Positions 1 through 64,000 of a stretch of 64,000 nucleotides of DNA are shown piece by piece. Location of the stretch: the NCBI RefSeq assembly GCF_013085255.1, contig NZ_JABFCX010000002.1, forward strand, positions 186,001-250,000, read 5' to 3'. The DNA comes from Parvularcula mediterranea. GTDB taxonomy: Bacteria > Pseudomonadota > Alphaproteobacteria > Caulobacterales > Parvularculaceae. A model generated the notes under the pieces. That model did not search any database. It was given only the letters and a program-made list of their open reading frames with translations, and was not told the origin of the DNA. Made by a program: the position numbers and the translations under genes. The stretch's first letter is position 1. The number at the start of each line of letters is the position of its first letter.

Positions 1-450
1 TGTTATCGTTTCGGCCTGGGCATGCGCCGTGAGCAACTGGGTCCTGAGCGCGTGATTGTCGATCAAGTCCACTTTGCCTGAGGAGATGAGCTCCTGAAGC
101 GTCGGCGGTGGCCCGGGAGGGATGCGGCCGCTGTCCAGCTTCTTCAGATCGGCCCACATAGCATCCGGATCGACAGGCCCCTCTCCGCGCACCACCTCCA
201 GCACCCGTCCCGACGAGGCGACGAAGGCGCGATAGTCCGTGACTTGATTGTCCAGATTGGCTTCGATGGCTTGGTACTCGGCCGAAAGCTGCTGAAGATA
301 GCGATCCTGCTCGGCGTCGAGCGCGTTCTGTTCGTTCCAGTTCGAAACTTGGATGCCGATAAAAACGCCCACGATGACAATCGCAAGATCGACGCCGACC
401 GCGAACCAATTCTGGTTCCGCACATGCTCGGAAATCCGCCTTAGCAGCAT
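1..450 (-). CDS. Membrane-anchored protein, DUF6090-like, truncated by window edge
   Basis: The reading frame opens with ATG at 450, behind a good Shine-Dalgarno (GGGAGAGAG, complement of about 452-460), and stays open to base 1, so the C-terminus lies outside the window. About 150 residues are visible. A basic N-terminus (MLLRRISEHVRNQNW) precedes one hydrophobic helix at about residues 16-36 (VDLAIVIVGVFIGIQVSNW), followed by a predicted cytosolic or periplasmic helical part. The VGVFIGIQVSNWNEQ segment is typical of small proteins annotated DUF6090; that assignment is from pattern memory. No enzyme motif is visible and the function is unknown. Confidence 0.7.
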   Translation of the reverse strand, partial: MLLRRISEHVRNQNWFAVGVDLAIVIVGVFIGIQVSNWNEQNALDAEQDRYLQQLSAEYQAIEANLDNQVTDYRAFVASSGRVLEVVRGEGPVDPDAMWADLKKLDSGRIPPGPPPTLQELISSGKVDLIDNHALRTQLLTAHAQAETIT

Positions 451-521
451 CGCTCTCTCCCCTTGAGGCAGGAGCCTGTCCCGTTTCCCCGTCCGCGCCA
501 AGCCCGCCTGTATCTCTGCCC

Positions 522-557
522 TTGACTCGTTTCGACGTTTATCTAATTATCAAATTA
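522..557 (+). promoter_or_regulatory. Promoter/operator of the sdpR-like gene, probably leaderless
   Basis: A -35 hexamer TTGACT (522-527) is followed after 16 bases by TAATTA (544-549). A start about 7 bases downstream would place transcription at or next to the ATG at 557, and no Shine-Dalgarno is present. TAATT (544-548) and AATTA (553-557) form an inverted repeat over the -10 region and start codon, a sensible operator for the encoded ArsR-type repressor. The promoter assignment is inference from sequence. Confidence 0.5.
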
Positions 558-871
558 TGAGCACGGTCTTCAAAGCCCTCTCTGACCCCACGCGGCGCAA
601 GGTGCTGGAGCTCCTGCGCAAGGGGCCTCACTCCGCAGGAGAGCTGGCGGAGCATTTCGCCGTCTCGAAGGCGACCATGTCCTCGCACTTCGCGGTGCTG
701 CGCGAGGCCGGACTCGTCGTGTCGGAGAAGGACGGCAAGCAGGTGATCTACCACCTCCGCCTGTCGGTGCTGGAAGATGCCCTCCTCGATTTCACCCGCC
801 TCTTCGGCTGGAGCCTCGCTCCGTCTGCGGAAGATAGCCCTAAAGGAGAGACCCATGACGAAACCCGGTAA
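557..871 (+). CDS. ArsR-family autorepressor, SdpR-like
   Basis: 104-residue winged-helix repressor. The N-terminus MSTVFKALSDPTRRKVLELL is the classic ArsR opening. The recognition region (about residues 28-60, AGELAEHFAVSKATMSSHFAVLREAGLV) and the wing (VVSEKDGKQVIYHL) follow. There are no metal-binding cysteines of the arsenic type, which fits the SdpR subgroup rather than a metal sensor. It overlaps the next gene by 17 bases, so repressor and membrane protein are probably translated from one message. SdpR represses its own sdpRI operon in Bacillus; the same logic here is inference. Confidence 0.88.
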   Translation: MSTVFKALSDPTRRKVLELLRKGPHSAGELAEHFAVSKATMSSHFAVLREAGLVVSEKDGKQVIYHLRLSVLEDALLDFTRLFGWSLAPSAEDSPKGETHDETR

Positions 872-1424
872 GGCGTCGATCAGCGTCGGCATCATAGCCC
901 TCGGCCTCCTCCTCGCAGGCGTCGCCGTGAAGCTGGCTGTCGGAACGAGCGAAGGCGCGCCAAGGCTCCTGACGATGGGCAGCTTCGGCCTCCTCCTCGC
1001 CGTCCTCGGCAATCTCGTGCCCAAGCTTGCTCCGCTCAGGGACGGTACCTCAGACTTTGGCTACCGCAATGCAGGCCGCGTCCTCTTCCTGACAGGGCTC
1101 GCGGTCCTCGGCACGGCCCTCCTCGCACCAGCGGAAGTGATGCTCTCCGCCGCTTCCCTCATCGGCCTGGTAGGGCTCGCGCTCGCAGGCTTTTCCGCCC
1201 TTCCCAGCAGCAGAAACAAGGACACCCAATCCATGCCCACACGCAGCGATCAGATGAAAACCGCGATCCTCCTGCTCTTCGTAGGTCTGGCAGGCGCCTT
1301 CGGCCTCATCCTCCTCGACCGCCTCTTCGGCGATCAGGTGGCCCAGTGGAGTGCAATTGTCTGGGTGCTGATCCTAGGCGTCGTGGCGACCACGAGGCTG
1401 TCGGACTTCAAGCGCAGGAACTAG
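855..1424 (+). CDS. SdpI-like multi-pass membrane protein
   Basis: 189 residues from ATG 855, chosen because AAAGGAG lies about 6 bases upstream; the frame is open further upstream but that part is antisense-like sequence. About six hydrophobic segments are visible. The motif GNLVPKLAPLRDG followed by GYRNAGRVLFLTGLAVLG resembles the SdpI signature (GNxxPK, then an R-x3-G-W/R helix). Partnership with an overlapping SdpR-like repressor supports the call. SdpI proteins act as immunity or signal proteins that titrate SdpR at the membrane; no toxin gene is seen nearby. It ends with a 4-base convergent overlap with the next gene. Confidence 0.6.
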   Translation: MTKPGKASISVGIIALGLLLAGVAVKLAVGTSEGAPRLLTMGSFGLLLAVLGNLVPKLAPLRDGTSDFGYRNAGRVLFLTGLAVLGTALLAPAEVMLSAASLIGLVGLALAGFSALPSSRNKDTQSMPTRSDQMKTAILLLFVGLAGAFGLILLDRLFGDQVAQWSAIVWVLILGVVATTRLSDFKRRN

Positions 1425-2797
1425 CCGCCAATCCGCTGGCACACGGGGGTCTCCGCCTCAGCCTTGCAGAAGGTCGGCGGCCCCGCCTCCCGCCAGTAGC
1501 GGATAAAGCCCTGGCTCTCGATGATGTCTGCGAAACGCTCCGTCTGCCGAGCGTCCGGCCTGAAGGGGTCAAAGAAGATGACCGAGGTCTCGAAGACACC
1601 GCCGTCAGTCTCCGCTTCGGCAACATCCAATGCGGCTTCCCACTCTCCCAGCCGGTCAAGCATGAAGTACGCAATCCACGCCGGCATTCCCTCGTCATAG
1701 GCTTCTCGCATGACCGGGACGGCTTGCGCGCTCGCTTCCTCCGTACCCACACGTTCGGCGTCGACGAAGACCATCATCGCTTCCTCCGAATTCGGGAACG
1801 GCGTCCGCGCCACCCACGCCTTGGCAGCTTCCCAGTCCCCCCGCTCAATCAGCGCAAAGAATTTCCCCATCCACGCGATAGGCGTCTCGAGCCCCAGATC
1901 CTCGAGGATGTAGTCGATCAGCCGCTCGCCTTCCTCGATGTCGCCAGCCTGGAGCGTGTTCATGGCGATCTCAGTCAAGACCGGCGGCGCGTTGGGATCG
2001 AGCCGCCGCGCCTCCTCCGACAATCGGAACGCCTCCTTGAACATGCCAAGCTCGCGATAATGCCCGGCGAACCAGATCAGGATCGTCGCATTCTCAGGGT
2101 CAGCCTCCAGCGCCTCGCGAAAGATCTCCTCTGAGCGAATCCAGTCGCCCTGCCGCTGGGCAATGTTGACCATCAGCGTCCGCGGCTCGGCCAGCGTCGG
2201 GTCGAGCGAAAGCGCCCGCTCAGCAGCCATCATCGCACGGTCCATACCTTCTGAAGGTGACACATCGGTCGAGTAGGTCGGATAGGTCGCCCACGCCGAT
2301 GCCAGCGCCGACCAGCCCTCAGCGAACTGAGGGTCACGCTCCACCACCTCGGTCAGCATCCTGACGGCACGGGCATTGGGCTCAGCCCCCCGCTGACGCC
2401 AAAGAGCCACACCGCGCTCATAAAGATCGAGCGCGATCCGGTCCTCGGTCAGCGGAGCTTCCTTCACCGGAGCGCCGGGAGTCCTGAGCACGAAGAATGC
2501 TAGCGCGAGAGCAACCGCAAACACCGCAAGCGCCGGGGCAGCAGGCCGCTGCCATCCCGAAGCCGTAACCGTCTCCGCCTTCTCACCACCACCCGGAGCC
2601 CGAGAGGCGATCCATCCGTCCAGCTCTTCCGGCAAGGCAAAGACAGTGCTCTTCGCCTCATGCATTTGGCGATGGACCGGCAGCGCCTCCTCCGCCTCCC
2701 AGCGGCGAGCCGTCCGCTCGCTGCAGCCAAGATAGGCAGCGATCCGCTTCCAGCCGATCAGCCGTCCTTCCGTCCGCAGCGCCGCAGCTTCGCTCAT
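1421..2797 (-). CDS. HTH - transmembrane - TPR protein
   Basis: 458 residues from ATG 2797. That start is preferred over an upstream in-frame ATG at 2830 because GAGGAGGG sits about 6 bases before it. The N-terminal 75 residues hold a MerR/excisionase-like helix-turn-helix (LIGWKRIAAYLGCSERTARRWE). One hydrophobic helix follows at about residues 91-106 (APALAVFAVALALAFFVL), then TPR-like helical repeats across roughly residues 125-400, for example AERALSLDPTLAEP and FREALEADPENATILI. This layout resembles CadC-like membrane-bound regulators with a TPR sensor domain. The target genes are unknown. Confidence 0.75.
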   Translation of the reverse strand: MSEAAALRTEGRLIGWKRIAAYLGCSERTARRWEAEEALPVHRQMHEAKSTVFALPEELDGWIASRAPGGGEKAETVTASGWQRPAAPALAVFAVALALAFFVLRTPGAPVKEAPLTEDRIALDLYERGVALWRQRGAEPNARAVRMLTEVVERDPQFAEGWSALASAWATYPTYSTDVSPSEGMDRAMMAAERALSLDPTLAEPRTLMVNIAQRQGDWIRSEEIFREALEADPENATILIWFAGHYRELGMFKEAFRLSEEARRLDPNAPPVLTEIAMNTLQAGDIEEGERLIDYILEDLGLETPIAWMGKFFALIERGDWEAAKAWVARTPFPNSEEAMMVFVDAERVGTEEASAQAVPVMREAYDEGMPAWIAYFMLDRLGEWEAALDVAEAETDGGVFETSVIFFDPFRPDARQTERFADIIESQGFIRYWREAGPPTFCKAEAETPVCQRIGG

Positions 2798-2970
2798 CGG
2801 GTCCCTCCTCGCCCGCCTATCGGTCGCCATTCGCCCCGGAACGTCAACTCCGGGATGCGGTCAGACGCGGACATCCAAGGCCAGACAAGGGTTTGCCGCC
2901 CATGCCGCCTTGCTGATGAGGAGGACCGAAGAGAGCCTCGACGGACACCGGATCACCAAAGGAGAGCCCG

Positions 2971-3795
2971 ATGCTGCCCTTCCCGAGAGCCCATTATTAC
3001 GTCCTCGCCTTTCTCGTCCTCACATTTATCGCCTTCTCCCCAAGCTATTTCCTGAGGCTCGGAGAAGCATCCTTCGCGCACCATCTCCACGGCATCACGG
3101 CGACCCTGTGGATCGTCCTCCTCGCAAGCCAGAGCTGGTCGATCCACAATGGGCGCTGGAAGGTGCACGCATGGTCAGGACGGATGGTCTTCATCCTCCT
3201 CCCCCTCTTCCTCGCCGGGGGCCTCCTCGCGACGAAGGCGACGCTCGTGAGGACAAGTGCCTTCAACGAGATGTTCGGAACCGCCCTCGCCTTCGCCGAC
3301 GTCTTCTCAACCGCAGGCTTCGCGCTCCTCGTCTGGCTGGCTCTCAGGCACCGCAAGACGCCCGACCTCCATGCGCGGTTCATGCTTGGCACGATCACGC
3401 CGCTGATCGGTCCGTCGCTGGCTAGGCTCTTTGCGAACTTCATCCCGCCCTTCGCCATCAGAGGTCCGGACCAGCTCTATAAGTTTGGCTGGGCCGTCGA
3501 TGCCGCCTTCTTGGTCGCGCTCCTGTTCTTCGCGGTGCTGATCATCGGCGACCTGCGGAAGGGGAAGCCTGCGTGGCCCTTCGTCTTCGCCCTCGTCATC
3601 AATCTCATCATGTGGATGGGCTACAAATGGATCGGCTACACCGACGCCTGGATCAGCGCGACGGAAGCCATGGCCCGCGTCCCCGGATGGCTCTGGATCG
3701 CCAGCGGCCTCGTCATGGGCATCGCCGCCGTCTACGACGGCTGGACCCGGCCCGCGTCGCCTAAGGCCCCGAGGGGCGCAGCAGCCCCCGCTTAG
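2971..3795 (+). CDS. Multi-pass inner-membrane protein, unknown function
   Basis: 274 residues starting at ATG 2971 after AAAGGAGAG with ideal spacing. About seven hydrophobic helices are visible. Several histidines lie in or near helices (HHLHGITATLWIVLL, then HNGRWKVHAWSGR), which is reminiscent of heme- or metal-binding membrane proteins, but I cannot assign a family. The C-terminus is basic and alanine/proline-rich. The 173 bases before it separate it from the divergent HTH-TPR gene, so the two could share a regulatory region. Confidence 0.75.
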   Translation: MLPFPRAHYYVLAFLVLTFIAFSPSYFLRLGEASFAHHLHGITATLWIVLLASQSWSIHNGRWKVHAWSGRMVFILLPLFLAGGLLATKATLVRTSAFNEMFGTALAFADVFSTAGFALLVWLALRHRKTPDLHARFMLGTITPLIGPSLARLFANFIPPFAIRGPDQLYKFGWAVDAAFLVALLFFAVLIIGDLRKGKPAWPFVFALVINLIMWMGYKWIGYTDAWISATEAMARVPGWLWIASGLVMGIAAVYDGWTRPASPKAPRGAAAPA

Positions 3796-3858
3796 GCCGG
3801 AACGCGAAGCGATCCTCCAACTTATCCCCCACCCCCCCAACTGCGCTACTCTCCAGAT

Positions 3859-4000
3859 GCGCGGCAGTCAGAAGGGCCTCCCGGTACCGTCGGCTTGAGG
3901 GGCTGCCGCACTTCCGGACTCCGTAGGCGGAGGGGTGCTGCCCTTTCGGCCCGATGGTCCATGGCAGGCGTGAGCTGGGGATCGGCCGTCTGTCATGCGC
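3859..4000 (+). ncRNA. Candidate structured RNA (rod-like, about 140 nt)
   Basis: This lies inside a 463-base stretch (3796-4258) with no convincing gene. Nested complementary segments give a long rod: 3859-3862 with 3997-4000, 3886-3893 with 3951-3958 (8 pairs), 3900-3903 with 3940-3943, 3908-3911 with 3935-3938, and a terminal hairpin 3919-3923/3928-3932. A large asymmetric bubble occupies about 3959-3980. Size and shape recall 6S RNA, but I recognise no conserved 6S sequence. A separate 9-bp hairpin lies at 4023-4045. Strand is assumed; the complement would fold similarly. Confidence 0.3.
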
Positions 4001-4204
4001 GAGCGCCGGAAGACGCCGCGCGGTGAGGCTTTGGGAAGCCTTCACGCGACTGCAACAGATCAATTCAGCCCTCAGCGGTCGCGAGCCGCGCGGCGGCCCC
4101 TTCTCTTCTCCCCAGTCCGCGCCCAGCGGATAAGAGCCATGCCTGCGGAACGGAACGCCAATCGATCCCTTGCTTCCCACAGCTCCGACGGAACTTTTTT
4201 GCAA

Positions 4205-4219
4205 GAACACTGCGAGAAC
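4205..4219 (-). promoter_or_regulatory. LexA (SOS) box 1
   Basis: GAAC-N7-GAAC, which is an exact GTTC-N7-GTTC on the minus strand. This direct repeat is the established LexA target in Alphaproteobacteria. It lies 40 bases before the ATG of the endonuclease III-like gene. Confidence 0.75.
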
Positions 4220-4227
4220 ATCTTGAA

Positions 4228-4242
4228 GTTCTCTTCTTGTTC
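4228..4242 (+). promoter_or_regulatory. LexA (SOS) box 2
   Basis: An exact GTTC-N7-GTTC on the plus strand, 8 bases after box 1 and in the opposite orientation, ending 16 bases before the start codon at 4259. Two exact boxes within 38 bases make chance occurrence unlikely. LexA bound here would block the promoter of the gene that follows. Confidence 0.8.
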
Positions 4243-4258
4243 TCATAGTCTGTTCACC

Positions 4259-5002
4259 ATGCAAGCGCCACTGACCTTCGCCGTCGACAACCGTCTTCCG
4301 GACATCCTCGAAAGGGTGACCCAGCTTCTGCCTAGGCTGCGTCCCCAAACGGCCACGAACCCGTTGGACCAGCTCCTCTACGGCGTCATCGCCCAGGGGC
4401 TTTCGTCTGCCGGGGCCACTGCCTGCTACCGCCGGGTGAAGGAGCGCTTCCCGAGCTTCTCCGCCCTGCGCGATGCCGAGCCCGGTCTGATCGAAGGTCT
4501 CATGGTGGGGGCGCCCTCCGCGGCACTCAAGGCTCAGGCGATCCCGGAAATCCTCCGGCTGATCGACGAGGCCTTCGGCAGCCTCTCGCTCGAGCCTCTG
4601 TCCAGGCTCGACCAGGAGCTGGCCTTGCGTTTCCTCACCCGACTGCCACGGGTGACTGAAGAGATCGCCGCGTCGGTGCTCCGTTTTACGGGCACCGACC
4701 GGCTGGTCCTTCACATCGACAAGGACGTCGCCCGCCCGCTGCGCAGGCTCGGGCTGGCAGAACAGGGCGCACCGCTTTCCGCCCTTCCCCGGCAGCTGAT
4801 CGAGCGTTCACCGGTCGCGTGGAGGTCGGAAGATTTCGCAGGCCTCAGCCGTGGCCTGACGCGCGTGGCGGACCGCTTCTGCCACCAGGGCCGCCCCGAC
4901 TGCGCAAGCTGCCCCCTCGCCAACCTTTGTCCGGCTGCGGAGAAAGCCGAAGCGAAGGTCGTGACCTTCCCCTTCGGCAAAGCGCGAAAGACCGCCGCGT
5001 GA
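4259..5002 (+). CDS. Endonuclease III-like HhH-GPD protein with [4Fe-4S] site, SOS-controlled
   Basis: 247 residues from ATG 4259; the frame is open upstream, but the two LexA boxes and the domain start argue for this ATG. The C-terminal cluster C208-x6-C215-x2-C218-x5-C224 has the exact spacing of Nth/MutY iron-sulfur sites. The helix-hairpin-helix region is altered: LPRVTEEIA (129-137) replaces LPGVGRKTA, so the hairpin glycines and the catalytic lysine (E135 here) are missing. The conserved aspartate is kept (HIDKD, D154). It may be a monofunctional glycosylase, a lesion-binding protein or an inactive paralogue. The family call is good; the activity is uncertain. Confidence 0.82.
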   Translation: MQAPLTFAVDNRLPDILERVTQLLPRLRPQTATNPLDQLLYGVIAQGLSSAGATACYRRVKERFPSFSALRDAEPGLIEGLMVGAPSAALKAQAIPEILRLIDEAFGSLSLEPLSRLDQELALRFLTRLPRVTEEIAASVLRFTGTDRLVLHIDKDVARPLRRLGLAEQGAPLSALPRQLIERSPVAWRSEDFAGLSRGLTRVADRFCHQGRPDCASCPLANLCPAAEKAEAKVVTFPFGKARKTAA

Positions 5003-5025
5003 TGCTCCGTGGTTGAAGCATTCGC

Positions 5026-5082
5026 CCACCTCTCCCTCCGGGAGAGGTCGAAGCCTTACAAAGGCAGGCTTCGGGTGAGGGC
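5026..5082 (+). repeat. REP-like palindromic unit
   Basis: Two adjacent hairpins: CTCTCCC/GGGAGAG around 5029-5046 and GAAGCCT/AGGCTTC around 5050-5072, ending GGGTGAGGGC. Sequences of the CACCTCTCC...GGGTGAGG type are common extragenic repeats in proteobacteria. It sits directly downstream of the endonuclease III-like gene and may act as a transcript end. Confidence 0.55.
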
Positions 5083-5106
5083 TTCGCAGCACGGGGCGCG
5101 CATGTC

Positions 5107-5202
5107 CTCTCGATGGATCCTGGATCAAGTCCAGGATGACGGGGTGGAGAAGCCACCGCTCAATGATCGTCATCCTGGACTTGATCCAGGATCCATTGAG
5201 AG
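5107..5202. repeat. 35-bp inverted repeat around a 26-base spacer
   Basis: Arms 5107-5141 and 5168-5202 are reverse complements with one mismatch. The core CATCCTGGACTTGATCCAGG is a dispersed extragenic element seen in many alphaproteobacterial genomes (recalled, not searched). It lies between convergent genes and would form a very stable cruciform or RNA hairpin. Confidence 0.8.
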
Positions 5203-5256
5203 CGTCAGCGACCAAAACGAAAAGCGCGCGCAAGCGCACCAAAACCCGCCTCTCCC

Positions 5257-6027
5257 CTAAACCCGCCCCATCAGCACACCGCGGAAAACCGCCAACTTCT
5301 GCGCCAGAGGATTCTTCACCCGAGAAACCTTCCCGCCCTTGGCCTTCGCCAACACAAGCGGCAGAGCAGGAAGCGCCAGCACCTTATCCCCGCGCTCCTT
5401 CCGGTAGCCTACAATCCTCTCAGCAAGAGCTGGCTCGAGGGAATGATCCTGCCCCAAGGCCCGCGAAAACCGCCGTGCCGGGGGCTCCGTCCCGTCCTCG
5501 CCGGGAATGGCATCGGCATCAGGAGCTGAGCGGGCTAGCGCATAAAGCGTCAGCCCCTCACCGCCTGAGGGACAACCAGCCAGCGCACCCAGCGCTTCAG
5601 CCAGCCCTCCGTAAACGGACTGACGAGCCGCCACAGCTGTATCGATGGAGTTGTCAGCGCCATTGGAGAGAAACCCCTCCATCCCATCGGCCATAGCTTC
5701 GAGGGATTGGCGCACGTCTGAGGACTGGCGAAGCGTCACCGCCATCGCCCGCACCACGGGATGCTCCCGCACCGAACCGTCGCCGAAGACTTCGTCCAGC
5801 GCCTCGCGCCACCACTGAAGCCTGATCCGCCCAAGCATCCCGTTCGACACCCGCGCAGGGGCACCGATCACCTCAGCCGCGTAGCCGAGAACGGCCAGCC
5901 AGCCGCCGCGCGCTTCATCGGGAACGTAAGGAAGAACGAGCCCCCAATCGGGCTCGAAGGCCTCCACCTGCGTGAGCAGATAGGAGGCATCCTGAGCATC
6001 GAGCGGAGAAAACCGCTCAGGCCTCAC
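5257..6027 (-). CDS. Squalene/phytoene synthase-family protein (NDUFAF6-like)
   Basis: 256 residues. LGRIRLQWWREALDEVFG (about 65-82) is the signature of the squalene/phytoene synthase fold in the NDUFAF6 (C8orf38) branch. The aspartate-rich DxxxD metal motifs of true squalene or phytoene synthases are not evident, so prenyl-transfer activity is doubtful. Eukaryotic NDUFAF6 assists complex I assembly; the bacterial role is not established. The start overlaps the secF stop by 4 bases, so it is probably the last gene of the yajC-secD-secF operon. Confidence 0.75.
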   Translation of the reverse strand: MRPERFSPLDAQDASYLLTQVEAFEPDWGLVLPYVPDEARGGWLAVLGYAAEVIGAPARVSNGMLGRIRLQWWREALDEVFGDGSVREHPVVRAMAVTLRQSSDVRQSLEAMADGMEGFLSNGADNSIDTAVAARQSVYGGLAEALGALAGCPSGGEGLTLYALARSAPDADAIPGEDGTEPPARRFSRALGQDHSLEPALAERIVGYRKERGDKVLALPALPLVLAKAKGGKVSRVKNPLAQKLAVFRGVLMGRV

Positions 6028-7010
6028 GGGCGAGCGTCTGCCTCGGCATTCGCCGCAGAGCCACCCGGCGTCCAGTCACGCTTCACGCCAGTCATGAGGA
6101 GAAGCGGCGATGCGATGTAGACGGTCGAATAGGTCCCGACGATGACACCCCAGATCAGCGCGAAGCTGAATCCGCGGAGCACTTCGCCGCCGAACAGGAA
6201 CAGCGAGACAACGGCAAGAAGCGTCGTCAACGAGGTCATGATCGTCCGGCCAAGGGTCTGGTTCACCGACAAGTTGACCACGTCCTTGAGGTCCATCGCC
6301 TTGAACTTGCGAAGGTTCTCACGGATCCGGTCATAGATGACGACCGTGTCGTTCATCGAGTAACCGATGATCGTCAAAAGCGCCGCGATGATCGCGAGGC
6401 TGAACTCGAACTGCGTGATGCAGAAGACGCCAATCGTCAGGATGACGTCGTGGGTCAGCGCGAGGATCGCGCCGATCGAGAACTGCCACTCGAACCGGAA
6501 CCAGATGTAGACGAGCATCAGGCCGATCGCGACAACCAGCGCCGTGACGCCTGCCTGCACGAGCTCTCCGGAAACGGTCGGGGTCACCGAGTCGACCCGG
6601 CGCATCTCAATCTCCGCGCCGAGGGCTTGGCGCAGGACTTCCTGCACCTCGCCAGCAACAGCGGCCTGGCGTTCCTGGCCGCCATCTTCTTCGCTGATCG
6701 CTTCGACGGAGACGACAATGCCGTCCTCCGCGCCCGCAGTGCCGCCGATCGTCTGGACCTGCACGTCGCCGAGGCCAAGTTGGCCGGTCGCTTCACGCGC
6801 GTCGGTGAGGCTTTGCTCCGTGAACACCTGACCCGGCGCAGGACCAACCTCGACGGTCACGCCGCCACGGAAGTCGATGCCGAAGTTGAGGCCAAGCGTG
6901 AAGAACGCCGCGATGGAGCCGACGATCGCCAGCGTACTGAAGATCTGGGCGATGCCGCGGAACTGGACGAAGTCGATCTTCGTGTTCGATGGGACGAGCT
7001 GAAATGCCAT
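6024..7010 (-). CDS. secF: Protein translocase subunit SecF
   Basis: 328 residues from ATG 7010, chosen because GAGGAGG sits about 6 bases upstream; the frame extends further but overlaps secD. It has an N-terminal membrane helix (IFSTLAIVGSIAAFFTLGLNFG), the FRGGV motif opening the P1 periplasmic domain, then five more helices containing GYSMNDTVVIYDRIRENL and NQTLGRTIMTSLTTLL, both SecF signatures. It works with SecD and YajC on the periplasmic side of SecYEG, using proton-motive force. It follows secD after 10 bases. Confidence 0.97.
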   Translation of the reverse strand: MAFQLVPSNTKIDFVQFRGIAQIFSTLAIVGSIAAFFTLGLNFGIDFRGGVTVEVGPAPGQVFTEQSLTDAREATGQLGLGDVQVQTIGGTAGAEDGIVVSVEAISEEDGGQERQAAVAGEVQEVLRQALGAEIEMRRVDSVTPTVSGELVQAGVTALVVAIGLMLVYIWFRFEWQFSIGAILALTHDVILTIGVFCITQFEFSLAIIAALLTIIGYSMNDTVVIYDRIRENLRKFKAMDLKDVVNLSVNQTLGRTIMTSLTTLLAVVSLFLFGGEVLRGFSFALIWGVIVGTYSTVYIASPLLLMTGVKRDWTPGGSAANAEADARP

Positions 7011-7020
7011 GTCAGCCTCC

Positions 7021-8607
7021 TCAGATCGCCAGCGTCTTCGGGCGGGCTTTGAGAACATAGCCGCCGGCGAAGACCCGGGTGATGACGAATGCGGTGAAAA
7101 CGGAGGTGATGACGCCGATGCCGAGCGTCACGGCAAAGCCGCGAACCGGGCCCGAGCCGAGCGTGAACATGATGAAGGCCGCGATGAGCGTTGTCAGGTT
7201 TGCGTCGATGATGGCTGAGAGGGCGTTCTTGTAGCCGGACTCAACCGCAGCCACGGACGCCTTGCCGCTGTTCATCTCCTCACGGATCCGCTCGAAGATC
7301 AGGACGTTCGCGTCGACCGCCATACCGATCGTCAAAACGATCCCCGCGATGCCTGGAAGGGTTAGAGTCGCTCCCAGGAGCGACAGGGCACCTGAAATGA
7401 GGAGCACGTTCGCAAGGAGCGCAATGTCCGCGTAGAGACCAAACCGGCCATAGGTGAAGGCCATGTAGACGATCACGAGACCGAAGCCGATCAGGAGGGC
7501 AATCGTGCCCGCACGGACCGAGTCCGCGCCGAGGCTCGCACCCACCGTCCGCTGATCGAGGACCGTCAGAGGCGCAGGCAGCGCGCCCGACTTGATGAGG
7601 ATGGCAAGCTCTGTCGCCTCCTCAGGGGCAAATCGGCCCGTGATCCGGCCCGAGCCGCCAAGGATCGGGGTCTGGATCGTCGGTGCAGAGATGATCTGCT
7701 CGTCGAGGACGATAGCAAACCGCCGGCCGAGATTTTCGCGGGTCACGTCAGCGAAGCGGCGCTGGCCGCGGCCGTCGAAGGCGAAGTTCACCTGCCAGCC
7801 GCCACCGTCGGAGTTCGGCGAGGCCGAGGCGTCGGTGATCATGTCGCCGGTGATGTCGGGGCTTTCGAAAAGTGCGAGCTGTCCGCCGAAATCGACGTTC
7901 GGCAGGACGATCCTGCGTGGAGGCACGCGGCCTTCAGCGATGTCGGTCGGCGTGACGGTGTCATCGACCATGTGGAAGCTGAGCTGGCCGGTCCGTCCGA
8001 TCACGGATTTGAGGCGCTCGGAGTCACCGTCGCCGGGAACTTGGAGGACCAGGCGGTCCTCGCCCTGACGCTGGATCGTCGGCTCGGTCGTACCGAGGGC
8101 GTCGATCCGGTTCCTGACGGCGGTGATCGAAGAGGTCACAGCATCCGAAGCGTAGAACTCGCGCGCTTCGGGGGTGAGCTCGAGGGAGATTTGCCTTGCC
8201 CCTTCATCCGACGTCACACGCAGGTCACGACCCGCGGCACCCGTCAGGGGACGCGAAAGGCGGCGCAGCCGGTCAACGGCCACGGAGAAGTCCTGGCCTT
8301 CAGGGATACCGACCACGATCGCATCGCCCTGCCGCTGCGGAGGGATGAACCGGACCCGCGGGTCCTTCCGCATCTCGCGAGGGATGTCGCCGCGGATATT
8401 GTTGATCCGCGCGTCGATGACCTCCTCGGTGCCGACGCCCAGCAGGAGGTAGGAACCCCCTTGCAGGTCGAGGCCGAGGGTCACGCCCGTGTCCGGCAGG
8501 CCGGGCACAGGGTTCTCATCGGAGATGAAATTCGGGATCGTGACGTAGGCGGCGAGAACCATCAGCAAGGCAAGGCCGATGGTCTGCCAGCGGTTGAAGC
8601 GAAGCAA
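7021..8607 (-). CDS. secD: Protein translocase subunit SecD
   Basis: 528 residues. The start codon is TTG (8605-8607) behind AGGGAAGAG. One N-terminal helix is followed by GLDLQGGSYLLLGV (the SecD DLxGG motif), the large P1 periplasmic domain, and a C-terminal six-helix RND-type bundle with GIVLTIGMAVDANVLIFERIREE and DANLTTLIAAFIMF. Length matches the family. A TTG start could keep synthesis modest relative to YajC. It is the middle gene of yajC-secD-secF. Confidence 0.97.
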   Translation of the reverse strand: MLRFNRWQTIGLALLMVLAAYVTIPNFISDENPVPGLPDTGVTLGLDLQGGSYLLLGVGTEEVIDARINNIRGDIPREMRKDPRVRFIPPQRQGDAIVVGIPEGQDFSVAVDRLRRLSRPLTGAAGRDLRVTSDEGARQISLELTPEAREFYASDAVTSSITAVRNRIDALGTTEPTIQRQGEDRLVLQVPGDGDSERLKSVIGRTGQLSFHMVDDTVTPTDIAEGRVPPRRIVLPNVDFGGQLALFESPDITGDMITDASASPNSDGGGWQVNFAFDGRGQRRFADVTRENLGRRFAIVLDEQIISAPTIQTPILGGSGRITGRFAPEEATELAILIKSGALPAPLTVLDQRTVGASLGADSVRAGTIALLIGFGLVIVYMAFTYGRFGLYADIALLANVLLISGALSLLGATLTLPGIAGIVLTIGMAVDANVLIFERIREEMNSGKASVAAVESGYKNALSAIIDANLTTLIAAFIMFTLGSGPVRGFAVTLGIGVITSVFTAFVITRVFAGGYVLKARPKTLAI

Positions 8608-8619
8608 GGCGCTCTTCCC

Positions 8620-8988
8620 TTAGGCTTTGGCTTTGGCGTCGTCGTTGGCCGGCTCGCCCTTGGCGCGGACGTCGGTCAGCGTCGACTTGATGACCTGGAC
8701 TTCCACATTGTCAGCCAGGCGGACGGAGATCTCGGGACCTTCGGACACTTTCGTGACTTTTCCGACAAGACCGCCAGCGGTGACGACGGTGTCGCCGCGC
8801 TTCACGGCCTCGACCATGGCCTGGTGCTTCTTCCGCGCGTTCTGCTGCGGGCGGATGATCAGGAAGTAGAAGACGACGAAGATCAGGACGAAGGGGATCA
8901 GCGAGGTCAGCGGGTTCGGCGCCGGGCCTGCGGCCCCTGCGGGCGCTGCGGCGGCTGCGGTGCTGACGAGAAGCATAAGCGAAGTCAT
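8620..8988 (-). CDS. yajC: Preprotein translocase subunit YajC
   Basis: 122 residues. An alanine/proline-rich N-terminus leads into one membrane helix (PLTSLIPFVLIFVVFYFLIIRPQQ); the FYFLIIRPQQ ending is diagnostic. The soluble part contains RGDTVVTAGGLVGKV, the conserved YajC core. It lies 12 bases before secD in the standard order. The ribosome site is weak, and an internal ATG at 8976 is a less likely start. Confidence 0.95.
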   Translation of the reverse strand: MTSLMLLVSTAAAAAPAGAAGPAPNPLTSLIPFVLIFVVFYFLIIRPQQNARKKHQAMVEAVKRGDTVVTAGGLVGKVTKVSEGPEISVRLADNVEVQVIKSTLTDVRAKGEPANDDAKAKA

Positions 8989-9040
8989 CGGTTGGGCGTT
9001 TCTTTCGTTACCGGAAGGGTCTTTTCAGGATCGCGGCAGG

Positions 9041-9898
9041 CTATAGGGCCCCTTTGGGCCGGACCGCAACCATGCGCGGGTGTCCTGCAGCATCCAAATG
9101 CGTCCGGACATCTTTGCCGAAGAGCGCATCGCGGTAGATCGCCTCCGCCGTTTCGCCCTGATCGTGGCCGATCTCGATGAACGCGGAGCCCGATGGCGCG
9201 AGGAGATGGGCGATGGCGTTGGCCACTTCCCTGTGAGCCTCGAGCCCGTCTTGGCCACTCGTAAGCGCTGAGGCGGGCTCGAAACCCTTCACGCTGACGG
9301 GCAGGTCAGCGCCCTCGGGGATGTATGGCGGATTGGCGAGGATCAAGTCGAAGAGCTGCCCCCGGAGCATCATCGGCGTGTCGGCGAAGCGCATCTTCTG
9401 AAGCTCGGACCTGTCTGCAACGCGGAGAACCTGACGGTTGCGCTCGGCGATCTGGAGCGCCTCGCCGCTGACATCAATGCCGATGCCCGTGGCCTGCGGA
9501 TGCTCAAGGAGCGCAGTGATAAGCAGGCAGCCCGAGCCCGTTCCGAGATCGAGGATCGTCTCGACATGCAGCTTCTCCGATGCCTCGATTAGCATTTCGG
9601 TTTCGGGGCGCGGGATCAGGACGCCGGGGCCTACGGAGAAATCGCGGCTCCAGAATTCCTGCCGTCCGGTGATGTAGGCGATGGGCTCTCCTGCCCTGCG
9701 GCGGGTGAGCAGCGCGGCGTAGCGTTCAAGCACCTCTTCGGGGACCTCTTCGCGGTCGTTGGCGATGAGGCTCGCATGATCATGGCCCGAGGCCAGCGAC
9801 AGGAGGATGCGCGCATCAAGCTCAGGCGTAGGCGAATCCTTCAGCCTGCGCCGCCCGCGCGCCAGAGCGTCCGCGAAAGTTTCCTTACGGAAGATCAT
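9041..9898 (-). CDS. prmC: Peptide chain release factor N5-glutamine methyltransferase
   Basis: 285 residues. It has an N-terminal helical domain, then YITGRQEFW and a class I SAM-binding core ([13 protein letters not shown]), then the substrate-binding NPPYIP motif. PrmC methylates the glutamine of the GGQ loop in release factors. Its start overlaps the stop of prfA (ATGA), the classic coupling of enzyme with substrate. It is followed after 52 bases by yajC on the same strand. Confidence 0.96.
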
Positions 9899-10968
9899 GC
9901 GCCCTCTTCCATCGCCGCCAGCTGCTCGGTCTGGGCCTCAAGGACCAAAGCGTCGATCAGCTCGTCGAGCGCCTCGCCCGCGATGATCTTGTCGAGCTTA
10001 TGGAGCGTCAGGCCGATCCGGTGATCGGTCACCCGGCTCTGAGGGAAGTTGTAGGTGCGGATCCGCTCCGAGCGGTCGCCGGAGCCCACCTGGCTCTTCC
10101 GGTCAGCGGAGCGCTCTGCCTCGATCCTCGCCCGCTCAGCATCGTAGAGACGTGCACGGAGGACCTTCATCGCCTTGGCTCGGTTCTTGTGCTGGGACTT
10201 CTCGTCCTGCTGGCTGACCGTGATGCCGGTGGGCAGGTGGATGATGCGAACGGCGCTATCCGTCGTGTTCACCGACTGACCACCGGGGCCGGAGGCGCGG
10301 AAGACATCGACGCGGATGTCAGCATCGTTGATCTCAATGTCCACGTCTTCGGGCTCAGGCAGCACGGCCACCGTGGCGGCAGAAGTGTGGATGCGCCCTT
10401 GCGTCTCCGTCTCCGGCACGCGCTGGACCCTGTGGACGCCGCTTTCGAATTTCATCCGGCCAAAGACGTTATCGCCCGTAATCGAGGCCTGGATTTCCTT
10501 GTAGCCCCCCACGCCGCTTTCGGAGCTTTCGAGCACCTCGACCTTCCAGCCATGATCGGCGGCATAGCGCTGGTACATGCGGAAGAGATCGCCCGCGAAG
10601 AGCGCCGCTTCGTCGCCGCCAGTACCGGCGCGGACCTCGAGGATGACCGGCGCGTTGTCGGCCTTGTCCTTGGGCAGGAGCATGATCTGGAGCTGCTCTT
10701 CGAGCTCCGGGATCCGCTTCTTGAGGGTCTCGACCTCGTCCTTGGCCATCTCAGCCATGTCCGGATCGTCGCCCGCAGCCATCTCCTCGGCCTCGGTCAG
10801 CTCAGACCGCGCGGAGGTCAGCTCGGAGGCTGCCTCGGCAATGGGTTTCAGCTCCGCATGCTCCTTGGACAGACGAACAATGTCGTCCGGGCTGGAGGCG
10901 GTCTGCATCTCTGTCTCAACGGCCTCGAAACGAGAGACCACGGCGTCGAGCTTGTCCTGGGGAATCAT
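9895..10968 (-). CDS. prfA: Peptide chain release factor 1
   Basis: 357 residues, the usual RF1 length. The catalytic loop is present in [17 protein letters not shown]; the glutamine is the target of the adjacent PrmC. RF1 recognises UAA and UAG at the ribosomal A site. The N-terminal region is a long coiled coil, and [20 protein letters not shown] is a typical RF1 segment. It overlaps prmC by 4 bases. The ribosome site before the ATG is weak. Confidence 0.97.
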
Positions 10969-11033
10969 GGAGTGCGCTTAGCGGAGGTTGCAGGGGACGT
11001 CAGCAAGCTTCTGAGACCGAACGCCAACCCACT

Positions 11034-11414
11034 TTATCCACCTTGGGCCGAGAGAAGACGGATCCGGAGTTCTCCAGCGACACCTACAAAGGCCACCTGT
11101 GGAACCACAGTCTCTTCGAACGAAAGGAGAAAGGCATCGCGGTAGCCTCGATCATTTCGAGCGCTCCAAGTCCAACCGAGCTTCTGCCCGACGAAAGTCA
11201 TGAGGCCGCGACAGGGATCGGATGCGAGTTGGCAGGGGTTCAGCCAGCGGACTTCGACTTCATCGGTGTCGGGATTGACCGCAATCGTAAGCCCGGCGTT
11301 GCCGAAGCTGAGCACGACTTTGGTCACGCAGCCATGCTGAGCCTCAGAACTCGCCGATACGAGAATCTTCCCCTGCAGCGCTTGGAGCTGGCCTTGATCG
11401 AGGGTGAAGCTCAC
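11034..11414 (-). CDS. Conserved-looking small protein of unknown function
   Basis: 126 residues, starting at an ATGA overlap with the ispG stop and ending 65 bases before prfA, so it sits inside a housekeeping operon. The sequence alternates beta strands ([32 protein letters not shown]) with a final strand-rich half; no signal peptide or membrane helix is seen. Three cysteines are present (HGCV, NPCQL, DPCRG). I recognise no family with certainty. A plus-strand frame over the same bases looks like a shadow. Confidence 0.72.
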
Positions 11415-12529
11415 TCCGCCGCTGCAGCAGCCGCTTCGATTTCAGCCGCCTTCGCCTCACAGAGCTGCACCAGCTTATCGATCATGTCGTCGTTCTTGAG
11501 TTTCTCGGCCGGGACACCGCCGAGATAGAGCATCCCTGCATCCTTGCCCGTGCCGCCTCCGGTGAAGCCGATGTCGGTTTCGCGGGCTTCGCCGGGGCCG
11601 TTCACGACGCAGCCGATGACCGAAAGACTCATGGGCGTGGAGATATGGGCGAGGCGTTTCTCGAGCTTCTCCACGGTGCGGATGACGTCAAAACCCTGCC
11701 GTGCGCAGCTTGGGCAGGAGATGACGTTCACGCCCCGGTGGCGGAGGCCGAGCGATTTGAGGATGTCGAAGCCGACCTTGATCTCTTCTTCGGGCTCCGC
11801 CGACAGCGAGACGCGGATCGTGTCGCCAATGCCTGCCCAGAGGAGGTTGCCGAGGCCGATCGAACTTTTGATCGTGCCGGACATGAGGCCGCCTGCTTCA
11901 GTGATGCCGAGGTGCAGGGGCGCTTCGGTGGCTTCCGCGAGGCCATGATAGGCCGCGACCGTCAGGAAGACGTCCGACGCCTTCACCGAGATCTTGTATT
12001 CCTGGAAATCATGCTCCTCGAGGATGTTCGCATGGAAAAGCGCGCTCTCCACCATCGCTTCGGGGCAAGGCTCGCCATACTGCTCGAGAAGGTGTTTCTC
12101 CAAAGAGCCGCCATTCACGCCGATGCGCATGGAACAGCCATGGTCCTTGGCGGCCTGGACCACTTCCTTCACCCGGTCGGCCTTGCCGATATTGCCCGGA
12201 TTGATGCGCAGGCAGGCCGCGCCGTTCATCGCAGCCTCAATGCCGCGCTTATAGTGGAAGTGGATGTCCGCCACGATCGGCACCGGGGAGAACTTGGTGA
12301 TCTCCTTCATCGCTGCCGTGGAGTCTTCCGTCGGGCACGAGACCCGGACAATGTCGGCGCCAGCCTCGGCGATCCGTTCGATCTGCTCCAGCGTCGCCTT
12401 CGCATCGGCCGTGTCGGTGTTGGTCATGGACTGGACCGCGATCGGCGCGTCGCCGCCTACGGGGACGTTGCCAACCATGATCTGCCGCGACTTGCGCCGC
12501 TCAATGTCTCGCCAGGGACGAACGCTCAT
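11411..12529 (-). CDS. ispG: (E)-4-hydroxy-3-methylbut-2-enyl-diphosphate synthase
   Basis: 372 residues of the GcpE family. The N-terminal TIM-barrel opens with [30 protein letters not shown], and the C-terminal iron-sulfur part holds [12 protein letters not shown] and CVVNGPGEA, which supply the [4Fe-4S] cysteines. It converts MEcPP to HMBPP in the non-mevalonate isoprenoid pathway, consistent with ispE and a polyprenyl synthase in this window. The upstream rodZ-like gene is the conserved neighbour also in Escherichia coli. Confidence 0.97.
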
Positions 12530-12606
12530 TGGGAAGTTTCCTGCTCTCGCTCACCCACAGTTAGGCCGCGCCGGATCATTCCTCAACGATAGAAACCGTG
12601 ATGGCG

Positions 12607-13617
12607 TCAGTAAGGCCGCTCGAAGCTGAACCGCGTGGTCTGGCGCGCATTTTCGCGGGTCACTGTACTGGGGTCGAAACGCCAGCGGCTCAGGGCCGCG
12701 AGAGCCGCGCCGTTGAAGCACGGATTGGACGAGCCCGTGACCTGCGGAGCAGCGGTATTGCCGCGCGTGGTCACGGTGAAGGCGACCGTTACGGTCTCGG
12801 TCTCCGCAGCAGATCCCTCGCAGAGCGGCGGATAAACCGGCTCAGTGGCGATCAGTCGGCGCAGCGCAATAACCGGCTCGGCCGGCTCATCCACGACGGC
12901 AGGCTCAGCAGCGGCCGTCTCTGCCTCGGATTGTTCCGGTTCGGCGGTAGAGGCTTCCGTTTCCGCCGCTGCAGCGTTCTCTTCCTGCGCACCAGCAACC
13001 TCGTCGCCGTCGGTGCCGTTGGCTTCCTGCGCAGTGCGGGCTTCGGGCCGCGCCTCAACTTCGACAGGCGGCTGGATCGGAGGGGCGCTCACGGCTTCGG
13101 CGCGGTCGTTGGTGGAGAATCGGTAGCGGCTCGCATCGTCGGCGGTTTCGGGTGCTGCGGAAAAGATGAGCTTCCACGCGCAGAACAGGATGAAGGCGAT
13201 GATCGCGAGGACAGCGAGGACGCTGATCTCACGTCCGCCATCGGCATTGCCGGCACGGCTGACCTTCTGGACCTTCGGCGCGGTGTCCCGCTTGGCCCAG
13301 CCGACCTGCTGGCGGAAACGGTCGAGGAGCGCGTCCTCGGGCAGCTCGACCTCCCGGGCGTAGGCGCGGACGAACCCCATCGTATAGGGCTGCGAAGGCA
13401 GCCTCGACGTGTCCATCTCCTCGATCGCGAGGATATGCTCTTCCTTGATATTCGTCCGGCGAGCGAGTTCAGACGAGCTGAGGTTCATCGCCTCACGCGC
13501 CGCGCGAAGCATCCCTCCTGCTGTACTCAGTGCTCCATCGGCATCCTGGGCGCGCTTTTGGCGCTCCGTGTCCAGGGCGACGACGTCGGCGACAGACTGC
13601 ATGTCCGCTTTGCCCAT
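12607..13617 (-). CDS. RodZ-like HTH protein with TonB-like C-terminal domain
   Basis: 336 residues from ATG 13617, with GAAGGAA about 9 bases upstream; a TTG one codon earlier is less likely. Residues about 35-105 form the RodZ-type helix-turn-helix (LRAAREAMNLSSSELARRTNIKEEHI...PYTMGFVRAYARE). One membrane helix follows at about 135-152. A long acidic alanine/glutamate-rich linker (about 165-255) leads to a C-terminal domain with the TonB_C pattern: EPVYPPLC, VTVAFTVTTRGNTAAPQV, AALAALSRWRFDP. RodZ proteins usually end in a different domain (DUF4115). The protein should span the inner membrane with the TonB-like part in the periplasm. Confidence 0.82.
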   Translation of the reverse strand: MGKADMQSVADVVALDTERQKRAQDADGALSTAGGMLRAAREAMNLSSSELARRTNIKEEHILAIEEMDTSRLPSQPYTMGFVRAYAREVELPEDALLDRFRQQVGWAKRDTAPKVQKVSRAGNADGGREISVLAVLAIIAFILFCAWKLIFSAAPETADDASRYRFSTNDRAEAVSAPPIQPPVEVEARPEARTAQEANGTDGDEVAGAQEENAAAAETEASTAEPEQSEAETAAAEPAVVDEPAEPVIALRRLIATEPVYPPLCEGSAAETETVTVAFTVTTRGNTAAPQVTGSSNPCFNGAALAALSRWRFDPSTVTRENARQTTRFSFERPY

Positions 13618-13843
13618 CAATACGTTCCTTCAGGCTAACCCGAACTCCCCCAGTGGGGAACCCGTTTCGGGAACTGCGTTCGTTGTGAGACACTTCGTGC
13701 GAGCATCGTGCCGGGTTTCTCGCCAAACCGTCATGAATGATGGCAACGCCCAGAGATCATGAGAGTTCCTGCGGGTGAGCGGGCTTGAAGAGCTTGTGAG
13801 CGGAGGGCAAGCGTCGCTTTTCGACAGGAGCTTTGTCCCGATT

Positions 13844-14074
13844 GTGTCCCAGCGTCTCGACCTGCGCGGCCTTAGGTGCCCCATCCCGGTGATTCGCCTG
13901 GAGGCCGCGATGCGGGCGCTGCCTCAAGGGACCACTATAGAAGTGCTGGCCGATGACCCCATCGCCAGGGTCGACCTGCCCCACGCCGCAAGATCAGCTG
14001 GATTCTGTTGTGAGACGCTGCATAGCGAAGACCCGACGAGCTTCGGCTTTCGCGTGTTTTCCGAAGGAAAGTGA
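13844..14074 (+). CDS. TusA/SirA-family sulfurtransferase-like protein
   Basis: 76 residues from GTG 13844, which gives the normal TusA length and places LDLRGLRCPIPVIRLEAAM near the N-terminus; an earlier in-frame GTG at 13775 would add 23 unrelated residues. The CP motif carries the active cysteine that accepts persulfide sulfur. The remaining beta-alpha-beta fold (TTIEVLADDPIARVDLPHAARSAG) matches the family. The gene stands alone between divergent rodZ and the Sel1-repeat gene. The exact sulfur-relay partner cannot be told from context. Confidence 0.85.
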   Translation: MSQRLDLRGLRCPIPVIRLEAAMRALPQGTTIEVLADDPIARVDLPHAARSAGFCCETLHSEDPTSFGFRVFSEGK

Positions 14075-14124
14075 AAAGATGCGCCTTGGGGGATGGGCGG
14101 AGCGCTGAAGAACTGTTAATACGT

Positions 14125-14139
14125 TTAACGAGCCGTTAC
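14125..14139. promoter_or_regulatory. Possible CtrA site before the Sel1-repeat gene
   Basis: TTAA-N7-TTAC, one mismatch from the CtrA consensus TTAA-N7-TTAA, 60-75 bases upstream of the Sel1-repeat gene. A further TTAA at 14117-14120 lies just before. Such motifs can occur by chance, so this is suggestive only. Confidence 0.35.
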
Positions 14140-14199
14140 CGCGCTCCCGCGGTCGGCTGGGGTAAACTAAACTAGGGCCAAGGCATGGGGAGCATGAAA

Positions 14200-15561
14200 A
14201 TGACGGCGTGGCGCAAGGTTCGAGGTCTCGGTTTCGCAGCCCTCACAGCGACAATGGCGCTCAGCGCCGGTCAGGCTTTTGCCGACTACGAAAATGCTCT
14301 GGCGACCTATTTGGGCGCCAAGGACTCTGATGTCCGTTCCAATGCCGTGATCGGCGCGATGGACCTGTGGCAGAAGTCGGCGCTTGCCGGCGATGTCCGG
14401 TCGGCGCGCATCCTCGGCGACCTCTACAGCCATCAGGACCTCGTTCCCGGTAGCGCAGACATGCTACCCGAGGACACCGGCGTCGTTCCGAACGACCGGG
14501 TCAAGGCGCTGGCATGGTACATCATTGCGGCAACGCATGAGTTCCAGGACTACCAGCAGGTGAACCCCACTCCTGATGCAATCGAGGCCCGGGTTTCCGC
14601 GCAGCGCCGCATCCCAGAGGTGAAGATCGGCATGACCGACGCTTCGGTTCGCGCCGCTGAGACCCGTGTCGAGCAGCTGCTCGGCGGTGGCTCGGCCTTC
14701 GATCTCCTCCGCCTTGGACGCATGCGCGCTGAAGGCGATGGCCTCACCAAGAACAATGTCGAGGCGCTCAAGTACCTCTACCTCGCCCGAGGCCGTGGCC
14801 GTGGCGCGAACATGGAAGCCGCCCGCCTCATCGAGAATCTCGAAGAGCTGATGGTGCGCTCTGACGTGGAAGCAGCTGCAACCGCCGCCGACGCGTGGCA
14901 GCCGCCGCTGCCGGAGACCTATGCGCTCCTCACCCGCGGCGACCGCGATGACCGCCAGCGCCTGACGGCTCTCCAGTACCAAGAGCTGCGTGCGAACCTC
15001 GAGGAGCTGAACCGTCAGTTCGATGGCAACGACGTGGTCGTCGACAAGGCCCTTCAGGCCCTCGGCTTCTACTATGACGACGACAATGACGGAAAACTCG
15101 AGAAGAGCGAGCGGCTCCAGGCCGTGAAGCGCTTCCAGACGTCGCTCTTCATCGACCGCCGTCCTTCGGACCGCGCTGGCGAGCCCCTCTCCGATGACGA
15201 GAAGGCTCTCGCCAAGGACCTTGCCACCGGCACGCTGACCGATCTTCAGACGGTCGAGCTGATGGCGCGCGCTTCGGCACGGGGCCACGCACCCTCGCAG
15301 CACATCTACGGTGTGATGCTCGGACGCGGCATTGGCGTTCGCAAGAACGGACAGGAAGCGATCGAGGTTCTGAAAGCTGCCGCCGACCAGAATTACGCGC
15401 TCGCGCACTACTCGGCAGGCATCTTCTACGTTGAGGGCATCACCGCAGAGCAGCCGCTCCGCCAGAGTGTCCGTGAAGCCTGCTACCACCTGCGCTCCGC
15501 TGCAGTGCTCGGCTACAAGAAGGCCGAGAGCGCTCAAAAAACCTACTGCAAGTTCGACTGA
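14200..15561 (+). CDS. Exported Sel1-like repeat (TPR-type) protein
   Basis: 453 residues from ATG 14200, chosen because GGGGAG lies 7 bases before it; ATG 14185 is an alternative. A signal peptide (MTAWRKVRGLGFAALTATMALSAGQAFA) is followed by Sel1-like helical repeats, for example SARILGDLYSH, AFDLLRLGRMRAEGDGLTKN, SQHIYGVMLGRGIGVRKNGQEAIEVL and ALAHYSAGIFYVEGI. A segment FYYDDDNDGKLEKSERLQAVKRFQ resembles an EF-hand or peptidoglycan-binding helix. Sel1 repeats are protein-interaction scaffolds in the periplasm. The next gene starts 14 bases on and is probably co-transcribed. Confidence 0.82.
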   Translation: MTAWRKVRGLGFAALTATMALSAGQAFADYENALATYLGAKDSDVRSNAVIGAMDLWQKSALAGDVRSARILGDLYSHQDLVPGSADMLPEDTGVVPNDRVKALAWYIIAATHEFQDYQQVNPTPDAIEARVSAQRRIPEVKIGMTDASVRAAETRVEQLLGGGSAFDLLRLGRMRAEGDGLTKNNVEALKYLYLARGRGRGANMEAARLIENLEELMVRSDVEAAATAADAWQPPLPETYALLTRGDRDDRQRLTALQYQELRANLEELNRQFDGNDVVVDKALQALGFYYDDDNDGKLEKSERLQAVKRFQTSLFIDRRPSDRAGEPLSDDEKALAKDLATGTLTDLQTVELMARASARGHAPSQHIYGVMLGRGIGVRKNGQEAIEVLKAAADQNYALAHYSAGIFYVEGITAEQPLRQSVREACYHLRSAAVLGYKKAESAQKTYCKFD

Positions 15562-15575
15562 AGGGACGGTTGATC

Positions 15576-16733
15576 ATGGCACGCAAGACCACCGCATACG
15601 CACCGCGCCTCCTCCTGGCAGCGACGGCTCTCGCCTTCGCCGTCCCGACCGCCGCTTCGGCGCAGATCGGCGGCTTTGAGACCGAAATCTCAAAAGCCAA
15701 GAAGAAGAAGGCCAAGGTCAAAAAACAGCCGATCGTCGATGTCCGCCTCGACCCGAACTGGGAAGGTCCGAAGTCGATTTCGGAAGCCCTGAAGCTCGTC
15801 GAAGCCGACGGCCAGATCGTCGTTCACCCGGGTGTCTACCAGCCCGAAGCGGTCAATATCCGGAAGAACGTCTCGATCCGCGGCATCCGTGACGACTACG
15901 GCAAAGCGCCGACGCTGACGGCGAAGGGCTCCTGCCTGAACGTCAACAGCGCCTCCGTTTCGGCTCGTGTTTCGGACCTGACGTTCCGCGCCTCCGACCG
16001 GAGCTGCATCAACGTCTCCATGGGTTCTCTCGAACTCACGGATAGCAATGTCCTCGGCAAGCGCGCCGGTGCAGGCTACGCCTATTCGGATCCGTCAGGT
16101 CACCTGACGCCGTTCACGCCGGAAAGCGCGATGAATGCCAAATCGGCACTCGTCTCGATCAAGGGTGGCCGGGTTCGCATTTCGAACTCGACGATCACCG
16201 GCGGCGACACAGGTGTCCTGATCGCCCCGAACAATTCGAACGCGTTCGACCATGTCGATCTGCAGAACAACACGATCTCCCAAATGTCGGGTGTTGGTGT
16301 CGTGATGCGCGGCGATGTGGATGCGACCCTCGCATCCAACACGATCGTTTCGAACCAGATGTCTGGCGTGGTCTACGCTGCCACGGGCCATGCGCGCCTC
16401 GTCGGCAACATCATCTCGAACAACACCCACAACGGCCTGTTCGTGCAGGGCATGGGCGAAGCGGTGTCGATCGAGGGTAACAAGATCCACGACAACTCCG
16501 AGGACGGCATTGAAGTCCGCTCGGGCATTGCGATCCTCGTCAACAACGACATTGGCGAGCATAAGGGCTGCAAGGTGAACCCGAACGCTCCGGCCGAGGG
16601 AACCAGCGATCACCTCGCCATGCCGCCGATCCGGCTCCTCGCCGACAGCCGCGGCGTGAACACCTATGACACGTCCCAGGCGTGCACGAAGAAAACCGCC
16701 AAGAAGAAAAAGCGCGGCCTTCGCAGGGGCTAA
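15576..16733 (+). CDS. Secreted right-handed beta-helix protein with basic tails
   Basis: 385 residues from ATG 15576 (AAGGGACGG upstream). The signal peptide ends near ASAQIG. The mature N-terminus is lysine-rich (SKAKKKKAKVKKQ) and the C-terminus likewise (KKTAKKKKRGLRRG). Between them lies a parallel beta-helix of the NosD/pectate-lyase type: ISEALKLVEADGQIVVHPGVYQ, then repeats such as LASNTIVSNQMSGVV, LVGNIISNNTHNGLF and IEGNKIHDNSEDGIEV. No catalytic residues of pectate lyases are evident. It may bind a polysaccharide in the envelope; the paired basic tails could contact acidic polymers. Function is unknown. It is followed by a strong terminator. Confidence 0.82.
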   Translation: MARKTTAYAPRLLLAATALAFAVPTAASAQIGGFETEISKAKKKKAKVKKQPIVDVRLDPNWEGPKSISEALKLVEADGQIVVHPGVYQPEAVNIRKNVSIRGIRDDYGKAPTLTAKGSCLNVNSASVSARVSDLTFRASDRSCINVSMGSLELTDSNVLGKRAGAGYAYSDPSGHLTPFTPESAMNAKSALVSIKGGRVRISNSTITGGDTGVLIAPNNSNAFDHVDLQNNTISQMSGVGVVMRGDVDATLASNTIVSNQMSGVVYAATGHARLVGNIISNNTHNGLFVQGMGEAVSIEGNKIHDNSEDGIEVRSGIAILVNNDIGEHKGCKVNPNAPAEGTSDHLAMPPIRLLADSRGVNTYDTSQACTKKTAKKKKRGLRRG

Positions 16734-16758
16734 GTTCCTGCCTCATAGAATACCGGAT

Positions 16759-16785
16759 AAGCCCGCCTCTCAGGCGGGCTTTTTC
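16759..16785 (+). terminator. Rho-independent terminator
   Basis: Perfect hairpin AAGCCCGCCT - CTC - AGGCGGGCTT followed by a T run. It ends the Sel1-repeat/beta-helix transcript and lies 12 bases before arfB. Confidence 0.92.
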
Positions 16786-16796
16786 GTTCGGGACCG

Positions 16797-17225
16797 ATGC
16801 TGATGCTGAAGATCAACGACCAGATCACGATCGAGGACACCGAACTCAAGGAGAGCTTCGTGCGGGCCTCAGGTCCAGGCGGACAGAACGTCAACAAGGT
16901 GGCGACCGCCGTTCAGCTGCGGTTTGACCTTGCTGCCAACCGCTCCTTACGCGCCGACCAGAAAGAGCGGCTGCGAGGGATCGCCGGATCCAAGATGACC
17001 CGCGACGACGTCCTATTGCTGCAGGTCGATGCCAACCGGACCCAAGGCGCTAACCGTGATGAAGCGCGCCGTCGCCTCGCCCAGATGATCCGCGAAGCCC
17101 TTCCCCGCCCTGCTCCTCGCATCAAGACGCGGCCAACGCGCGGCTCGATCGAACGCCGCCTCGAAGCCAAGCGCCAGCAGGGCCAGCGCAAGGCTAACCG
17201 CGCCAAGCCCCGCGGCGAGGATTAG
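16797..17225 (+). CDS. arfB: Alternative ribosome-rescue factor ArfB (YaeJ)
   Basis: 142 residues. The N-terminal RF-like domain contains ASGPGGQNVNKVATAVQLRFDL, with the GGQ motif that hydrolyses peptidyl-tRNA. The C-terminal tail (about 100-142) is highly basic and ends in repeated lysine/arginine stretches, as needed to enter the empty mRNA channel of stalled ribosomes. Length matches ArfB rather than RF1/RF2, since no codon-recognition domain is present. A second ATG at 16803 is possible. It stands as a single gene right after a terminator, so its promoter must overlap that hairpin region. Confidence 0.93.
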   Translation: MLMLKINDQITIEDTELKESFVRASGPGGQNVNKVATAVQLRFDLAANRSLRADQKERLRGIAGSKMTRDDVLLLQVDANRTQGANRDEARRRLAQMIREALPRPAPRIKTRPTRGSIERRLEAKRQQGQRKANRAKPRGED

Positions 17226-17272
17226 GTTCGGCGGCGCAGGGCTCCAGGCACCCCGGACGCTGAAAGCAGGGC

Positions 17273-17304
17273 AACAAAAAACCCGCGCCGGAGCGCGGGT
17301 TCTT
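17273..17304 (-). terminator. Rho-independent terminator of rplA
   Basis: On the minus strand AACCCGCGC - TCCG - GCGCGGGTT is followed by a T run (TTTTTTGTT). It ends the rplK-rplA transcript and confirms that rplJ does not follow. Confidence 0.9.
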
Positions 17305-17326
17305 CGCTGGCCTAGAGGCCCGAAGC

Positions 17327-18028
17327 TTAGGCGGTGCCGAGGGCGTCCGCCGGGTCGATCTTGACGCCAGGACCCATGGTCGAGCTGACGGCGATCTTCT
17401 TGATGTAGGTGCCTTTCGCGCCGGAAGGACGAGCCTTCTGGATCGCGTCGATCATGGCTTTGACGTTCTCAGCGATTTTCGCTGCGTCGAAGCTGGCTTT
17501 GCCGACACCGGCGTGGACGATGCCGTTCTTCTCGACACGGAACTGGACCGCACCGCCTTTGGCATCTTCGATGGCCTTGGCGACGTTCGGGGTGACGGTG
17601 CCAACCTTCGGGTTCGGCATCAGGCCGCGCGGGCCGAGCTGTTTACCGAGACGGCCGACGAGAGGCATCATGTCCGGGGTCGCGATCAGACGGTCAAAGT
17701 CCATCTTGCCGCCCTGGATCTCTTCCATGAGGTCCTCAGCACCAACGATGTCCGCACCGGCAGCCTTGGCTTCGTCAGCCTTGGCGTCGCGTGCGAAGAC
17801 AGCGACGCGGACGTTCTTGCCCGTACCGTTCGGCAGGGTGGCAACGCCTCTAACCATCTGGTCAGCGTAGCGGGGATCGACGCCGAGATTGATGGCGAGC
17901 TCGATCGTTTCGTCGAACTTGGCGGTGGCGCGCTCCTTCACGGCAGCGGCAGCCTCGTCGATGGTGTGAAGCTTCTCGCGGTCGAGACCTTCGAGGTTCT
18001 TTTCAATACGCTTGGCGAGTTTGACCAT
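17327..18028 (-). CDS. rplA: 50S ribosomal protein L1
   Basis: 233 residues, standard L1 length. Typical segments include [53 protein letters not shown] and [22 protein letters not shown]1 forms the mobile L1 stalk of the large subunit and represses its own operon by binding the mRNA leader in other bacteria. It follows rplK after 4 bases. A terminator lies directly downstream. Confidence 0.98.
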
Positions 18029-18032
18029 CAGA

Positions 18033-18461
18033 TTAGCCCTCCACCTTCAGGCCCATGGCCCGTGCCGAACCGGCGATGATCTTCGCGGCCTGCTCGATCG
18101 AGTTGGCGTTGAGATCAGCCATCTTGGCTTCAGCGATCTCTTCGAGTTGCTTCTGGGTCACCGTGCCAGCGACTTCGCGACCCGGGGTCTGACCACCTTT
18201 TTGGAGCTTCGCAGCCTTCTTGAGGAAGTAGGAAGCCGGCGGAGACTTGGTCTCGAACGTGAAGGACTTGTCGGTGAAGATCGTGATGATCGTGGGGATC
18301 GGCATCCCCTTGTCCTTGTCCTGCGTGGCCGCGTTGAAGGCCTTACAGAATTCCATGATGTTCAGGCCGCGCTGACCGAGAGCGGGACCGATGGGCGGCG
18401 ACGGGTTAGCCGCGCCTGCGGGCACCTGAAGTTTCAGGTAGCCGGCAATCTTCTTTGCCAT
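18033..18461 (-). CDS. rplK: 50S ribosomal protein L11
   Basis: 142 residues, standard L11. [39 protein letters not shown] is the conserved N-terminal domain; the C-terminal rRNA-binding domain follows ([26 protein letters not shown]). Ribosome site AGAGGTG precedes the ATG. Upstream (18462-18657) is a divergent kinase-like gene rather than the usual nusG and secE, so the rplK promoter must lie in this 196-base gap. Confidence 0.98.
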
Positions 18462-18657
18462 GTGACACCTCTAGGGTTGAAGTGAGCGTGGTCTGGGTGG
18501 CGCCCTCCCACGCGTGGAAGCGCGGCGGATAGGCCAGAAACGCGCAGGTTTCAAGGCCTGTATCGCCCGTGAGCGCTGCAAATGCGGAGGGAGTTTGACC
18601 CCCTGCCCCGCGCCGCTTATCGCTCGCCGTTTCTCTTTTACAAGGCAGCCCTGCGCG

Positions 18658-19194
18658 ATGCTCTCCCTCGATCAGCTTGGCGACAGGATCATGGTCCTTG
18701 GGCCCTCCAATGCCGGGAAGTCGACCCTGGCGCTCGCCCTCTCAGAGAGGCTTGGCCTGCCGCCGGTTCATCTCGATCAGCTTCAGCACCTTCCCAACAC
18801 GAACTGGGAGATGAGACCCGAGGCTGAGTTCAAGGCGCTCCACGACGAGGCAATCCTTGAAGTGTGCTGGGTGATGGACGGCAATTACTCGCGCCTGATG
18901 CCCCAGCGGATTGAACGCGCGACGAGCATCATCCTGCTGCTCTCAAACCACTGGCTGCGCCTCGGGCGATATCTCAAGCGATCCATGCCGGGCTCTCATC
19001 GGGCGGGGACGCTCAAGGGTGGGCAGGATCCCCTGAAGTGGGAGATGATCGACTGGATCCTCTTCAAGACGTCGGGCAATTCCGCCCGGTACAGGCGGAT
19101 TGTTAAGCAGTCGGGACTGCCATTTGTCCTTTGTGAGGGCATTGGGGAGCTCAAAACGCTCTACCGCGAATGGGGTCTTTCCCAGCCCAAGTGA
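18658..19194 (+). CDS. P-loop AAA-type ATPase / FlaR-like kinase
   Basis: 178 residues from ATG 18658; upstream in-frame codons are not supported by a ribosome site. The Walker A motif is GPSNAGKSTLALAL (about 14-27), followed by a kinase-like core with LPPVHLDQLQHLPNTNW, VMDGNYSRLMPQRIERATSIILLL and SGNSARYRRIV. This is the pattern of small adenylate/shikimate-kinase-like proteins annotated as DNA topology modulation protein FlaR or AAA family ATPase. The substrate is unknown. Divergent from rplK. Confidence 0.78.
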   Translation: MLSLDQLGDRIMVLGPSNAGKSTLALALSERLGLPPVHLDQLQHLPNTNWEMRPEAEFKALHDEAILEVCWVMDGNYSRLMPQRIERATSIILLLSNHWLRLGRYLKRSMPGSHRAGTLKGGQDPLKWEMIDWILFKTSGNSARYRRIVKQSGLPFVLCEGIGELKTLYREWGLSQPK

Positions 19195-19424
19195 CCGATT
19201 TTTCGTGAGGTTTGGTCATCAGCGCAGCCTTGCTGCGGCGCACAAATCCTTAATTTCGTGATGTTTTTTCACTGCTGGTGGAACTAGCGAAGTGTTTCCG
19301 CGTTTGTAACGAAACAGGTTCGAACCTTCTTCGGATGGTTTGAGTCGAGTTTTAGAGAAATGATACTTTTTCACACCACCCTGACGAGAAACCGGAAAAC
19401 CGGCTCGCCTTGGGAGAAAAGAAG

Positions 19425-19601
19425 ATGACACATCTGACGGAGGAAATGCTCGCGGACTTCAGCGGAGTTCATGCGCAGGCCCAGACCCACAGAAGAGAAC
19501 CGCAGTTCGAGATTGCGCATTCGCTGCGCTCCTTCGCTGCCGCCGGGAGGACGCCGATCGTCGATGCTCCGGCCTGGGATCCCGACGAAGAGATCGCGTA
19601 A
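19425..19601 (+). CDS. Possible small protein, 58 residues
   Basis: ATG 19425 is preceded by TGGGAGAAAAG, an acceptable ribosome site. The product (MTHLTEEMLADFSGVHAQAQ...) is hydrophilic, mildly acidic at the end (APAWDPDEEIA), with no signal peptide or membrane helix. I recognise no family. The 230 bases before it (19195-19424) contain no other gene; they are AT-richer than the surroundings, which suits a promoter. Coding status is inferred from start context and position only. Confidence 0.45.
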   Translation: MTHLTEEMLADFSGVHAQAQTHRREPQFEIAHSLRSFAAAGRTPIVDAPAWDPDEEIA

Positions 19602-19691
19602 GTCCCTGCTCTTGTGGGAAAAACCAGCGCTTGTGCGGGGGAACCTGGCCCTTAGGCTCGTGACCCGAGACATCACTCAGGATCACGCCCC

Positions 19692-20393
19692 ATGCTCAAG
19701 CGCGCCCTCGCCGCTCTTTCCCTGACCGCTGCCCTCGCAGCCTGCACGACCATCGATCCTGTTCTGGTCATGCCTCAGGACATCACTTCGGCTGAGACCA
19801 GCACCGAGACCCTGCCGCGCCTCAGGGATACGCGGAACAACCGCTACGAGGCACTTGGCTATTCCGGTGTCACCGAGTGGCGGGCCAGCCAGACCACCAC
19901 GAACAGCCTCAGTCGCATCGATACCCGCCTCTTTGCGACCGTCGAAGCCGAAGGGCTTCCCGTCCTCGCAGCGCGCTGCACTGCTTCGCGTTCGGACATC
20001 CTCATCGAGATCGGCTCCTTCCCGCTGGGCTTCCCGATCGATGAGCCGAGCCTCTTCTGCCGGTTTCAGGAGCGCGGCAACGACATCAACGCTGCGCTGG
20101 GCCTCGAAGAGGGCGAAGGCCGGACGTTTGGGACCAGTCGCGAGGGCATCGTGCGGTTCGGCGCGCGGACCTGGGACATCACCTCCCTCCACAAGATCGA
20201 GCAGACGAAGGTCGGCGTGCCGATGCCCATCGGCTTCCGCATCAGCCGCGGTGACGAGACACTGGCTGTCGTGGACCTCACCGATATCAGGGCCGACGTG
20301 ACCCTGCGTGATGATCTGACTGCGGAGGAACGGCAGCGCGCCATGCTGACGGCAGTGATCCTGTCGGCCTATATCGACCCTGACGACTATTGA
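19692..20393 (+). CDS. Putative lipoprotein of unknown function
   Basis: 233 residues. The signal peptide MLKRALAALSLTAALAACTT has a lipobox (LAAC), so the mature protein should be lipid-anchored from cysteine 18. The mature part is a mixed alpha/beta protein with a cysteine pair (AARCTAS, LFCRFQE) that could form a disulfide. No family is recognised. The stop lies 3 bases from the stop of the convergent cupin gene. Confidence 0.75.
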   Translation: MLKRALAALSLTAALAACTTIDPVLVMPQDITSAETSTETLPRLRDTRNNRYEALGYSGVTEWRASQTTTNSLSRIDTRLFATVEAEGLPVLAARCTASRSDILIEIGSFPLGFPIDEPSLFCRFQERGNDINAALGLEEGEGRTFGTSREGIVRFGARTWDITSLHKIEQTKVGVPMPIGFRISRGDETLAVVDLTDIRADVTLRDDLTAEERQRAMLTAVILSAYIDPDDY

Positions 20394-20396
20394 TCG

Positions 20397-20771
20397 TCAG
20401 GCTTCAAGGCGTTTGAGGTCGAGCACCGTCAGGTCGCTCTTGGCGTCGCCCGTGTTGAGGGTGCTGGCTTTTTCGAACATCAGGACGATCGGACGCTCGG
20501 TGAGAGACCTCGGCCGGTGTTCGACGCCCTTGGGCACGTTCAGGAACTCACCGGGGCCGAGCTCCACCGAGCCGTCGCGCAGGTCGATGGCGATCCGGCC
20601 CTCCAGCACCAGGAACGCTTCGTCCTCATCCGGGTGGCTGTGCCAGTCGAAGAGCTCCCCGAACTTCGCGACCTTGACCTGAGCGTCGTTGACGTCAGCG
20701 ACGATGTGCGGGTCGAAGGGCTTGGAGATCTGGTCCCTGGCGGCGCTGGCGATGGCGATCTTCTTGAGCAT
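20397..20771 (-). CDS. Cupin-domain protein
   Basis: 124 residues forming a single cupin barrel. Metal-ligand motif 1 is FDWHSHPDEDEAFLVLEGRIAI (H, H, E), and motif 2 is GPGEFLNVPKGVEHRP (H). Small cupins of this type often bind metal and act as sugar or amino-acid processing or sensing proteins; the substrate cannot be deduced. A single gene with AGAGG before the ATG. Confidence 0.85.
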   Translation of the reverse strand: MLKKIAIASAARDQISKPFDPHIVADVNDAQVKVAKFGELFDWHSHPDEDEAFLVLEGRIAIDLRDGSVELGPGEFLNVPKGVEHRPRSLTERPIVLMFEKASTLNTGDAKSDLTVLDLKRLEA

Positions 20772-20956
20772 GGCTTGGGCGCCTCTTCTTCGTTCCGGGC
20801 GAGTTGGCTGACTGGCGACAGGCCTAGCAAATGTAGAGGCGTCGCGCTTGTCGGACTGCAGCGGTGGTGCTTCGGATCGGAAAAACAGCGGTTTCGCTGC
20901 AGGAGCGGGGTTCCATCGCGAACGTCGCTCACCACCTGTGTTGGGGAGGAAGTTCC

Positions 20957-21433
20957 ATGTCCATACTCGCTGCCCTCGCGCTGACGATCGCGCCTGTCCC
21001 TGATCTCGAGACCACGACCGCGCGGATCGCCGAGCGTGATGCGCTGCTGTTCGAGACGTTCTTCGAGCGCTGTGATCCGCAGACGGCCCTTCGCCTGCTC
21101 GATGATGACTTCCGTATGCTGCATGATCTAGGCGGCATGGTCGCCGACAGTGCGGAGGCCTTCGTGGCCGACTACGAGAAGACCTGCTCGGAGCGTGACC
21201 CTGCCACCTATCGGAGCAAGCGCGAAATCGTGCCGGGCTCCCGCAGCGTTCAGATGCTCGGAGACTGGGGTGCTCTCGAAGAGGGCGAGCACACTTTCCA
21301 TGAGAGCAATGGCGGCGCGCCGTTCAAGCCGACAGGCAAGGCGCGCTACATCCACACCTGGCGATGGACCGGGACGGACTTCATCCTCGTGGAGAGCCTC
21401 TCCGTGGATCATGGGCCCTACCAAGACGAGTAA
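20957..21433 (+). CDS. SnoaL/DUF4440-like protein
   Basis: 158 residues from ATG 20957 behind GGGGAGGAAG. After a short hydrophobic N-terminus (MSILAALALTIAPVP), a helix-strand layout of the NTF2-like fold appears: RIAERDALLFETFFERCDPQTALRLLDDDFRMLHDLGG, ending YIHTWRWTGTDFILVESLSVDH. The pattern matches DUF4440-type proteins, whose role is mostly unknown. The N-terminus may be a weak signal peptide. Two cysteines lie in the predicted pocket region. Confidence 0.7.
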   Translation: MSILAALALTIAPVPDLETTTARIAERDALLFETFFERCDPQTALRLLDDDFRMLHDLGGMVADSAEAFVADYEKTCSERDPATYRSKREIVPGSRSVQMLGDWGALEEGEHTFHESNGGAPFKPTGKARYIHTWRWTGTDFILVESLSVDHGPYQDE

Positions 21434-21435
21434 GC

Positions 21436-22191
21436 TTAGGCCTTCACGAAGGGGTCGCCTGACATATCATCCGTGCCCATCGCCTTGTCCCAGAAGCGGA
21501 AGTAGAGGCCGTAGTTTCGCTTGAAGCGGGTGTGATGCAGATTGTGGTGCCGCGCGGTGATGAGCCAGCGGCCTACCGGTCCGTCGAGGAAACTCCGTGG
21601 CCAGATTTCCCAGCCTGCGTGGTTCATCACGGCACTGACGGTCGCGATCATGATGAAGAGGCCGAACGCTGCGACATGCATCGGCACAACGAACGCAATC
21701 GCAGGGATGAGCCATGAGGCGATCAAAGCTTCCCAAGGGCTGAAGGCGAAGCTCGCATAGGCCGTCGGTTGCTTGGAGATATGGTGGGTCCGGTGGGTCG
21801 CCTCGTAGAGCCGCGGGTGATGCATCAACCGGTGGGTCCAGTAGAAATAAGCATCGTGGAGGACCATCAGCATCAGGATGGCTCCCGGGATCCACAGCCA
21901 CTCGAGCGGCCCCTCTGGCCAGCGCCAGTAGAGCCCTGTCCCGCCTGCTTCGAACGCATCGACAAGGATAGCCGCCGGGAATGCGTAGATCAGCGAGGCC
22001 GCTAGCGCGGTCTTCGCTTCTCGCCAGACATGCTCACGCTTGGGCCGTTGGGCGGCGAGCTGCTTCGCAAACGAAAAAGGCCTGGGCCGTTCCCAGAATA
22101 GTCCGTGAACGGCCCAGGCCAGAATGAGATAGCGGAGCATCATAGGGCCAAGGAGCCAGAGATAGGTTTCAAGAAAACCCAAGGCGTCCAC
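21436..22191 (-). CDS. Sterol desaturase / fatty-acid hydroxylase family membrane protein
   Basis: 251 residues from GTG 22191. Histidine boxes of the di-iron hydroxylase superfamily are present: HDAYFYWTHRLMHH, ATHRTHH and TARHHNLHH. Four or so hydrophobic helices flank them. Members hydroxylate or desaturate sterols, carotenoids or fatty acyl chains. The substrate cannot be told; the neighbouring SapC gene ends 22 bases upstream and co-transcription is possible. Confidence 0.88.
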   Translation of the reverse strand: MDALGFLETYLWLLGPMMLRYLILAWAVHGLFWERPRPFSFAKQLAAQRPKREHVWREAKTALAASLIYAFPAAILVDAFEAGGTGLYWRWPEGPLEWLWIPGAILMLMVLHDAYFYWTHRLMHHPRLYEATHRTHHISKQPTAYASFAFSPWEALIASWLIPAIAFVVPMHVAAFGLFIMIATVSAVMNHAGWEIWPRSFLDGPVGRWLITARHHNLHHTRFKRNYGLYFRFWDKAMGTDDMSGDPFVKA

Positions 22192-22212
22192 GGATGAGAT
22201 GCTCCTTTGAGC

Positions 22213-23025
22213 TTAGCTCTTGTTGAGCGGCTCGAGTACGTTGGCCGAAGTCAGGCTGTGACGGCGGGCGCGCTTGTCGAGAAGCGTACGCCAGTTGGTC
22301 ATCGACATCAGCTGGGCGTAGAGAACCGGAATGATGTTCTGCTTACGGAGCTCGAGGTACTTGTCGTCAGCGAGGTCGCGCAGGCGCTGCTCTTCGACAC
22401 CGATGTAACGGGCGAAGGCCATCGAGTCTTTGTTGTCCGGCGTGTACTGAGCCATCTGCTGGGTCAGCAGGTCGAAGCCCTTGAGGACGTCGGCAAAGCG
22501 CTGGGTCTGGATCCGGTCACGCTCGTAGCTCTGGCAGAACTCCATGGCCTGCTGCATTTGCTCCGACGGCTCGCTGCCGTTGAAGAACGGGATCTCAGGG
22601 CTGTCGTTGATGCCTTCGTACTCGCCGTCGACGATGATCGCCATGCGCGGATTCTCAGGGTCCTGGCTGTCCTTGTCGGTGGCCAGGGCGAACGGATAGC
22701 GGCGGATGTAGCCAGGGACGTAGACGTCCTTCTCCCACTCGCCGTTCTCGTCGATGAACAGGTTCTCGTCATCGACGAGGCCCGTCACGGCGAGCGGAAC
22801 CGGGTTGTCGGCTGCCGAGAAGATGATCGGGAAGTGACGCATCGCGGTGGTCATCTCACCGAGGGTGAGCGGCACGGCGCGGGCCTTCTCAACGAAAGCG
22901 AGCGGGCGCTCCGGGCGGGAAATGCCCATGTTGCCGTGCTTCTCGCGGGTGATGAGCTCCGCCTTGCGGAAGAGGTACATTTGGCCTTCGACGGAAGGGC
23001 CGCTGGCGGGAGGTGTCTGGCTCAT
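22213..23025 (-). CDS. SapC-family protein
   Basis: 270 residues, soluble, no signal peptide. The core PLTLGEMTTAMRHFPIIFSAADNPVPLAVTGLVDDENLFIDENGEW and VPGYIRRYPFALA is typical of Pfam SapC, named from a Campylobacter S-layer locus. In many alphaproteobacteria SapC genes lie near TonB-dependent receptors and tryptophan halogenases; here the nearest receptor is 20 kb away. The biochemical function is not established. Confidence 0.85.
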   Translation of the reverse strand: MSQTPPASGPSVEGQMYLFRKAELITREKHGNMGISRPERPLAFVEKARAVPLTLGEMTTAMRHFPIIFSAADNPVPLAVTGLVDDENLFIDENGEWEKDVYVPGYIRRYPFALATDKDSQDPENPRMAIIVDGEYEGINDSPEIPFFNGSEPSEQMQQAMEFCQSYERDRIQTQRFADVLKGFDLLTQQMAQYTPDNKDSMAFARYIGVEEQRLRDLADDKYLELRKQNIIPVLYAQLMSMTNWRTLLDKRARRHSLTSANVLEPLNKS

Positions 23026-23091
23026 GGTGTTCCCAAGTGGTCGGAATTGAAAAAAACTCTAGCGCAGCGGTTAGCAAACAGAGGCGCTGCG

Positions 23092-23955
23092 TCAAACCCT
23101 AGTGAGCTTATCCTTTCCGCGGATTTCATTCTCCAGCCATTGGACCGTCTCTTCAGGCTGCTCCAGGGGCAGCATATGGCCGCCTTCGAACTCCGTGACG
23201 CGTGCGCCCATCTTGGCGGCGCGGGGGCGACGCTTGAGCGGAAACGTCGTCTGGTCCTGCGCTGCGAGGATCGAAACTCCTTTTGTCGTGCGGATGCTCT
23301 CGGCGAGGTGGGGCCAGAAGCCGTGGGCCTGGGCCTTGAACATGGCGCTCTCGAACTGAGGCGTGCAGGAGAGCCTGACGCCCCCATCCATCTCTTCGAG
23401 CCCCTCTGCGACGTAGCCAGCGAAGGCCGCCTCCTCCCAGTTCCTGAAGAACTTCTTCGGGCGCCAGAACTCCCACGCCTTCTCCCGCGAAGCAAAGCTG
23501 TCTCTGCGCGCTGCGGCTTGTTGGGCGATGGGGATCCGGTTCATCACCGTCTTCCGGAACGGTGAGTTGGCGAGCCAGACAACAGGACGGGGAAGCACCA
23601 CAGGCTCAATCATGAGGACACGCTCGGTCGGCACCTTGGTCGAAACGAGCAGCGAAGTGATCGCCCCTGAGGAGTGGCCTCCGAGGGTCAGGGGCCCTGC
23701 CAGCTCCTCCCGGCTGATCCAGTCGAGGATGTCGGCGGCCAGCGGGTGCCAGCTCAAGAGCGTCTGGGGATTGGCGGGCAGGCTCGTCCGGCCATGCCCG
23801 CGCATGGACGGCAGGATAATCTCTCCGTCGAAGTCCAACCGCTCAAGAAGCGGCCGGTAGCACGAGCCGTTGAGACCCGTGGCGTGGAGGAAGAGGAGCG
23901 TTCCGTCAGGGCCCGGATTACCAAAGCGCTGAACGAAGAGAGAGGGCTCGGACAT
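23092..23955 (-). CDS. Alpha/beta-fold hydrolase
   Basis: 287 residues. LLFLHATGLNGSCYRPLLERL carries the HG-like oxyanion region, GGHSSGAITSLL the nucleophile elbow (serine in G-x-S-x-G), and the catalytic histidine is probably in FEGGHMLPLEQPEETVQWLE. No signal peptide. The substrate is unknown; esterase, lipase or thioesterase are possible. It begins directly after the stop of the exonuclease-like gene (1 nt or less apart), suggesting translational coupling. Confidence 0.88.
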   Translation of the reverse strand: MSEPSLFVQRFGNPGPDGTLLFLHATGLNGSCYRPLLERLDFDGEIILPSMRGHGRTSLPANPQTLLSWHPLAADILDWISREELAGPLTLGGHSSGAITSLLVSTKVPTERVLMIEPVVLPRPVVWLANSPFRKTVMNRIPIAQQAAARRDSFASREKAWEFWRPKKFFRNWEEAAFAGYVAEGLEEMDGGVRLSCTPQFESAMFKAQAHGFWPHLAESIRTTKGVSILAAQDQTTFPLKRRPRAAKMGARVTEFEGGHMLPLEQPEETVQWLENEIRGKDKLTRV

Positions 23956-24405
23956 CTAGCCCGTTTGGGCGACCTGAGCGGCGTCACGCAAGCGCGAAAC
24001 GCCTTCTTCCGCGCGCTGAATGTCGCCTAGCTCCGCCTCGGGAAGCGGATGAAGCCTGAAGTTCGGCTCGACCTGCGCTGCTCGGTAGAGCTTGAAGAGC
24101 CAGAGCGCGTCGGTCTCCGGCGCGCCGGCGAAGACATCACTCTGCCCCAGCGCCGCATTGAGAACGAGGCAGGCGTCGAGAGGCGCCTTGCCCTCCTTAA
24201 GGAGCATTTCGAGACCCAGCTTGTGCTTTGCCTCGCAGCCCTTGTCCCATGCCTCGAGCGACCAGCTTCCCGCTGGCTTGAGGAGCATGGAGCGCACCTC
24301 GCCCCCTGCGAATCCCCAGGCCACTTCTATCGGCCACGCCTCGGGCGAGCGGCCGCAACTGATAACGGAGAGAAATGCTGAAGGTCGCTGGGAGGGTTGG
24401 AGCAT
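23956..24405 (-). CDS. DEDD exonuclease-like fold with altered catalytic residues
   Basis: 149 residues. The layout resembles 3'-5' exonucleases of the DnaQ type: a first strand, then PEAWPIEVAWGFAGGEVRSMLLKP, a helix with EAWDKGCEAKHKLGLEMLLKEG (compare the AE-x-IHGI segment), LNAALGQSDVF, and TDALWLFKLY near residue 99. The expected D-x-E at residues 13-15 is S-V-I here, so two catalytic acids are missing. It is probably inactive or repurposed. Coupled to the following hydrolase. The remote fold call is from pattern recognition. Confidence 0.6.
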   Translation of the reverse strand: MLQPSQRPSAFLSVISCGRSPEAWPIEVAWGFAGGEVRSMLLKPAGSWSLEAWDKGCEAKHKLGLEMLLKEGKAPLDACLVLNAALGQSDVFAGAPETDALWLFKLYRAAQVEPNFRLHPLPEAELGDIQRAEEGVSRLRDAAQVAQTG

Positions 24406-24470
24406 CGGTGCGAGTTCGGTCCCTTTTCTTGAGACGTCAAACGCCTTCGCCAGTGCAATACCGGGCGCGC

Positions 24471-24671
24471 TTAACCGCGCTTGCGAAGGCCGTAGACGCC
24501 TGTTTCTTTGTCTTTTTCCAGGTCGATATGTGAAGTCCCGCTCTTCTTGCGACGGTTAGGGTTCCGCTGGCCTTGATCCTGCTCAGAGAGTTTCCGCCTG
24601 AGCGTCTTCACCAGCCGGACGGACCCGGCGGCGACGGCAGCTGTCGCAAGAATGGCGGCAAGTGCGTTCAT
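24471..24671 (-). CDS. Small single-pass membrane protein
   Basis: 66 residues from ATG 24671; longer in-frame starts would add a basic stretch without hydrophobic character. An N-terminal helix (MNALAAILATAAVAAGSVRLV) is followed by a basic tail (KTLRRKLSEQDQGQRNPNRRKK) and the ending DLEKDKETGVYGLRKRG. Similar short proteins ending in a D-x-ETGVY motif are common hypothetical genes in alphaproteobacteria, by memory. Function unknown. Confidence 0.6.
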   Translation of the reverse strand: MNALAAILATAAVAAGSVRLVKTLRRKLSEQDQGQRNPNRRKKSGTSHIDLEKDKETGVYGLRKRG

Positions 24672-24810
24672 CGGCTGAGGTCTAGCACCCGCTTCCCGAG
24701 AAGTCATGCGGCGGTGCACGCGCCTGAACGGCGGGGCTCCCCTGCCCCGTTGATTTTTGTTCCCAAGCGATTCCAAAGGCCTCTTCCTCGCTGAGCGCTC
24801 ATTCTCGCTT

Positions 24811-24837
24811 AGACATGTTTACAATATAAACCTGTCT
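24811..24837. promoter_or_regulatory. Palindromic operator before the acyltransferase operon
   Basis: Inverted repeat AGACATGTTTA - CAATA - TAAACCTGTCT with one mismatch between 11-base arms. TATAAA inside it could serve as the -10 element, so a bound protein would block transcription. The likely binder is the winged-helix regulator encoded as the last gene of the operon. Confidence 0.6.
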
Positions 24838-24881
24838 ATCCATATCGGGATGGAACGTCATCCACGGAGGAAGGGGGAGAC

Positions 24882-26060
24882 ATGACCACCGAATTCGAAG
24901 GGCGCATCCATGCGCTCGATAGTGTCAGGGCAGGGGCGCTCCTTTTAGGGCTCGCTTTCCATGCCGGACTTTCATTCTATCCCGGCGAGCAGGTGTGGAT
25001 CGTCATGGACGATGCGCGCAGCGCCGAGATCATGTGGGGCGGCTTCACCATGCATATCTTCCGCATGGCGACCTTCTTCATCATGGCCGGCTATTTCGGC
25101 CGCATGGCTTTCCATCGCAAAGGCGCTGGCACCTTCATCGCCAGCCGCGCCAAGCGCATCGGCCTGCCCTTGGTGATCTTCTGGCCCGTGATGATGGTTC
25201 TTTTCACCGTCGTGATGGTCTGGGGTCTGACGAAGCAGTGGAACATCACGCCCGAACAGCTTCCCGAGCCTCCGCCCATGACGCTCGAGACCTTCCCCCT
25301 CACCCACCTCTGGTTCCTCTACGTGCTCCTTGGCTTCTACGCCGTGATGCTTGTCTCCCGCCTGCCGGTCGCCCTCATCGACCGTTCAGGTGGCATCCGC
25401 GGCGCAGTAGACGGGGCCCTGCGTTTCGGCCTTTCAAGTCAGATCCTCCCAATTCTGATGGCCTTCGCCGTCGCAGGGTCCCTGCTATCTCACGGAGGCT
25501 GGACAGAGTGGTCAGGCGTGCCGACGCCAGACACAGGAGTGGTGCCGAACCGAGCCGCGCTCGTGACCTACGGAATGGCCTTCACCCTCGGTTGGCTGCT
25601 GCAGCGGCAGGGCGAAGTGCTTGGCATCATGCGCCGCCTCTGGCCTCTGTCGCTGGTCTCGGCGATCGGCGCGACGGCGATCTGTCTCTACCTTCTGGGC
25701 TTCGAGAGCGGTACCGCACCTGCGCTTGAGGGCCGTATGCGGATGATCTTCGCTGCGTCTTACGGGCTCGCACTCTGGTACTGGAGCTTCGGCCTCATCG
25801 GTATGGCGCTCAGCCTGTTCAACGGAGAAAGCCGGGTCATGCGCTACCTCGCGGACGCTTCCTACTGGCTCTACATCATGCACCTGCCGCTGGTGATGGC
25901 GCTTCAGGTCTGGGTCATGCGCTGGGACTGGCCCGCACTTGCGAAGTATGGCTTCATCCTTGCCGTCACGCTGGCTGTGCTGCTGGCGAGCTACCAGCTG
26001 CTGGTCCGCCACAGCTTCATCGGCAACCTGCTCAACGGCCCGAGGAGGGCACGCTCATGA
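24882..26060 (+). CDS. Acyltransferase 3 (AT3) family membrane protein, OpgC-like
   Basis: 392 residues with about ten membrane helices. The N-terminal IHALDSVRAGALLLGLAFHAGLSF has the AT3 arginine and histidine; RMATFFIMAGYFGRMAFHRKGAGTFIASRAKRIGLPL and TFPLTHLWFLYVLLGFY are further signatures. AT3 proteins O-acylate extracytoplasmic sugars, such as succinylation of glucans by OpgC. The substrate is unknown. The start lies 44 bases after the palindromic operator, with GGAGGAAGGGGGAG upstream. It overlaps the next gene by 4 bases. Confidence 0.88.
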   Translation: MTTEFEGRIHALDSVRAGALLLGLAFHAGLSFYPGEQVWIVMDDARSAEIMWGGFTMHIFRMATFFIMAGYFGRMAFHRKGAGTFIASRAKRIGLPLVIFWPVMMVLFTVVMVWGLTKQWNITPEQLPEPPPMTLETFPLTHLWFLYVLLGFYAVMLVSRLPVALIDRSGGIRGAVDGALRFGLSSQILPILMAFAVAGSLLSHGGWTEWSGVPTPDTGVVPNRAALVTYGMAFTLGWLLQRQGEVLGIMRRLWPLSLVSAIGATAICLYLLGFESGTAPALEGRMRMIFAASYGLALWYWSFGLIGMALSLFNGESRVMRYLADASYWLYIMHLPLVMALQVWVMRWDWPALAKYGFILAVTLAVLLASYQLLVRHSFIGNLLNGPRRARS

Positions 26061-26704
26061 CCACCGAACAGGCCCACGCCGATGCGGCGCTCCAGGCCAG
26101 GGAAGATCTCGCGTTCATGCGCGGGATCGTTTCCGACGGAAGACCCTTCGCGCGCAACACAGGCGGCGTCTATTTCTGGTCAGGGATCATCTACGGCACC
26201 CAGTGCCTGATCAACCTCGTGGACCTGATGGCGGGACAGGTGCTTCCGCCGATCGTCCTCCTCCTGAACGGGATCGTGCCAACGGTCCTGTTCGTCGGGG
26301 TGCTGGTGTACGCCCTTTCCAAGCGGAAGCCTGAGACGGGGCCAAAGGGTCCGGTGGCGCGGGCTATCGAGATGGCTTTCCAAGGGACGGGGCTCGCCAA
26401 CCTTGCACTGGTTGTCGTGTTCGGCGTTGCGGCCTTCCAGCGGCAGGACATGTCGATCTGGTTCTTCTATCCGGTGACGGTGCTCGCCCTGCAAGGAGCG
26501 GTTTGGTACGGCGCGGGTCGCCTCAGGCGGCGAAGCTGGATGCTAGTCGTCGCAGCGGGTTGGCTTCTCGCCAGCATCGTCTGTGGGCTGAATGTCGAGA
26601 ACCTCACCGCCTACCTCGGCGCCCTCTGCGTGACCCTCTACGGGCTGATGGCGGTGCCGGGCTATGTCCTTATGCAGATCAGCAAGGATGGCGTGACGGA
26701 CTGA
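26057..26704 (+). CDS. Multi-pass membrane protein of the acyltransferase operon
   Basis: 215 residues. A hydrophilic N-terminus (MTTEQAHADAALQAREDLAFMRGIVSDGR) precedes about six hydrophobic helices in three pairs. No enzyme motif. The ATGA overlap with the acyltransferase and a 1-base gap to the winged-helix gene show that the three are one transcription unit. Comparable membrane proteins next to HTH regulators are often of unknown function; a signal-transducing partner of the regulator is one possibility. Confidence 0.78.
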   Translation: MTTEQAHADAALQAREDLAFMRGIVSDGRPFARNTGGVYFWSGIIYGTQCLINLVDLMAGQVLPPIVLLLNGIVPTVLFVGVLVYALSKRKPETGPKGPVARAIEMAFQGTGLANLALVVVFGVAAFQRQDMSIWFFYPVTVLALQGAVWYGAGRLRRRSWMLVVAAGWLLASIVCGLNVENLTAYLGALCVTLYGLMAVPGYVLMQISKDGVTD

Positions 26705-26705
26705 C

Positions 26706-27005
26706 GTGGCAGGCTTCGGGAAGATCGACGACGTTATCCACGGAAGGTTGAGGATGGGCATCATGGCCTACCTTGCCAACGCGGACAGTGCGTCCTTCAC
26801 CGAGCTCGTGGAGGCGCTGGACGCGACACGCGGCAACCTCTCGGTCCAGATCAGGAAGCTCGAGGATGCCGGCTATATCTCCGTGGACAAGCGCATCGTC
26901 GACAGGAAGCCGCTGACCACCTGCCGAATCACGAGACCCGGCAGGAAAGCTTTCAACGATTATCTCGAAGCGATCAGCGGCGTCCTCGGCCTCAAGCCCG
27001 ACTAG
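26706..27005 (+). CDS. Winged-helix transcriptional regulator (MarR/HTH_34-like)
   Basis: 99 residues from GTG 26706. KIDDVIHGRLRMGIMAYLANADSASFTELVEALDATRGNLSVQIRKLEDAGYISVDKRIVDRKPLTTCRITRPGRKAF is a compact winged helix of the HTH_34 group, without extra sensor domain. Such proteins form small dimers that bind short palindromes. It probably binds the 24811-24837 repeat and controls its own operon; this is inference. It ends in a 4-base convergent overlap with the S49 peptidase gene. Confidence 0.88.
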   Translation: MAGFGKIDDVIHGRLRMGIMAYLANADSASFTELVEALDATRGNLSVQIRKLEDAGYISVDKRIVDRKPLTTCRITRPGRKAFNDYLEAISGVLGLKPD

Positions 27006-27844
27006 CGCCCAAGGCGGCTCCTGAGGTCGTCGCTTGCGAGGCGCATGGCGATGGCATCGACCAGACCGCTGGAGATAGCTGCGCCGAGTTTGCCGAGGAG
27101 ACCGGCGCGCTGGGCGCTGATCTGCTTGATCTTCACGTCGTTGCCGTAGCGGCTCTTCAGGATCTGGCGAAGGTCGCCCACCTCGTCGATGAGGCCAAGC
27201 TCCTTGCCCTTCTGCGCGAGGAAGAAGTCACCGCTGAAGACTTCCTCTTCCGGCCCGGTGATCCGGTCGCCGCGGCGCTCCTTTACGAGGTCGATGAAGA
27301 TCTCGTGGGTCTCCTCGAGGATCCCTTCGAGCTTCTGGCGGTCTTCTTCCTTCTCCGCGCGGAATGGGTCGAGGCGGACCTTGTTGGTGCCCGAAGTGTA
27401 GACCCGGCGCTCGACGCCGATCTTGTCGATGGCGTCCTGGAAGCCGAACCCTGCGGAGACGACCCCGATCGAGCCGACGATGGCGAAGGGGTCGGCGATG
27501 ATTTCTTCGCCTGCGAGGGCGATCAAATATCCGCCAGATGCGCCGACATCCTCGATGAAGCTGATGACCGGCAACTGGGTCTCAATCGCGAGGCCCCTCG
27601 CGCGGGCCATGATCATCCGCGCCTGGGTCGGCGCACCGCCCGGTGAGTTGATCGCGAGGACGACGGCCTTGGAATTCTTGCGTTTGAAGGCCTTTTTCAG
27701 GCTCGATTCCACCGAATAGGCGGAGAGGCCCCTGCCCGGCCGGGCGTCAGCGCCGATGGGGCCCTGAAGCTCCACAACGGTGACGATGGGGCGGTTTGAG
27801 CCGAAGATACGGAAGGGTGCGGTCAAAAAAGATCGAACAGACAT
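27002..27844 (-). CDS. S49-family signal peptide peptidase (SppA/SohB-like)
   Basis: 280 residues from ATG 27844, supported by AGGAG 8 bases upstream; a start at 27928 is less likely. VTVVELQGPIG opens the ClpP-like core, AINSPGGAPTQARMI follows, DVGASGGYLIALAGEEIIADPFAIVGSIGVV holds the nucleophile serine, and YTSGTNKVRLDPFRAEKEEDR follows. No long membrane anchor is evident at the N-terminus, so this is a short SppA form. It cleaves leftover signal peptides or misfolded membrane segments. Divergent from the polyprenyl synthase gene. Confidence 0.88.
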   Translation of the reverse strand: MSVRSFLTAPFRIFGSNRPIVTVVELQGPIGADARPGRGLSAYSVESSLKKAFKRKNSKAVVLAINSPGGAPTQARMIMARARGLAIETQLPVISFIEDVGASGGYLIALAGEEIIADPFAIVGSIGVVSAGFGFQDAIDKIGVERRVYTSGTNKVRLDPFRAEKEEDRQKLEGILEETHEIFIDLVKERRGDRITGPEEEVFSGDFFLAQKGKELGLIDEVGDLRQILKSRYGNDVKIKQISAQRAGLLGKLGAAISSGLVDAIAMRLASDDLRSRLGR

Positions 27845-27969
27845 GGCTGCGGCTCCTATGCGAAGACGGATTTCTGGTTCAACAGCGAAGCTTGCAAGGC
27901 TAGGAACCGAGTTCCGTCGCGGTGACAATCGTGATTTCGGGCCCTAAGCGCGGGTTTGCCGCGTGCGGT

Positions 27970-27986
27970 GGACCTAAGTGAGGTCC
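27970..27986. promoter_or_regulatory. Inverted repeat in the sppA/ispB divergent promoter region
   Basis: GGACCT - AAGTG - AGGTCC, a perfect 6-bp inverted repeat, 33 bases before the polyprenyl synthase start. It could be an operator or an mRNA leader hairpin. No known regulator is matched. Confidence 0.35.
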
Positions 27987-28018
27987 ATATGGAACGTATG
28001 GCAGCGAGGAGTGGTTCG

Positions 28019-29035
28019 ATGGCGCTTGCCGCGACGAAAGAGGCGAAGACCGAAGGACAGGCCTTTCCCGAAGTGGCGGCCGAGTTGAAGGCTGCCTTGC
28101 GTTCTGAGCTCGATGCCACGAACGCGGTGATCCTGGACCACCTTGGAAGCCGGGTGCCGCTGATCCCTGAGGTCGCCAAGCACCTGATCGGCGCGGGCGG
28201 TAAGAGGCTGCGGCCTCTCATCACGCTGGCAGCGGCTGAGATCGCTGGCGCGGGCGGTGAGAATGCGCGCTACCTCGCGGCGGCTGTTGAGCTGATCCAC
28301 GCGGCAACGCTTCTCCATGATGATGTGGTGGATGATTCGGACCTCCGTCGAGGGTTCAAGACGGCCAATGTCGTCTTCGGGAACAAGGAGTCGGTGCTGG
28401 TCGGTGACTTCCTCTTCGCCCGGGCTTTCGAGCTGATGGTGAAGACGGGCCAGCTTCCGGTGCTGGATCTCCTGTCCCGTGCGAGCTGCACGATCTCCGA
28501 GGGTGAAGTCCTCCAGCTTGAAACCCAAGGCAACATCGACGCGACCGAGGAGATGCACCTCGACGTCATCCGCGCGAAGACGGCCATGCTGTTCGAAGCG
28601 GCGGCGCGTGCCGGTGCCGGTTCGCTGGGTGCATCGCCCCATGCGGAGAAGCTCGGTCAGTTCGCTGAGAATTTCGGCATTGCCTACCAGCTGGTGGATG
28701 ACGCTCTCGACTATGGCCACGGGGCGCAGGACCTTGGCAAGACCATTGGCGATGACTTCCGTGAGCGGAAGATGACCATGCCGGTGATCCTCGCCTACCG
28801 CGCAGCGCGGGACGATAGCGAGCGGGCCTACTGGCGCGATGCGTTTGCCAATGGCTCGGACGATTTCGACCGGGCCAAGGCCCTGATCGACCGTGACGAC
28901 ATTGGCGCGAAGGCTCTCGACCATGCGCGGGGCTATGCGGCCCAGTCAGCGGAAGCGCTCGACGGCCTGCCGGATCATCCGCTCAAGGACATCCTGCGCG
29001 AGCTTGCCCTCGCCTCAGCGGAACGTCCCTTCTAA
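28019..29035 (+). CDS. ispB: Long-chain polyprenyl diphosphate synthase (octaprenyl-type)
   Basis: 338 residues from ATG 28019, chosen for GAGGAG 7 bases upstream; earlier in-frame ATGs exist. First aspartate-rich motif LIHAATLLHDDVVDDS, second motif IAYQLVDDALDYGHG, and GKRLRPLITLAAAE are the trans-prenyltransferase signatures. Residues before the first DDxxD are small (A, A, L), consistent with long-chain products such as the ubiquinone side chain. Chain length cannot be fixed by eye. It converges with the WecA-type gene with a 21-base overlap. Confidence 0.93.
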   Translation: MALAATKEAKTEGQAFPEVAAELKAALRSELDATNAVILDHLGSRVPLIPEVAKHLIGAGGKRLRPLITLAAAEIAGAGGENARYLAAAVELIHAATLLHDDVVDDSDLRRGFKTANVVFGNKESVLVGDFLFARAFELMVKTGQLPVLDLLSRASCTISEGEVLQLETQGNIDATEEMHLDVIRAKTAMLFEAAARAGAGSLGASPHAEKLGQFAENFGIAYQLVDDALDYGHGAQDLGKTIGDDFRERKMTMPVILAYRAARDDSERAYWRDAFANGSDDFDRAKALIDRDDIGAKALDHARGYAAQSAEALDGLPDHPLKDILRELALASAERPF

Positions 29036-30058
29036 CTCTTGAGAGCTGCGCTTGATCATCAGCATGCCGCCGATGATCACGGCCCACAGAAGCGCGATGA
29101 ACAGCGCCGACAGCCAGTAGACCGACGGCATCTCCACGCAGACCTGCCAAATGAGCCGCGCCACGAGCGCCGCGACGAGCCCCGCTGCAACCACCGCCAG
29201 CGCCGTCGCCTGATGCGACCAGCCCGACGCCTTGAGGTGCTGGTAGAAATGCTCCCGGTGCGCCTCGGACAGACGCTCGCCCCGCGCCGCGCGACGGACG
29301 AGGGTGACCGCAACATCCATGATGAGCGGCAGCGCAACGAGGGGCACAATCCAGAAGCCGCGCGTCCCTTCCCCTGCGAGAAGCGGCGCTGCACCGATCA
29401 GCGTACCGATGGCGAGGCTGCCTGCGTCGCCGAGGAAGATCCGGCCTGCGAAGACATTGCAGAAGAGGAAACCAAGGAGGGCCACCTGGACGGTCAGCAG
29501 CGGCCATGACGCCGCCGACCACATGAGCGACGCACCTGCGAGAATGACGATCGCCGTTGTGCCCACAAGGCCGTTGAGGCCGTCCATGAAGTTGACTGTG
29601 TTGATGATCGACAGGAGCCAGAAGGCCGCCAGCAGGATGCCGAGCGGCATCGGCAAGTCGACCCATCCGATGAGAGGAACAGGGAACTCCGTGATCGGAC
29701 CGACGAAGACTGCTCCCGCGAAGGCTACAGCTGCGAGCAGCAGCATCTTGAGCTGGGCCGACATGCCGAAGAAATCGTCGAGGAGGCCGATGCCTCCGGC
29801 CGCCATCGCGAGGAGGATAAGCGCCGCACCCTGAGGGCTCAGCGTTCCCGCGAAAAAGAGGACAGCGCCGCCCGCGAGGATCCCTGCGACGACCGCCATT
29901 CCCCCGAGCCGCGGCACCGGGGTCTTGTGGTTGGACCGGTCGCTGACCGGATCGAGCGCAAGCTGGCTCCTGATCGCCGTGAGACACAGCGCATTGGCGA
30001 TCAGCCCCGCCATGACGGCGGCGGCGAAGCCGAAGATGATTTCGTCTGTCAGCGGCAC
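29015..30058 (-). CDS. MraY/WecA-type polyprenyl-phosphate sugar-1-phosphate transferase
   Basis: 347 residues from GTG 30058, preceded by AAGGAG; upstream in-frame ATG 30199 would overlap ispE heavily. About ten membrane helices. Catalytic motifs: GLLDDFFGMSAQLKM, NTVNFMDGLNGLVG and RIFLGDAGSLAIG; the HKTPVPRLGGMAV opening is typical. These enzymes attach GlcNAc-1-P or a similar sugar to undecaprenyl phosphate, starting O-antigen, capsule or exopolysaccharide. The true MraY is encoded at 61-62 kb, so this is the second family member. Confidence 0.88.
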   Translation of the reverse strand: MPLTDEIIFGFAAAVMAGLIANALCLTAIRSQLALDPVSDRSNHKTPVPRLGGMAVVAGILAGGAVLFFAGTLSPQGAALILLAMAAGGIGLLDDFFGMSAQLKMLLLAAVAFAGAVFVGPITEFPVPLIGWVDLPMPLGILLAAFWLLSIINTVNFMDGLNGLVGTTAIVILAGASLMWSAASWPLLTVQVALLGFLFCNVFAGRIFLGDAGSLAIGTLIGAAPLLAGEGTRGFWIVPLVALPLIMDVAVTLVRRAARGERLSEAHREHFYQHLKASGWSHQATALAVVAAGLVAALVARLIWQVCVEMPSVYWLSALFIALLWAVIIGGMLMIKRSSQELEGTFR

Positions 30059-30083
30059 GAGCGTTGCGCGCGCTCCTTTAAGG

Positions 30084-30953
30084 TCAGGCGTTACCTGGGA
30101 GAATGAACGACGATTCGGCCCAGAACCCTTGGGCCCTGAGGTCCCGCGCTGCCCGTTCGGCGGAGGTGGCGCTCGCGTGGATCGCGAAGCAGGTCGCACC
30201 GGAGCCGGACATGGACGCAGCGCGCGCGCCGGGCTGGGCCGACATGGTGGCGATCAGCGGTTCAATCGCGGGCTCGATCTCTTCTGCCGGAGCGAGTAGG
30301 TCGTTGCGGTTCCGGTGGACCATGCCCGCCGCGCCGCCAGTCCTTTCGTAAGCCGCCGGGGTCAGCGGGCTGGGATCGCCTGCATCGAAGCGGCGGAAAA
30401 CCTCTCCGGTAGAGACAGCGTAGCCGGGATTGGCGAGGACGATGGCTTCGGGCTCGCAGCGCTCTGTCAGCGTGATGCGCTCGCCGATGCCGGAGGCGCG
30501 GATGACGCCGCCGCCATTGATCTGGCCAGCCATGCACACAGGGCCGTCAGCGCCGAGACCCAGCGAGCGGCGGCGCAGCTGGTCGGCATCGAAGCCCAGC
30601 TCATGGACATCGTTGAGAAGCAGCATCGCGGCCACACCGTCTGCTGTCCCCGCCCCGATACCGGAGGCGATGGGCGTCTCCTTCTGGAGGAGGAAGCGGC
30701 CCTGAGGCTCGAGATCGAGAAGCAGGAATGCACGCCAGATCAGATTGTCCGCATGCCCCTCGCCTGCCAGCTCTTCACCGAAGGTCCCGGTGAAATCGAT
30801 GCCCGGCGGGCCTTCGGGGTCATAGGCGAGGACATCGCCCAGCATGGGAAAAACGCAGAGCGTATCGACGGGATGGTATCCATCAGCCCGCGGAGGACCA
30901 ACATGGAGCGCAAGGTTGATCTTGACCGGCGCGAAGATGACGGCCTCGGTCAC
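30084..30953 (-). CDS. ispE: 4-diphosphocytidyl-2-C-methyl-D-erythritol kinase
   Basis: 289 residues of the GHMP kinase family. FAPVKINLALHVGPPRADGYHPVDTL is the IspE N-terminus, and PIASGIGAGTADGVAAMLLL is the glycine-rich ATP loop (usually GLGGGSSD, slightly changed here). The C-terminal SMSGSGATCFAI motif is present. It phosphorylates CDP-ME in the MEP pathway, two steps before IspG. It starts at GTG, overlapping the stop of the TPR lipoprotein gene (GTGA). Confidence 0.95.
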   Translation of the reverse strand: MTEAVIFAPVKINLALHVGPPRADGYHPVDTLCVFPMLGDVLAYDPEGPPGIDFTGTFGEELAGEGHADNLIWRAFLLLDLEPQGRFLLQKETPIASGIGAGTADGVAAMLLLNDVHELGFDADQLRRRSLGLGADGPVCMAGQINGGGVIRASGIGERITLTERCEPEAIVLANPGYAVSTGEVFRRFDAGDPSPLTPAAYERTGGAAGMVHRNRNDLLAPAEEIEPAIEPLIATMSAQPGARAASMSGSGATCFAIHASATSAERAARDLRAQGFWAESSFILPGNA

Positions 30954-32785
30954 GACCCGCTCCTCGCGGCGAGAACCGGGGCTTCGGAGAAGTCGCCGTC
31001 GAGCTTGAGGGTGACAGCGGCTTTCAGCTCGTCATCGGCATCCTCGAGATCGAGGACCCTGCGCCACTCATAGACTGCCTCGCGGTCGCGGTAGGTCATG
31101 TAGTAGGCATCGCCCAGATGATCCGTAATCACCGCATCGGCAGGCTCAAGACCCACGGCGCGTTCGAGCAGCTCAACCGCTTCTTCGTAGTTGCCACGCT
31201 GGAAGTGGGCCCAGCCGAGGCTGTCCACGATGGCACCGTTCTGCGGGTCGATCTCGAGAGCCCGCTCGATCATGCCAAAGGCCCGCTCGAGGTTCTCTCC
31301 GCGTTCAACGTAAGAGTATCCGAGATGATTGAGGATGAGCGGCTCGTCAGGTGCGAGGGCGAGAGCCTTTTCGAGGTCTGCGATGCCGTCTTCCCAGCGG
31401 TCTGCTTCAATGCGCATGGCCCCACGGGAGAAATAGTAGCGCCAGAGTGAGGTCTCGCTGACACCCAGACGCTCAGCCGACTCAATCGCGCGGGTCGCAG
31501 CGCGGTCGCTCTCATCGTAGCGCCCTTCGGCCGCGAGGTGCAGGTGCAGCTGGAGCGCCCATTGCGGGACGCCGTCGTCGATGCGCAGCGCCTTCCTCAG
31601 GGTGCTGATCGCGCCGTCTGTATCGCCCATGTCGATCTGGGCATTGGCGACTTCGAGGATGGCGTAGTCATAGATCCAGCTCTCCGGCGGGATCATGGCG
31701 GCAATCTGCGAGGAGACTTCCGGCGTCTCATAAATCCCGAAGATCATCGCAGCGATGTAGTGCGCGCCGTCTCGGCCTGGATCGACGGCCCTGGCGAGGT
31801 TCGCGAGGCCCAGGGGAATGACGAGGGAGGAGCGGCGAAGCTGCTCTGCACCCGGCTGGTTCTGCTGAATGCCAATCGCCTGCTCGAAGCCGAGCCATGC
31901 AAAGCTTTCGAGCGCCAGTGCGTAGAGCTCACGCCCGTTGGTCACGAGGCGGGAATTCTTGTCAGCAAGGCGGTCAAAGCTCCGTGTGCTGCCTTCGAGG
32001 GCATCAAGGCGCGCGAGGCCGAAGCGTCCGGCACGGCTGTAGAGGCCAGCGTCTTCCATGATTGCGCGGTAGAGCGTGGCGGCATCGGCGCTCTGGCCCT
32101 TGTCCTCAAGGACCCGGGCGTAGGCCATGCCTGCGATCTGGCTGCGCGGCGCGTTGATCGACTGGCGGAAGGCGTTCTCCGCTGCCGAAAGGTCTCCGGT
32201 CAGGCGGTAGAGGAACGACGCATGCAGAGGAACGAGCCCGCGGAAGGTGCCCTCAGCCTGCTGATTAAGCGCCTCAGCGGCGGCGTCGAAACCGCCGACT
32301 TCGTACATCGCAGCGCTTCTGAGCAGCGCTGACAAAGAGCGGCCTAGCGAGGACCGCAGCGGCTGCTCCAGCAGCGCTGCGGCTTCCTCGGCATCGCCAT
32401 CGCTCATGGCGGCGGAGGCGAGGGTCAGAATGGGGAGGTCGGACTGGATGCCCTCACCTTCGGGATTGTCGCCCGAAGGCTCCTGCCCTTCCGCGACGAT
32501 CAGGCGGGCCTGGCGGACGGCTTCGTCGAAATCACCTGCTGCGAGGGCGTAGCCGAAGGCGGTCTGGTTGCTCTCCTGCCCGCCGAACTTGCGCGAGACT
32601 TCTTCGAAGGCGGCGCCTGCACGGGGAATGTCGAAGGACTGGGCAGCGAAGCGGCCCTGAAGGTAAGCGCCGGAAACCGAGGCTTCGTCGCTACTGGCGG
32701 AGATCGTCGGGCCACTGCGGAACGTGACGCAGCCTGCGACGAGGAAGAGAAGCCCTGCGAGGGCAAGACGTTGGAAGACTGCCAT
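30950..32785 (-). CDS. TPR-repeat lipoprotein
   Basis: 611 residues from ATG 32785 (AAGGGGG upstream). Signal peptide MAVFQRLALAGLLFLVAGCVTF has a lipobox, so the protein is lipid-anchored. The rest is a long TPR solenoid; clear repeats are WEDGIADLEKALALAPDEPLILNHLGYSYVERG, RAFGMIERALEIDPQNGAIVDSLGWAHFQRGN and EAVELLERAVGLEPADAVITDHLGDAYYM. Such proteins are envelope scaffolds. The pairing with ispE by a 4-base overlap is common in alphaproteobacteria (recalled). Confidence 0.88.
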   Translation of the reverse strand: MAVFQRLALAGLLFLVAGCVTFRSGPTISASSDEASVSGAYLQGRFAAQSFDIPRAGAAFEEVSRKFGGQESNQTAFGYALAAGDFDEAVRQARLIVAEGQEPSGDNPEGEGIQSDLPILTLASAAMSDGDAEEAAALLEQPLRSSLGRSLSALLRSAAMYEVGGFDAAAEALNQQAEGTFRGLVPLHASFLYRLTGDLSAAENAFRQSINAPRSQIAGMAYARVLEDKGQSADAATLYRAIMEDAGLYSRAGRFGLARLDALEGSTRSFDRLADKNSRLVTNGRELYALALESFAWLGFEQAIGIQQNQPGAEQLRRSSLVIPLGLANLARAVDPGRDGAHYIAAMIFGIYETPEVSSQIAAMIPPESWIYDYAILEVANAQIDMGDTDGAISTLRKALRIDDGVPQWALQLHLHLAAEGRYDESDRAATRAIESAERLGVSETSLWRYYFSRGAMRIEADRWEDGIADLEKALALAPDEPLILNHLGYSYVERGENLERAFGMIERALEIDPQNGAIVDSLGWAHFQRGNYEEAVELLERAVGLEPADAVITDHLGDAYYMTYRDREAVYEWRRVLDLEDADDELKAAVTLKLDGDFSEAPVLAARSGS

Positions 32786-32833
32786 GGACGCCCCCTTACA
32801 CGCTCCCAGCCCAGTCACAATCGGTGCTGGCCC

Positions 32834-34198
32834 CTAGAAGCCGCTGTCGGCGGAACCGCCGGCGAGCCTGTCTTCGACACCGGCCTGGTTGAAGTAATCC
32901 TCAACGCCGTTTGCGATCGAAGCAGCCGAAGTCCTGCGCCATGCTGCGCTCTTGAGATTCGCTTCGTCCGAAGTGTTCGACATGAAGGCGAGCTCCACGA
33001 GGACAGCCGGGACGTCAGGCGAGAGAAGCACGAGCAGGGCACCCCTGCGCTTGGGGTTCTTCAGAAGCGGCATGGTCGGCCGCATGTGATCGATCAATGA
33101 CGTCGCGAGACGGTCTGAATTGTGCCGGGTCGCGGTCTGGGCGAGGTCGAGGAGGATGTCGCCGACGCCGTCATCATTGCTCACCTCGACATCGAAGAGC
33201 TGGAATTGACCGTGGCTGCGGATCTCGTCTTCGAGCTTCTCCGAGCGGCGGGCCGAAAGGGTGTAGACGGAAGCACCGCGAAGCGAGCGGTCTTCGTTGC
33301 TGTCCGCGTGGATCGACATGAAGAGGTCAGCCTGACGCTCGCGGGCGAGGCCGATGCGGTCTTCGTGCTTCACGTAGGTATCGTCTTCGCGGGTGAGGAG
33401 CACATCATAGCCCCGGCGGAGCAGCGCCCGCTTCAGGTCCTTGGAGAAAGCGAGGACCACGTCTTCTTCGCGTGTGCCGCCCTGCCCGATCGAGCCAGGC
33501 TCGTAGCCGCCGTGGCCCGGGTCGAGGACGATCAGCGGACGTTCCTTCACGCGCGGCTGGGTCGGCTCGGGCGGCAGCTCCGGCATGTCGTAGGCGAGGA
33601 CTTCGGGCTCGCCCTGGCCACGTTTGGATGGCTTGAGCGACGGTGGAGCGACAAGCTTACTGCGCGAAGGCGGTGTCCAGCCTGAGGCGACGCGGGGATC
33701 GTCCTTCTTGGGCTCCTTCGCAGGGGCAGGCTCCGGCTCGGGCGGCTTGCGGAAGGATGCAGCCTCTTTCGCGAAGGCTTTTTGGTCGACCTTGTCGAGG
33801 TCGATCACCAGACGAAAATGCTCGATGTCACCGCTCGGCGGCAGGATGAACTGGCGCGACGGCAGCGCAGGCTCTTCAAGAGCGAGCCTCAGCAGGCGCG
33901 GCTGGTAGGAGAGATTGTCGACGACGCCCTTGCCCGGCTGCATCCCTGCGCCCCCTGCCCCCATGGCGAAGGTCGCGTTCTCGAGATGCACCATGATCTC
34001 AGGCCCAGCCTCCACGGACGGGCCGACGAGGAAATCAGGGCGGCGGTCGAGGTCGAGCACGATCCGCGTCTGCCCTTTGCCGTCCACGCCCAGGCGGACA
34101 GCCTGCACCTCGACGGGCGTACCGCGTTCCTCACTCACAGCGAGGAAACCGCAGAGCACGACGACGAGTAGCGGAGGAAGGACGAGAAGGCGGCGCAT
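32834..34198 (-). CDS. amiC: N-acetylmuramoyl-L-alanine amidase, AmiC type
   Basis: 454 residues from ATG 34198, which has GGGAG upstream; ATG 34210 is an alternative. A signal/anchor segment (RRLLVLPPLLVVVLCGFLAVS) precedes an AMIN-like domain (about 30-150). A proline/lysine linker leads to the Amidase_3 domain (about 225-435): IVLDPGHGGYEPGSIG (zinc histidine), REEDVVLAFSKDLKR (zinc glutamate), FMSIHADSNEDRSLRGASVYTLS, and the terminal VLVELAFMSN glutamate. It cleaves septal peptidoglycan during daughter-cell separation. A CtrA-type site lies 43 bases upstream. Confidence 0.94.
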   Translation of the reverse strand: MRRLLVLPPLLVVVLCGFLAVSEERGTPVEVQAVRLGVDGKGQTRIVLDLDRRPDFLVGPSVEAGPEIMVHLENATFAMGAGGAGMQPGKGVVDNLSYQPRLLRLALEEPALPSRQFILPPSGDIEHFRLVIDLDKVDQKAFAKEAASFRKPPEPEPAPAKEPKKDDPRVASGWTPPSRSKLVAPPSLKPSKRGQGEPEVLAYDMPELPPEPTQPRVKERPLIVLDPGHGGYEPGSIGQGGTREEDVVLAFSKDLKRALLRRGYDVLLTREDDTYVKHEDRIGLARERQADLFMSIHADSNEDRSLRGASVYTLSARRSEKLEDEIRSHGQFQLFDVEVSNDDGVGDILLDLAQTATRHNSDRLATSLIDHMRPTMPLLKNPKRRGALLVLLSPDVPAVLVELAFMSNTSDEANLKSAAWRRTSAASIANGVEDYFNQAGVEDRLAGGSADSGF

Positions 34199-34241
34199 CG
34201 TTACTCCCATAAACCTTGATTCTGCGCTGACATGGCGGGAC

Positions 34242-34256
34242 TTAATGCGGCGTTAA
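34242..34256. promoter_or_regulatory. CtrA-type binding site between amiC and rne
   Basis: Exact TTAA-N7-TTAA (34242-34245 and 34253-34256), the established target of the cell-cycle regulator CtrA in alphaproteobacteria. On the minus strand it reads TTAAC, matching the extended consensus. It lies 43 bases before the amiC start and fits cell-cycle control of septum splitting. Confidence 0.6.
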
Positions 34257-34657
34257 GCATGGGGTTAGACAACGTTTCGTCATAGCCCGCGTTCCCCTTC
34301 TTGAAACTGATCGGGAATGGGAGCAAAGACTGGTTGTCAAGAATGGCGCCCGGCCCGCGAGATATCTCCGCGAGACCCGGCCCTCCTGCCTCAAGGGGAG
34401 CTTCGACCCTGGGGCCCGGCCTCTCGCCGGTGGCACCTGAGAAGCGACACCGGGGCCTCTCAAGAGGGCTCCAACACTAAGAAGCGCCCCGCCGATCAGG
34501 CCCCCGGGCGCACCCGAAAGATACGCGATGGCCACGACGAGACCTCATACCGCGCTCCGCCCCAGCGGCGATGCGCGCGTCTCCGTCCCGCCAGGCGCAC
34601 CCACCGAACACCTGAACTTGGCTGGTCCGGCGCATCGCCGCAGCCACGGAGTCATCA
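34257..34657 (+). promoter_or_regulatory. Long upstream leader region of rne
   Basis: About 400 bases with no convincing gene. It holds several GC-rich complementary segments: CGCGAGATATCTCCGCG around 34357-34373, CCGGC/GCCGG around 34416-34430, and CCTC/GAGG with a TCAA loop around 34456-34467. RNase E genes in enterobacteria are autoregulated through a structured 5' leader; the same idea here is inference, as I see no match to a known element. A short frame from 34528 runs into rne and lacks a ribosome site. Confidence 0.4.
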
Positions 34658-37654
34658 ATGCCCAAAACCATGCTTATCGACGCTTACCACCGGGAGGAGA
34701 CGCGCGTCGCGGTCCTTCAGGGTGGGAAGGTCGAAGATTTCGATTTCGAGTACGCCTCCCGTAAGCCTCTCCGCGGGAACATCTATCTCGCCCGGGTCAC
34801 CCGGGTCGAACCGAGCCTCCAGGCAGCCTTCATCGAGTATGGCGGCAACCGCCATGGCTTCCTCGCGTTCGGCGAAATCCATCCTGACTATTACCAGATC
34901 CCGGTCGCGGACCGTGAGATCCTGCGCAAGGCCGAGGCCCTCGAGGTCGAGCTGGCGCAAAAGCTCGCTGAGCTGAACCAGAACGACGATGACGACGCGA
35001 TCGACCCCGATGACGAGGACGAGCTGCGCGGCCGCTCGGACCGTGACGAAGACAACCAGCCCGAAGAAGCTTCCGCTGATGCCTCCGACGACAAGGCTGA
35101 GGAAGAGCCGGCATCGCCGGACTTCGTGCCCGAAGAAGACGGCGCGGAAGATGGCTTCTACCACGCCGCCGACGAAGACCTGATCTCTGCCGTTGGCAGC
35201 CGCGACGAAGCTGAAGCCTCTGACGACGACGCCAAGCGCAAGGACGCTGAGGAAGAGGAAGAAGAGGAAGAGCGCCGCACCGAAGAACACGGTGACGACG
35301 AAGAGGCTGATGCTGACGACAAGTCGGCCGCTCTCGAAGCTGAGCCTGAAGAAGCTCTCCGCAGCGAGGATGAAGCTGAAGCCGAAGCTTCCTCTGAGGA
35401 GCCTGTCGCAGAAGCAGACGCCGAAGAAGAAGCGGTCGCTGAAGACGAGACCGGCGACGCCGAGGCTCGCGCTGACGACGAGGGCAAGAAGGCCAAGCCT
35501 GAACCCACCGCAGAAGAGCTGGCCGCGCGTGCGCGCCAGAAGGAAATCGACAAGCTCCGCTCGCGCTATGAAGAAGCCAAGCGCGATCGCAACCGCCTGC
35601 TGCGCGCCTACAAGATCCAGGAGGTCATCAAGCGCCGCCAGATCATGCTGGTGCAGGTCGTCAAGGAAGAGCGCGGCAACAAGGGCGCAGCGCTCACCAC
35701 CTATCTCAGCCTCGCTGGCCGCTACGGCGTCCTGATGCCCAATACCGCCCGCGGCGGCGGCATCTCCCGCAAGATCACCTCGCAGTCAGACCGCCGTCGC
35801 CTGAAGAAGGCGATGAGCGAGCTCGACATCGCGCCGAACATGGGCCTGATCATCCGCACCGCCGGGGCCAAGCGCTCCAAGGTCGAGATCAAGCGCGACT
35901 ACGACTATCTCAACAGGCTCTGGCAGACGATCCGTGACAAGACGCTGGAAAGCGTCGCGCCTTCGCTGATCTACGAAGAAGCCAGCCTGATGAAGCGGGC
36001 CATTCGCGACCTCTACGACAAGGACACCGAGAAGGTCATCGTCCAGGGCGACGAGGGCTATCGCGAAGCCAAAGACTTCATGAAGATGCTGATGCCGAGC
36101 CACGCGAAGCACGTGCAGCAGCACAAGGGCGACGCGCCCCTCTTCCTCAAGCACAAGGTCGAGGAACAGCTCGACGGGATGTACAACCCGTCGGTCCAGC
36201 TGAAGTCTGGCGGCTACATCGTCATCCAGCAGACCGAGGCGCTCGTCTCGATCGACGTGAACTCCGGCAAGGCCACCAAGGAGCGGAACGTCGAGCAGAC
36301 GGCGCTCAAGACGAACTCCGAAGCTGCCGTGGAAGTGGCGCGCCAGTGCCGCCTGCGCGACCTTGCGGGTCTCATCGTCGTCGACTTCATCGACATGGAA
36401 GAGAACCGCAACAACCGTGCGGTGGAGAAGAAGCTCAAGGACGCGATGAAGAACGATCGCGCCCGGACGCAGATCGGCTCGATCAGCTCCTTCGGCCTCC
36501 TCGAAATGTCCCGCCAGCGTCGCCGCTCCGGTATTGTCGACGGCACCACGCAGGCCTGCCCGGTCTGCGAGGGCGCAGGCGCCGTGCGCAGCCACGAGAT
36601 GGCTGCCGTCCGCATCCTCCGCGCTGCCGAGGGCGAGGCCGCTGCCGGCAAGGTCGGCCTCGTGACGGTGAAGACCTCGACCGAAGTCGCGCTCTACATC
36701 CTGAACACGAAGCGCGCCTGGCTCGAACGGATGGAAGGCCTCTACGGGGTCAAGACGAACATCCTCGCCGACAGCGGCAGGTATGGTGACCAGTACGAAG
36801 TGACGGGTTCAGGCACCCCTGCCGAAGGCGTGTCGCTGAAAGATACCATCGGAGACGACGGTCCCCTCTCGGACTTCGAAGCGCCCGAACTGCCCGGCGA
36901 AAGCGCTGGCGAGACGAGCAGCACGTCCGACGAAGAAGGCTCCGAGGACAAGCCGAAGCGTCGCCGTCGCCGTCGCCGCCGCAAGGGCGGAGCCGAGGAC
37001 AAGGCCGACGACCAGAACGAGGCTCGCTCGGACGAGAACGCCGACGAGGATGGCGCCTCGGAAGAGAAAGCTTCGGAAGACAAGGCCTCTGAAGAGACCA
37101 AGTCCGACAGCTCCGACGACGAGGACGGCGAGGACAAGCCCAAGCGCCGCCGTCGCCGTGGCCGCCGTGGTGGCCGCCGCAACCGCAAGTCTGGCGAGGA
37201 CGGTGCCGAGGCAGGCAACGACAATGACGACGCCTCCGCGGAGACCGATACCGAGGACAAGCCGGCAGACGATGTGAGCGAAGCCGACAAGGCCGCTGCT
37301 GCTGCCGCCGTCGCCTCCACCGCCGCCGAAGCCGAAGCGCCGGAGGCTAGCGAGGACGCAGCATCGGCTGTCAGCTCCGAACCTGAGGCTGCGGACAATG
37401 TCATCGACCTGGACCAAAAGCGCGAAGCGAGCGCCGAGGCATCAGAGGACGCGGGCAAAGAGCCCGCACCGGCCGAAGCTGAAGAGGCTCCGATGAACGC
37501 CGAGGCGGAAGCCCAGGCCGAGGCTGACGAAACTACTGACGTCGAGGAGGCCGAAGAGGCTGCGGCTTCGAAGATCGACCGGACCGATACTCCGGCCGAT
37601 CCCTCCAAGCCGCGCAAGGTCGGCTGGTGGTCGCGGGCGTTCCAGAAGGACTGA
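34658..37654 (+). CDS. rne: Ribonuclease E
   Basis: 998 residues from ATG 34658 (GGAG 7 bases upstream). The S1 RNA-binding region starts near residue 38 (RGNIYLARVTRVEPSLQAAFIEYG) and is split by a roughly 170-residue acidic insertion (about 107-280). The catalytic part holds SIDVNSGKAT (about 531) and GLIVVDFIDME (about 572) with the two magnesium aspartates, and a zinc-link CPVCEGAGAVR (about 633). The C-terminal 260 residues are disordered, acidic, with two arginine-rich patches (RRRRRRRRKGG, RRRRRGRRGGRRNRK) for RNA binding and degradosome contacts. It processes rRNA and starts mRNA decay. Confidence 0.96.
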   Translation: MPKTMLIDAYHREETRVAVLQGGKVEDFDFEYASRKPLRGNIYLARVTRVEPSLQAAFIEYGGNRHGFLAFGEIHPDYYQIPVADREILRKAEALEVELAQKLAELNQNDDDDAIDPDDEDELRGRSDRDEDNQPEEASADASDDKAEEEPASPDFVPEEDGAEDGFYHAADEDLISAVGSRDEAEASDDDAKRKDAEEEEEEEERRTEEHGDDEEADADDKSAALEAEPEEALRSEDEAEAEASSEEPVAEADAEEEAVAEDETGDAEARADDEGKKAKPEPTAEELAARARQKEIDKLRSRYEEAKRDRNRLLRAYKIQEVIKRRQIMLVQVVKEERGNKGAALTTYLSLAGRYGVLMPNTARGGGISRKITSQSDRRRLKKAMSELDIAPNMGLIIRTAGAKRSKVEIKRDYDYLNRLWQTIRDKTLESVAPSLIYEEASLMKRAIRDLYDKDTEKVIVQGDEGYREAKDFMKMLMPSHAKHVQQHKGDAPLFLKHKVEEQLDGMYNPSVQLKSGGYIVIQQTEALVSIDVNSGKATKERNVEQTALKTNSEAAVEVARQCRLRDLAGLIVVDFIDMEENRNNRAVEKKLKDAMKNDRARTQIGSISSFGLLEMSRQRRRSGIVDGTTQACPVCEGAGAVRSHEMAAVRILRAAEGEAAAGKVGLVTVKTSTEVALYILNTKRAWLERMEGLYGVKTNILADSGRYGDQYEVTGSGTPAEGVSLKDTIGDDGPLSDFEAPELPGESAGETSSTSDEEGSEDKPKRRRRRRRRKGGAEDKADDQNEARSDENADEDGASEEKASEDKASEETKSDSSDDEDGEDKPKRRRRRGRRGGRRNRKSGEDGAEAGNDNDDASAETDTEDKPADDVSEADKAAAAAAVASTAAEAEAPEASEDAASAVSSEPEAADNVIDLDQKREASAEASEDAGKEPAPAEAEEAPMNAEAEAQAEADETTDVEEAEEAAASKIDRTDTPADPSKPRKVGWWSRAFQKD

Positions 37655-37715
37655 TAGACATGATGCGGGGCGGGTGGATGAGCGGCAGGGGTGTCGCGAC
37701 AGTGGAGACTTGCGG

Positions 37716-38999
37716 ATGAGCGGCCTGTCGTTCGATCCGCGCATCCAGAGCGCGATCGGCATGGTCGCGTTCTGGGCGATTGCCTGGCTGTTTTCGGAGC
37801 GGAAGCTGAAGCTTCCCCCGATCCAGCGCTTCGTCGCGGTGGTGGCCTTCCAGGTCGGCCTCGCCTTCATCTTCCTGCAGATCCCGGCCGCGCGCGACAG
37901 CCTCGTTGCGGTCAACGGCATCGTGCTGGCGCTTTCCGAAGCCACAGGCACGGCGACCGACTTCCTGTTCGGCTACGTGGGCCGGTCCGACAACATGCCC
38001 TTCGCCCCGGCGGAGGGTGAAAACCCCGGGCTCTTTATCTTCGCCTTCCAGGCGCTGCCGCTGATCGTCGTCGTCTCGGCGCTCGCGGCCGTCCTTTGGC
38101 ACTGGGGCATTCTGAAGATCATCATCCGCAGCTTCTCGCTCGTGCTGCAGGGCCTCCTCGGCACGGGCGGCGCGATCAGCCTTTCGGCTGCGGCCAACGT
38201 GATCCTTGGCCAGTCCGAAGCGCCGCTGCTGATCCGGCCCCTCCTCCGCAACCTCTCGCGGTCAGAGCTCTTCGCCGTGATCACCTGCGGGTTTGCGACC
38301 GTCGCGGGCACGGTGATGACGCTCTACGCTTTCATCCTCTCGCCGATCAGCGAAGCGATGCTCGGGCATATCTTCGTGGCTTCGGTCATCTCGGTGCCCT
38401 CCGCCCTCCTCTTCTCCGAACTGATGGTTCCGCCGGAGAAAGGCGAAGTGCCCACCAAGGTCGATGAGACAGCGTCTGGCTTTGCCTACGAGAACACCAT
38501 GGACGCCTTCACTGCTGGCGCCACCGAAGGCGGCAAGCTGTGGGCGAACATCGTCGTGGCGATCCTTGCCTTCATCGCGCTGGCGTCGCTCATCAACCTC
38601 ATCCTCGGCGGTCTTCCCGAAGTGTTCGGTGAGCCGCTGACGCTGGAACGCCTCCTTGGCTTCGTCTTCGCGCCGCTTGTCTGGCTTGCTGGTGTTCCCT
38701 GGGAGCAGGCCGGTGCCGCCGGTCAGCTGATGGGTATCAAGACCATCCTCAACGAGGTCATCGCCTATACCTCGCTCGTCTCTCTCGAAGACGGTACGCT
38801 CGATGACCGCTCGACCCTCATCATGGTCTATGCGCTCTGCGGCTTTGCCAACATTGCGAGCCTCGGGATCATCATCGGCGGGCTCGGCGTTCTCGAGGAA
38901 AGCCGGCGCTCGGACATCATCGCGCTCGCACCAAGGGCGCTGATCTCCGGCACCCTTGCGACCCTCAGCTCAGGCGCGGCCATCGGGATCGTCTTCTAG
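37716..38999 (+). CDS. Concentrative nucleoside transporter (NupC/CNT family)
   Basis: 427 residues from ATG 37716 (GTGGAG upstream). About ten membrane helices. SLSAAANVILGQSEAPLLIRPLL and ELFAVITCGFATVAGTVM are CNT signatures (G-Q-S/T-E-A-P and the gate motif), with KTILNEVIAYTSL and YALCGFANIASLGIIIGGLGVL later. It imports nucleosides with sodium or protons. Position after rne may link RNA breakdown with nucleoside recovery, which is inference. The rne stop is 62 bases upstream. Confidence 0.93.
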   Translation: MSGLSFDPRIQSAIGMVAFWAIAWLFSERKLKLPPIQRFVAVVAFQVGLAFIFLQIPAARDSLVAVNGIVLALSEATGTATDFLFGYVGRSDNMPFAPAEGENPGLFIFAFQALPLIVVVSALAAVLWHWGILKIIIRSFSLVLQGLLGTGGAISLSAAANVILGQSEAPLLIRPLLRNLSRSELFAVITCGFATVAGTVMTLYAFILSPISEAMLGHIFVASVISVPSALLFSELMVPPEKGEVPTKVDETASGFAYENTMDAFTAGATEGGKLWANIVVAILAFIALASLINLILGGLPEVFGEPLTLERLLGFVFAPLVWLAGVPWEQAGAAGQLMGIKTILNEVIAYTSLVSLEDGTLDDRSTLIMVYALCGFANIASLGIIIGGLGVLEESRRSDIIALAPRALISGTLATLSSGAAIGIVF

Positions 39000-39106
39000 G
39001 CAACGTCGCGAAGTGTAAGACTGTCGCGATTGTCACGCGCCAGCGAAGACTTATGCACCTTCTGGCGCTAGCCTTGGAACTCAATTCACGTGAGTCCCGA
39101 GGTTCT

Positions 39107-40471
39107 ATGCTCAACTGGCGCCGTTCCCTCACTGCCCTCGCTGCGGTGGCTTCGTTTGCCGCACAGGCGTCCGCGCAGGTCCTCCTGCGCGATGCCGAGA
39201 TCGAGGAATGGCTCTACGAGATGTCGGAGCCGCTGTTCGACGCGGCGCAGCTACCCAAGGGCGGCGTGGAGATCCTGCTGATCGGTGACCCGACGCCGAA
39301 CGCGTTCGCAGGCTCGTCGTCCGGCCTGAAAATGGGCATCCACACCGGCCTCATCACCCTCGCCGAGACTCCCAACGAAGTCGAAGGGGTCATCGCCCAC
39401 GAAGCAGGCCACCTTGCGGGCGGCCACTCGGCCCGGACCCGCGACGCCATCGCCAAGGCCTCCCGCCCGCAGATGCTCGGCCTTCTCCTCGGTGCGGCTC
39501 TGATCGCAGCCGGCGCTCCGCCGGAAGCAGGCTTCGGCGCTATCGGCCTTGGCCAGCAGGCAGCGCTCGACACCTACCTGACCTACAGCCGGGGCCAGGA
39601 AAGCGCCGCGGACCAGGCGGCCGTCGGGTATCTCGACGAGGTCGGGAGCTCGACAAAAGGCCTCCTCGATTTCTTCGACAACCTGCGGAACATGCAGCTG
39701 ATCCGCGCCAACGCACCGAACCCTTACTTCCAGACCCACCCTCTCGCCGTGCAGCGTGTTGCGCGCCTGCGGGAGCGGGCCGAGGCGTCGCCCTACTACG
39801 GCAATGGCAACACAGAAGCGGAGATTAAAGAGCTCCGCATGATCCAGGCCAAGATCAACGGGTTCTTGATGGATCCGAACGCTGCCCTCAGGGTCTATCC
39901 CCTCACCGACCAGAGCGACGCCGCGCGCTATGCCCGGGCGGTCGCCTACTTCCGCTCGTCAGATTTAGATGGTGCGACCCGGGAGATTGAGCGGCTGCTG
40001 ACGGCCCATCCCGAGAACCCCTATTTCCATGAGCTTCAGGGCCAGATGCTGTTCGAGCACGGCAAGCCCGCCGAAGCGATCGCCCCCCACCGCCGCGCCA
40101 TTGCGCTGGGGCCTGACAGCGCCCTTCTCGAGGTGAACCTCGCCCGGGCGCTGATCGCGACGGACCGTGACCACCACATCAACGAAGCCTCGGCGGTCCT
40201 GCGCTCCGCCCTCCAGAAGGAGCGCAACAACAGCTTCGCCTGGTCGCTGCTCGCACGGGCCGAGAGCCATAATGGCCGGGAAGAGTACGCCATGCTGGCC
40301 CAGGCCGAAGCGGCCTATCACGGCTACAACCCTGTCAGTGCCCACCGCTTTGCGACACTTGCCCGTGAGCGGCTGAAAGCGGGCACGCCTGAATACCAGC
40401 AGGCCCTCGACATCATTGTTGCGACTGCCGAAGAGGCGCAGAACGCGCGGCGGCAGATCCGCCGCCGCTGA
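39107..40471 (+). CDS. Periplasmic M48 metallopeptidase with TPR domain (BepA-like)
   Basis: 454 residues from ATG 39107. A signal peptide (LTALAAVASFAAQASA) is followed by the M48 domain: NAFAGSSSGLKMGIHTGLITL, then the zinc motif VIAHEAGHLAGGHSAR (HExxH), and the third ligand in RGQESAADQAAVGYL. The C-terminal half is TPR-like (RAVAYFRSSDLDGATREIERLL, HRRAIALGPDSALLEVNLARAL). BepA degrades or assists misassembled outer-membrane proteins such as LptD and BamA partners. The next gene, a DsbA-like thiol protein, is 46 bases on and probably functions in the same quality-control setting. Confidence 0.92.
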   Translation: MLNWRRSLTALAAVASFAAQASAQVLLRDAEIEEWLYEMSEPLFDAAQLPKGGVEILLIGDPTPNAFAGSSSGLKMGIHTGLITLAETPNEVEGVIAHEAGHLAGGHSARTRDAIAKASRPQMLGLLLGAALIAAGAPPEAGFGAIGLGQQAALDTYLTYSRGQESAADQAAVGYLDEVGSSTKGLLDFFDNLRNMQLIRANAPNPYFQTHPLAVQRVARLRERAEASPYYGNGNTEAEIKELRMIQAKINGFLMDPNAALRVYPLTDQSDAARYARAVAYFRSSDLDGATREIERLLTAHPENPYFHELQGQMLFEHGKPAEAIAPHRRAIALGPDSALLEVNLARALIATDRDHHINEASAVLRSALQKERNNSFAWSLLARAESHNGREEYAMLAQAEAAYHGYNPVSAHRFATLARERLKAGTPEYQQALDIIVATAEEAQNARRQIRRR

Positions 40472-40517
40472 GCCGCCTGAGACCCGATTTTAGTCATTCC
40501 ACGCTAGAAGGTTCGCC

Positions 40518-41303
40518 ATGACCCTGCGCCATGCCCTCCTCTCCTCCGTCCTGCTCGTGGCAGCTTGCGGCGCCTCCGCCCCCACCGGCGCAGAGGCGCA
40601 GTCCCCTTCGGGCATGAGCGATGAGGAGTTCGACCGCCGCCTCCGCGAAGCGCTGATGCGCAATCCCGAGCTGATCATCGAGGCGATCGAAGCCTACCGG
40701 ACCCAGCTCGAAGAGCAGGCCGCCACGGCCTCGAAGGAAAGCGTCGTCGAGCTTCTGCCGAACCTCGTCTCCGCCCAGTCGGGTCACGCCATCGGCGCGA
40801 GCGAAGAAGACGCGTCGATCATCATCGTTGAGTTCTTCGACTATCACTGCGGCTTCTGCCGTACAGCGATGGCCGACGTTCTGGCGCTTGTGGAAGCCGA
40901 CCCCTCCGTGCGTGTCGTGTTCCAGGAGCTGCCGATCCTTCGCGATGAGTCCCGCGATGCCGCTGCTGCCTCCGTGGCCGCGGCCAAGATCGACCCTGAC
41001 GGCTACCGCAAGATGCACAGCGCCCTCTTCCAGTCGTCAGGCGTTCTCGACGAGACCGCCATCGAACGCGCGGCGAAACGTGCGAGCCTCAAGCCGCGCG
41101 CGCTCGACAAAGCGCTCGAGGACCATGCCGAGGAGATCGAGGCCACGATCGACCAGTCGATCGACATGGCTCGCCAGATCGGCATTCAGGGCACGCCCTA
41201 TTTCATCGTTGCGAACCCAGAGAGCGGACGTTTCGAGATCTTAGAAGGTTTTCGTACCGAACAGTTCGAGGCCATGGTCGAGAGCGTCCGCGGCCAAGGC
41301 TGA
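40518..41303 (+). CDS. DsbA-family thiol-disulfide oxidoreductase
   Basis: 261 residues. An N-terminal signal with possible lipobox (LLVAACGASAP) is followed by a helical segment (SDEEFDRRLREALMRNPELIIEAIEAY) and a thioredoxin-like domain: VEFFDYHCGFCRTAMADVL with the CxxC pair (C-G-F-C), and the cis-proline in GIQGTPYFIV. This DSBA/ScsC-like layout with an N-terminal oligomerisation helix is typical of alphaproteobacterial proteins. It forms or isomerises disulfides in the periplasm. Followed by a strong terminator. Confidence 0.92.
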   Translation: MTLRHALLSSVLLVAACGASAPTGAEAQSPSGMSDEEFDRRLREALMRNPELIIEAIEAYRTQLEEQAATASKESVVELLPNLVSAQSGHAIGASEEDASIIIVEFFDYHCGFCRTAMADVLALVEADPSVRVVFQELPILRDESRDAAAASVAAAKIDPDGYRKMHSALFQSSGVLDETAIERAAKRASLKPRALDKALEDHAEEIEATIDQSIDMARQIGIQGTPYFIVANPESGRFEILEGFRTEQFEAMVESVRGQG

Positions 41304-41382
41304 TCGCCAGAAGCCCCCTGCTTGAGGCATTCACCGGGTTCGATAGACGCTCCGGACAATCCTCTCACGAACAAAAAAAGAG

Positions 41383-41404
41383 CGCCCCGCGGGGCGCTCT
41401 TTTC
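41383..41404. terminator. Bidirectional rho-independent terminator
   Basis: AAAGAGCGCCCC - GC - GGGGCGCTCTTT is a near-perfect palindrome flanked by A and T runs, so it ends both the DsbA-like gene (plus) and the S9 peptidase gene (minus). Confidence 0.92.
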
Positions 41405-41424
41405 CGTTTCTGGCCTCACCAGGC

Positions 41425-43410
41425 TTACGGCTTGAGACCGCAATCCTCGTCGAGGAACCGGACCATCGTCGGGAACATCTCCATCCAGTGGCGGTAGAAG
41501 ATGGTGCCGAAGAAGTGGTTGGCGTCCTTAAGCTTCAGGTACTCGACATCCTTACCTTCACGCTTGAGCGCGGAGTTCAGAAGATCCGAGTGGATGATCG
41601 GAACGCGCTCGTCGTTGGTGCCGTGGATGATCAGCACAGGGACGTCCACCTTGCTGACATAGTCGAGCGGGTTCAGGCCCTCGACCGTATCACGATAGCG
41701 ACGAGCGAGGCTGCCGCCGCCGCCTTGGAACAGCCACGCACGGAAGCGCGGCAGATCGTAGACGCCTGCGGACGGGATCGCGCACTTGTACGGATGATTG
41801 TCCCGCATGATGCCCATCGCCGAAGCGTAGCCGCCATAGGACCAGCCGAAGATCGCGAGGCGGTCTTCGTCAGCGATACCTGCGTCGACCATGAACTTCA
41901 TGGCGTCATCAATATCGTCCTGCTGCAGCTTTCCCCATTCGGAGAAGCCAGCCTCGAGGTGCTCGCGACCGAAGCCGGTGGAGACCCGGAACTGGGGCTG
42001 GATCACAGCGTAGCCGCGGCTCGCGAGAACCTGTGCCCAGAGATCGAAGCCGCCCGTGTCACGTGCAGTCGGACCACCGTGAGGCATGTTTACCGTCGGG
42101 AACGGAGGCGTCCCATTCGGAATGGTGACGTAAGCAGGGATCTCATAGCCGTCACGCGCCTTGTACCGGATGTATTTCCGCTCAGCGAGCTGCTCGGGAC
42201 GGAGCTGCGGCATCGATTCGCCGATCAGCTGGATGCCGTCGTCCGGCGTGTACAGGTAAAACGCACGTGGATACTTCTCACCCGTCGCCTGGATCACCCG
42301 GACGTTGCCGTCACGTGACTGGGACCAGACCGAGCTGACGCGGTCCGTCAGGACTTGCTTGAGCTGCTCATGGAACTGCTTCTCGAAGTCATCGATCCAC
42401 ACAACCTCACCGCCGCGGCCCGTGTAGGTGAAGCCAGTGATGTAGGTCTGCTTGAGGTTCTTGGGATCGCGAACGAAGCGCACCGAGCCGGCGTCATAGC
42501 GCGGATGGCGGAACAGGAGTTCCTTGTACCGGCGGCTCGGGATATCGAACGTGTAGATGCCCGAAGTGTCGGACTCGTGATTGGAGACCACCAGGAGTTC
42601 GTTGGGATCGTCGACGCTGGAGAAGCCGAGGACTGCGAACTGCTGCGACGTGGACGACGTACCGGCGCCCGAGCGACCGATTTCGATCCACTCTTCGCTG
42701 CCGCTGGCGCGTGCTACGGAGACTGCGTCGCCGGTAGCGGGGTCCGTGGTGCCTGCGAGGCGGACGTTGCCGTCTTGGTCAACGCGGTAACCGCCATAAC
42801 GGGTATCGCCCCGGAAGGTCGGAACCACGCGGCCCGATTTGAGGTTCACCTTGCCAACGTAACGGACGGGGCGGAAGCCGCCGCTGCCACGCGTAAAGTC
42901 GGCCGTGTAGCTGATGATGATGTGCTCAGGATCGTGGGGAAGGTTTGAGATCACCGACGCGCCAGCTTGCTGCTGGAGGAGCTCTGCGTCAGAGCCCAGC
43001 GTCTTACGGTCGAACTGAATCTTGGGGATCTCGTTGAAGCCACCGCTAGTGCGGTTGATCGTCGCGACCTTGCCAATCTGGAAGGTGTTCGGCCCGTCAT
43101 TGACCTGCTGGATGAAGTTGACGACCAGCGTGTCGTTGTTCGCCCAGGTTACGCCAGAGACTTCAATGTTCCGACCACCGAGGGTCCTGAGATGGCCCTT
43201 CGATAGGTTTTTGGCGTCGTAGATGCGCAGGAAGCGCTCACCGTCGACGGAGGCGCGCTGCACGACGGCAAGCCAGCGTCCGTTGGGCGAAATGTCTGCG
43301 TCTGTGATGGCCGGGTCCTGTGAGAAAGCCTCAAAGGTCGGCACGTTCTGGGCCGAGGCAGGCGTGAGAAACGCCAGCGTGGCCAGTAATGCGATCACTG
43401 CACGAAGCAT
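41425..43410 (-). CDS. Exported S9-family prolyl oligopeptidase-type peptidase
   Basis: 661 residues. Signal peptide MLRAVIALLATLAFLTPASAQ. The N-terminal part (about 30-400) is a beta-propeller of the DPP/POP type (DADISPNGRWLAVVQRAS, KVATINRTSGGF). The C-terminal alpha/beta hydrolase holds the nucleophile in IFGWSYGGYASAMG, the aspartate in IIHGTNDERVP, and the histidine in LKDANHFFGT. It degrades peptides in the periplasm. It follows the TonB-dependent receptor gene on the same strand (112-base gap with a terminator), so import and digestion of peptides may be linked. Confidence 0.94.
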   Translation of the reverse strand: MLRAVIALLATLAFLTPASAQNVPTFEAFSQDPAITDADISPNGRWLAVVQRASVDGERFLRIYDAKNLSKGHLRTLGGRNIEVSGVTWANNDTLVVNFIQQVNDGPNTFQIGKVATINRTSGGFNEIPKIQFDRKTLGSDAELLQQQAGASVISNLPHDPEHIIISYTADFTRGSGGFRPVRYVGKVNLKSGRVVPTFRGDTRYGGYRVDQDGNVRLAGTTDPATGDAVSVARASGSEEWIEIGRSGAGTSSTSQQFAVLGFSSVDDPNELLVVSNHESDTSGIYTFDIPSRRYKELLFRHPRYDAGSVRFVRDPKNLKQTYITGFTYTGRGGEVVWIDDFEKQFHEQLKQVLTDRVSSVWSQSRDGNVRVIQATGEKYPRAFYLYTPDDGIQLIGESMPQLRPEQLAERKYIRYKARDGYEIPAYVTIPNGTPPFPTVNMPHGGPTARDTGGFDLWAQVLASRGYAVIQPQFRVSTGFGREHLEAGFSEWGKLQQDDIDDAMKFMVDAGIADEDRLAIFGWSYGGYASAMGIMRDNHPYKCAIPSAGVYDLPRFRAWLFQGGGGSLARRYRDTVEGLNPLDYVSKVDVPVLIIHGTNDERVPIIHSDLLNSALKREGKDVEYLKLKDANHFFGTIFYRHWMEMFPTMVRFLDEDCGLKP

Positions 43411-43458
43411 AGTCTGATCTGAGCCCCAATTGTCTTTTATGGTTGATGTTGTCCCGAA

Positions 43459-43488
43459 AGAGAAAGGCCCAGCCTGACGGCTGGGCCT
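43459..43488 (-). terminator. Terminator of the TonB-dependent receptor gene
   Basis: On the minus strand GGCCCAGC - CGTCA - GCTGGGCC style hairpin (arms 43466-43473 and 43479-43486) followed by TTTCTCTTTC. It lies just past the receptor stop and before the S9 peptidase start. Confidence 0.8.
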
Positions 43489-43522
43489 CCCTTACGCAAG
43501 GTCTGCGTTTCTTAAAGCCCGA

Positions 43523-46500
43523 TTAGAAGGACTTGGTGACCGTCGCGAAGAGCGAGCGACCGAAGATGTCGTAGCCAACACCGAGCGGAACGTTCGCCGA
43601 GTTGAAGATACCTTCGTTGTCGTCGACCAGCGGCGGAGGCGTGTCGAGGATGTTCCGGACACCGATCGTGGCGTTCCAGGTCTCTGCCTCATAGTTGACC
43701 GCGAAGTCATGGCGGAACCAGTCGTCAGCATTGTCGACGTCGACAAAGCCTTCGCGGAACACACCAGCGCCACAGCTCGAAGGCGACACACCGGTGATTT
43801 CACCGGAAGGCGCGTTCTGGACGACCGTACAGGTGCCGAAGTCGTAGACGACGTTAGCAGCCGAACGGGTGTTTTCCTGGTCAGCAGGATCGTTCTCATC
43901 GTCGTCAGCCGCACCGACCCACTGGGTAGCCAGGGTGAAGGTGAAGGCGTCGTACGAAGCCTGCAGACGGAAGTCACCAACGAACTCCTGGTCACCGAAG
44001 CCACCGAGGAAGTCTTCGAAGACGCCGAGGATTTCTTCCTCACGCTCCGTACGTTGGTTGACGCGACCACGCCAGCTGATGTCCAGCGGACGATCGTTCA
44101 GGACGAACTCTTTCGAGATGTCGAGCGAGTAGTCGAGGCCTTTGGCCGTCTCAACACCTGAGTTCAGGAACGATGCGTCGATTTCCTGAATGAAGTTCAG
44201 GTCCGGGTCACCGGTGTTACGACGCGTGATCCGCGAACAGAACGGGCTCGAGAGGTTGGCGTTCTGAACGATACAGTCGTTCATGATGAAGCCAGTCGAA
44301 GGCTCGATGATCGAGTCTTCAATCTCGTACTCGTAGTAGGTCACAGATGCTTCGAGGTCGAAGGCATCGGTCCAAGGCTGCTCGAATGCGAAACCAGCGG
44401 TCCAACCGACCGAGGTTTCTGGGTCGAGCGACTGACCGTTACCACCGCGGAAGAACGGGATCGAGGTCGCGGCGTTACGGCCAAGCTCGTCAGGGTTTGC
44501 ACCTTGAGCTTCACAGTTTGCGCGAACGATCGCTGCTTCTTCCGGATCGTCGATCGCTTCAAAGTTCGAAACGATACAAGGATCGGTGAACGCACCAGCG
44601 AAATCGATCTGCTGAGCCAGGAACTGCTGACGCAGGTTCGGGGCTTTAAACGTCGTACCGTAGGTACCACGCAGACGCAGCCATTCGACAGGCAGGTAGT
44701 TGGCGTTGAAGCCGTAGGTCCAGAGCGAACCGAACACTTCATCTTCCGTCCAACGAGCCGAAGCACCGAAGGTGAGTTCTTCAGCGAACTGACGGCCCTT
44801 GAAGACAGGGATTTCAGTTTCGAGGAAGAATTCTTTCAGCTCAGTACGGCCAATCGTGTCGCCTTCACGCGAGGTGGTCGGCGACGCACCCGAGGTGATG
44901 AGGAACGAGTTGAACGAGTTGATGCTGTCTTCGCGATATTCGAAGCCGAGGACGAGCGGAACGATGCCGTCAGGAAGCTTGAAGACATCACCGGTAACAA
45001 CACCGTTGATGAGGGTCTGCTCGATGACCGTACGGTTGGTTGCGTTACCGCCCGCATAGTCAAGGAAGTCCTGCGGAAGAGCACCGTTGATGTAGTTATC
45101 AGGATCGGTGAAGTCCCACGGAACACACTCTTCTGCTTCAACATAGCCGAACAGGGTCGAGCCACCGCCGTCACAGACGAGTTCGCCGGCACCGTTACGC
45201 GACACGTTTTGCGTAGCGAAGATCAGGCGATCGTCGTTGAGAGCGAAGGTCGAGAAGTCGCCATTCGAGTGGTCGAAGCTGGCGTACGTATCCCAGACCC
45301 AGTTGTCGATGTTCACACCGAAGTTCTTGTCGGTGACGTACTTGCCCGAGGGGATGAGCCACTCGAGGTCGCCACGGAAGCCAAGAACACCGCGGACCTG
45401 AGCAACTTCGACTTCGCCGATGGTGCCAACGCCGAGGTAAGGCAGTGCGAGAAGCGAAGCGAAGCCCGTGCCTGCAGCCGTCGTACAAGCCGACGAGTTG
45501 GCGAACAGCGGATCTTCCTGGATCAGCGGGTGATCACAAGGGATCGACGGGAACGCCTGGTTAGCAGCGTCGTCGATCGATGCCGAACGGTTCGCGTACA
45601 GGGTCTCGAAGTAGACTTCGACGGTGTCCGTGATCGCGTACTCACCACCGGTGTAAGCCGAGAAGAACTCGTTGGCTTGCAGGAGGTCGAACGTGTCGCT
45701 GAAGCGGTTGGCGTTGTATGCGTTGTTGTAGACAAAACGCGAGCCAATGCCGTTCACGGTTTCACCCGGAGCGTCGAGGTTGTCGACGGTGTCACCCGGG
45801 CCGCCGGCCTGGTTGTTCACCGGAGCTTCGAAGAAGCCTTCACCCGCGCCGAAGTCGAACCAGTACTGACGGAAGTCAAAGTTCGAACCGCCAACGTTTT
45901 CGAAGAACCCGCCCGGGTCCAGAAGCATGGAGCCGAAGCCCGTGTTCTGACAGACAAGACGACGCTCACCGGTGGTGAGGTTCTCTTCGATGTCGCGCGT
46001 ACACGGCGTGTAGTCACGGTCGCCACGCTTGATCTCTTCCTGGGTGCGGTACTCAGCACCGAAGATGACGTTACCACGGTCGCTCGAGGCGCCTGCGGTG
46101 AACGACAGCTGGAGGAAGTCGCCGCCATCAGCTTCAGGAAGGCGCGTGTTGAGCGAAAGCTCGACGCCGTCGAAGTCCTGACGGGTGATGAGGTTGGCAA
46201 CACCAGCAACAGCGTCCGAACCGTAGATCGAGGATGCGCCGTCCAGGAGGACGTCGATTTGCTCGATAACGCCGGTCGGCATCAGGTTGAGGTCAGGACG
46301 GGTCGGAGCACCCTGCACACCAGCAGGAGCAAGACGACGGCCGTTGAGGAGGATCAGGGTACGGTCAGCGCCGAGACCACGAAGGTTCAGCGTAGCCGAG
46401 CCCGGGCCCGAGTCGGTGACAGCGCCGGTGAAGGTTGCGTCGAACTGGACACCACCTGCGATCGACGAAGACTGAAGGATGTCACCAGCGGTGAACAGGC

Positions 46501-46771
46501 CTTGCTGCTTAGCGTCTTTGGTTTCGAAGACGCGGAGCGGCTTCGGGCTGTCGAATTCGGAACGGCGGAGGCGCGAACCGGTGACGACAACCGTGTCGCC
46601 TTCGAACAGATCTTCTTCTTCTTCTTCGGTCAGAATTTCGACCGGTTCATCCTGCGCGGTGGTATTCGCGTAGGCCATGCTTGCGGTCAGCGCGAACGCC
46701 GAGGCGCCAGCGGCGAGCGCGAGCTTCACCTTCTTTTCGCGCAACAGCGCGAGTTCGTTTTCGACAGCCAT
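43523..46771 (-). CDS. TonB-dependent outer-membrane receptor
   Basis: 1082 residues. The N-terminus has an extended signal (KVKLALAAGASAFALTASMAYA). A TonB-box-like DTVVVTGSRLRRSEFDSP precedes the plug domain: QGLFTAGDILQSS, TLNLRGLGADRTLILLNGRRLAP, VIEQIDVLLDGASSIYGSDAVAGVANLIT. The beta barrel follows (FGASARWTEDEVF, YLPVEWLRLRGTYGTTFKAPNLRQQF, EASVTYYEYEIEDSI) and ends in FGRSLFATVTKSF with terminal phenylalanine. Several cysteine pairs in extracellular loops. The substrate is unknown; the adjacent S9 peptidase hints at peptides. Confidence 0.95.
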   Translation of the reverse strand: MAVENELALLREKKVKLALAAGASAFALTASMAYANTTAQDEPVEILTEEEEEDLFEGDTVVVTGSRLRRSEFDSPKPLRVFETKDAKQQGLFTAGDILQSSSIAGGVQFDATFTGAVTDSGPGSATLNLRGLGADRTLILLNGRRLAPAGVQGAPTRPDLNLMPTGVIEQIDVLLDGASSIYGSDAVAGVANLITRQDFDGVELSLNTRLPEADGGDFLQLSFTAGASSDRGNVIFGAEYRTQEEIKRGDRDYTPCTRDIEENLTTGERRLVCQNTGFGSMLLDPGGFFENVGGSNFDFRQYWFDFGAGEGFFEAPVNNQAGGPGDTVDNLDAPGETVNGIGSRFVYNNAYNANRFSDTFDLLQANEFFSAYTGGEYAITDTVEVYFETLYANRSASIDDAANQAFPSIPCDHPLIQEDPLFANSSACTTAAGTGFASLLALPYLGVGTIGEVEVAQVRGVLGFRGDLEWLIPSGKYVTDKNFGVNIDNWVWDTYASFDHSNGDFSTFALNDDRLIFATQNVSRNGAGELVCDGGGSTLFGYVEAEECVPWDFTDPDNYINGALPQDFLDYAGGNATNRTVIEQTLINGVVTGDVFKLPDGIVPLVLGFEYREDSINSFNSFLITSGASPTTSREGDTIGRTELKEFFLETEIPVFKGRQFAEELTFGASARWTEDEVFGSLWTYGFNANYLPVEWLRLRGTYGTTFKAPNLRQQFLAQQIDFAGAFTDPCIVSNFEAIDDPEEAAIVRANCEAQGANPDELGRNAATSIPFFRGGNGQSLDPETSVGWTAGFAFEQPWTDAFDLEASVTYYEYEIEDSIIEPSTGFIMNDCIVQNANLSSPFCSRITRRNTGDPDLNFIQEIDASFLNSGVETAKGLDYSLDISKEFVLNDRPLDISWRGRVNQRTEREEEILGVFEDFLGGFGDQEFVGDFRLQASYDAFTFTLATQWVGAADDDENDPADQENTRSAANVVYDFGTCTVVQNAPSGEITGVSPSSCGAGVFREGFVDVDNADDWFRHDFAVNYEAETWNATIGVRNILDTPPPLVDDNEGIFNSANVPLGVGYDIFGRSLFATVTKSF

Positions 46772-47077
46772 GTCTTTCCTATCCTACCCCTGAGCCTCCG
46801 GAGAAGCTCGATGAATGAAAGGTTCTGATCAACAGAACCACGGCAAACGCGATGATGATGCCTCCATCACGCCCTATGCGCAGGTTCATCGCGCTGACAC
46901 TTTTCTGTCAATGAGCAAACATCCGACCTCGTGGGGTTTCGGTCGCATGAACGAAGCGTTTCTTTGAAACGTAGCATTTTTGCCACATTATCTTATCGAT
47001 AAATGATAAGGCGCGCTGCACAGATTGAGGCATCGCATCGTCATCTGAAATTCAGCTTAAACGGGAGGATGGCCGAT
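46772..47077 (-). promoter_or_regulatory. Regulatory gap upstream of the receptor gene
   Basis: 306 bases without a gene between thiG and the receptor. Three short inverted repeats are visible: TGACA/TGTCA (46895-46899, 46906-46910), CGTTTC-TTT-GAAACG (46957-46971) and CTTATC-N7-GATAAG (46992-47010). Receptor genes are commonly controlled by nutrient regulators; the second repeat resembles LacI-type operators. No match is firm. Confidence 0.4.
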
Positions 47078-47863
47078 TCAGCCAATAATTCCGTCTACTG
47101 GAGAACTCGCTGCTCCATACTGACGAATCGGCATCCGTCCTGCGAGATATGCTGCTCTCCCCGCCTCGACGGCGAGGCGCATGGCACGGGCCATGGCGAT
47201 GGCGTCACGGGCCTCAGCGATGGCTGTGTTCATGAGGACACCATCGCAACCGAGCTCCATCGCCACAGCCGCATCGGAGGCTGTCCCGACACCGGCGTCG
47301 ACGAGCACAGGCACCCTCGCCTGCTCAGCTATCAGCCTGATGTTCAAGCGGTTCTGGATGCCAAGACCCGAGCCGATCGGAGCGCCGAGGGGCATGATCG
47401 CGACAGCGCCTGCATCCTCCAGACGGCGGGCCATCACCGGGTCGTCGGAGCAATAGACCATCACTTCGAAGCCGTCCTCGACGAGGAGTTTGAGGGCGTG
47501 AAGAGTCTCGACCATGTCAGGATAGAGCGTGTCCGGATCAGACAGCACTTCCAGCTTCACAAGGTTCCAGCCGCCGGCCTCTCTCGCAAGCCTCAGCGTC
47601 CTGACCGCGTCCTCACCGGTAAAGCAGCCCGCCGTGTTGGGAAGGAAGGTGAAGCGCTCCGGCGAGAGGTGATCGACGAGCATCGGCTCATCGGGATTGG
47701 ATAGGTTCACGCGCCTGACGGCGACCGTGACGATCTCTGCTCCGGCTGCTTCGGCAGCGGCGGCGTTCTCGGCGTAGTCCTTGTACTTCCCCGTGCCGAC
47801 GATCAGGCGCGAGGTGAAGGTCCGTCCTGCGATGACGAATGGGTCGTTAGGCTGTGCGGTCAC
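47078..47863 (-). CDS. thiG: Thiazole synthase ThiG
   Basis: 261 residues from GTG 47863. [39 protein letters not shown] is the ThiG start, followed by the TIM-barrel segments LVKLEVLSD (active lysine), [14 protein letters not shown] and [31 protein letters not shown]. It builds the thiazole phosphate of thiamine from DXP, dehydroglycine and the ThiS thiocarboxylate. It follows thiS by 3 bases. No other thiamine genes (thiC, thiD, thiE, thiO) are in the window. Confidence 0.96.
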
Positions 47864-47866
47864 GTT

Positions 47867-48103
47867 TCAGCCGCCTCCCACAAAGCGGACGATCTCGATC
47901 TGGTCGCGGTCCGAGAGGGCCTGCGCGGCAAACGTCGAGCGCGGTACGATGGCCTTGTTACGCTCCACAGCGACCTTGCCTGTGGCGACGCCGAGAAGCT
48001 CAAGCAGGCCTGAGACCGTGGTCCCCTCGGGCACGACACGCTCCTCACCATTGACCGTCACGGCCAAGGTTTTTCCAGATTGCTGCTCGGCTGTTTTGCT
48101 CAT
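47867..48103 (-). CDS. thiS: Sulfur carrier protein ThiS
   Basis: 78 residues from ATG 48103 with GGAG 8 bases upstream (a GTG two codons earlier is less likely). Ubiquitin-like fold: LAVTVNGEERVVPEGTTVSGLLELLG, VAVERNKAIVPRSTF and DRDQIEIVRFVGGG. The terminal GG is the site of thiocarboxylation. There is an unusual N-terminal extension of about 12 residues and one extra glycine at the end. Immediately upstream of thiG. Confidence 0.92.
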   Translation of the reverse strand: MSKTAEQQSGKTLAVTVNGEERVVPEGTTVSGLLELLGVATGKVAVERNKAIVPRSTFAAQALSDRDQIEIVRFVGGG

Positions 48104-48131
48104 GCTCACACTCCGCAGCTAGAAGGCCCGG

Positions 48132-48599
48132 ATGAGCACTGCAAGTGACCAGCGAACCATCGCGATTCTCAACGGGCCGAATCTCAACCTTCTTGGGACG
48201 CGGCAGCCGGAGATCTATGGATCGGAAAGCCTCGACGATATCGATAGGATGTGCCGCAAGCACGCGGAGAGCCTCGGCTTTTCCACGCGGTTTCAGCAGA
48301 CCAATAGCGAAGGCGAGCTCGTCTCTATGGTGCAGGACGCGCGCGCCTGCTCTGCGGTCCTGATCAACGCAGCGGGCTATACCCATACATCTGTTGCACT
48401 TCTCGACGCGCTTCTGACTGTTGAGGCGCCGGTCATCGAAGTGCACCTCTCAAGCCCACACACACGCGAATCGTTCAGGCACAAGTCCGTCATTGCGCCG
48501 GCCTGCAATGGCGTGATTGCTGGGTTTGGTTCTCTTAGCTATCGGCTGGGCCTTGACGCTGCGGTCGCACTTGTCGATGCGAACGGCGTGAACGCATAG
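48132..48599 (+). CDS. aroQ: 3-dehydroquinate dehydratase, type II
   Basis: 155 residues. AILNGPNLNLLGTRQPEIYG carries the active-site tyrosine and the type II signature; FQQTNSEGELVSMVQDA, INAAGYTHTSVALLDAL and VIEVHLSSPHTRESFRHKS follow with the catalytic histidine. It catalyses the third step of the shikimate pathway. It is the first gene of an aroQ-accB-accC-pgsA run, and aroQ-accB-accC is a widespread order. Confidence 0.96.
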   Translation: MSTASDQRTIAILNGPNLNLLGTRQPEIYGSESLDDIDRMCRKHAESLGFSTRFQQTNSEGELVSMVQDARACSAVLINAAGYTHTSVALLDALLTVEAPVIEVHLSSPHTRESFRHKSVIAPACNGVIAGFGSLSYRLGLDAAVALVDANGVNA

Positions 48600-48613
48600 G
48601 AAAGAGCATTAGA

Positions 48614-49087
48614 ATGGCGAAAAGCCTCGACGAGGATCTCGAAATCGTTCGCGAGCTTGCGAACGTCCTGAACGATACGGGCATGACAGAAGTCGAGCTC
48701 GAGCGCGGAGGCCTCAAGCTGAGGGTCGCCAAGCAGGTCCAGCAAACAGTGATCGAAGCCCCGCAGGCCGCACCGATGATGGCCGCGGCGCCGGCAGCGC
48801 CTCAGGCCGCTGCACCAGCAGCCGCCGCTCCGGCTGCGCTCCCTTCGAGCGGTGAAGCCGTGCGCTCGCCGATGGTCGGCACGGCCTACCTTTCGCCGTC
48901 CCCGGGCGCTGACGAGTTCATCGCGGTGGGCGCAACGGTCAAAGCCGGTCAGACGCTGATGATCGTCGAAGCCATGAAAACCATGAACGAGATCAAGTCG
49001 CCCCGCGACGGCAAGGTGGTCGAGATTCTCGCCCGCAATGCCGAGCCGGTCGAATACGACGAACCTCTCGTCATTCTCGAGGCCTGA
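48614..49087 (+). CDS. accB: Biotin carboxyl carrier protein of acetyl-CoA carboxylase
   Basis: 157 residues. An N-terminal helix pair ([32 protein letters not shown]) and an alanine/proline-rich linker lead to the biotinyl domain (about 83-157) with the lysine motif [12 protein letters not shown]. The biotinylated lysine shuttles carboxyl groups from AccC to the transferase. It lies 14 bases after aroQ and 5 before accC. Confidence 0.97.
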
Positions 49088-49092
49088 GGCCG

Positions 49093-50445
49093 ATGTTCAA
49101 GAAGGTCCTGATCGCCAACCGCGGTGAGATTGCTCTTCGCGTCCACCGTGCCTGTCGTGAACTTGGTATCGCCACCGTCGCGGTTCACTCGACCGCGGAT
49201 TCGAAGGCGATGCACGTCCGCATGGCCGACGAGAGCGTCTGCATCGGCCCTCCGCAGGCCAAGGACAGCTATCTCAACATCGCTGCTATCCTGTCGGCCG
49301 CAGAGATCACCGGCGCTGACGCGATCCACCCGGGCTATGGTTTCCTTTCGGAGAACGCCCGGTTCGCGGAGATCGTGAAGGCGCACAACATCACCTTCAT
49401 CGGCCCCTCCTCCGATCACATCAAAACCATGGGCGACAAGATCGCGGCCAAAAAGGCCGTCGGCGATCTTGGCATTCCGCTTGTCCCTGGTTCGGATGGC
49501 GCACTGTCGAACATCGACGAGGCACGCGCTGCAGCCAAGGAAATCGGCTACCCGGCCCTGATCAAGGCGGCTTCCGGCGGCGGTGGTCGCGGGATGAAGC
49601 TGGTCGAGCATGAAGGCGAGCTGGAGCAGCAGCTCCATGCCGCAAGCTCAGAAGCGGAAGCCGCCTTCGGTGACGGCTCGGTCTATATCGAGCGCTACCT
49701 CAAGAAGCCGCGGCACATCGAGATCCAGATCGCCGCCGACAGTCACGGCAATGTCGTGCACCTCGGCGAGCGTGACTGCTCGCTCCAGCGCAGGAACCAG
49801 AAGGTGCTCGAAGAAGCGCCCTCGCCTGTCCTGACCCCTGAGCAGCGTGCGCAGATCGGCGAGACGACCCGCAAGGCGATCGAGGGCCTCGGCTATCTCG
49901 GCGTCGGCACGGTCGAGTACCTCTACGAGAACGGCGAGTTCTTCTTCATCGAGATGAACACCCGCCTGCAGGTGGAGCACCCTGTCACCGAGCACGTCAC
50001 GGGTATCGACCTTGTCCGGGAGCAGATCTCGATCGCCGCCGGCAACCCGCTGTCCTTCAAGCAGGAGGACGTGAAGATCCAGGGCCACGCTATCGAGTGC
50101 CGGATCAATGCCGAGGACCCGATGACCTTCGTGCCCTCGCCGGGCCGGATCAACGAGTTCCACGCTCCTGGCGGTCTCGGCATCCGGTTCGATTCGGCGG
50201 TCTATGATGGCTACGACATCCCGCCGTTCTACGATTCGATGATCGGTAAGCTGATCGTCTTCGGCGACAACCGGGATCTCGTGCTCAACCGTCTCAAGCG
50301 CGCACTTGAAGAAACCGTGCTCGCAGGGATCAAAACCACCGTTCCGCTGTTCGAGAAGCTGTTGGACGAGCCTGAGTTCCAGAAGGGTGACTATCACATC
50401 CACTGGCTTGGTGAGTGGCTTGCCGGACAGGAGAAGGACGACTGA
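49093..50445 (+). CDS. accC: Biotin carboxylase of acetyl-CoA carboxylase
   Basis: 450 residues. [25 protein letters not shown] opens the biotin carboxylase N-domain; ATP-grasp motifs include [34 protein letters not shown] and [27 protein letters not shown]. The C-domain contains [10 protein letters not shown]. It makes carboxybiotin on AccB, the first step of fatty acid synthesis. Its stop overlaps the next start (TGATG). Confidence 0.98.
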
Positions 50446-50987
50446 TGACGCTGGCCAACAGGCTGACCCTGCTTCGCGCAGGTCTGATTATCCCTTATGC
50501 GGCGCTCGCTCTTTCAGGGCAGCGCCTGCTGGCCGGGATCCTGTTCGCCATCGCAGCGGGTACGGATCTTCTCGACGGCTATGTCGCAAGACGCCGCAAT
50601 GAGGAAACCGCGCTCGGCAAGGTCCTCGACCCGATCGCGGACAAAATGCTGACGATCACAGCGCTGATCGTCCTTGTCGCCATGGGCACGCTCTCGGGCT
50701 GGCTGATGGCGGCGGTCATCATCATCGCGATGCGCGAGCTTTGGGTCGCTGGCCTGCGTGAGGGACTGATCGCGGGCGGCGGCGAGCTGCCAGTTTCCGC
50801 CCTCGCCAAAGCGAAGACGGCGGTGCAGCTGCTTGCGCTTTTCATCCTCACCCTGGGTGATGTTTGGTTCGGCTATGGCCTCTTTTGGGCCGCTGCGGCG
50901 CTGACCCTGATCACAGGCTATCAGTACACGGTGGTGACGTTCCGCGTCCTCAACCTTGGCTCGGAGGAGACGACCAGCGCTCGGTAA
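50445..50987 (+). CDS. pgsA: CDP-diacylglycerol-glycerol-3-phosphate 3-phosphatidyltransferase
   Basis: 180 residues from ATG 50445, overlapping the accC stop by one base. Four to six membrane helices and the CDP-alcohol phosphatidyltransferase motif D-x2-DG-x2-AR-x8-G-x3-D-x3-D, seen in DLLDGYVARRRNEETALGKVLDPIADK-like order at about residues 43-68. It makes phosphatidylglycerol phosphate. In many genomes this place holds aat; pgsA here ties phospholipid headgroup synthesis to acetyl-CoA carboxylase. The 3' end overlaps the convergent nitroreductase gene by 38 bases. Confidence 0.93.
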   Translation: MTLANRLTLLRAGLIIPYAALALSGQRLLAGILFAIAAGTDLLDGYVARRRNEETALGKVLDPIADKMLTITALIVLVAMGTLSGWLMAAVIIIAMRELWVAGLREGLIAGGGELPVSALAKAKTAVQLLALFILTLGDVWFGYGLFWAAAALTLITGYQYTVVTFRVLNLGSEETTSAR

Positions 50988-51600
50988 GCGCGCTGGCGTC
51001 CATTCTCGCCCGCTCCTTCGGCGCATCGGCCGGGGTCCCGAGATAAACCCAACCTGCGAGCCGCTCGTCTCCTTTGAGGCCAGCGGCTTCCAGCACACCT
51101 TCGTCGTAGGCGTACCATTCGGTCAGCCATTGCGCAGCGAAGCCTGCTGCACCTGCAGCGATGACGAGGTTTTGGGCGACAGCGCCTGCGGTCAGGATCT
51201 GCTCCCACTCAGGCGTCTTATGCTCCTTGTTCACGGCACTGACGACCGCGACGACGACCGGCGCCCGCTCGAAGCGCTCACGCTCGATCTTGAGGCACGC
51301 GGGATCCTCCGTGCCCTCTTTCTTGGCGTAGGCGCTCTCAAGGATATCGCCGAAGCGGCTTCGCGCTTCGCCTTCGAAGACGATGAAGCGGAAGGGGTGG
51401 ACCCGGCGGTGATCCGGCACCCGTGCAGCGATCCTCAGAAGAGCGTCCACCTCTTCGGAAGTCGGTCCCGGCCCCTGCATCTGGGCAGCGGTGAGCGAAC
51501 GCCGATGGGCGAGATAGTGGAGCGTCTCTTCGCGCAGGCGCGGCGCCTCCATTGGGTCGCCAAGCTGGGGCGCGGCGGGCAGATCTTCGAGCCATGTCAT
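50950..51600 (-). CDS. Nitroreductase-family oxidoreductase
   Basis: 216 residues. ETLHYLAHRRSLTAAQM holds the flavin-binding arginine region; IAARVPDHRRVHPFRFIVFEG and QNLVIAAGAAGFAAQWLTEWYAYD are nitroreductase signatures, ending in GWVYLGTPADAPKERAR. It probably binds FMN and reduces quinone- or nitro-type compounds. It comes 31 bases after the ftsA-like gene on the same strand, in the place where ftsZ would be expected. Confidence 0.9.
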   Translation of the reverse strand: MTWLEDLPAAPQLGDPMEAPRLREETLHYLAHRRSLTAAQMQGPGPTSEEVDALLRIAARVPDHRRVHPFRFIVFEGEARSRFGDILESAYAKKEGTEDPACLKIERERFERAPVVVAVVSAVNKEHKTPEWEQILTAGAVAQNLVIAAGAAGFAAQWLTEWYAYDEGVLEAAGLKGDERLAGWVYLGTPADAPKERARMDASALTERWSSPPSQG

Positions 51601-51631
51601 GGGCTCTAGTTAAGAGCCATTCGCAAGAAGT

Positions 51632-52681
51632 CTAGAAGTTTTCGCGCAGCCAGTTGATTACCCCGCCCTTGGACTTGGGCGCGGAAAGCTGGAGTGCCGT
51701 TGCCGCGGTGCGGGTCACTGTGCCTGCAGAGAGGAGCGCTGCACCCTTGGAGAGCGCCATGATCGCCGGATCAGTACGGTCGAGCGCAAGACCGGGTGTA
51801 CGGACGATGGTGCCGGTCTTCTTGAACGCTGTCTCCACCGGGGGCGCGACGGGAAGGCCGAGGAGGCTGACTTCGTCCAAAGCAATGCCTGCGCGTTTGC
51901 CCGCTTCGGTGGCGAAGCTTGCAATCTCCTCGAGGCGCGCGAGGGCGACTTCGGAGGTTTTCTCTTCACCCGGAGGAACCCGGCCGAGCACCATCTGCAG
52001 CCCCTGCTCCTCCGCCTTGGCTTCATCGAGGCCGAAGGTCACAGCAAGGTCGCCTGCGATGTGACCATAGCCCACAGGGACGACCGCAGAAGCGGAGACG
52101 TGCTCCCCGGAAAATCCAATCAGTTTGGTGTGCCAACGGTCCACGACGATCAGTGTGCGGCCATCCTGCACCTGATGGTTGAGGCTCGCGGCTGCGGCTT
52201 CTTCCATGGCCATGACGCCGGTGAGCTTCAGTGAGGCTTCGGCGGCGGCGCGCTCGAGATCAGCCAGGAAAGCCAGTGGGCTGAGGAACGAGGTGACATC
52301 CGCTTCGAAGCGGCCAGCAGCCTGCCCGATGGGGCTCTCGGCCATGGGTTCGCCGTCGATTTCGGTGCGGGAAAGCTCTGCCGAGACGACGGCTGTCGAC
52401 TCCCTACCCGCCTTGGCGAGGGCCGCTTCGAGGGCTGCGGAGAGGTCGTTCTGGGTGAGCTGGCGCCCGATCGAGGCCCCGACGCGCAAGGTCTGGCAGG
52501 TCGTACCGCACGCCGGAAGGCAGGCAACGACATCGCCGGGCTCGCTGATCAGGCCGAGGATTTCCCCTGCCGCTGGCTTGAGCTTGCCCTTGCGCCCGAA
52601 GATTGAACCGCCGCGATTCCATGAACCGTCAGCGGTCTGATAGGCCGTGAGCTGATCGGTCAGGAAAAGGATCGCGGTCAC
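51632..52681 (-). CDS. Degenerate FtsA-like protein in the ftsA position
   Basis: 349 residues from GTG 52681, overlapping the ftsQ stop (GTGA). Position, and segments such as SLKLTGVMAMEEAAAASLNHQ, VVPVGYGHIAGDLAVTFGLDEAKAEEQGLQMVLG and ALDEVSLLGLPV, align with FtsA. The phosphate-1 motif (usually GLDIGTSK) is absent; the N-terminus reads MTAILFLTDQLTAY. The phosphate-2 motif (IDMGGGTT) is replaced by VVDRWHTK (179-186). The last ten residues, GVINWLRENF, match the amphipathic membrane-targeting helix of FtsA. Shorter than FtsA (about 420). ATP binding is unlikely; tethering may persist. Homology is inferred from position and pattern. Confidence 0.7.
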   Translation of the reverse strand: MTAILFLTDQLTAYQTADGSWNRGGSIFGRKGKLKPAAGEILGLISEPGDVVACLPACGTTCQTLRVGASIGRQLTQNDLSAALEAALAKAGRESTAVVSAELSRTEIDGEPMAESPIGQAAGRFEADVTSFLSPLAFLADLERAAAEASLKLTGVMAMEEAAAASLNHQVQDGRTLIVVDRWHTKLIGFSGEHVSASAVVPVGYGHIAGDLAVTFGLDEAKAEEQGLQMVLGRVPPGEEKTSEVALARLEEIASFATEAGKRAGIALDEVSLLGLPVAPPVETAFKKTGTIVRTPGLALDRTDPAIMALSKGAALLSAGTVTRTAATALQLSAPKSKGGVINWLRENF

Positions 52682-53610
52682 GGCTTCTTCTCAGCGCCCC
52701 CCTTGAGCTTGTAATAAGCATAGTCGGGGTTTCGGAGATCGAAATAGTCGAGGGTCTCGGCCAGCGTACCCGTGCCAGCTTCTAGGGAATGGAGACGGCG
52801 GAGCGCCTGGTCCACATCCTTCTCGGGAAGCTTGGCGAGGAAGCCGTTGCGGAAGCGAATGTCGAACCTCCGCCCGCCGACCACTTCGATGCCTGCGGTG
52901 CGGGCGTAGAGGACCGGGTGCTTCCTGAGCTCCGCCAAGAAGCCCATCGCTTCGGACGGGTCTTCGGTGCCGGAGATGGTGAGAAGTTCGGTATACTGCA
53001 CAGGCTCAGCGGCGCGGATCAGCACTCCGTCGGCATCGACAACGAAGAACTCGCCTGCGCCGTTCTCGTAAAGCGCGCGAGGGGTGCGCTCGATGACCGA
53101 GATATGGATGGTGTCCGGCAAGAGCTTGGTGACGCTGGCGTGCTTGACCGGGCCAAGCGCCTCGACTGCCTCGCGGAGTTCGTGCGGATCGAGTGTGACG
53201 AGCGAGCGGCCGATGATCGAGCCCAGCTCGTCGTCGCGCAGGGCCGCCATCACTTCACGGGTCGAAAGGCTGTCCCCGCCCTTGATGGTCACGCGCATCA
53301 CGTTGAGGCCGAGGTGCTTCGCCGTCTCACCAGGGAGCGCCGCAAGGCGGCCCGGCATGGTCTGAAGCTGGCCTGAGAAAACGGTGTAGAGGAAGGCGAG
53401 GAGCGCGGCGGCGATAATCCCGAGGAACGCGGCTTGAATGGCGCCCGTCGCCATCAGCGCGCCGCCCTCGTCCAGCCTTGCTCCGAGAGCTTCGAGCGCA
53501 CCGACCTGACGGCGGGAGACCCTGCGCCGGGGCGCGGGTTTCTTGGCTGCTGGGCGCTTGCGCGTCTGTTTCTTCGCTACCTTCGGCACGAGGCGTCTTC
53601 GACCATCCAC
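52678..53610 (-). CDS. ftsQ: Cell division protein FtsQ
   Basis: 310 residues from GTG 53610; GTG 53589 is an alternative that would cut the overlap with ddl from 34 to 13 bases. A very basic cytosolic tail (KKQTRKRPAAKKPAPRRRVSRR) precedes one membrane helix at about 57-78 (IQAAFLGIIAAALLAFLYTVF). The POTRA domain (VMRVTIKGGDSLSTREVMAAL) and beta domain (IERTPRALYENGAGEFFVVDADGVLI) follow. It bridges FtsK with the FtsB-FtsL part of the divisome. Standard position after ddl. Confidence 0.92.
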   Translation of the reverse strand: MDGRRRLVPKVAKKQTRKRPAAKKPAPRRRVSRRQVGALEALGARLDEGGALMATGAIQAAFLGIIAAALLAFLYTVFSGQLQTMPGRLAALPGETAKHLGLNVMRVTIKGGDSLSTREVMAALRDDELGSIIGRSLVTLDPHELREAVEALGPVKHASVTKLLPDTIHISVIERTPRALYENGAGEFFVVDADGVLIRAAEPVQYTELLTISGTEDPSEAMGFLAELRKHPVLYARTAGIEVVGGRRFDIRFRNGFLAKLPEKDVDQALRRLHSLEAGTGTLAETLDYFDLRNPDYAYYKLKGGAEKKP

Positions 53611-54509
53611 TGGACGAGCTCGTCGAACGAGATGCCGCGATAGGCGGCCTGCTCGGCGGCGAGCGACGTCGGCGTCATACCCGGTTGGGTATTCACCTCC
53701 AGGATAAACAGGCCGTTAACCCCAAGTTCCGGGTTCCAGCGAAAATCGACCCGGCTGAGCCCCCTGCACCCAAGGACAGCGCCCGCTTTGGCCGCCATCG
53801 CAAGGGCTTCGGCGGTTACCTCTTCAGGCAGCTCGGCCGGAATGACGTGGGGCGCGGCCTTGTCGGAATACTTGGCGTCGTAGTCGTAGAAGTCGGCCTT
53901 GATCTCGGTCACCGCAAGGGGCTCATCACCCTTCAGCGCGACGGTGAGCTCGTGGCCGGGGATGTAGGTTTCGACGATAGCGCGGCCGCCATAGACCTCG
54001 TCATGGAGGATCTCTGACCGGGGCGCGGGATCGCTCTCCTCACGGATGATCACCACGCCGAAGGTCGAGCCGTCTGCAATGGGTTTAAGGACGTAAGGCG
54101 TCGGCATCGGGTGGACGCCGGAGAGGTTGTCCGTCTCGACGATGTGCCCGCCCGGAACGCGCAGGCCAGCAGCGGCCATGACGTCCTTGGAGAGCGCCTT
54201 GTCCATGCAGAGGGCCGAGGAGAGGACGCCGGAATGGGTGTAAGGGATGCCCATCATCTCGAGGAGGCCCTGAACCGTGCCGTCCTCGCCGAAGGGGCCG
54301 TGGAGCGCGTTGAAGACGACGTCCGGCCCCTGCCCGCCGAAGCTGTCCCTGATCTGACGGTCGACCTCACGGGTGACGTCGATAGCTTCGACGTCGAAGC
54401 TGCCGTTCGCTTCGAGGGTCTTCCGAGCGGTTTCACCGGAGACGAGGCTGACGCCTTTCTCCGCGGAGAGGCCGCCCATCAGGACGAGGACTTTCTTCAT
54501 GTCAGCCAT
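53577..54509 (-). CDS. ddl: D-alanine-D-alanine ligase
   Basis: 310 residues. VLVLMGGLSAEKGVSLVSGETA is the Ddl N-terminus (usual GGxSxERexSLxSG, here EKG), VVFNALHGPFGEDGTVQGLLEMMGIPYTHSGVLSSALCMDK follows, then the ATP-grasp parts VLKPIADGSTFGVVI and SRVDFRWNPELGVNGLFILEVNTQPGMTPTSL. It makes the D-Ala-D-Ala dipeptide used by MurF. It lies 3 bases after the 54513 membrane-protein gene. Confidence 0.96.
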   Translation of the reverse strand: MADMKKVLVLMGGLSAEKGVSLVSGETARKTLEANGSFDVEAIDVTREVDRQIRDSFGGQGPDVVFNALHGPFGEDGTVQGLLEMMGIPYTHSGVLSSALCMDKALSKDVMAAAGLRVPGGHIVETDNLSGVHPMPTPYVLKPIADGSTFGVVIIREESDPAPRSEILHDEVYGGRAIVETYIPGHELTVALKGDEPLAVTEIKADFYDYDAKYSDKAAPHVIPAELPEEVTAEALAMAAKAGAVLGCRGLSRVDFRWNPELGVNGLFILEVNTQPGMTPTSLAAEQAAYRGISFDELVQWMVEDASCRR

Positions 54510-54512
54510 CGG

Positions 54513-54962
54513 TCAGTGTCCCTCTTCTCTCTCGTCCTTTATGCCCTGCGCGAAGCGCATGAACGCTTCGATCCGGTCAGGGCCACCGCCTGTGAAGCGC
54601 CCGTCGAGGAAAACCTTATCGATGGTCTCACCGTCTTCGGTCCTCACCGGCGGATCGATCAGCAACCAGGGCCGATCATAGGTCAGGGTCTCTCCCGAAA
54701 GAGTAAAGCGCCGGGGACGCCTGCGGCCTGCGATATGCGCGAGGCTGGGCGCTGTACCCTGACCGTCTGCACCCAAACGGATCATGTAGCCCTTGCGGAG
54801 TGAATGAATGAGGCCAACGAGGCTCGCCAGAAGTGCTGCAAGGACGAGCGGCAGGAAAAGCGCCCACTCCATCACAGACCCTCGGGAGAAAACGAACAGG
54901 CTCAGGAGGGACGTCGCGCCGAAAGCTGCGCCGAGGAGCGGCCAGCGGAAGCCGAGCGTCAC
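54513..54962 (-). CDS. Unknown two-helix membrane protein inside the dcw cluster
   Basis: 149 residues from GTG 54962, with GGGAGG 6 bases upstream and a GTGA overlap with murB. Two hydrophobic helices occupy the first 60 residues (WPLLGAAFGATSLLSLFVFS and WALFLPLVLAALLASLVGLIHSL). A C-terminal domain of about 85 residues (RLGADGQGTAPSLAHIAGRRRPRRFTLSGETLTYDRPWLL) is strand-rich and may be a small cytosolic beta domain of the PH-like type. Not a standard dcw gene and I recognise no family. Very tight coupling to murB and ddl suggests a cell-wall role. Confidence 0.75.
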   Translation of the reverse strand: MTLGFRWPLLGAAFGATSLLSLFVFSRGSVMEWALFLPLVLAALLASLVGLIHSLRKGYMIRLGADGQGTAPSLAHIAGRRRPRRFTLSGETLTYDRPWLLIDPPVRTEDGETIDKVFLDGRFTGGGPDRIEAFMRFAQGIKDEREEGH

Positions 54963-55843
54963 GCGAGCCTCCCGATGCGCTTGATCTCCCATTCGAGCTC
55001 GTAGCCGAGCTCTTTCTGCACGTCCGTGCGGATCGATTCGCCGAGGGTCTCGAGATCGGCGGCGGTGGCATTGCCCTTGTTGATCATGAAGTTGGCGTGG
55101 AGCTCCGACATCTGAGCATCGCCAACGCTGCGGCCCCTACCGCCAACGGCGTCGACGGACTGCCATGCGGAGCGGCCTCCTGAAAGGTCAGGGTCGGGGT
55201 TCTTGAAGGTGGAGCCGCCGGTTTTCTCGCGGATGGGCTGGGTCGCCTCGCGCTTCTCCATGATCTCCTTGATCTTGGCTTGCTCTTCCTCCGCATCGCC
55301 CTTGGGCACCTCAAAGGTGGCTTCGATCAGGACGAGGTCAGCCGGGACGTCGGCCCAGCGGTAGCGGAAGCCGAAATCGTCCGCTGACAGAGTGACGATC
55401 TCGCCCTTGCGGTTGATGGCGCGGCCGGAGACGAAGTGGTCCCTGGTCTCACCGCCATAAGCGCCAGCGTTCATGCGCATTGCGCCGCCGATCGTGCCCG
55501 GGATGCCTGCGTAGAAGCTGAGGCCGGAGAGGCCTGCTTTCGCAGCTTCCTTGGCAACCTTGGCATCGAGAGCAGCGGCGCCAGCGCTGACCTTTGCGCC
55601 GTCTACGGAGATCTTGCCGAAGCCGGGGCCAAGACGGATGACTGTGCCTTCGATGCCGTCGTCACGGATGATGACGTTGGAGCCGACGCCGAGAACCGTG
55701 AGCTTCTCGACCGGCGAAAGCTCACGCAGGATCTCGCTCAGCTCTTCCTCCGTGTTCGGAAGGTAGAGCCTATCGGCTGGACCACCAACGCGCAGCCATG
55801 TGTAGGGCGCAAGCTCTGCGTTCTCCATCAGGCGGGCGTTCAT
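54959..55843 (-). CDS. murB: UDP-N-acetylenolpyruvoylglucosamine reductase
   Basis: 294 residues from ATG 55843, with CGGAGG upstream (ATG 55861 rejected). FAD-binding signature YTWLRVGGPADRLYLPN, VLGVGSNVIIRDDGIEGTVIRLG, FYAGIPGTIGGAMRMNAGAYGGET, and the catalytic serine region TGGSTFKNP. It reduces enolpyruvyl-UDP-GlcNAc to UDP-MurNAc. It overlaps the small membrane gene upstream (ATGA) and the next gene downstream (GTGA). Confidence 0.96.
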   Translation of the reverse strand: MNARLMENAELAPYTWLRVGGPADRLYLPNTEEELSEILRELSPVEKLTVLGVGSNVIIRDDGIEGTVIRLGPGFGKISVDGAKVSAGAAALDAKVAKEAAKAGLSGLSFYAGIPGTIGGAMRMNAGAYGGETRDHFVSGRAINRKGEIVTLSADDFGFRYRWADVPADLVLIEATFEVPKGDAEEEQAKIKEIMEKREATQPIREKTGGSTFKNPDPDLSGGRSAWQSVDAVGGRGRSVGDAQMSELHANFMINKGNATAADLETLGESIRTDVQKELGYELEWEIKRIGRLA

Positions 55844-56052
55844 CGCTTGCCTCCGATCCATTCGCGGACCTGGTCTAGCTGTTTGTCGGTCAGCGCGGCG
55901 GCTGCAATCATGGTCATCAGCGCGGCAAATCCGAAGGGTGCGCCGATGTAGAACGGTACGTCACGGGCGACTTCCAGCGCGAAGAAACCCATGACTAGGC
56001 CCAAGAGGCCGATCAGGAGGCGCGTCTTCTGGTGGCGGTTTTCGTCCTTCAC
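55840..56052 (-). CDS. Small two-helix membrane protein between murC and murB
   Basis: 70 residues from GTG 56052; GAGGG lies 8 bases upstream and murC ends 5 bases before. A basic start (VKDENRHQKTR) is followed by two helices (LLIGLLGLVMGFFALEVA, FYIGAPFGFAALMTMIAAAAL) and a charged tail (TDKQLDQVREWIGGKR). No family recognised. Embedded in the dcw operon with 4-base overlap to murB, so it must be co-expressed with wall synthesis. Confidence 0.72.
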   Translation of the reverse strand: MKDENRHQKTRLLIGLLGLVMGFFALEVARDVPFYIGAPFGFAALMTMIAAAALTDKQLDQVREWIGGKR

Positions 56053-56056
56053 GCGA

Positions 56057-57484
56057 CTAGCCCTCAAAGCTCGCAAGGCATTCTGGCAGCGCGTGGGCGT
56101 GCTTGGTGATGTCCCCTGCGCCAAGGCACAGAACGAGGTCGCCATCCTTGGCTTCGGACGCAATGCTGCCCGGCAGCTCGTCGATAGTGCTCAGTGCAAA
56201 GACATTGCGGTGGCCGTTACGGCGCATTCCTGCAGCGAGGCCTTCGGCGTCCTTGCCCTCGATCGGGTCCTCGCCAGCGGCATAGACAGGAGCAATGAAC
56301 ACCGTGTCCGCCTCGTTGGCGCAGGAGCAGAAGGCGTCGAAGAGGTTGTCGAGGCGGGTATAGCGGTGGGGCTGGATGACCGCGATCACCCTGCCCTCGG
56401 TCACGCCGCGCGCCGCTTTCAGGGTCGCGGCGATCTCGACCGGATGGTGGCCGTAATCGTCGATGATCCGCACACCCCTCCAGTCGCCAGTATGGGTGAA
56501 GCGGCGCTTGACGCCTTTGAACTTCGCAAAGCCGTCGACGATCTTCTCGTCCGAACAGCCAAGCTCCCGCGCGATGATCGCCGCGGCGACGGCGTTCTGG
56601 ATGTTGTGCTCGCCTGGCATCGGCAGGCGGCAGCCTTCGAGGCGGTGAAGGGTCTGGGCCCCTTCGCGGAAGTGAATGTCGAAGACCTGAATACCGTTCT
56701 CGACACGGATGTTCTCGGCACGGACATCGGCTTGCGGGTTCAGGCCATAGGTGACGATGCGGCGGTCTGTGATGCGTCCGACCAGCGCCTGCACTTCAGG
56801 ATGATCGAGGCAAACGACACCGAAGCCGTAGAAAGGCGTGTTCTCGATGAACTGGTCGAAGCCCTTCCTCAGGGCGTCGAAGTCGCCCCAATGGTCGAGG
56901 TGCTCAGGGTCAATATTGGTGATGACCGAGACGGTCGTCGGCAGGCGGACGAAGGTGCCGTCGCTCTCGTCAGCCTCGACGACCATCCAGTCGCCGTCGC
57001 CTGAGCGGGAGTTGGCGCCGTAGGCATTGATGACGCCGCCATTGATGACAGTCGGGTCCTTGCCGCCTGCATCCATCAGCGCCGCGATCATCGACGTTGT
57101 CGTCGTTTTGCCGTGGGTGCCCGCGACGCAGACGTTCCATTTGAGGCGCATCAGCTCGGCCAGCATGTCGGCCCTGCGGACAACGGGGATATGCTGCGCG
57201 CGCGCCTCGGCGACCTCGGGGTTTGAGTTCCGGATAGCTGTAGAAGTGACGACAGCTGCGGCGCCGGTAACGTGGGCCTTGTCGTGGCCGATATGAACAG
57301 CGATCCCCTTCTCCCGCAGCCGGTCGAGGATGTCGCTTTCCTGAATGTCCGAGCCTGATACCTCGTAGCCGAGGTTCGACATGATCCGGGCGATGCCGGA
57401 CATGCCGATGCCGCCAATACCGACAAAGTGGATGCGGCCGACGGGAAACGGCAGGCGGATGGAGATGTCGCGTTCTTCGGTCAA
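56057..57484 (-). CDS. murC: UDP-N-acetylmuramate-L-alanine ligase
   Basis: 475 residues; the likely start is TTG 57484, as no ATG or GTG precedes the conserved RIHFVGIGGIGMSGIARIM. The ATP loop is intact: CVAGTHGKTTTTSMIAAL; EADESDGTFVRLPTTVSVITNIDPEHLDHWG gives the magnesium and catalytic residues, and PGEHNIQNAVAAAII and YGHHPVEIAATL complete the Mur ligase pattern. It adds L-alanine to UDP-MurNAc. A canonical contrast to the MurD-like protein nearby. Confidence 0.97.
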   Translation of the reverse strand: MTEERDISIRLPFPVGRIHFVGIGGIGMSGIARIMSNLGYEVSGSDIQESDILDRLREKGIAVHIGHDKAHVTGAAAVVTSTAIRNSNPEVAEARAQHIPVVRRADMLAELMRLKWNVCVAGTHGKTTTTSMIAALMDAGGKDPTVINGGVINAYGANSRSGDGDWMVVEADESDGTFVRLPTTVSVITNIDPEHLDHWGDFDALRKGFDQFIENTPFYGFGVVCLDHPEVQALVGRITDRRIVTYGLNPQADVRAENIRVENGIQVFDIHFREGAQTLHRLEGCRLPMPGEHNIQNAVAAAIIARELGCSDEKIVDGFAKFKGVKRRFTHTGDWRGVRIIDDYGHHPVEIAATLKAARGVTEGRVIAVIQPHRYTRLDNLFDAFCSCANEADTVFIAPVYAAGEDPIEGKDAEGLAAGMRRNGHRNVFALSTIDELPGSIASEAKDGDLVLCLGAGDITKHAHALPECLASFEG

Positions 57485-57507
57485 GGCGGCGTCTTTCTTG
57501 TCTTCGG

Positions 57508-58611
57508 TCAGCCGAGTTTTCCGGCTGTGAGGTCTTGGGTCAGGTCAGCGAGCGCAGCGGCTGCGCCCTCGGCCATCCGGCCCTTTGCCGCATCGGCCAT
57601 GCTGGTCAAACGGGTGGTGTCGGAGAGCACCGCTTCGAGGGTCTTAGCGGCATTGTCGACGCTGAGATCGTCTTCGAGGATCAGCTCAGCCGCGCCCACG
57701 TCGGTGAGGACGGTGGCGTTCATGCGCTGGTGGTCATCCATGGCGATCTTGAGGGGCACCAGCAGCGAAGGCCTGCCGATGACCGAAAGTTCCGCAACGG
57801 AGGATGCGCCGGACCGCGCGACGATCAGGTGGCTGCTTGCGATCCTCTCGGGAAGGTCGGTGAAGAACGGCGCAAGCTCGACCGAGCGGGGGTCGATGCC
57901 TGCCGCTTCATAGGTCTGGCGCGCGGCGTCGATGCCGTCTTCGGCCACCTGATGGGTGATGCGGAGGCGGTCCTTGAGCGCTGATGGGAGCTTGCCGATC
58001 GCCTCGGGGAAGATGCGGGCGAAGAGCGATGCGCCCTGGCTGCCGCCGAAGATGAGGAGATGGAGCGGGCCGCCTGCCATCGGCTTGTCGAACGGCTCGG
58101 AGGCCGCCTCGATCACGGCGCGGCGGACAGGGTTGCCGGTTTCGCGCAGGCGCATGGCGCCCTTGGGTGCGCGGTCGAGCTTGGGGAAGCCGTGGGCGAT
58201 GAAGCCTGCCTTGCCCGCTGCCAGACGGTTGGCGCGGCCAAGGACGGCGTTCTGCTCATGGATGCCGGTGGCAATGCCTGACTGCTGGGCTGCAAGCATG
58301 GAGGGCGCGGAAGGGTAGCCGCCGAAACCGATGACCGCGTCTGCGCCGAAGCGCTTCAGCGCCTTCTTCGCCGTGCCGATGCCGCCGAGGAGGGTCATCG
58401 CGGCGGAGATCTTGGCGAGGATGCCGCTGGCCGAGGGGCTGGCTGCCTTGAGGAGCACCTTCTCGTCGTGGGGGAAGTCCTTGGTGTAGCGGTCGCCCCG
58501 CGCATCGGTGAGCAGCATGACCTGCCAGCCGCGCGAGCGGGCTTCTTCGGCCAGAGCCTGTGCGGGGAACATGTGGCCGCCGGTACCGCCGGCTGCGAGG
58601 GCAATCTTCAT
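57508..58611 (-). CDS. murG: UDP-GlcNAc:lipid I N-acetylglucosaminyltransferase
   Basis: 367 residues of the GT-B fold. The N-terminal LAAGGTGGHMFPAQALAEEARSRGW is the MurG glycine loop; VIGFGGYPSAPSMLAAQQSGIATGIHEQNAVLGRANRLAAG is the acceptor region; LIFGGSQGASLF and SHLIVARSGASSVAELSVIGRPSLLVPL bind UDP-GlcNAc. It converts lipid I to lipid II on the inner face of the membrane. It overlaps the ftsW stop by 4 bases. Confidence 0.97.
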   Translation of the reverse strand: MKIALAAGGTGGHMFPAQALAEEARSRGWQVMLLTDARGDRYTKDFPHDEKVLLKAASPSASGILAKISAAMTLLGGIGTAKKALKRFGADAVIGFGGYPSAPSMLAAQQSGIATGIHEQNAVLGRANRLAAGKAGFIAHGFPKLDRAPKGAMRLRETGNPVRRAVIEAASEPFDKPMAGGPLHLLIFGGSQGASLFARIFPEAIGKLPSALKDRLRITHQVAEDGIDAARQTYEAAGIDPRSVELAPFFTDLPERIASSHLIVARSGASSVAELSVIGRPSLLVPLKIAMDDHQRMNATVLTDVGAAELILEDDLSVDNAAKTLEAVLSDTTRLTSMADAAKGRMAEGAAAALADLTQDLTAGKLG

Positions 58612-59735
58612 GCACGCCTTTTGCGGGTGAGCACCAAGAGAAGTCCAGCCGTGAAACCGGTCGCCAACATGGATGATCCTCCATAACTGATGAGTGGCAG
58701 GGTCATGCCCTTGGCCGGGAGGACGCCGAGGTTCACGCCGATATTGATCGACGCCTGAATGCAGAGAGCGGTCGTCAGCCCTGCGATGGCGCAGCGCTTG
58801 AAGACGTCTGTGCTGGCAAGCGCTGCCGTGAGCCCACGGATCGCGATGACGGCGAAGAGACCGATGATGAGGAGGCCGATCAGGAGGCCGAACTCTTCAA
58901 TGGCGACGGCGAAGACGAAGTCCGTCTGGCTGTCCGGCAGCGATGCTTTTACCCCTGTCGCCTCGTGGAGGTCGTGGCCGAAGACGCCACCTGAGCGGAT
59001 GGCCTCGGCCGCCTTGTCGGTCTGGTAGGCGTCGCCCGATGAGGGATCGAGGAAACGGTCGATCCGTGCGCGGACGTGAGACTGGGTGAGATAGCCTAGG
59101 GTCAGCGCGCTGGCCGCTGCTGAGCCGAGGGCTGCGATCCATGCCCAGCTGAAGCCCGCCACAAAGAGCATCACCGCCCAGATCGCGGTAAGCAGCAGCC
59201 ACTGGCCATAGTCCGGCTGGGATAGGAGTAGGACTGACGCGATACCGTAGACGAGGAGGCTTGCGAGGAAGCCCGGGAAGCCGCTGTCAGGCTTGGCTGA
59301 GAGGAACCACGCGACGAGGATCGCGAAGCCGGGCTTTAAGAATTCAGAGGGCTGAAGACCGAAGCTGCCGATGGGGATCCAGCGCTTGGCGCCCTTGATC
59401 TCGGGGCCGACGAGGAGCGCCACGGCCATGAGGAAGAGCGCGCCGAGGGCAGCAAGGATACCGATGCGGCGGGCCTGAAGAGGCGTGAGAGCTGCGGTCA
59501 GGCAGGCACCCGTCAGCGTCGCGCCTAGGAAGATGACGTGCCGCTCGGTGAAGTAGAAAGGCTCAGTGATGCCGACCCGCGCTGCGGCGACGGGGCTCGC
59601 AGCGAAGCTCAAGACGAGGCCGGTGAGCGCGAGTAACCCAAAGGCATAGACCAGCGCCATGTCGTAGCCGCCGAGCTGGCCAGCGCGGACCTTGGCTGCG
59701 CCTGCTTCGAGGCGTGAGAGGGTGGCTTCAAGCAT
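58608..59735 (-). CDS. ftsW: Septal peptidoglycan polymerase FtsW (SEDS)
   Basis: 375 residues with about ten helices. GAKRWIPIGSFGLQPSEFLKPGFAI, PDSQTDFVFAVAIEEFGLLIGLLIIG (with the catalytic aspartate region) and NIGVNLGVLPAKGMTLPLISYGGSSML are SEDS signatures. It polymerises glycan strands from lipid II with FtsI at the division site. It starts 8 bases inside the end of the MurD-like gene and overlaps murG. Confidence 0.96.
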   Translation of the reverse strand: MLEATLSRLEAGAAKVRAGQLGGYDMALVYAFGLLALTGLVLSFAASPVAAARVGITEPFYFTERHVIFLGATLTGACLTAALTPLQARRIGILAALGALFLMAVALLVGPEIKGAKRWIPIGSFGLQPSEFLKPGFAILVAWFLSAKPDSGFPGFLASLLVYGIASVLLLSQPDYGQWLLLTAIWAVMLFVAGFSWAWIAALGSAAASALTLGYLTQSHVRARIDRFLDPSSGDAYQTDKAAEAIRSGGVFGHDLHEATGVKASLPDSQTDFVFAVAIEEFGLLIGLLIIGLFAVIAIRGLTAALASTDVFKRCAIAGLTTALCIQASINIGVNLGVLPAKGMTLPLISYGGSSMLATGFTAGLLLVLTRKRRA

Positions 59736-61044
59736 GGGCTCTCCCCTGCTCGGCCATTTCCTTCAGCGCCCGGAGCTTGAAGAGCTCGCCCTGACGGGAG
59801 AAGCCTTCCGCCCCCGGAGAGTAAAGGAGCACGGGAGCAGCAGTGGGCTCGCGGCGGAGGAGGTCATTGGCAGCACGGATCGCAGCTTCGGTGGCGGCTT
59901 CGGCGTCCTTGAAAGTCACCACACCATCGACCGGCGGGCCTGAACCATCAGGGTGCGTCACGAAGAAAGAGCCGCGCATCCCGCCTTTCACCCGCTTGGA
60001 AAGGTCGCCGTGCCGATGGCCGATCCAGAAGACGTCAGGGCATGCCGTGATCGCGGCCTCGGTGGAGGACTGGCAGCTCGCCTCACGGTCATCGACGAAG
60101 ACGATCCGGCCTTCGGTGCCGATGCAATCGAAGCGGCCATCGAGGCCACGGAAGCTCGTGAGCGCCGCGATGATCTGGTCGTCATTGATGCCAAAATGGG
60201 CGGCGACGGCGGCAGCGGCCGCAGCGTCTTGGCCCATGTGATCACCGAGCAGGCTACCGCTGTCGGAGTAGCTGCCGATGCGCCGGGTCCTGCCCCCGCG
60301 CACGGCGTAGAGATTGCGTTCGAGCGCGAACCAGCCGTCGGAGAGGGTCGCGCCGCCGCTGACGGCCACGATGTCCCGGGCCGAGGAAGCGCTCTGCCTG
60401 CGGACGGCCATCAGGAGGCTCTGGCAGCCGATATCGTCCGTGCCGAGAACGGCGACCTGCGCGGTCGTCAGAAGCTCGATCGCCGCCTCGCGCGCCTTGT
60501 CGCCCACCTGCGCGCCGCGCTCCTCGGTGAGGTTGAGGACGATGGCCGCGCCTGCGCCGAGGGTCAGGGCATCGCGTACGGCAGAGGGCTCTGCGCGGAG
60601 GATGAGATGCTCCGTCAGCGCACCAAGGGCGTTAAGAAAGCCCCGGCCCTTATCGACTTCCACGGCATCCTGCCCGCCCTGGGCGAGGAGCCTGAGGAGC
60701 AGTGCTGAGGTGACCGCCTTCCCTGCCGAGCCGGTGATGACCGTCCTGCGCGCACGGTCCACGGCGAGGCCCTGCTGCACGTGGCCGAGGAAAGCGAGGT
60801 CGGAGAGGACGGGCATGTCCCGCTCCACCGCCTGCCGCTGAAGGCTCGCCCGGACCGGATGCTCGACCCCGAGCCCGTAGATGAAGGCGCCTGCGCCCTG
60901 CGGAAGCTCAGCCTCCGGACTGTCAGGCGAGATCATCGCGACGTCGAAACCGCGCTCGTCGAGGACACGGCTCGCCGCATGGGTGAGCGGCGGGCCGAAA
61001 TAGGCGATCTGACCGCTGGCGGGGATGTTGGCGGTCTCTTGCAC
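59728..61044 (-). CDS. MurD-like protein lacking Mur ligase catalytic residues
   Basis: 438 residues from GTG 61044, in the murD slot between mraY and ftsW. The length and overall pattern fit MurD, but key positions differ: P-loop GSAGKAV (105-111) for GTNGKST; no E-L-S-S-F-Q-L segment before AAIVLNLTEER (166-176), where the usual TEDH histidine is arginine; no carbamylated lysine before TTAQVAVLGTDD; GDHMGQD (267-273) for G-x-HNxxN; LDGR (301-304) for LPHR; VDDREASC (317-324) for NDSKATN; SPGAEGF for SPACASF. ATP use and ligation of D-glutamate look impossible. Homology rests on position and pattern. Confidence 0.75.
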   Translation of the reverse strand: MQETANIPASGQIAYFGPPLTHAASRVLDERGFDVAMISPDSPEAELPQGAGAFIYGLGVEHPVRASLQRQAVERDMPVLSDLAFLGHVQQGLAVDRARRTVITGSAGKAVTSALLLRLLAQGGQDAVEVDKGRGFLNALGALTEHLILRAEPSAVRDALTLGAGAAIVLNLTEERGAQVGDKAREAAIELLTTAQVAVLGTDDIGCQSLLMAVRRQSASSARDIVAVSGGATLSDGWFALERNLYAVRGGRTRRIGSYSDSGSLLGDHMGQDAAAAAAVAAHFGINDDQIIAALTSFRGLDGRFDCIGTEGRIVFVDDREASCQSSTEAAITACPDVFWIGHRHGDLSKRVKGGMRGSFFVTHPDGSGPPVDGVVTFKDAEAATEAAIRAANDLLRREPTAAPVLLYSPGAEGFSRQGELFKLRALKEMAEQGRAHA

Positions 61045-61048
61045 AGGC

Positions 61049-62152
61049 TTACCTCAGCTTGAGAGTGGACAGGCCGATCATCGCGAGGATGATCGCGACG
61101 ATCCAGAAACGGATGACGATGGTCGGCTCTTTCCAGCCGAGCTGCTCGAAATGGTGGTGCACCGGCGCCATCTTGAAGACCCGCTTGCCGGTCAGTTTGA
61201 AGCTGGCGATCTGGATCATCACCGACAGTGCCTCCACCACGAAGAGCCCGCCAATGATGGCTAGGACGATTTCGTGCTTGATGGCCACCGCCATGGCACC
61301 GAGCGCTCCGCCGAGGGCCAGCGAGCCCGTGTCGCCCATGAAGATCATGGCCGGCGGTGCGTTGAACCAGAGGAAGCCGAGCCCTGCACCGATGATCGCG
61401 GCACAGATGATCGCCAACTCCCCTGCCCCCGGAACATAGATGATGCCGAGATATTCGGCATAGTCCGCACGGCCCGTGAGGTAGGCGATGATGAGGAAAG
61501 CACCGGCTGCAATCATGACCGGGACAATGGCGAGGCCATCGAGGCCATCTGTCAGGTTCACGGCGTTCGAGCTGCCGACGATGACGATGGCTGCGAACGG
61601 AAAGATCAGGAAGCCCAGGGGGATGATCGCGCCCCAGAAGGGAATGGCGAGGCCTGTCGCAATTTCCGAATCGGCGCCCTGCGAGCTGGAGAGAACGGCC
61701 ACCGCCGCTGCGCCTGCCACGAAGGCCACGGCGAACTGGAAGAGCAGCTTCATCGAACCCACGACACCGTCGGCGGACTGCTTCTTTACCTTCTTGTAGT
61801 CGTCGTAGAACCCGAGAAGCCCGAAGCTCAGCGTCACGCCGAGCACCATCCAGACGTAAGGGTTGTTGAGCGGCGCCCAGAGCAGCGTCGAGATCACCGT
61901 CGCGAGCAGGATCAGCACGCCGCCCATGGTCGGGGTCCCCGCCTTCTCGATGATGTGGCTTTGCGGGCCATCCTTGCGGATCGGCTGGCCCTTGCCCTGC
62001 TTCACGCGCATCCAGTCGATCATGCCGGGGCCGACGATGAAGGCGATGATGAGCGCCGTCATGGTCGCACCGCCCACGCGGAACGTGATGTAGCGGAACA
62101 GGTTGAAGATCTGATATTCGTCCGCAAGCGGAACGAAGAGGTGATAGAGCAT
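61049..62152 (-). CDS. mraY: Phospho-N-acetylmuramoyl-pentapeptide transferase
   Basis: 367 residues, ten helices. [77 protein letters not shown] and [21 protein letters not shown] are all canonical MraY motifs, including the three catalytic aspartates. It forms lipid I on undecaprenyl phosphate. The start overlaps the murF stop (TAATG). Confidence 0.98.
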
Positions 62153-63528
62153 TAGACGGTAGTCCCCACCTTGAGAAACGCCTCGACAAGGGCACCTACC
62201 CTAGAGGCGTTCGATCCCTTGAAAAGCACCGTATCGCCCTCATGGAGATCATCTAACAAAGGTTGAAGAAGTCCTTGCGCAGTTTCAGCATGGCTACCGC
62301 GCTTTGCGGCGGGGAGTGCGTCACGCAGGTGCGCCATGTCGGCCCCTGCGGTGTGGACGATGTCGGCGGAGACCGCTGCTTTTGGGGCGAGGCCTGCGTG
62401 AAGATCAGGCGAGGTGGGCCCGAGCTCTTTCATCTCGCCGAGGATCGCGATGCGGCGGCCGCCCTTCTTTTCCGAAAGGACGCTGAGCGCGGCTTCCATG
62501 GAGGCAGGGTTGGCGTTGTAGCTCTCGTCGAGAACGAGGACGGTCTTGCCGTCGATGGTGAGCTTGCGGTCCTCGCCGCGTCCCGCGCCGGGGCGGAACT
62601 GTTCGAGGGCTGCGGCAGCGTCCTTGGCGGAGAGACCTGCGAGCTTGGCCGCGGTCAGGGCGGCAGCGGCGTTCCTGACATGATGAGGCCCGGCGACGTG
62701 GAGGCGGAAGCTGACGGCTTCGCCCAGAATGTCGGCATCGACGTCGCTATAGGCGTTTTGCAGGTCGATCTTGTTGAGGCGGCTCTCGAAGGCCCCTTCC
62801 CCGAAGCGCAGGATCTCGGTCACGCCAGCCTCGCGGCAGCGCTGTTCCAGCCTCTCGGCGTAACGGCTCTCGCCGGGGATGATCATGGCTCCGCCGCGCC
62901 GCAGGCCCTCGGCGATCTCGGCCTTGGCATCGGCAATGGCTTCCATGGACCCAAGAAATTCGAGGTGCGCTGCAGCGATGGTCGTGATGAGCGCGATATG
63001 CGGCTGGACGAGGCTCGTCAGGGCACGGATCTCGCCCGCGTGGTTCATGCCCATCTCGAAGACGCCGACATCAGCGGACGGAGGAAGCTCCGCCAGCGTC
63101 AGCGGCACGCCGATATGGTTGTTGAAGCTCTTCTCCGCCGCGTGGACCTCGCCCATCGGCTCTAGGCACGCGCGGAGCATTTCCTTGGTGGTGGTCTTGC
63201 CTGCGGAGCCCGTCACGCCGATCAGCGGCGCAAAGCTGCGATCACGGGCGGTGCGCGCCATAGCCTCAACGGCGCGCAGGGTATCGTTGACGATGAGGCA
63301 GGGCCCGCCCGCGATCTCGCGGGTGACGATGGCGGCGGCTGCGCCTTTCTCAAACGCTTGCGGCACGAAGTTATGGCCGTCGCGCTCAGCTTCGAGCGCC
63401 ACGAAGATATCGCCAGGCTGGAGCGTGCGGGTGTCGATGGACAGTCCGTTCCCGGACCAGTCGCCACCTGTCAGCTTTCCGCCGGTTGCGCCTTGCACCT
63501 GATAGGCTTGCCAGAGTGCGTCGCTCAT
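62152..63528 (-). CDS. murF: UDP-MurNAc-tripeptide D-alanyl-D-alanine ligase
   Basis: 458 residues. ATP loop [17 protein letters not shown] is intact, as are [60 protein letters not shown] and [19 protein letters not shown]. It adds the D-Ala-D-Ala dipeptide made by Ddl. Its ATG overlaps the murE stop (ATGA). The first loop residues GSAGK are shared with the MurD-like protein, but here TT follows, as in active ligases. Confidence 0.97.
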
Positions 63529-64000
63529 GCGTCACCTCCCACTTTCTGGAGGGCTTCGCGGGCCTTTTCGAGATCGCTGAAGGGATAGATCACGTCGCCC
63601 ACCATCTGGCCGCGCTCGTGGCCTTTGCCTGCGATGACGAGGGTGTCCCCTGCTTTCAGGGAAGCAACGCCGTGGCGGATGGCTTCCTCGCGGTCGCCGA
63701 TGATGGTGGCTTTGGGAGCGCCCTCGGCCACCTGCGCGCGGATGAAGGCGGGGTCTTCCGTCCTCGGATTGTCGTCGGTGATGATGACATGCTCGGCCAG
63801 CGAAGCCGCTGCTGCACCCATCTGGGAGCGCTTGGCAGTGTCGCGGTCGCCCCCGGCACCGACGATGACATGGATGCGCCCTGCGGTATGCGGACGGATG
63901 GCCTTGAGCACAGTCTCGACGGCGGCGGGCGTGTGGGCGTAGTCGACGAACACCCCTGCTTCGCCATCAGGAAAGCGGCGGACGCCTGCAGGCTCCATCC
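63525..64000 (-). CDS. murE: UDP-MurNAc-dipeptide meso-DAP ligase, C-terminal part
   Basis: The frame is open to the window end, so only about 158 C-terminal residues are present. VFVDYAHTPAAVETVLKAIRPH, VGAGGDRDTAKRSQMGAAAA, TDDNPRTEDP and AGKGHERGQ are MurE signatures. The DDNPR motif selects meso-diaminopimelate, as in Gram-negative bacteria. It is the first gene of the visible dcw run on the minus strand; its start lies beyond base 64000. Confidence 0.96.
   Translation of the reverse strand, partial: MEPAGVRRFPDGEAGVFVDYAHTPAAVETVLKAIRPHTAGRIHVIVGAGGDRDTAKRSQMGAAAASLAEHVIITDDNPRTEDPAFIRAQVAEGAPKATIIGDREEAIRHGVASLKAGDTLVIAGKGHERGQMVGDVIYPFSDLEKAREALQKVGGDA

Follow-up and report, generated by a model that had tools for sequence, protein, structure and literature searches.

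The closest described system is the MurD2–MurL pair of Xanthomonas oryzae (XOO_1320/XOO_1319; PMC8788868, PMC5808125). According to PMC8788868, MurD2 ligates L-glutamate and MurL then epimerises the product to D-glutamate using ATP, and Parvularcula is named among the MurD2/MurL carriers. The bypass is therefore already known, and its occurrence in this genus is not a new system. Two further precedents concern Mur ligases away from catalysis: MurG of T. maritima binds MurD, MurE and MurF (PMC6420597), and the plant MurE known as PAP11 has come to sit at the periphery of the plastid RNA polymerase (PMC12681378). Here we describe a protein that stands in the place of MurD in a Parvularcula genome. 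The MurG scaffold is relevant as a known type of non-catalytic contact made by MurD, with the difference that ordinary Mur enzymes take part there and a dead MurD would do so here. PAP11 is likewise a Mur ligase homologue in a structural place of another complex, but there the homologue is MurE, the organism a plant and the complex the plastid RNA polymerase, with a partner seen by cryo-EM, whereas the protein described here stays in the cell wall operon with putative partners. Our literature search, confined largely to freely accessible papers, returned no description of a MurD pseudoenzyme or of this gene, and on MurL in its epimerase role it returned two papers. Within the searches made, what is new is a retained and repeatedly evolved MurD pseudoenzyme under selection; we found no account of the fate of the replaced enzyme.

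A MurD-derived protein without the scored catalytic or substrate residues

The window, which is the whole 64,000-nucleotide stretch of Parvularcula mediterranea DNA that was analysed, contains a dcw run consisting of the end of murE, murF, mraY, the slot gene, ftsW, murG, murC, murB and ddl (Table 1). We use the term slot for the place between mraY and ftsW. The original prediction described the slot gene as intact and of MurD length, and this was correct: it is an open minus-strand frame at the coordinates given in Table 1, with stops on the plus strand. A gap of 4 nt separates the mraY stop codon from the start of the gene, which at its other end shares 8 nt with ftsW (ATGCTTGA). As a side observation, MurG and FtsW (window 57508-59735) both score under the curated cut-offs of their families, so the dcw region may be fast-evolving.

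Table 1 Features of the dcw run in the window
Feature	Position	Strand	Family match or motif
murE, C-terminal part; remainder outside the window	63525..64000	-	P-loop GTNGKT, read from L094
murF, P-loop GSAGKT intact	62152..63528	-	TIGR01143, 387.2 bits
mraY, upstream neighbour of the slot gene	61049..62152	-	TIGR00445, 392.6 bits, above cut-off
Apparent MurD-descended pseudoenzyme in the murD slot, 438 aa, GTG start	59728..61044	-	TIGR01087, 64.7 bits, below cut-off
ftsW, downstream neighbour of the slot gene	58608..59735	-	TIGR02614, 300.2 bits; cut-off of 337.5 not reached
murG	57508..58611	-	TIGR01133, 236.8 bits; cut-off of 250.25 not reached
murC, P-loop GTHGKT intact	56057..57484	-	TIGR01082, 496.2 bits
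murB	54959..55861	-	NF010480, 361.5 bits
ddl	53577..54509	-	NF002378, 333.7 bits

The best family for the slot protein is MurD, although its score falls well below the curated TIGR01087 cut-off of 211.95 bits. A Pfam search of the protein returned no Mur ligase domain, and its closest solved relative is E. coli MurD (E = 1.1e-7). Both the descent from MurD and the mraY–murD–ftsW position were confirmed. The protein thus resembles canonical MurD in its slot between mraY and ftsW, its length and its best-match family, but differs in its score below the family cut-off and in the loss of every catalytic or substrate residue that we scored.

For this scoring, we followed seven residues in E. coli MurD numbering (E157, H183, K198, H301, K319, T321 and K348) in an alignment with E. 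coli MurD, and none of the seven is present in the window protein. Among them is Lys198, whose carbamylated form is required for MurD activity, as stated in PMC4816537. In addition, the P-loop reads GSAGKAV and has lost its Ser/Thr. By comparison, all seven residues are kept in the canonical MurDs of the nine relatives scored and in that of Woodsholea, which together make up the canonical side of the comparison. The claim that the MurD catalytic motifs are altered was therefore borne out for the scored residues but needs correcting on one point: R302, D317 and the lysine of the P-loop (K115) are retained, so that the ATP-binding residues are not all gone. The accompanying claim that MurC, MurE and MurF keep all of their motifs stood for the motif that was scored, the P-loop, which is intact in all three. 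Taken together, the slot gene appears to encode a MurD-derived pseudoenzyme without the residues for catalysis and D-glutamate binding.

The same pattern extends to 25 degenerate slot proteins, comprising 16 from Parvularculaceae (including those of genomes G001 and G008), that of G013 and eight from Maricaulaceae. Each lacks at least five of the seven residues: K348 is lost in 25, H183, H301 and K319 in 24 each, K198 and T321 in 23 each, and E157 in 13, with a lysine beside an alignment gap at position 198 in G003 and G005 scored as retained. K115 and D317 are each kept in 17 of the 25 and R302 in 15; K115 is gone from all eight Maricaulaceae copies. All 16 Parvularculaceae copies (G013 not counted) and all eight Maricaulaceae copies carry the changes H301G and N316D. 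We take these two changes to be a likeness to other Mur ligases, of which the MurD2 part was compared here.

Three simpler accounts of the residue pattern were rejected. The alignment with nine canonical MurDs and the E. coli enzyme argues against residues that are merely shifted. Chance or sequencing damage is ruled out by orthologues with 53-61% identity in three genomes of the same genus and 33-36% in others. Another Mur ligase moved into the slot is ruled out as well, because the window copy and all seven further slot copies scanned match MurD better than any other family, although in two Maricaulaceae copies the match is weak (E = 1.8e-4 and 3.8e-5); Woodsholea supplied the eighth protein of that scan, a canonical one.

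MurD2–MurL as the probable replacement

The genome (3.21 Mb in three contigs, 99.7% complete) contains a single TIGR01087 match above the cut-off. This second MurD-family protein, MurD2, lies at C1:1518206-1519429, 1.27 Mb from the slot gene, and scores 218.2 bits; a search of the full genome for a second intact MurD thus had a positive outcome. MurD2 has the checked residues intact and adjoins a homologue of MurL, which scores 254.3 bits with NF041275 and does not reach that model's cut-off of 700, set for Xanthomonadales. The pair spans C1:1518206-1520772, outside the window, and the closest named relatives of its MurL, among 80 of 86 loci, are those of P. lutaonensis and P. maris. The original prediction had offered either an active murD elsewhere or an unusual route to D-glutamate, and each half was right in part, since the second ligase keeps the checked residues and stands beside MurL. 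Because MurD2 adjoins MurL, D-glutamate is very probably added as L-glutamate and then epimerised, which would make MurD2–MurL the system that performs D-glutamate addition in this genome.

MurD2 could be read beside 18 of the 19 MurL genes found, the exception being the short locus of G016. K115, S116, N138, E157, H183 and K198 are kept in 18 of 18 MurD2 proteins (the G020 protein is a fragment, visible only that far), and Arg occupies the K348 site in all 17 full-length ones. The similarity to X. oryzae lies in a MurD2 adjoining MurL and the lack of MurI; the difference is that the MurD2 of the window genome has Asp where that of X. oryzae has Glu197. At this site (D182), Asp is present in G000, G003, G005 and G006 (L001:1483-2922) and Glu in the other 14. 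A review states that E197D changes stereospecificity, so the L-glutamate specificity of the enzyme in the window genome is not certain.

We also looked for other sources of D-glutamate. No MurI was found in the window genome by a search that was positive in 11 of 14 control genomes. In the family to which this genome's relatives were assigned (f1), no MurI match exceeded 33 bits among 37 genomes (six gave weak matches), whereas MurI scored at least 119 bits in 21 of 24 genomes from four other families. A D-amino-acid-transaminase-like (D-AAT-like) gene was present at E<=4.2e-66 in all 18 f1 genomes without MurL. By contrast, the best such match in the 19 f1 MurL carriers was no stronger than E=2e-47, with none in G025, so that within f1 MurL and the strong D-AAT-like gene are complementary in distribution. 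The name of this enzyme is tentative because the D-AAT model cut-off was passed in only 1 of 61 genomes; the best match in the window genome reached 119.5 bits against a cut-off of 277.45. Judged by the MurI and D-AAT models, the window genome appears to be without another D-glutamate source.

Slot status across relatives

We searched 61 genomes, 37 of them in f1, and found MurL in 19, every one in f1. A full-length slot gene stripped of its residues is kept in 15 of these 19. Of the remainder, G025 gave a partial slot match, and three lack the slot gene: in G022 mraY adjoins ftsW, in G030 a 5.7-kb insertion separates them (L089:1107-6876), and in G036 neither a slot gene nor mraY lies in the 2.5 kb upstream of ftsW, which reach the contig end. 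By eye, the G030 insertion presumably encodes an ATPase resembling OLD-family nucleases, a TetR-like regulator and a hydrolase. One MAG has a near-canonical MurD that lacks five of the seven residues.

MurL carriers of the Maricaulaceae type (n=10; Oceanicaulis, Alkalicaulis and relatives, some titled only Alphaproteobacteria) came from a MurL scan of named genomes, in which 80 of 86 loci were kept, followed by a search for MurD in 21 of 22 chosen genomes; G455 and G457 share coordinates with G013 and G027 and were treated as the same genomes. Eight of the ten have a slot ORF, of 437-461 aa, for which canonical MurD was the best match among the queries used, at 25-29% identity. In the other two (G450 and G453), mraY adjoins ftsW and the slot is absent. 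In Woodsholea maritima (G443), MurL and MurD2 occur together with a MurD that is canonical throughout. The MurL carriers therefore include graded stages, from Woodsholea with an intact MurD, through the MAG without five of the seven residues, to five genomes that have lost the slot.

A stripped slot gene is also present in two MAGs of the same genus as the window genome, G001 and G008, but neither yielded MurL (with an alignment query included) or MurD2; both possess a D-AAT-like gene. The G001 bin consists of 320 contigs with a completeness of 89%, and that of G008 of 700 contigs with a completeness of 92% and 6% contamination. Their D-AAT-like genes (C302 and C542; L280 and L281) are 60% identical and lie on contigs with a GC content below that of their dcw regions (0.572 versus 0.621 in G001). 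The 12.5-kb G001 contig has 553 bp in common with G008, corresponding to the D-AAT gene, plus a second short patch; its match to G000 covers 131 bp, and no match was seen in the remaining seven genomes of the genus. It is likely that incompleteness and contamination account for the missing MurL and MurD2, and the D-AAT-like genes may reflect either contamination or a true return to the D-glutamate route. Were both bins complete, they would have no MurD other than the slot protein.

Probable repeated origin of stripped MurDs

The 25 full-length stripped MurDs occupy the same slot in Parvularculaceae and Maricaulaceae and fall in at least three places on a tree of the dcw proteins MraY, FtsW, MurG and MurC (56 rows; a quick method, with long branches). 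G013 and the Maricaulaceae group are each nested within a canonical clade, that of f1 in the case of G013, and both stand apart from the stripped Parvularculaceae, which branch from an unresolved fork. On the tree without four distant rows (G454, G456, G458 and G460), parsimony gave four changes between canonical and dead-or-absent states. Topologies that placed G013 with the Parvularculaceae group (p-AU 6.6e-15), or every dead or absent row in one clade (p-AU 1.6e-4), were rejected. On the basis of these separate positions and rejected trees, we conclude that MurD was probably converted to a dead form at least three times, with the caveats of long branches and a quick method.

One ancient event was considered and ruled out by the rejected single-clade trees, which are themselves quick trees with long branches and four rows dropped. 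On a MurL tree of 60 picked rows, Parvularcula/Aquisalinus (18 rows) and Oceanicaulis (10 rows) form separate clades, and neither clade includes G013 or Woodsholea, which sit on long branches whose fork is unresolved.

Selection on the slot protein and its possible role

We estimated dN/dS (NG86) for the 21 slot pairs whose identity reached 50% or more, taking ORFs from stop to stop, so that some values include codons overlapping another gene. The values were 0.063-0.504 in 20 pairs, and one pair was saturated. In ten bootstrapped pairs, dN/dS was 0.063-0.450 and every upper 95% limit was below 0.6. Eight canonical MurD pairs gave 0.090-0.197, and 7 of the 10 bootstrapped slot pairs (0.199-0.450) lay above this range, indicating that constraint on the slot is mostly weaker. 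In two pairs, Aquisalinus G015/G033 (0.063) and G012/G020 of genus g4 (0.075), it was as tight as in a working MurD. When neutral evolution of the window gene was simulated, 18.6% of copies had no stop at 0.1 substitutions per site, a share that fell to 1.2% at 0.3 and to 0 of 500 at 0.575. Because dN/dS is below 1 in the estimable pairs, the dead slot proteins are, by this codon-level measure, under purifying selection that keeps the ORF while the catalytic residues are lost. The earlier view that the gene is not in recent decay was upheld by this constraint, measured on orthologues from relatives, and by their full length. The slot is nevertheless dispensable in some genomes, as it is absent from G022, G030, G036, G450 and G453.

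We consider it likely that the slot gene is a MurD-derived pseudoenzyme, replaced by MurD2–MurL and kept for a non-catalytic job. Once MurD2–MurL took over D-glutamate addition, the slot MurD would have been freed from catalysis; it could then have been kept at its old operon place, retaining the contacts of MurD without the chemistry, most likely as a partner in the lipid II assembly complex with MurG, MraY, FtsW and the other Mur ligases. The original prediction had put forward a scaffold for MraY, FtsW and MurG as an example of what such a protein might be. The Parvularcula protein may still bind nucleotide. The broader proposal, that in two alphaproteobacterial families the old MurD repeatedly became a non-catalytic, selected part of the lipid II machinery wherever MurD2–MurL took over, is more tentative, and we would put it somewhat below even chances. 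If it is true, a structural function of MurD, distinct from the reaction it catalyses, would have existed all along and would be seen on its own in these bacteria. The repeated retention of a stripped MurD under selection offers a natural test of whether Mur ligases act beyond catalysis as parts of a lipid II assembly complex, a question of long standing. In practical terms, annotation by position would label a dead protein MurD here, with the real ligase elsewhere.

The strongest competitor, which we regard as improbable but worth weighing, is a slowly dying pseudogene whose frame stays open only through translational coupling to ftsW and whose protein is idle. The 8-nt overlap, the graded decay series with its outright losses and the seven bootstrapped pairs above the canonical range all fit such a gene. 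Coupling, however, requires an open frame and not a conserved protein, two close pairs have dN/dS values (0.063 and 0.075) below those of all eight canonical pairs, and the slotless genomes show that ftsW works without the slot gene. We think it rather less probable again that the slot protein remains enzymatically active, as a ligase or nucleotide-binding enzyme acting on a different substrate. The retention of K115, D317 and R302 in most Parvularculaceae copies (17, 17 and 15 of the 25) and the fixation of H301G and N316D in both families (16/16, without G013, and 8/8) would suit a changed activity, but K198, needed for Mg2+ positioning, is gone in 23 of 25 (the two exceptions, G003 and G005, being the lysine beside a gap) and H183 in 24, the window copy has lost the P-loop Ser/Thr, and all eight Maricaulaceae copies have lost K115.

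Least plausible of all, to the point that we would be surprised by it, is a slot protein that works as MurD through shifted residues while MurD2–MurL serves something else. It draws on G001 and G008, in which a degenerate slot is accompanied by no other detectable MurD; these are, however, incomplete and fragmented bins, and what the G001 D-AAT contig has in common with other genomes of the genus is limited to short patches. Moreover, the key residues are absent from the alignment and not shifted, the only TIGR01087 match above the cut-off in the window genome is MurD2, and the f1 MurL carriers are without a clear MurI or strong D-AAT by the two models.

Other MurL carriers

In Candidatus Roizmanbacteria (L258:7117-11945, L182), MurL and MurD2 occupy the murD position, flanked by mraY and ftsW. 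This arrangement inside the dcw cluster supports MurD2–MurL as a functional replacement for MurD. Seven further carriers are slotless, with mraY adjoining ftsW: Marinicella, Wenzhouxiangella, a Xanthomonadales MAG, a Rhizobiaceae MAG, CC_bin14 and two Geodermatophilus.

In a sample of 397 genomes of the phylum, MurL was found in 21, the window genome included. MurD was scored in the 20 other MurL genomes, and the dcw locus was read in G166 alone. This more distant genome has, as seen by scores, a dcw MurD of 355 bits (C2:88529-89836) alongside MurD2–MurL (C3:970964-973671).
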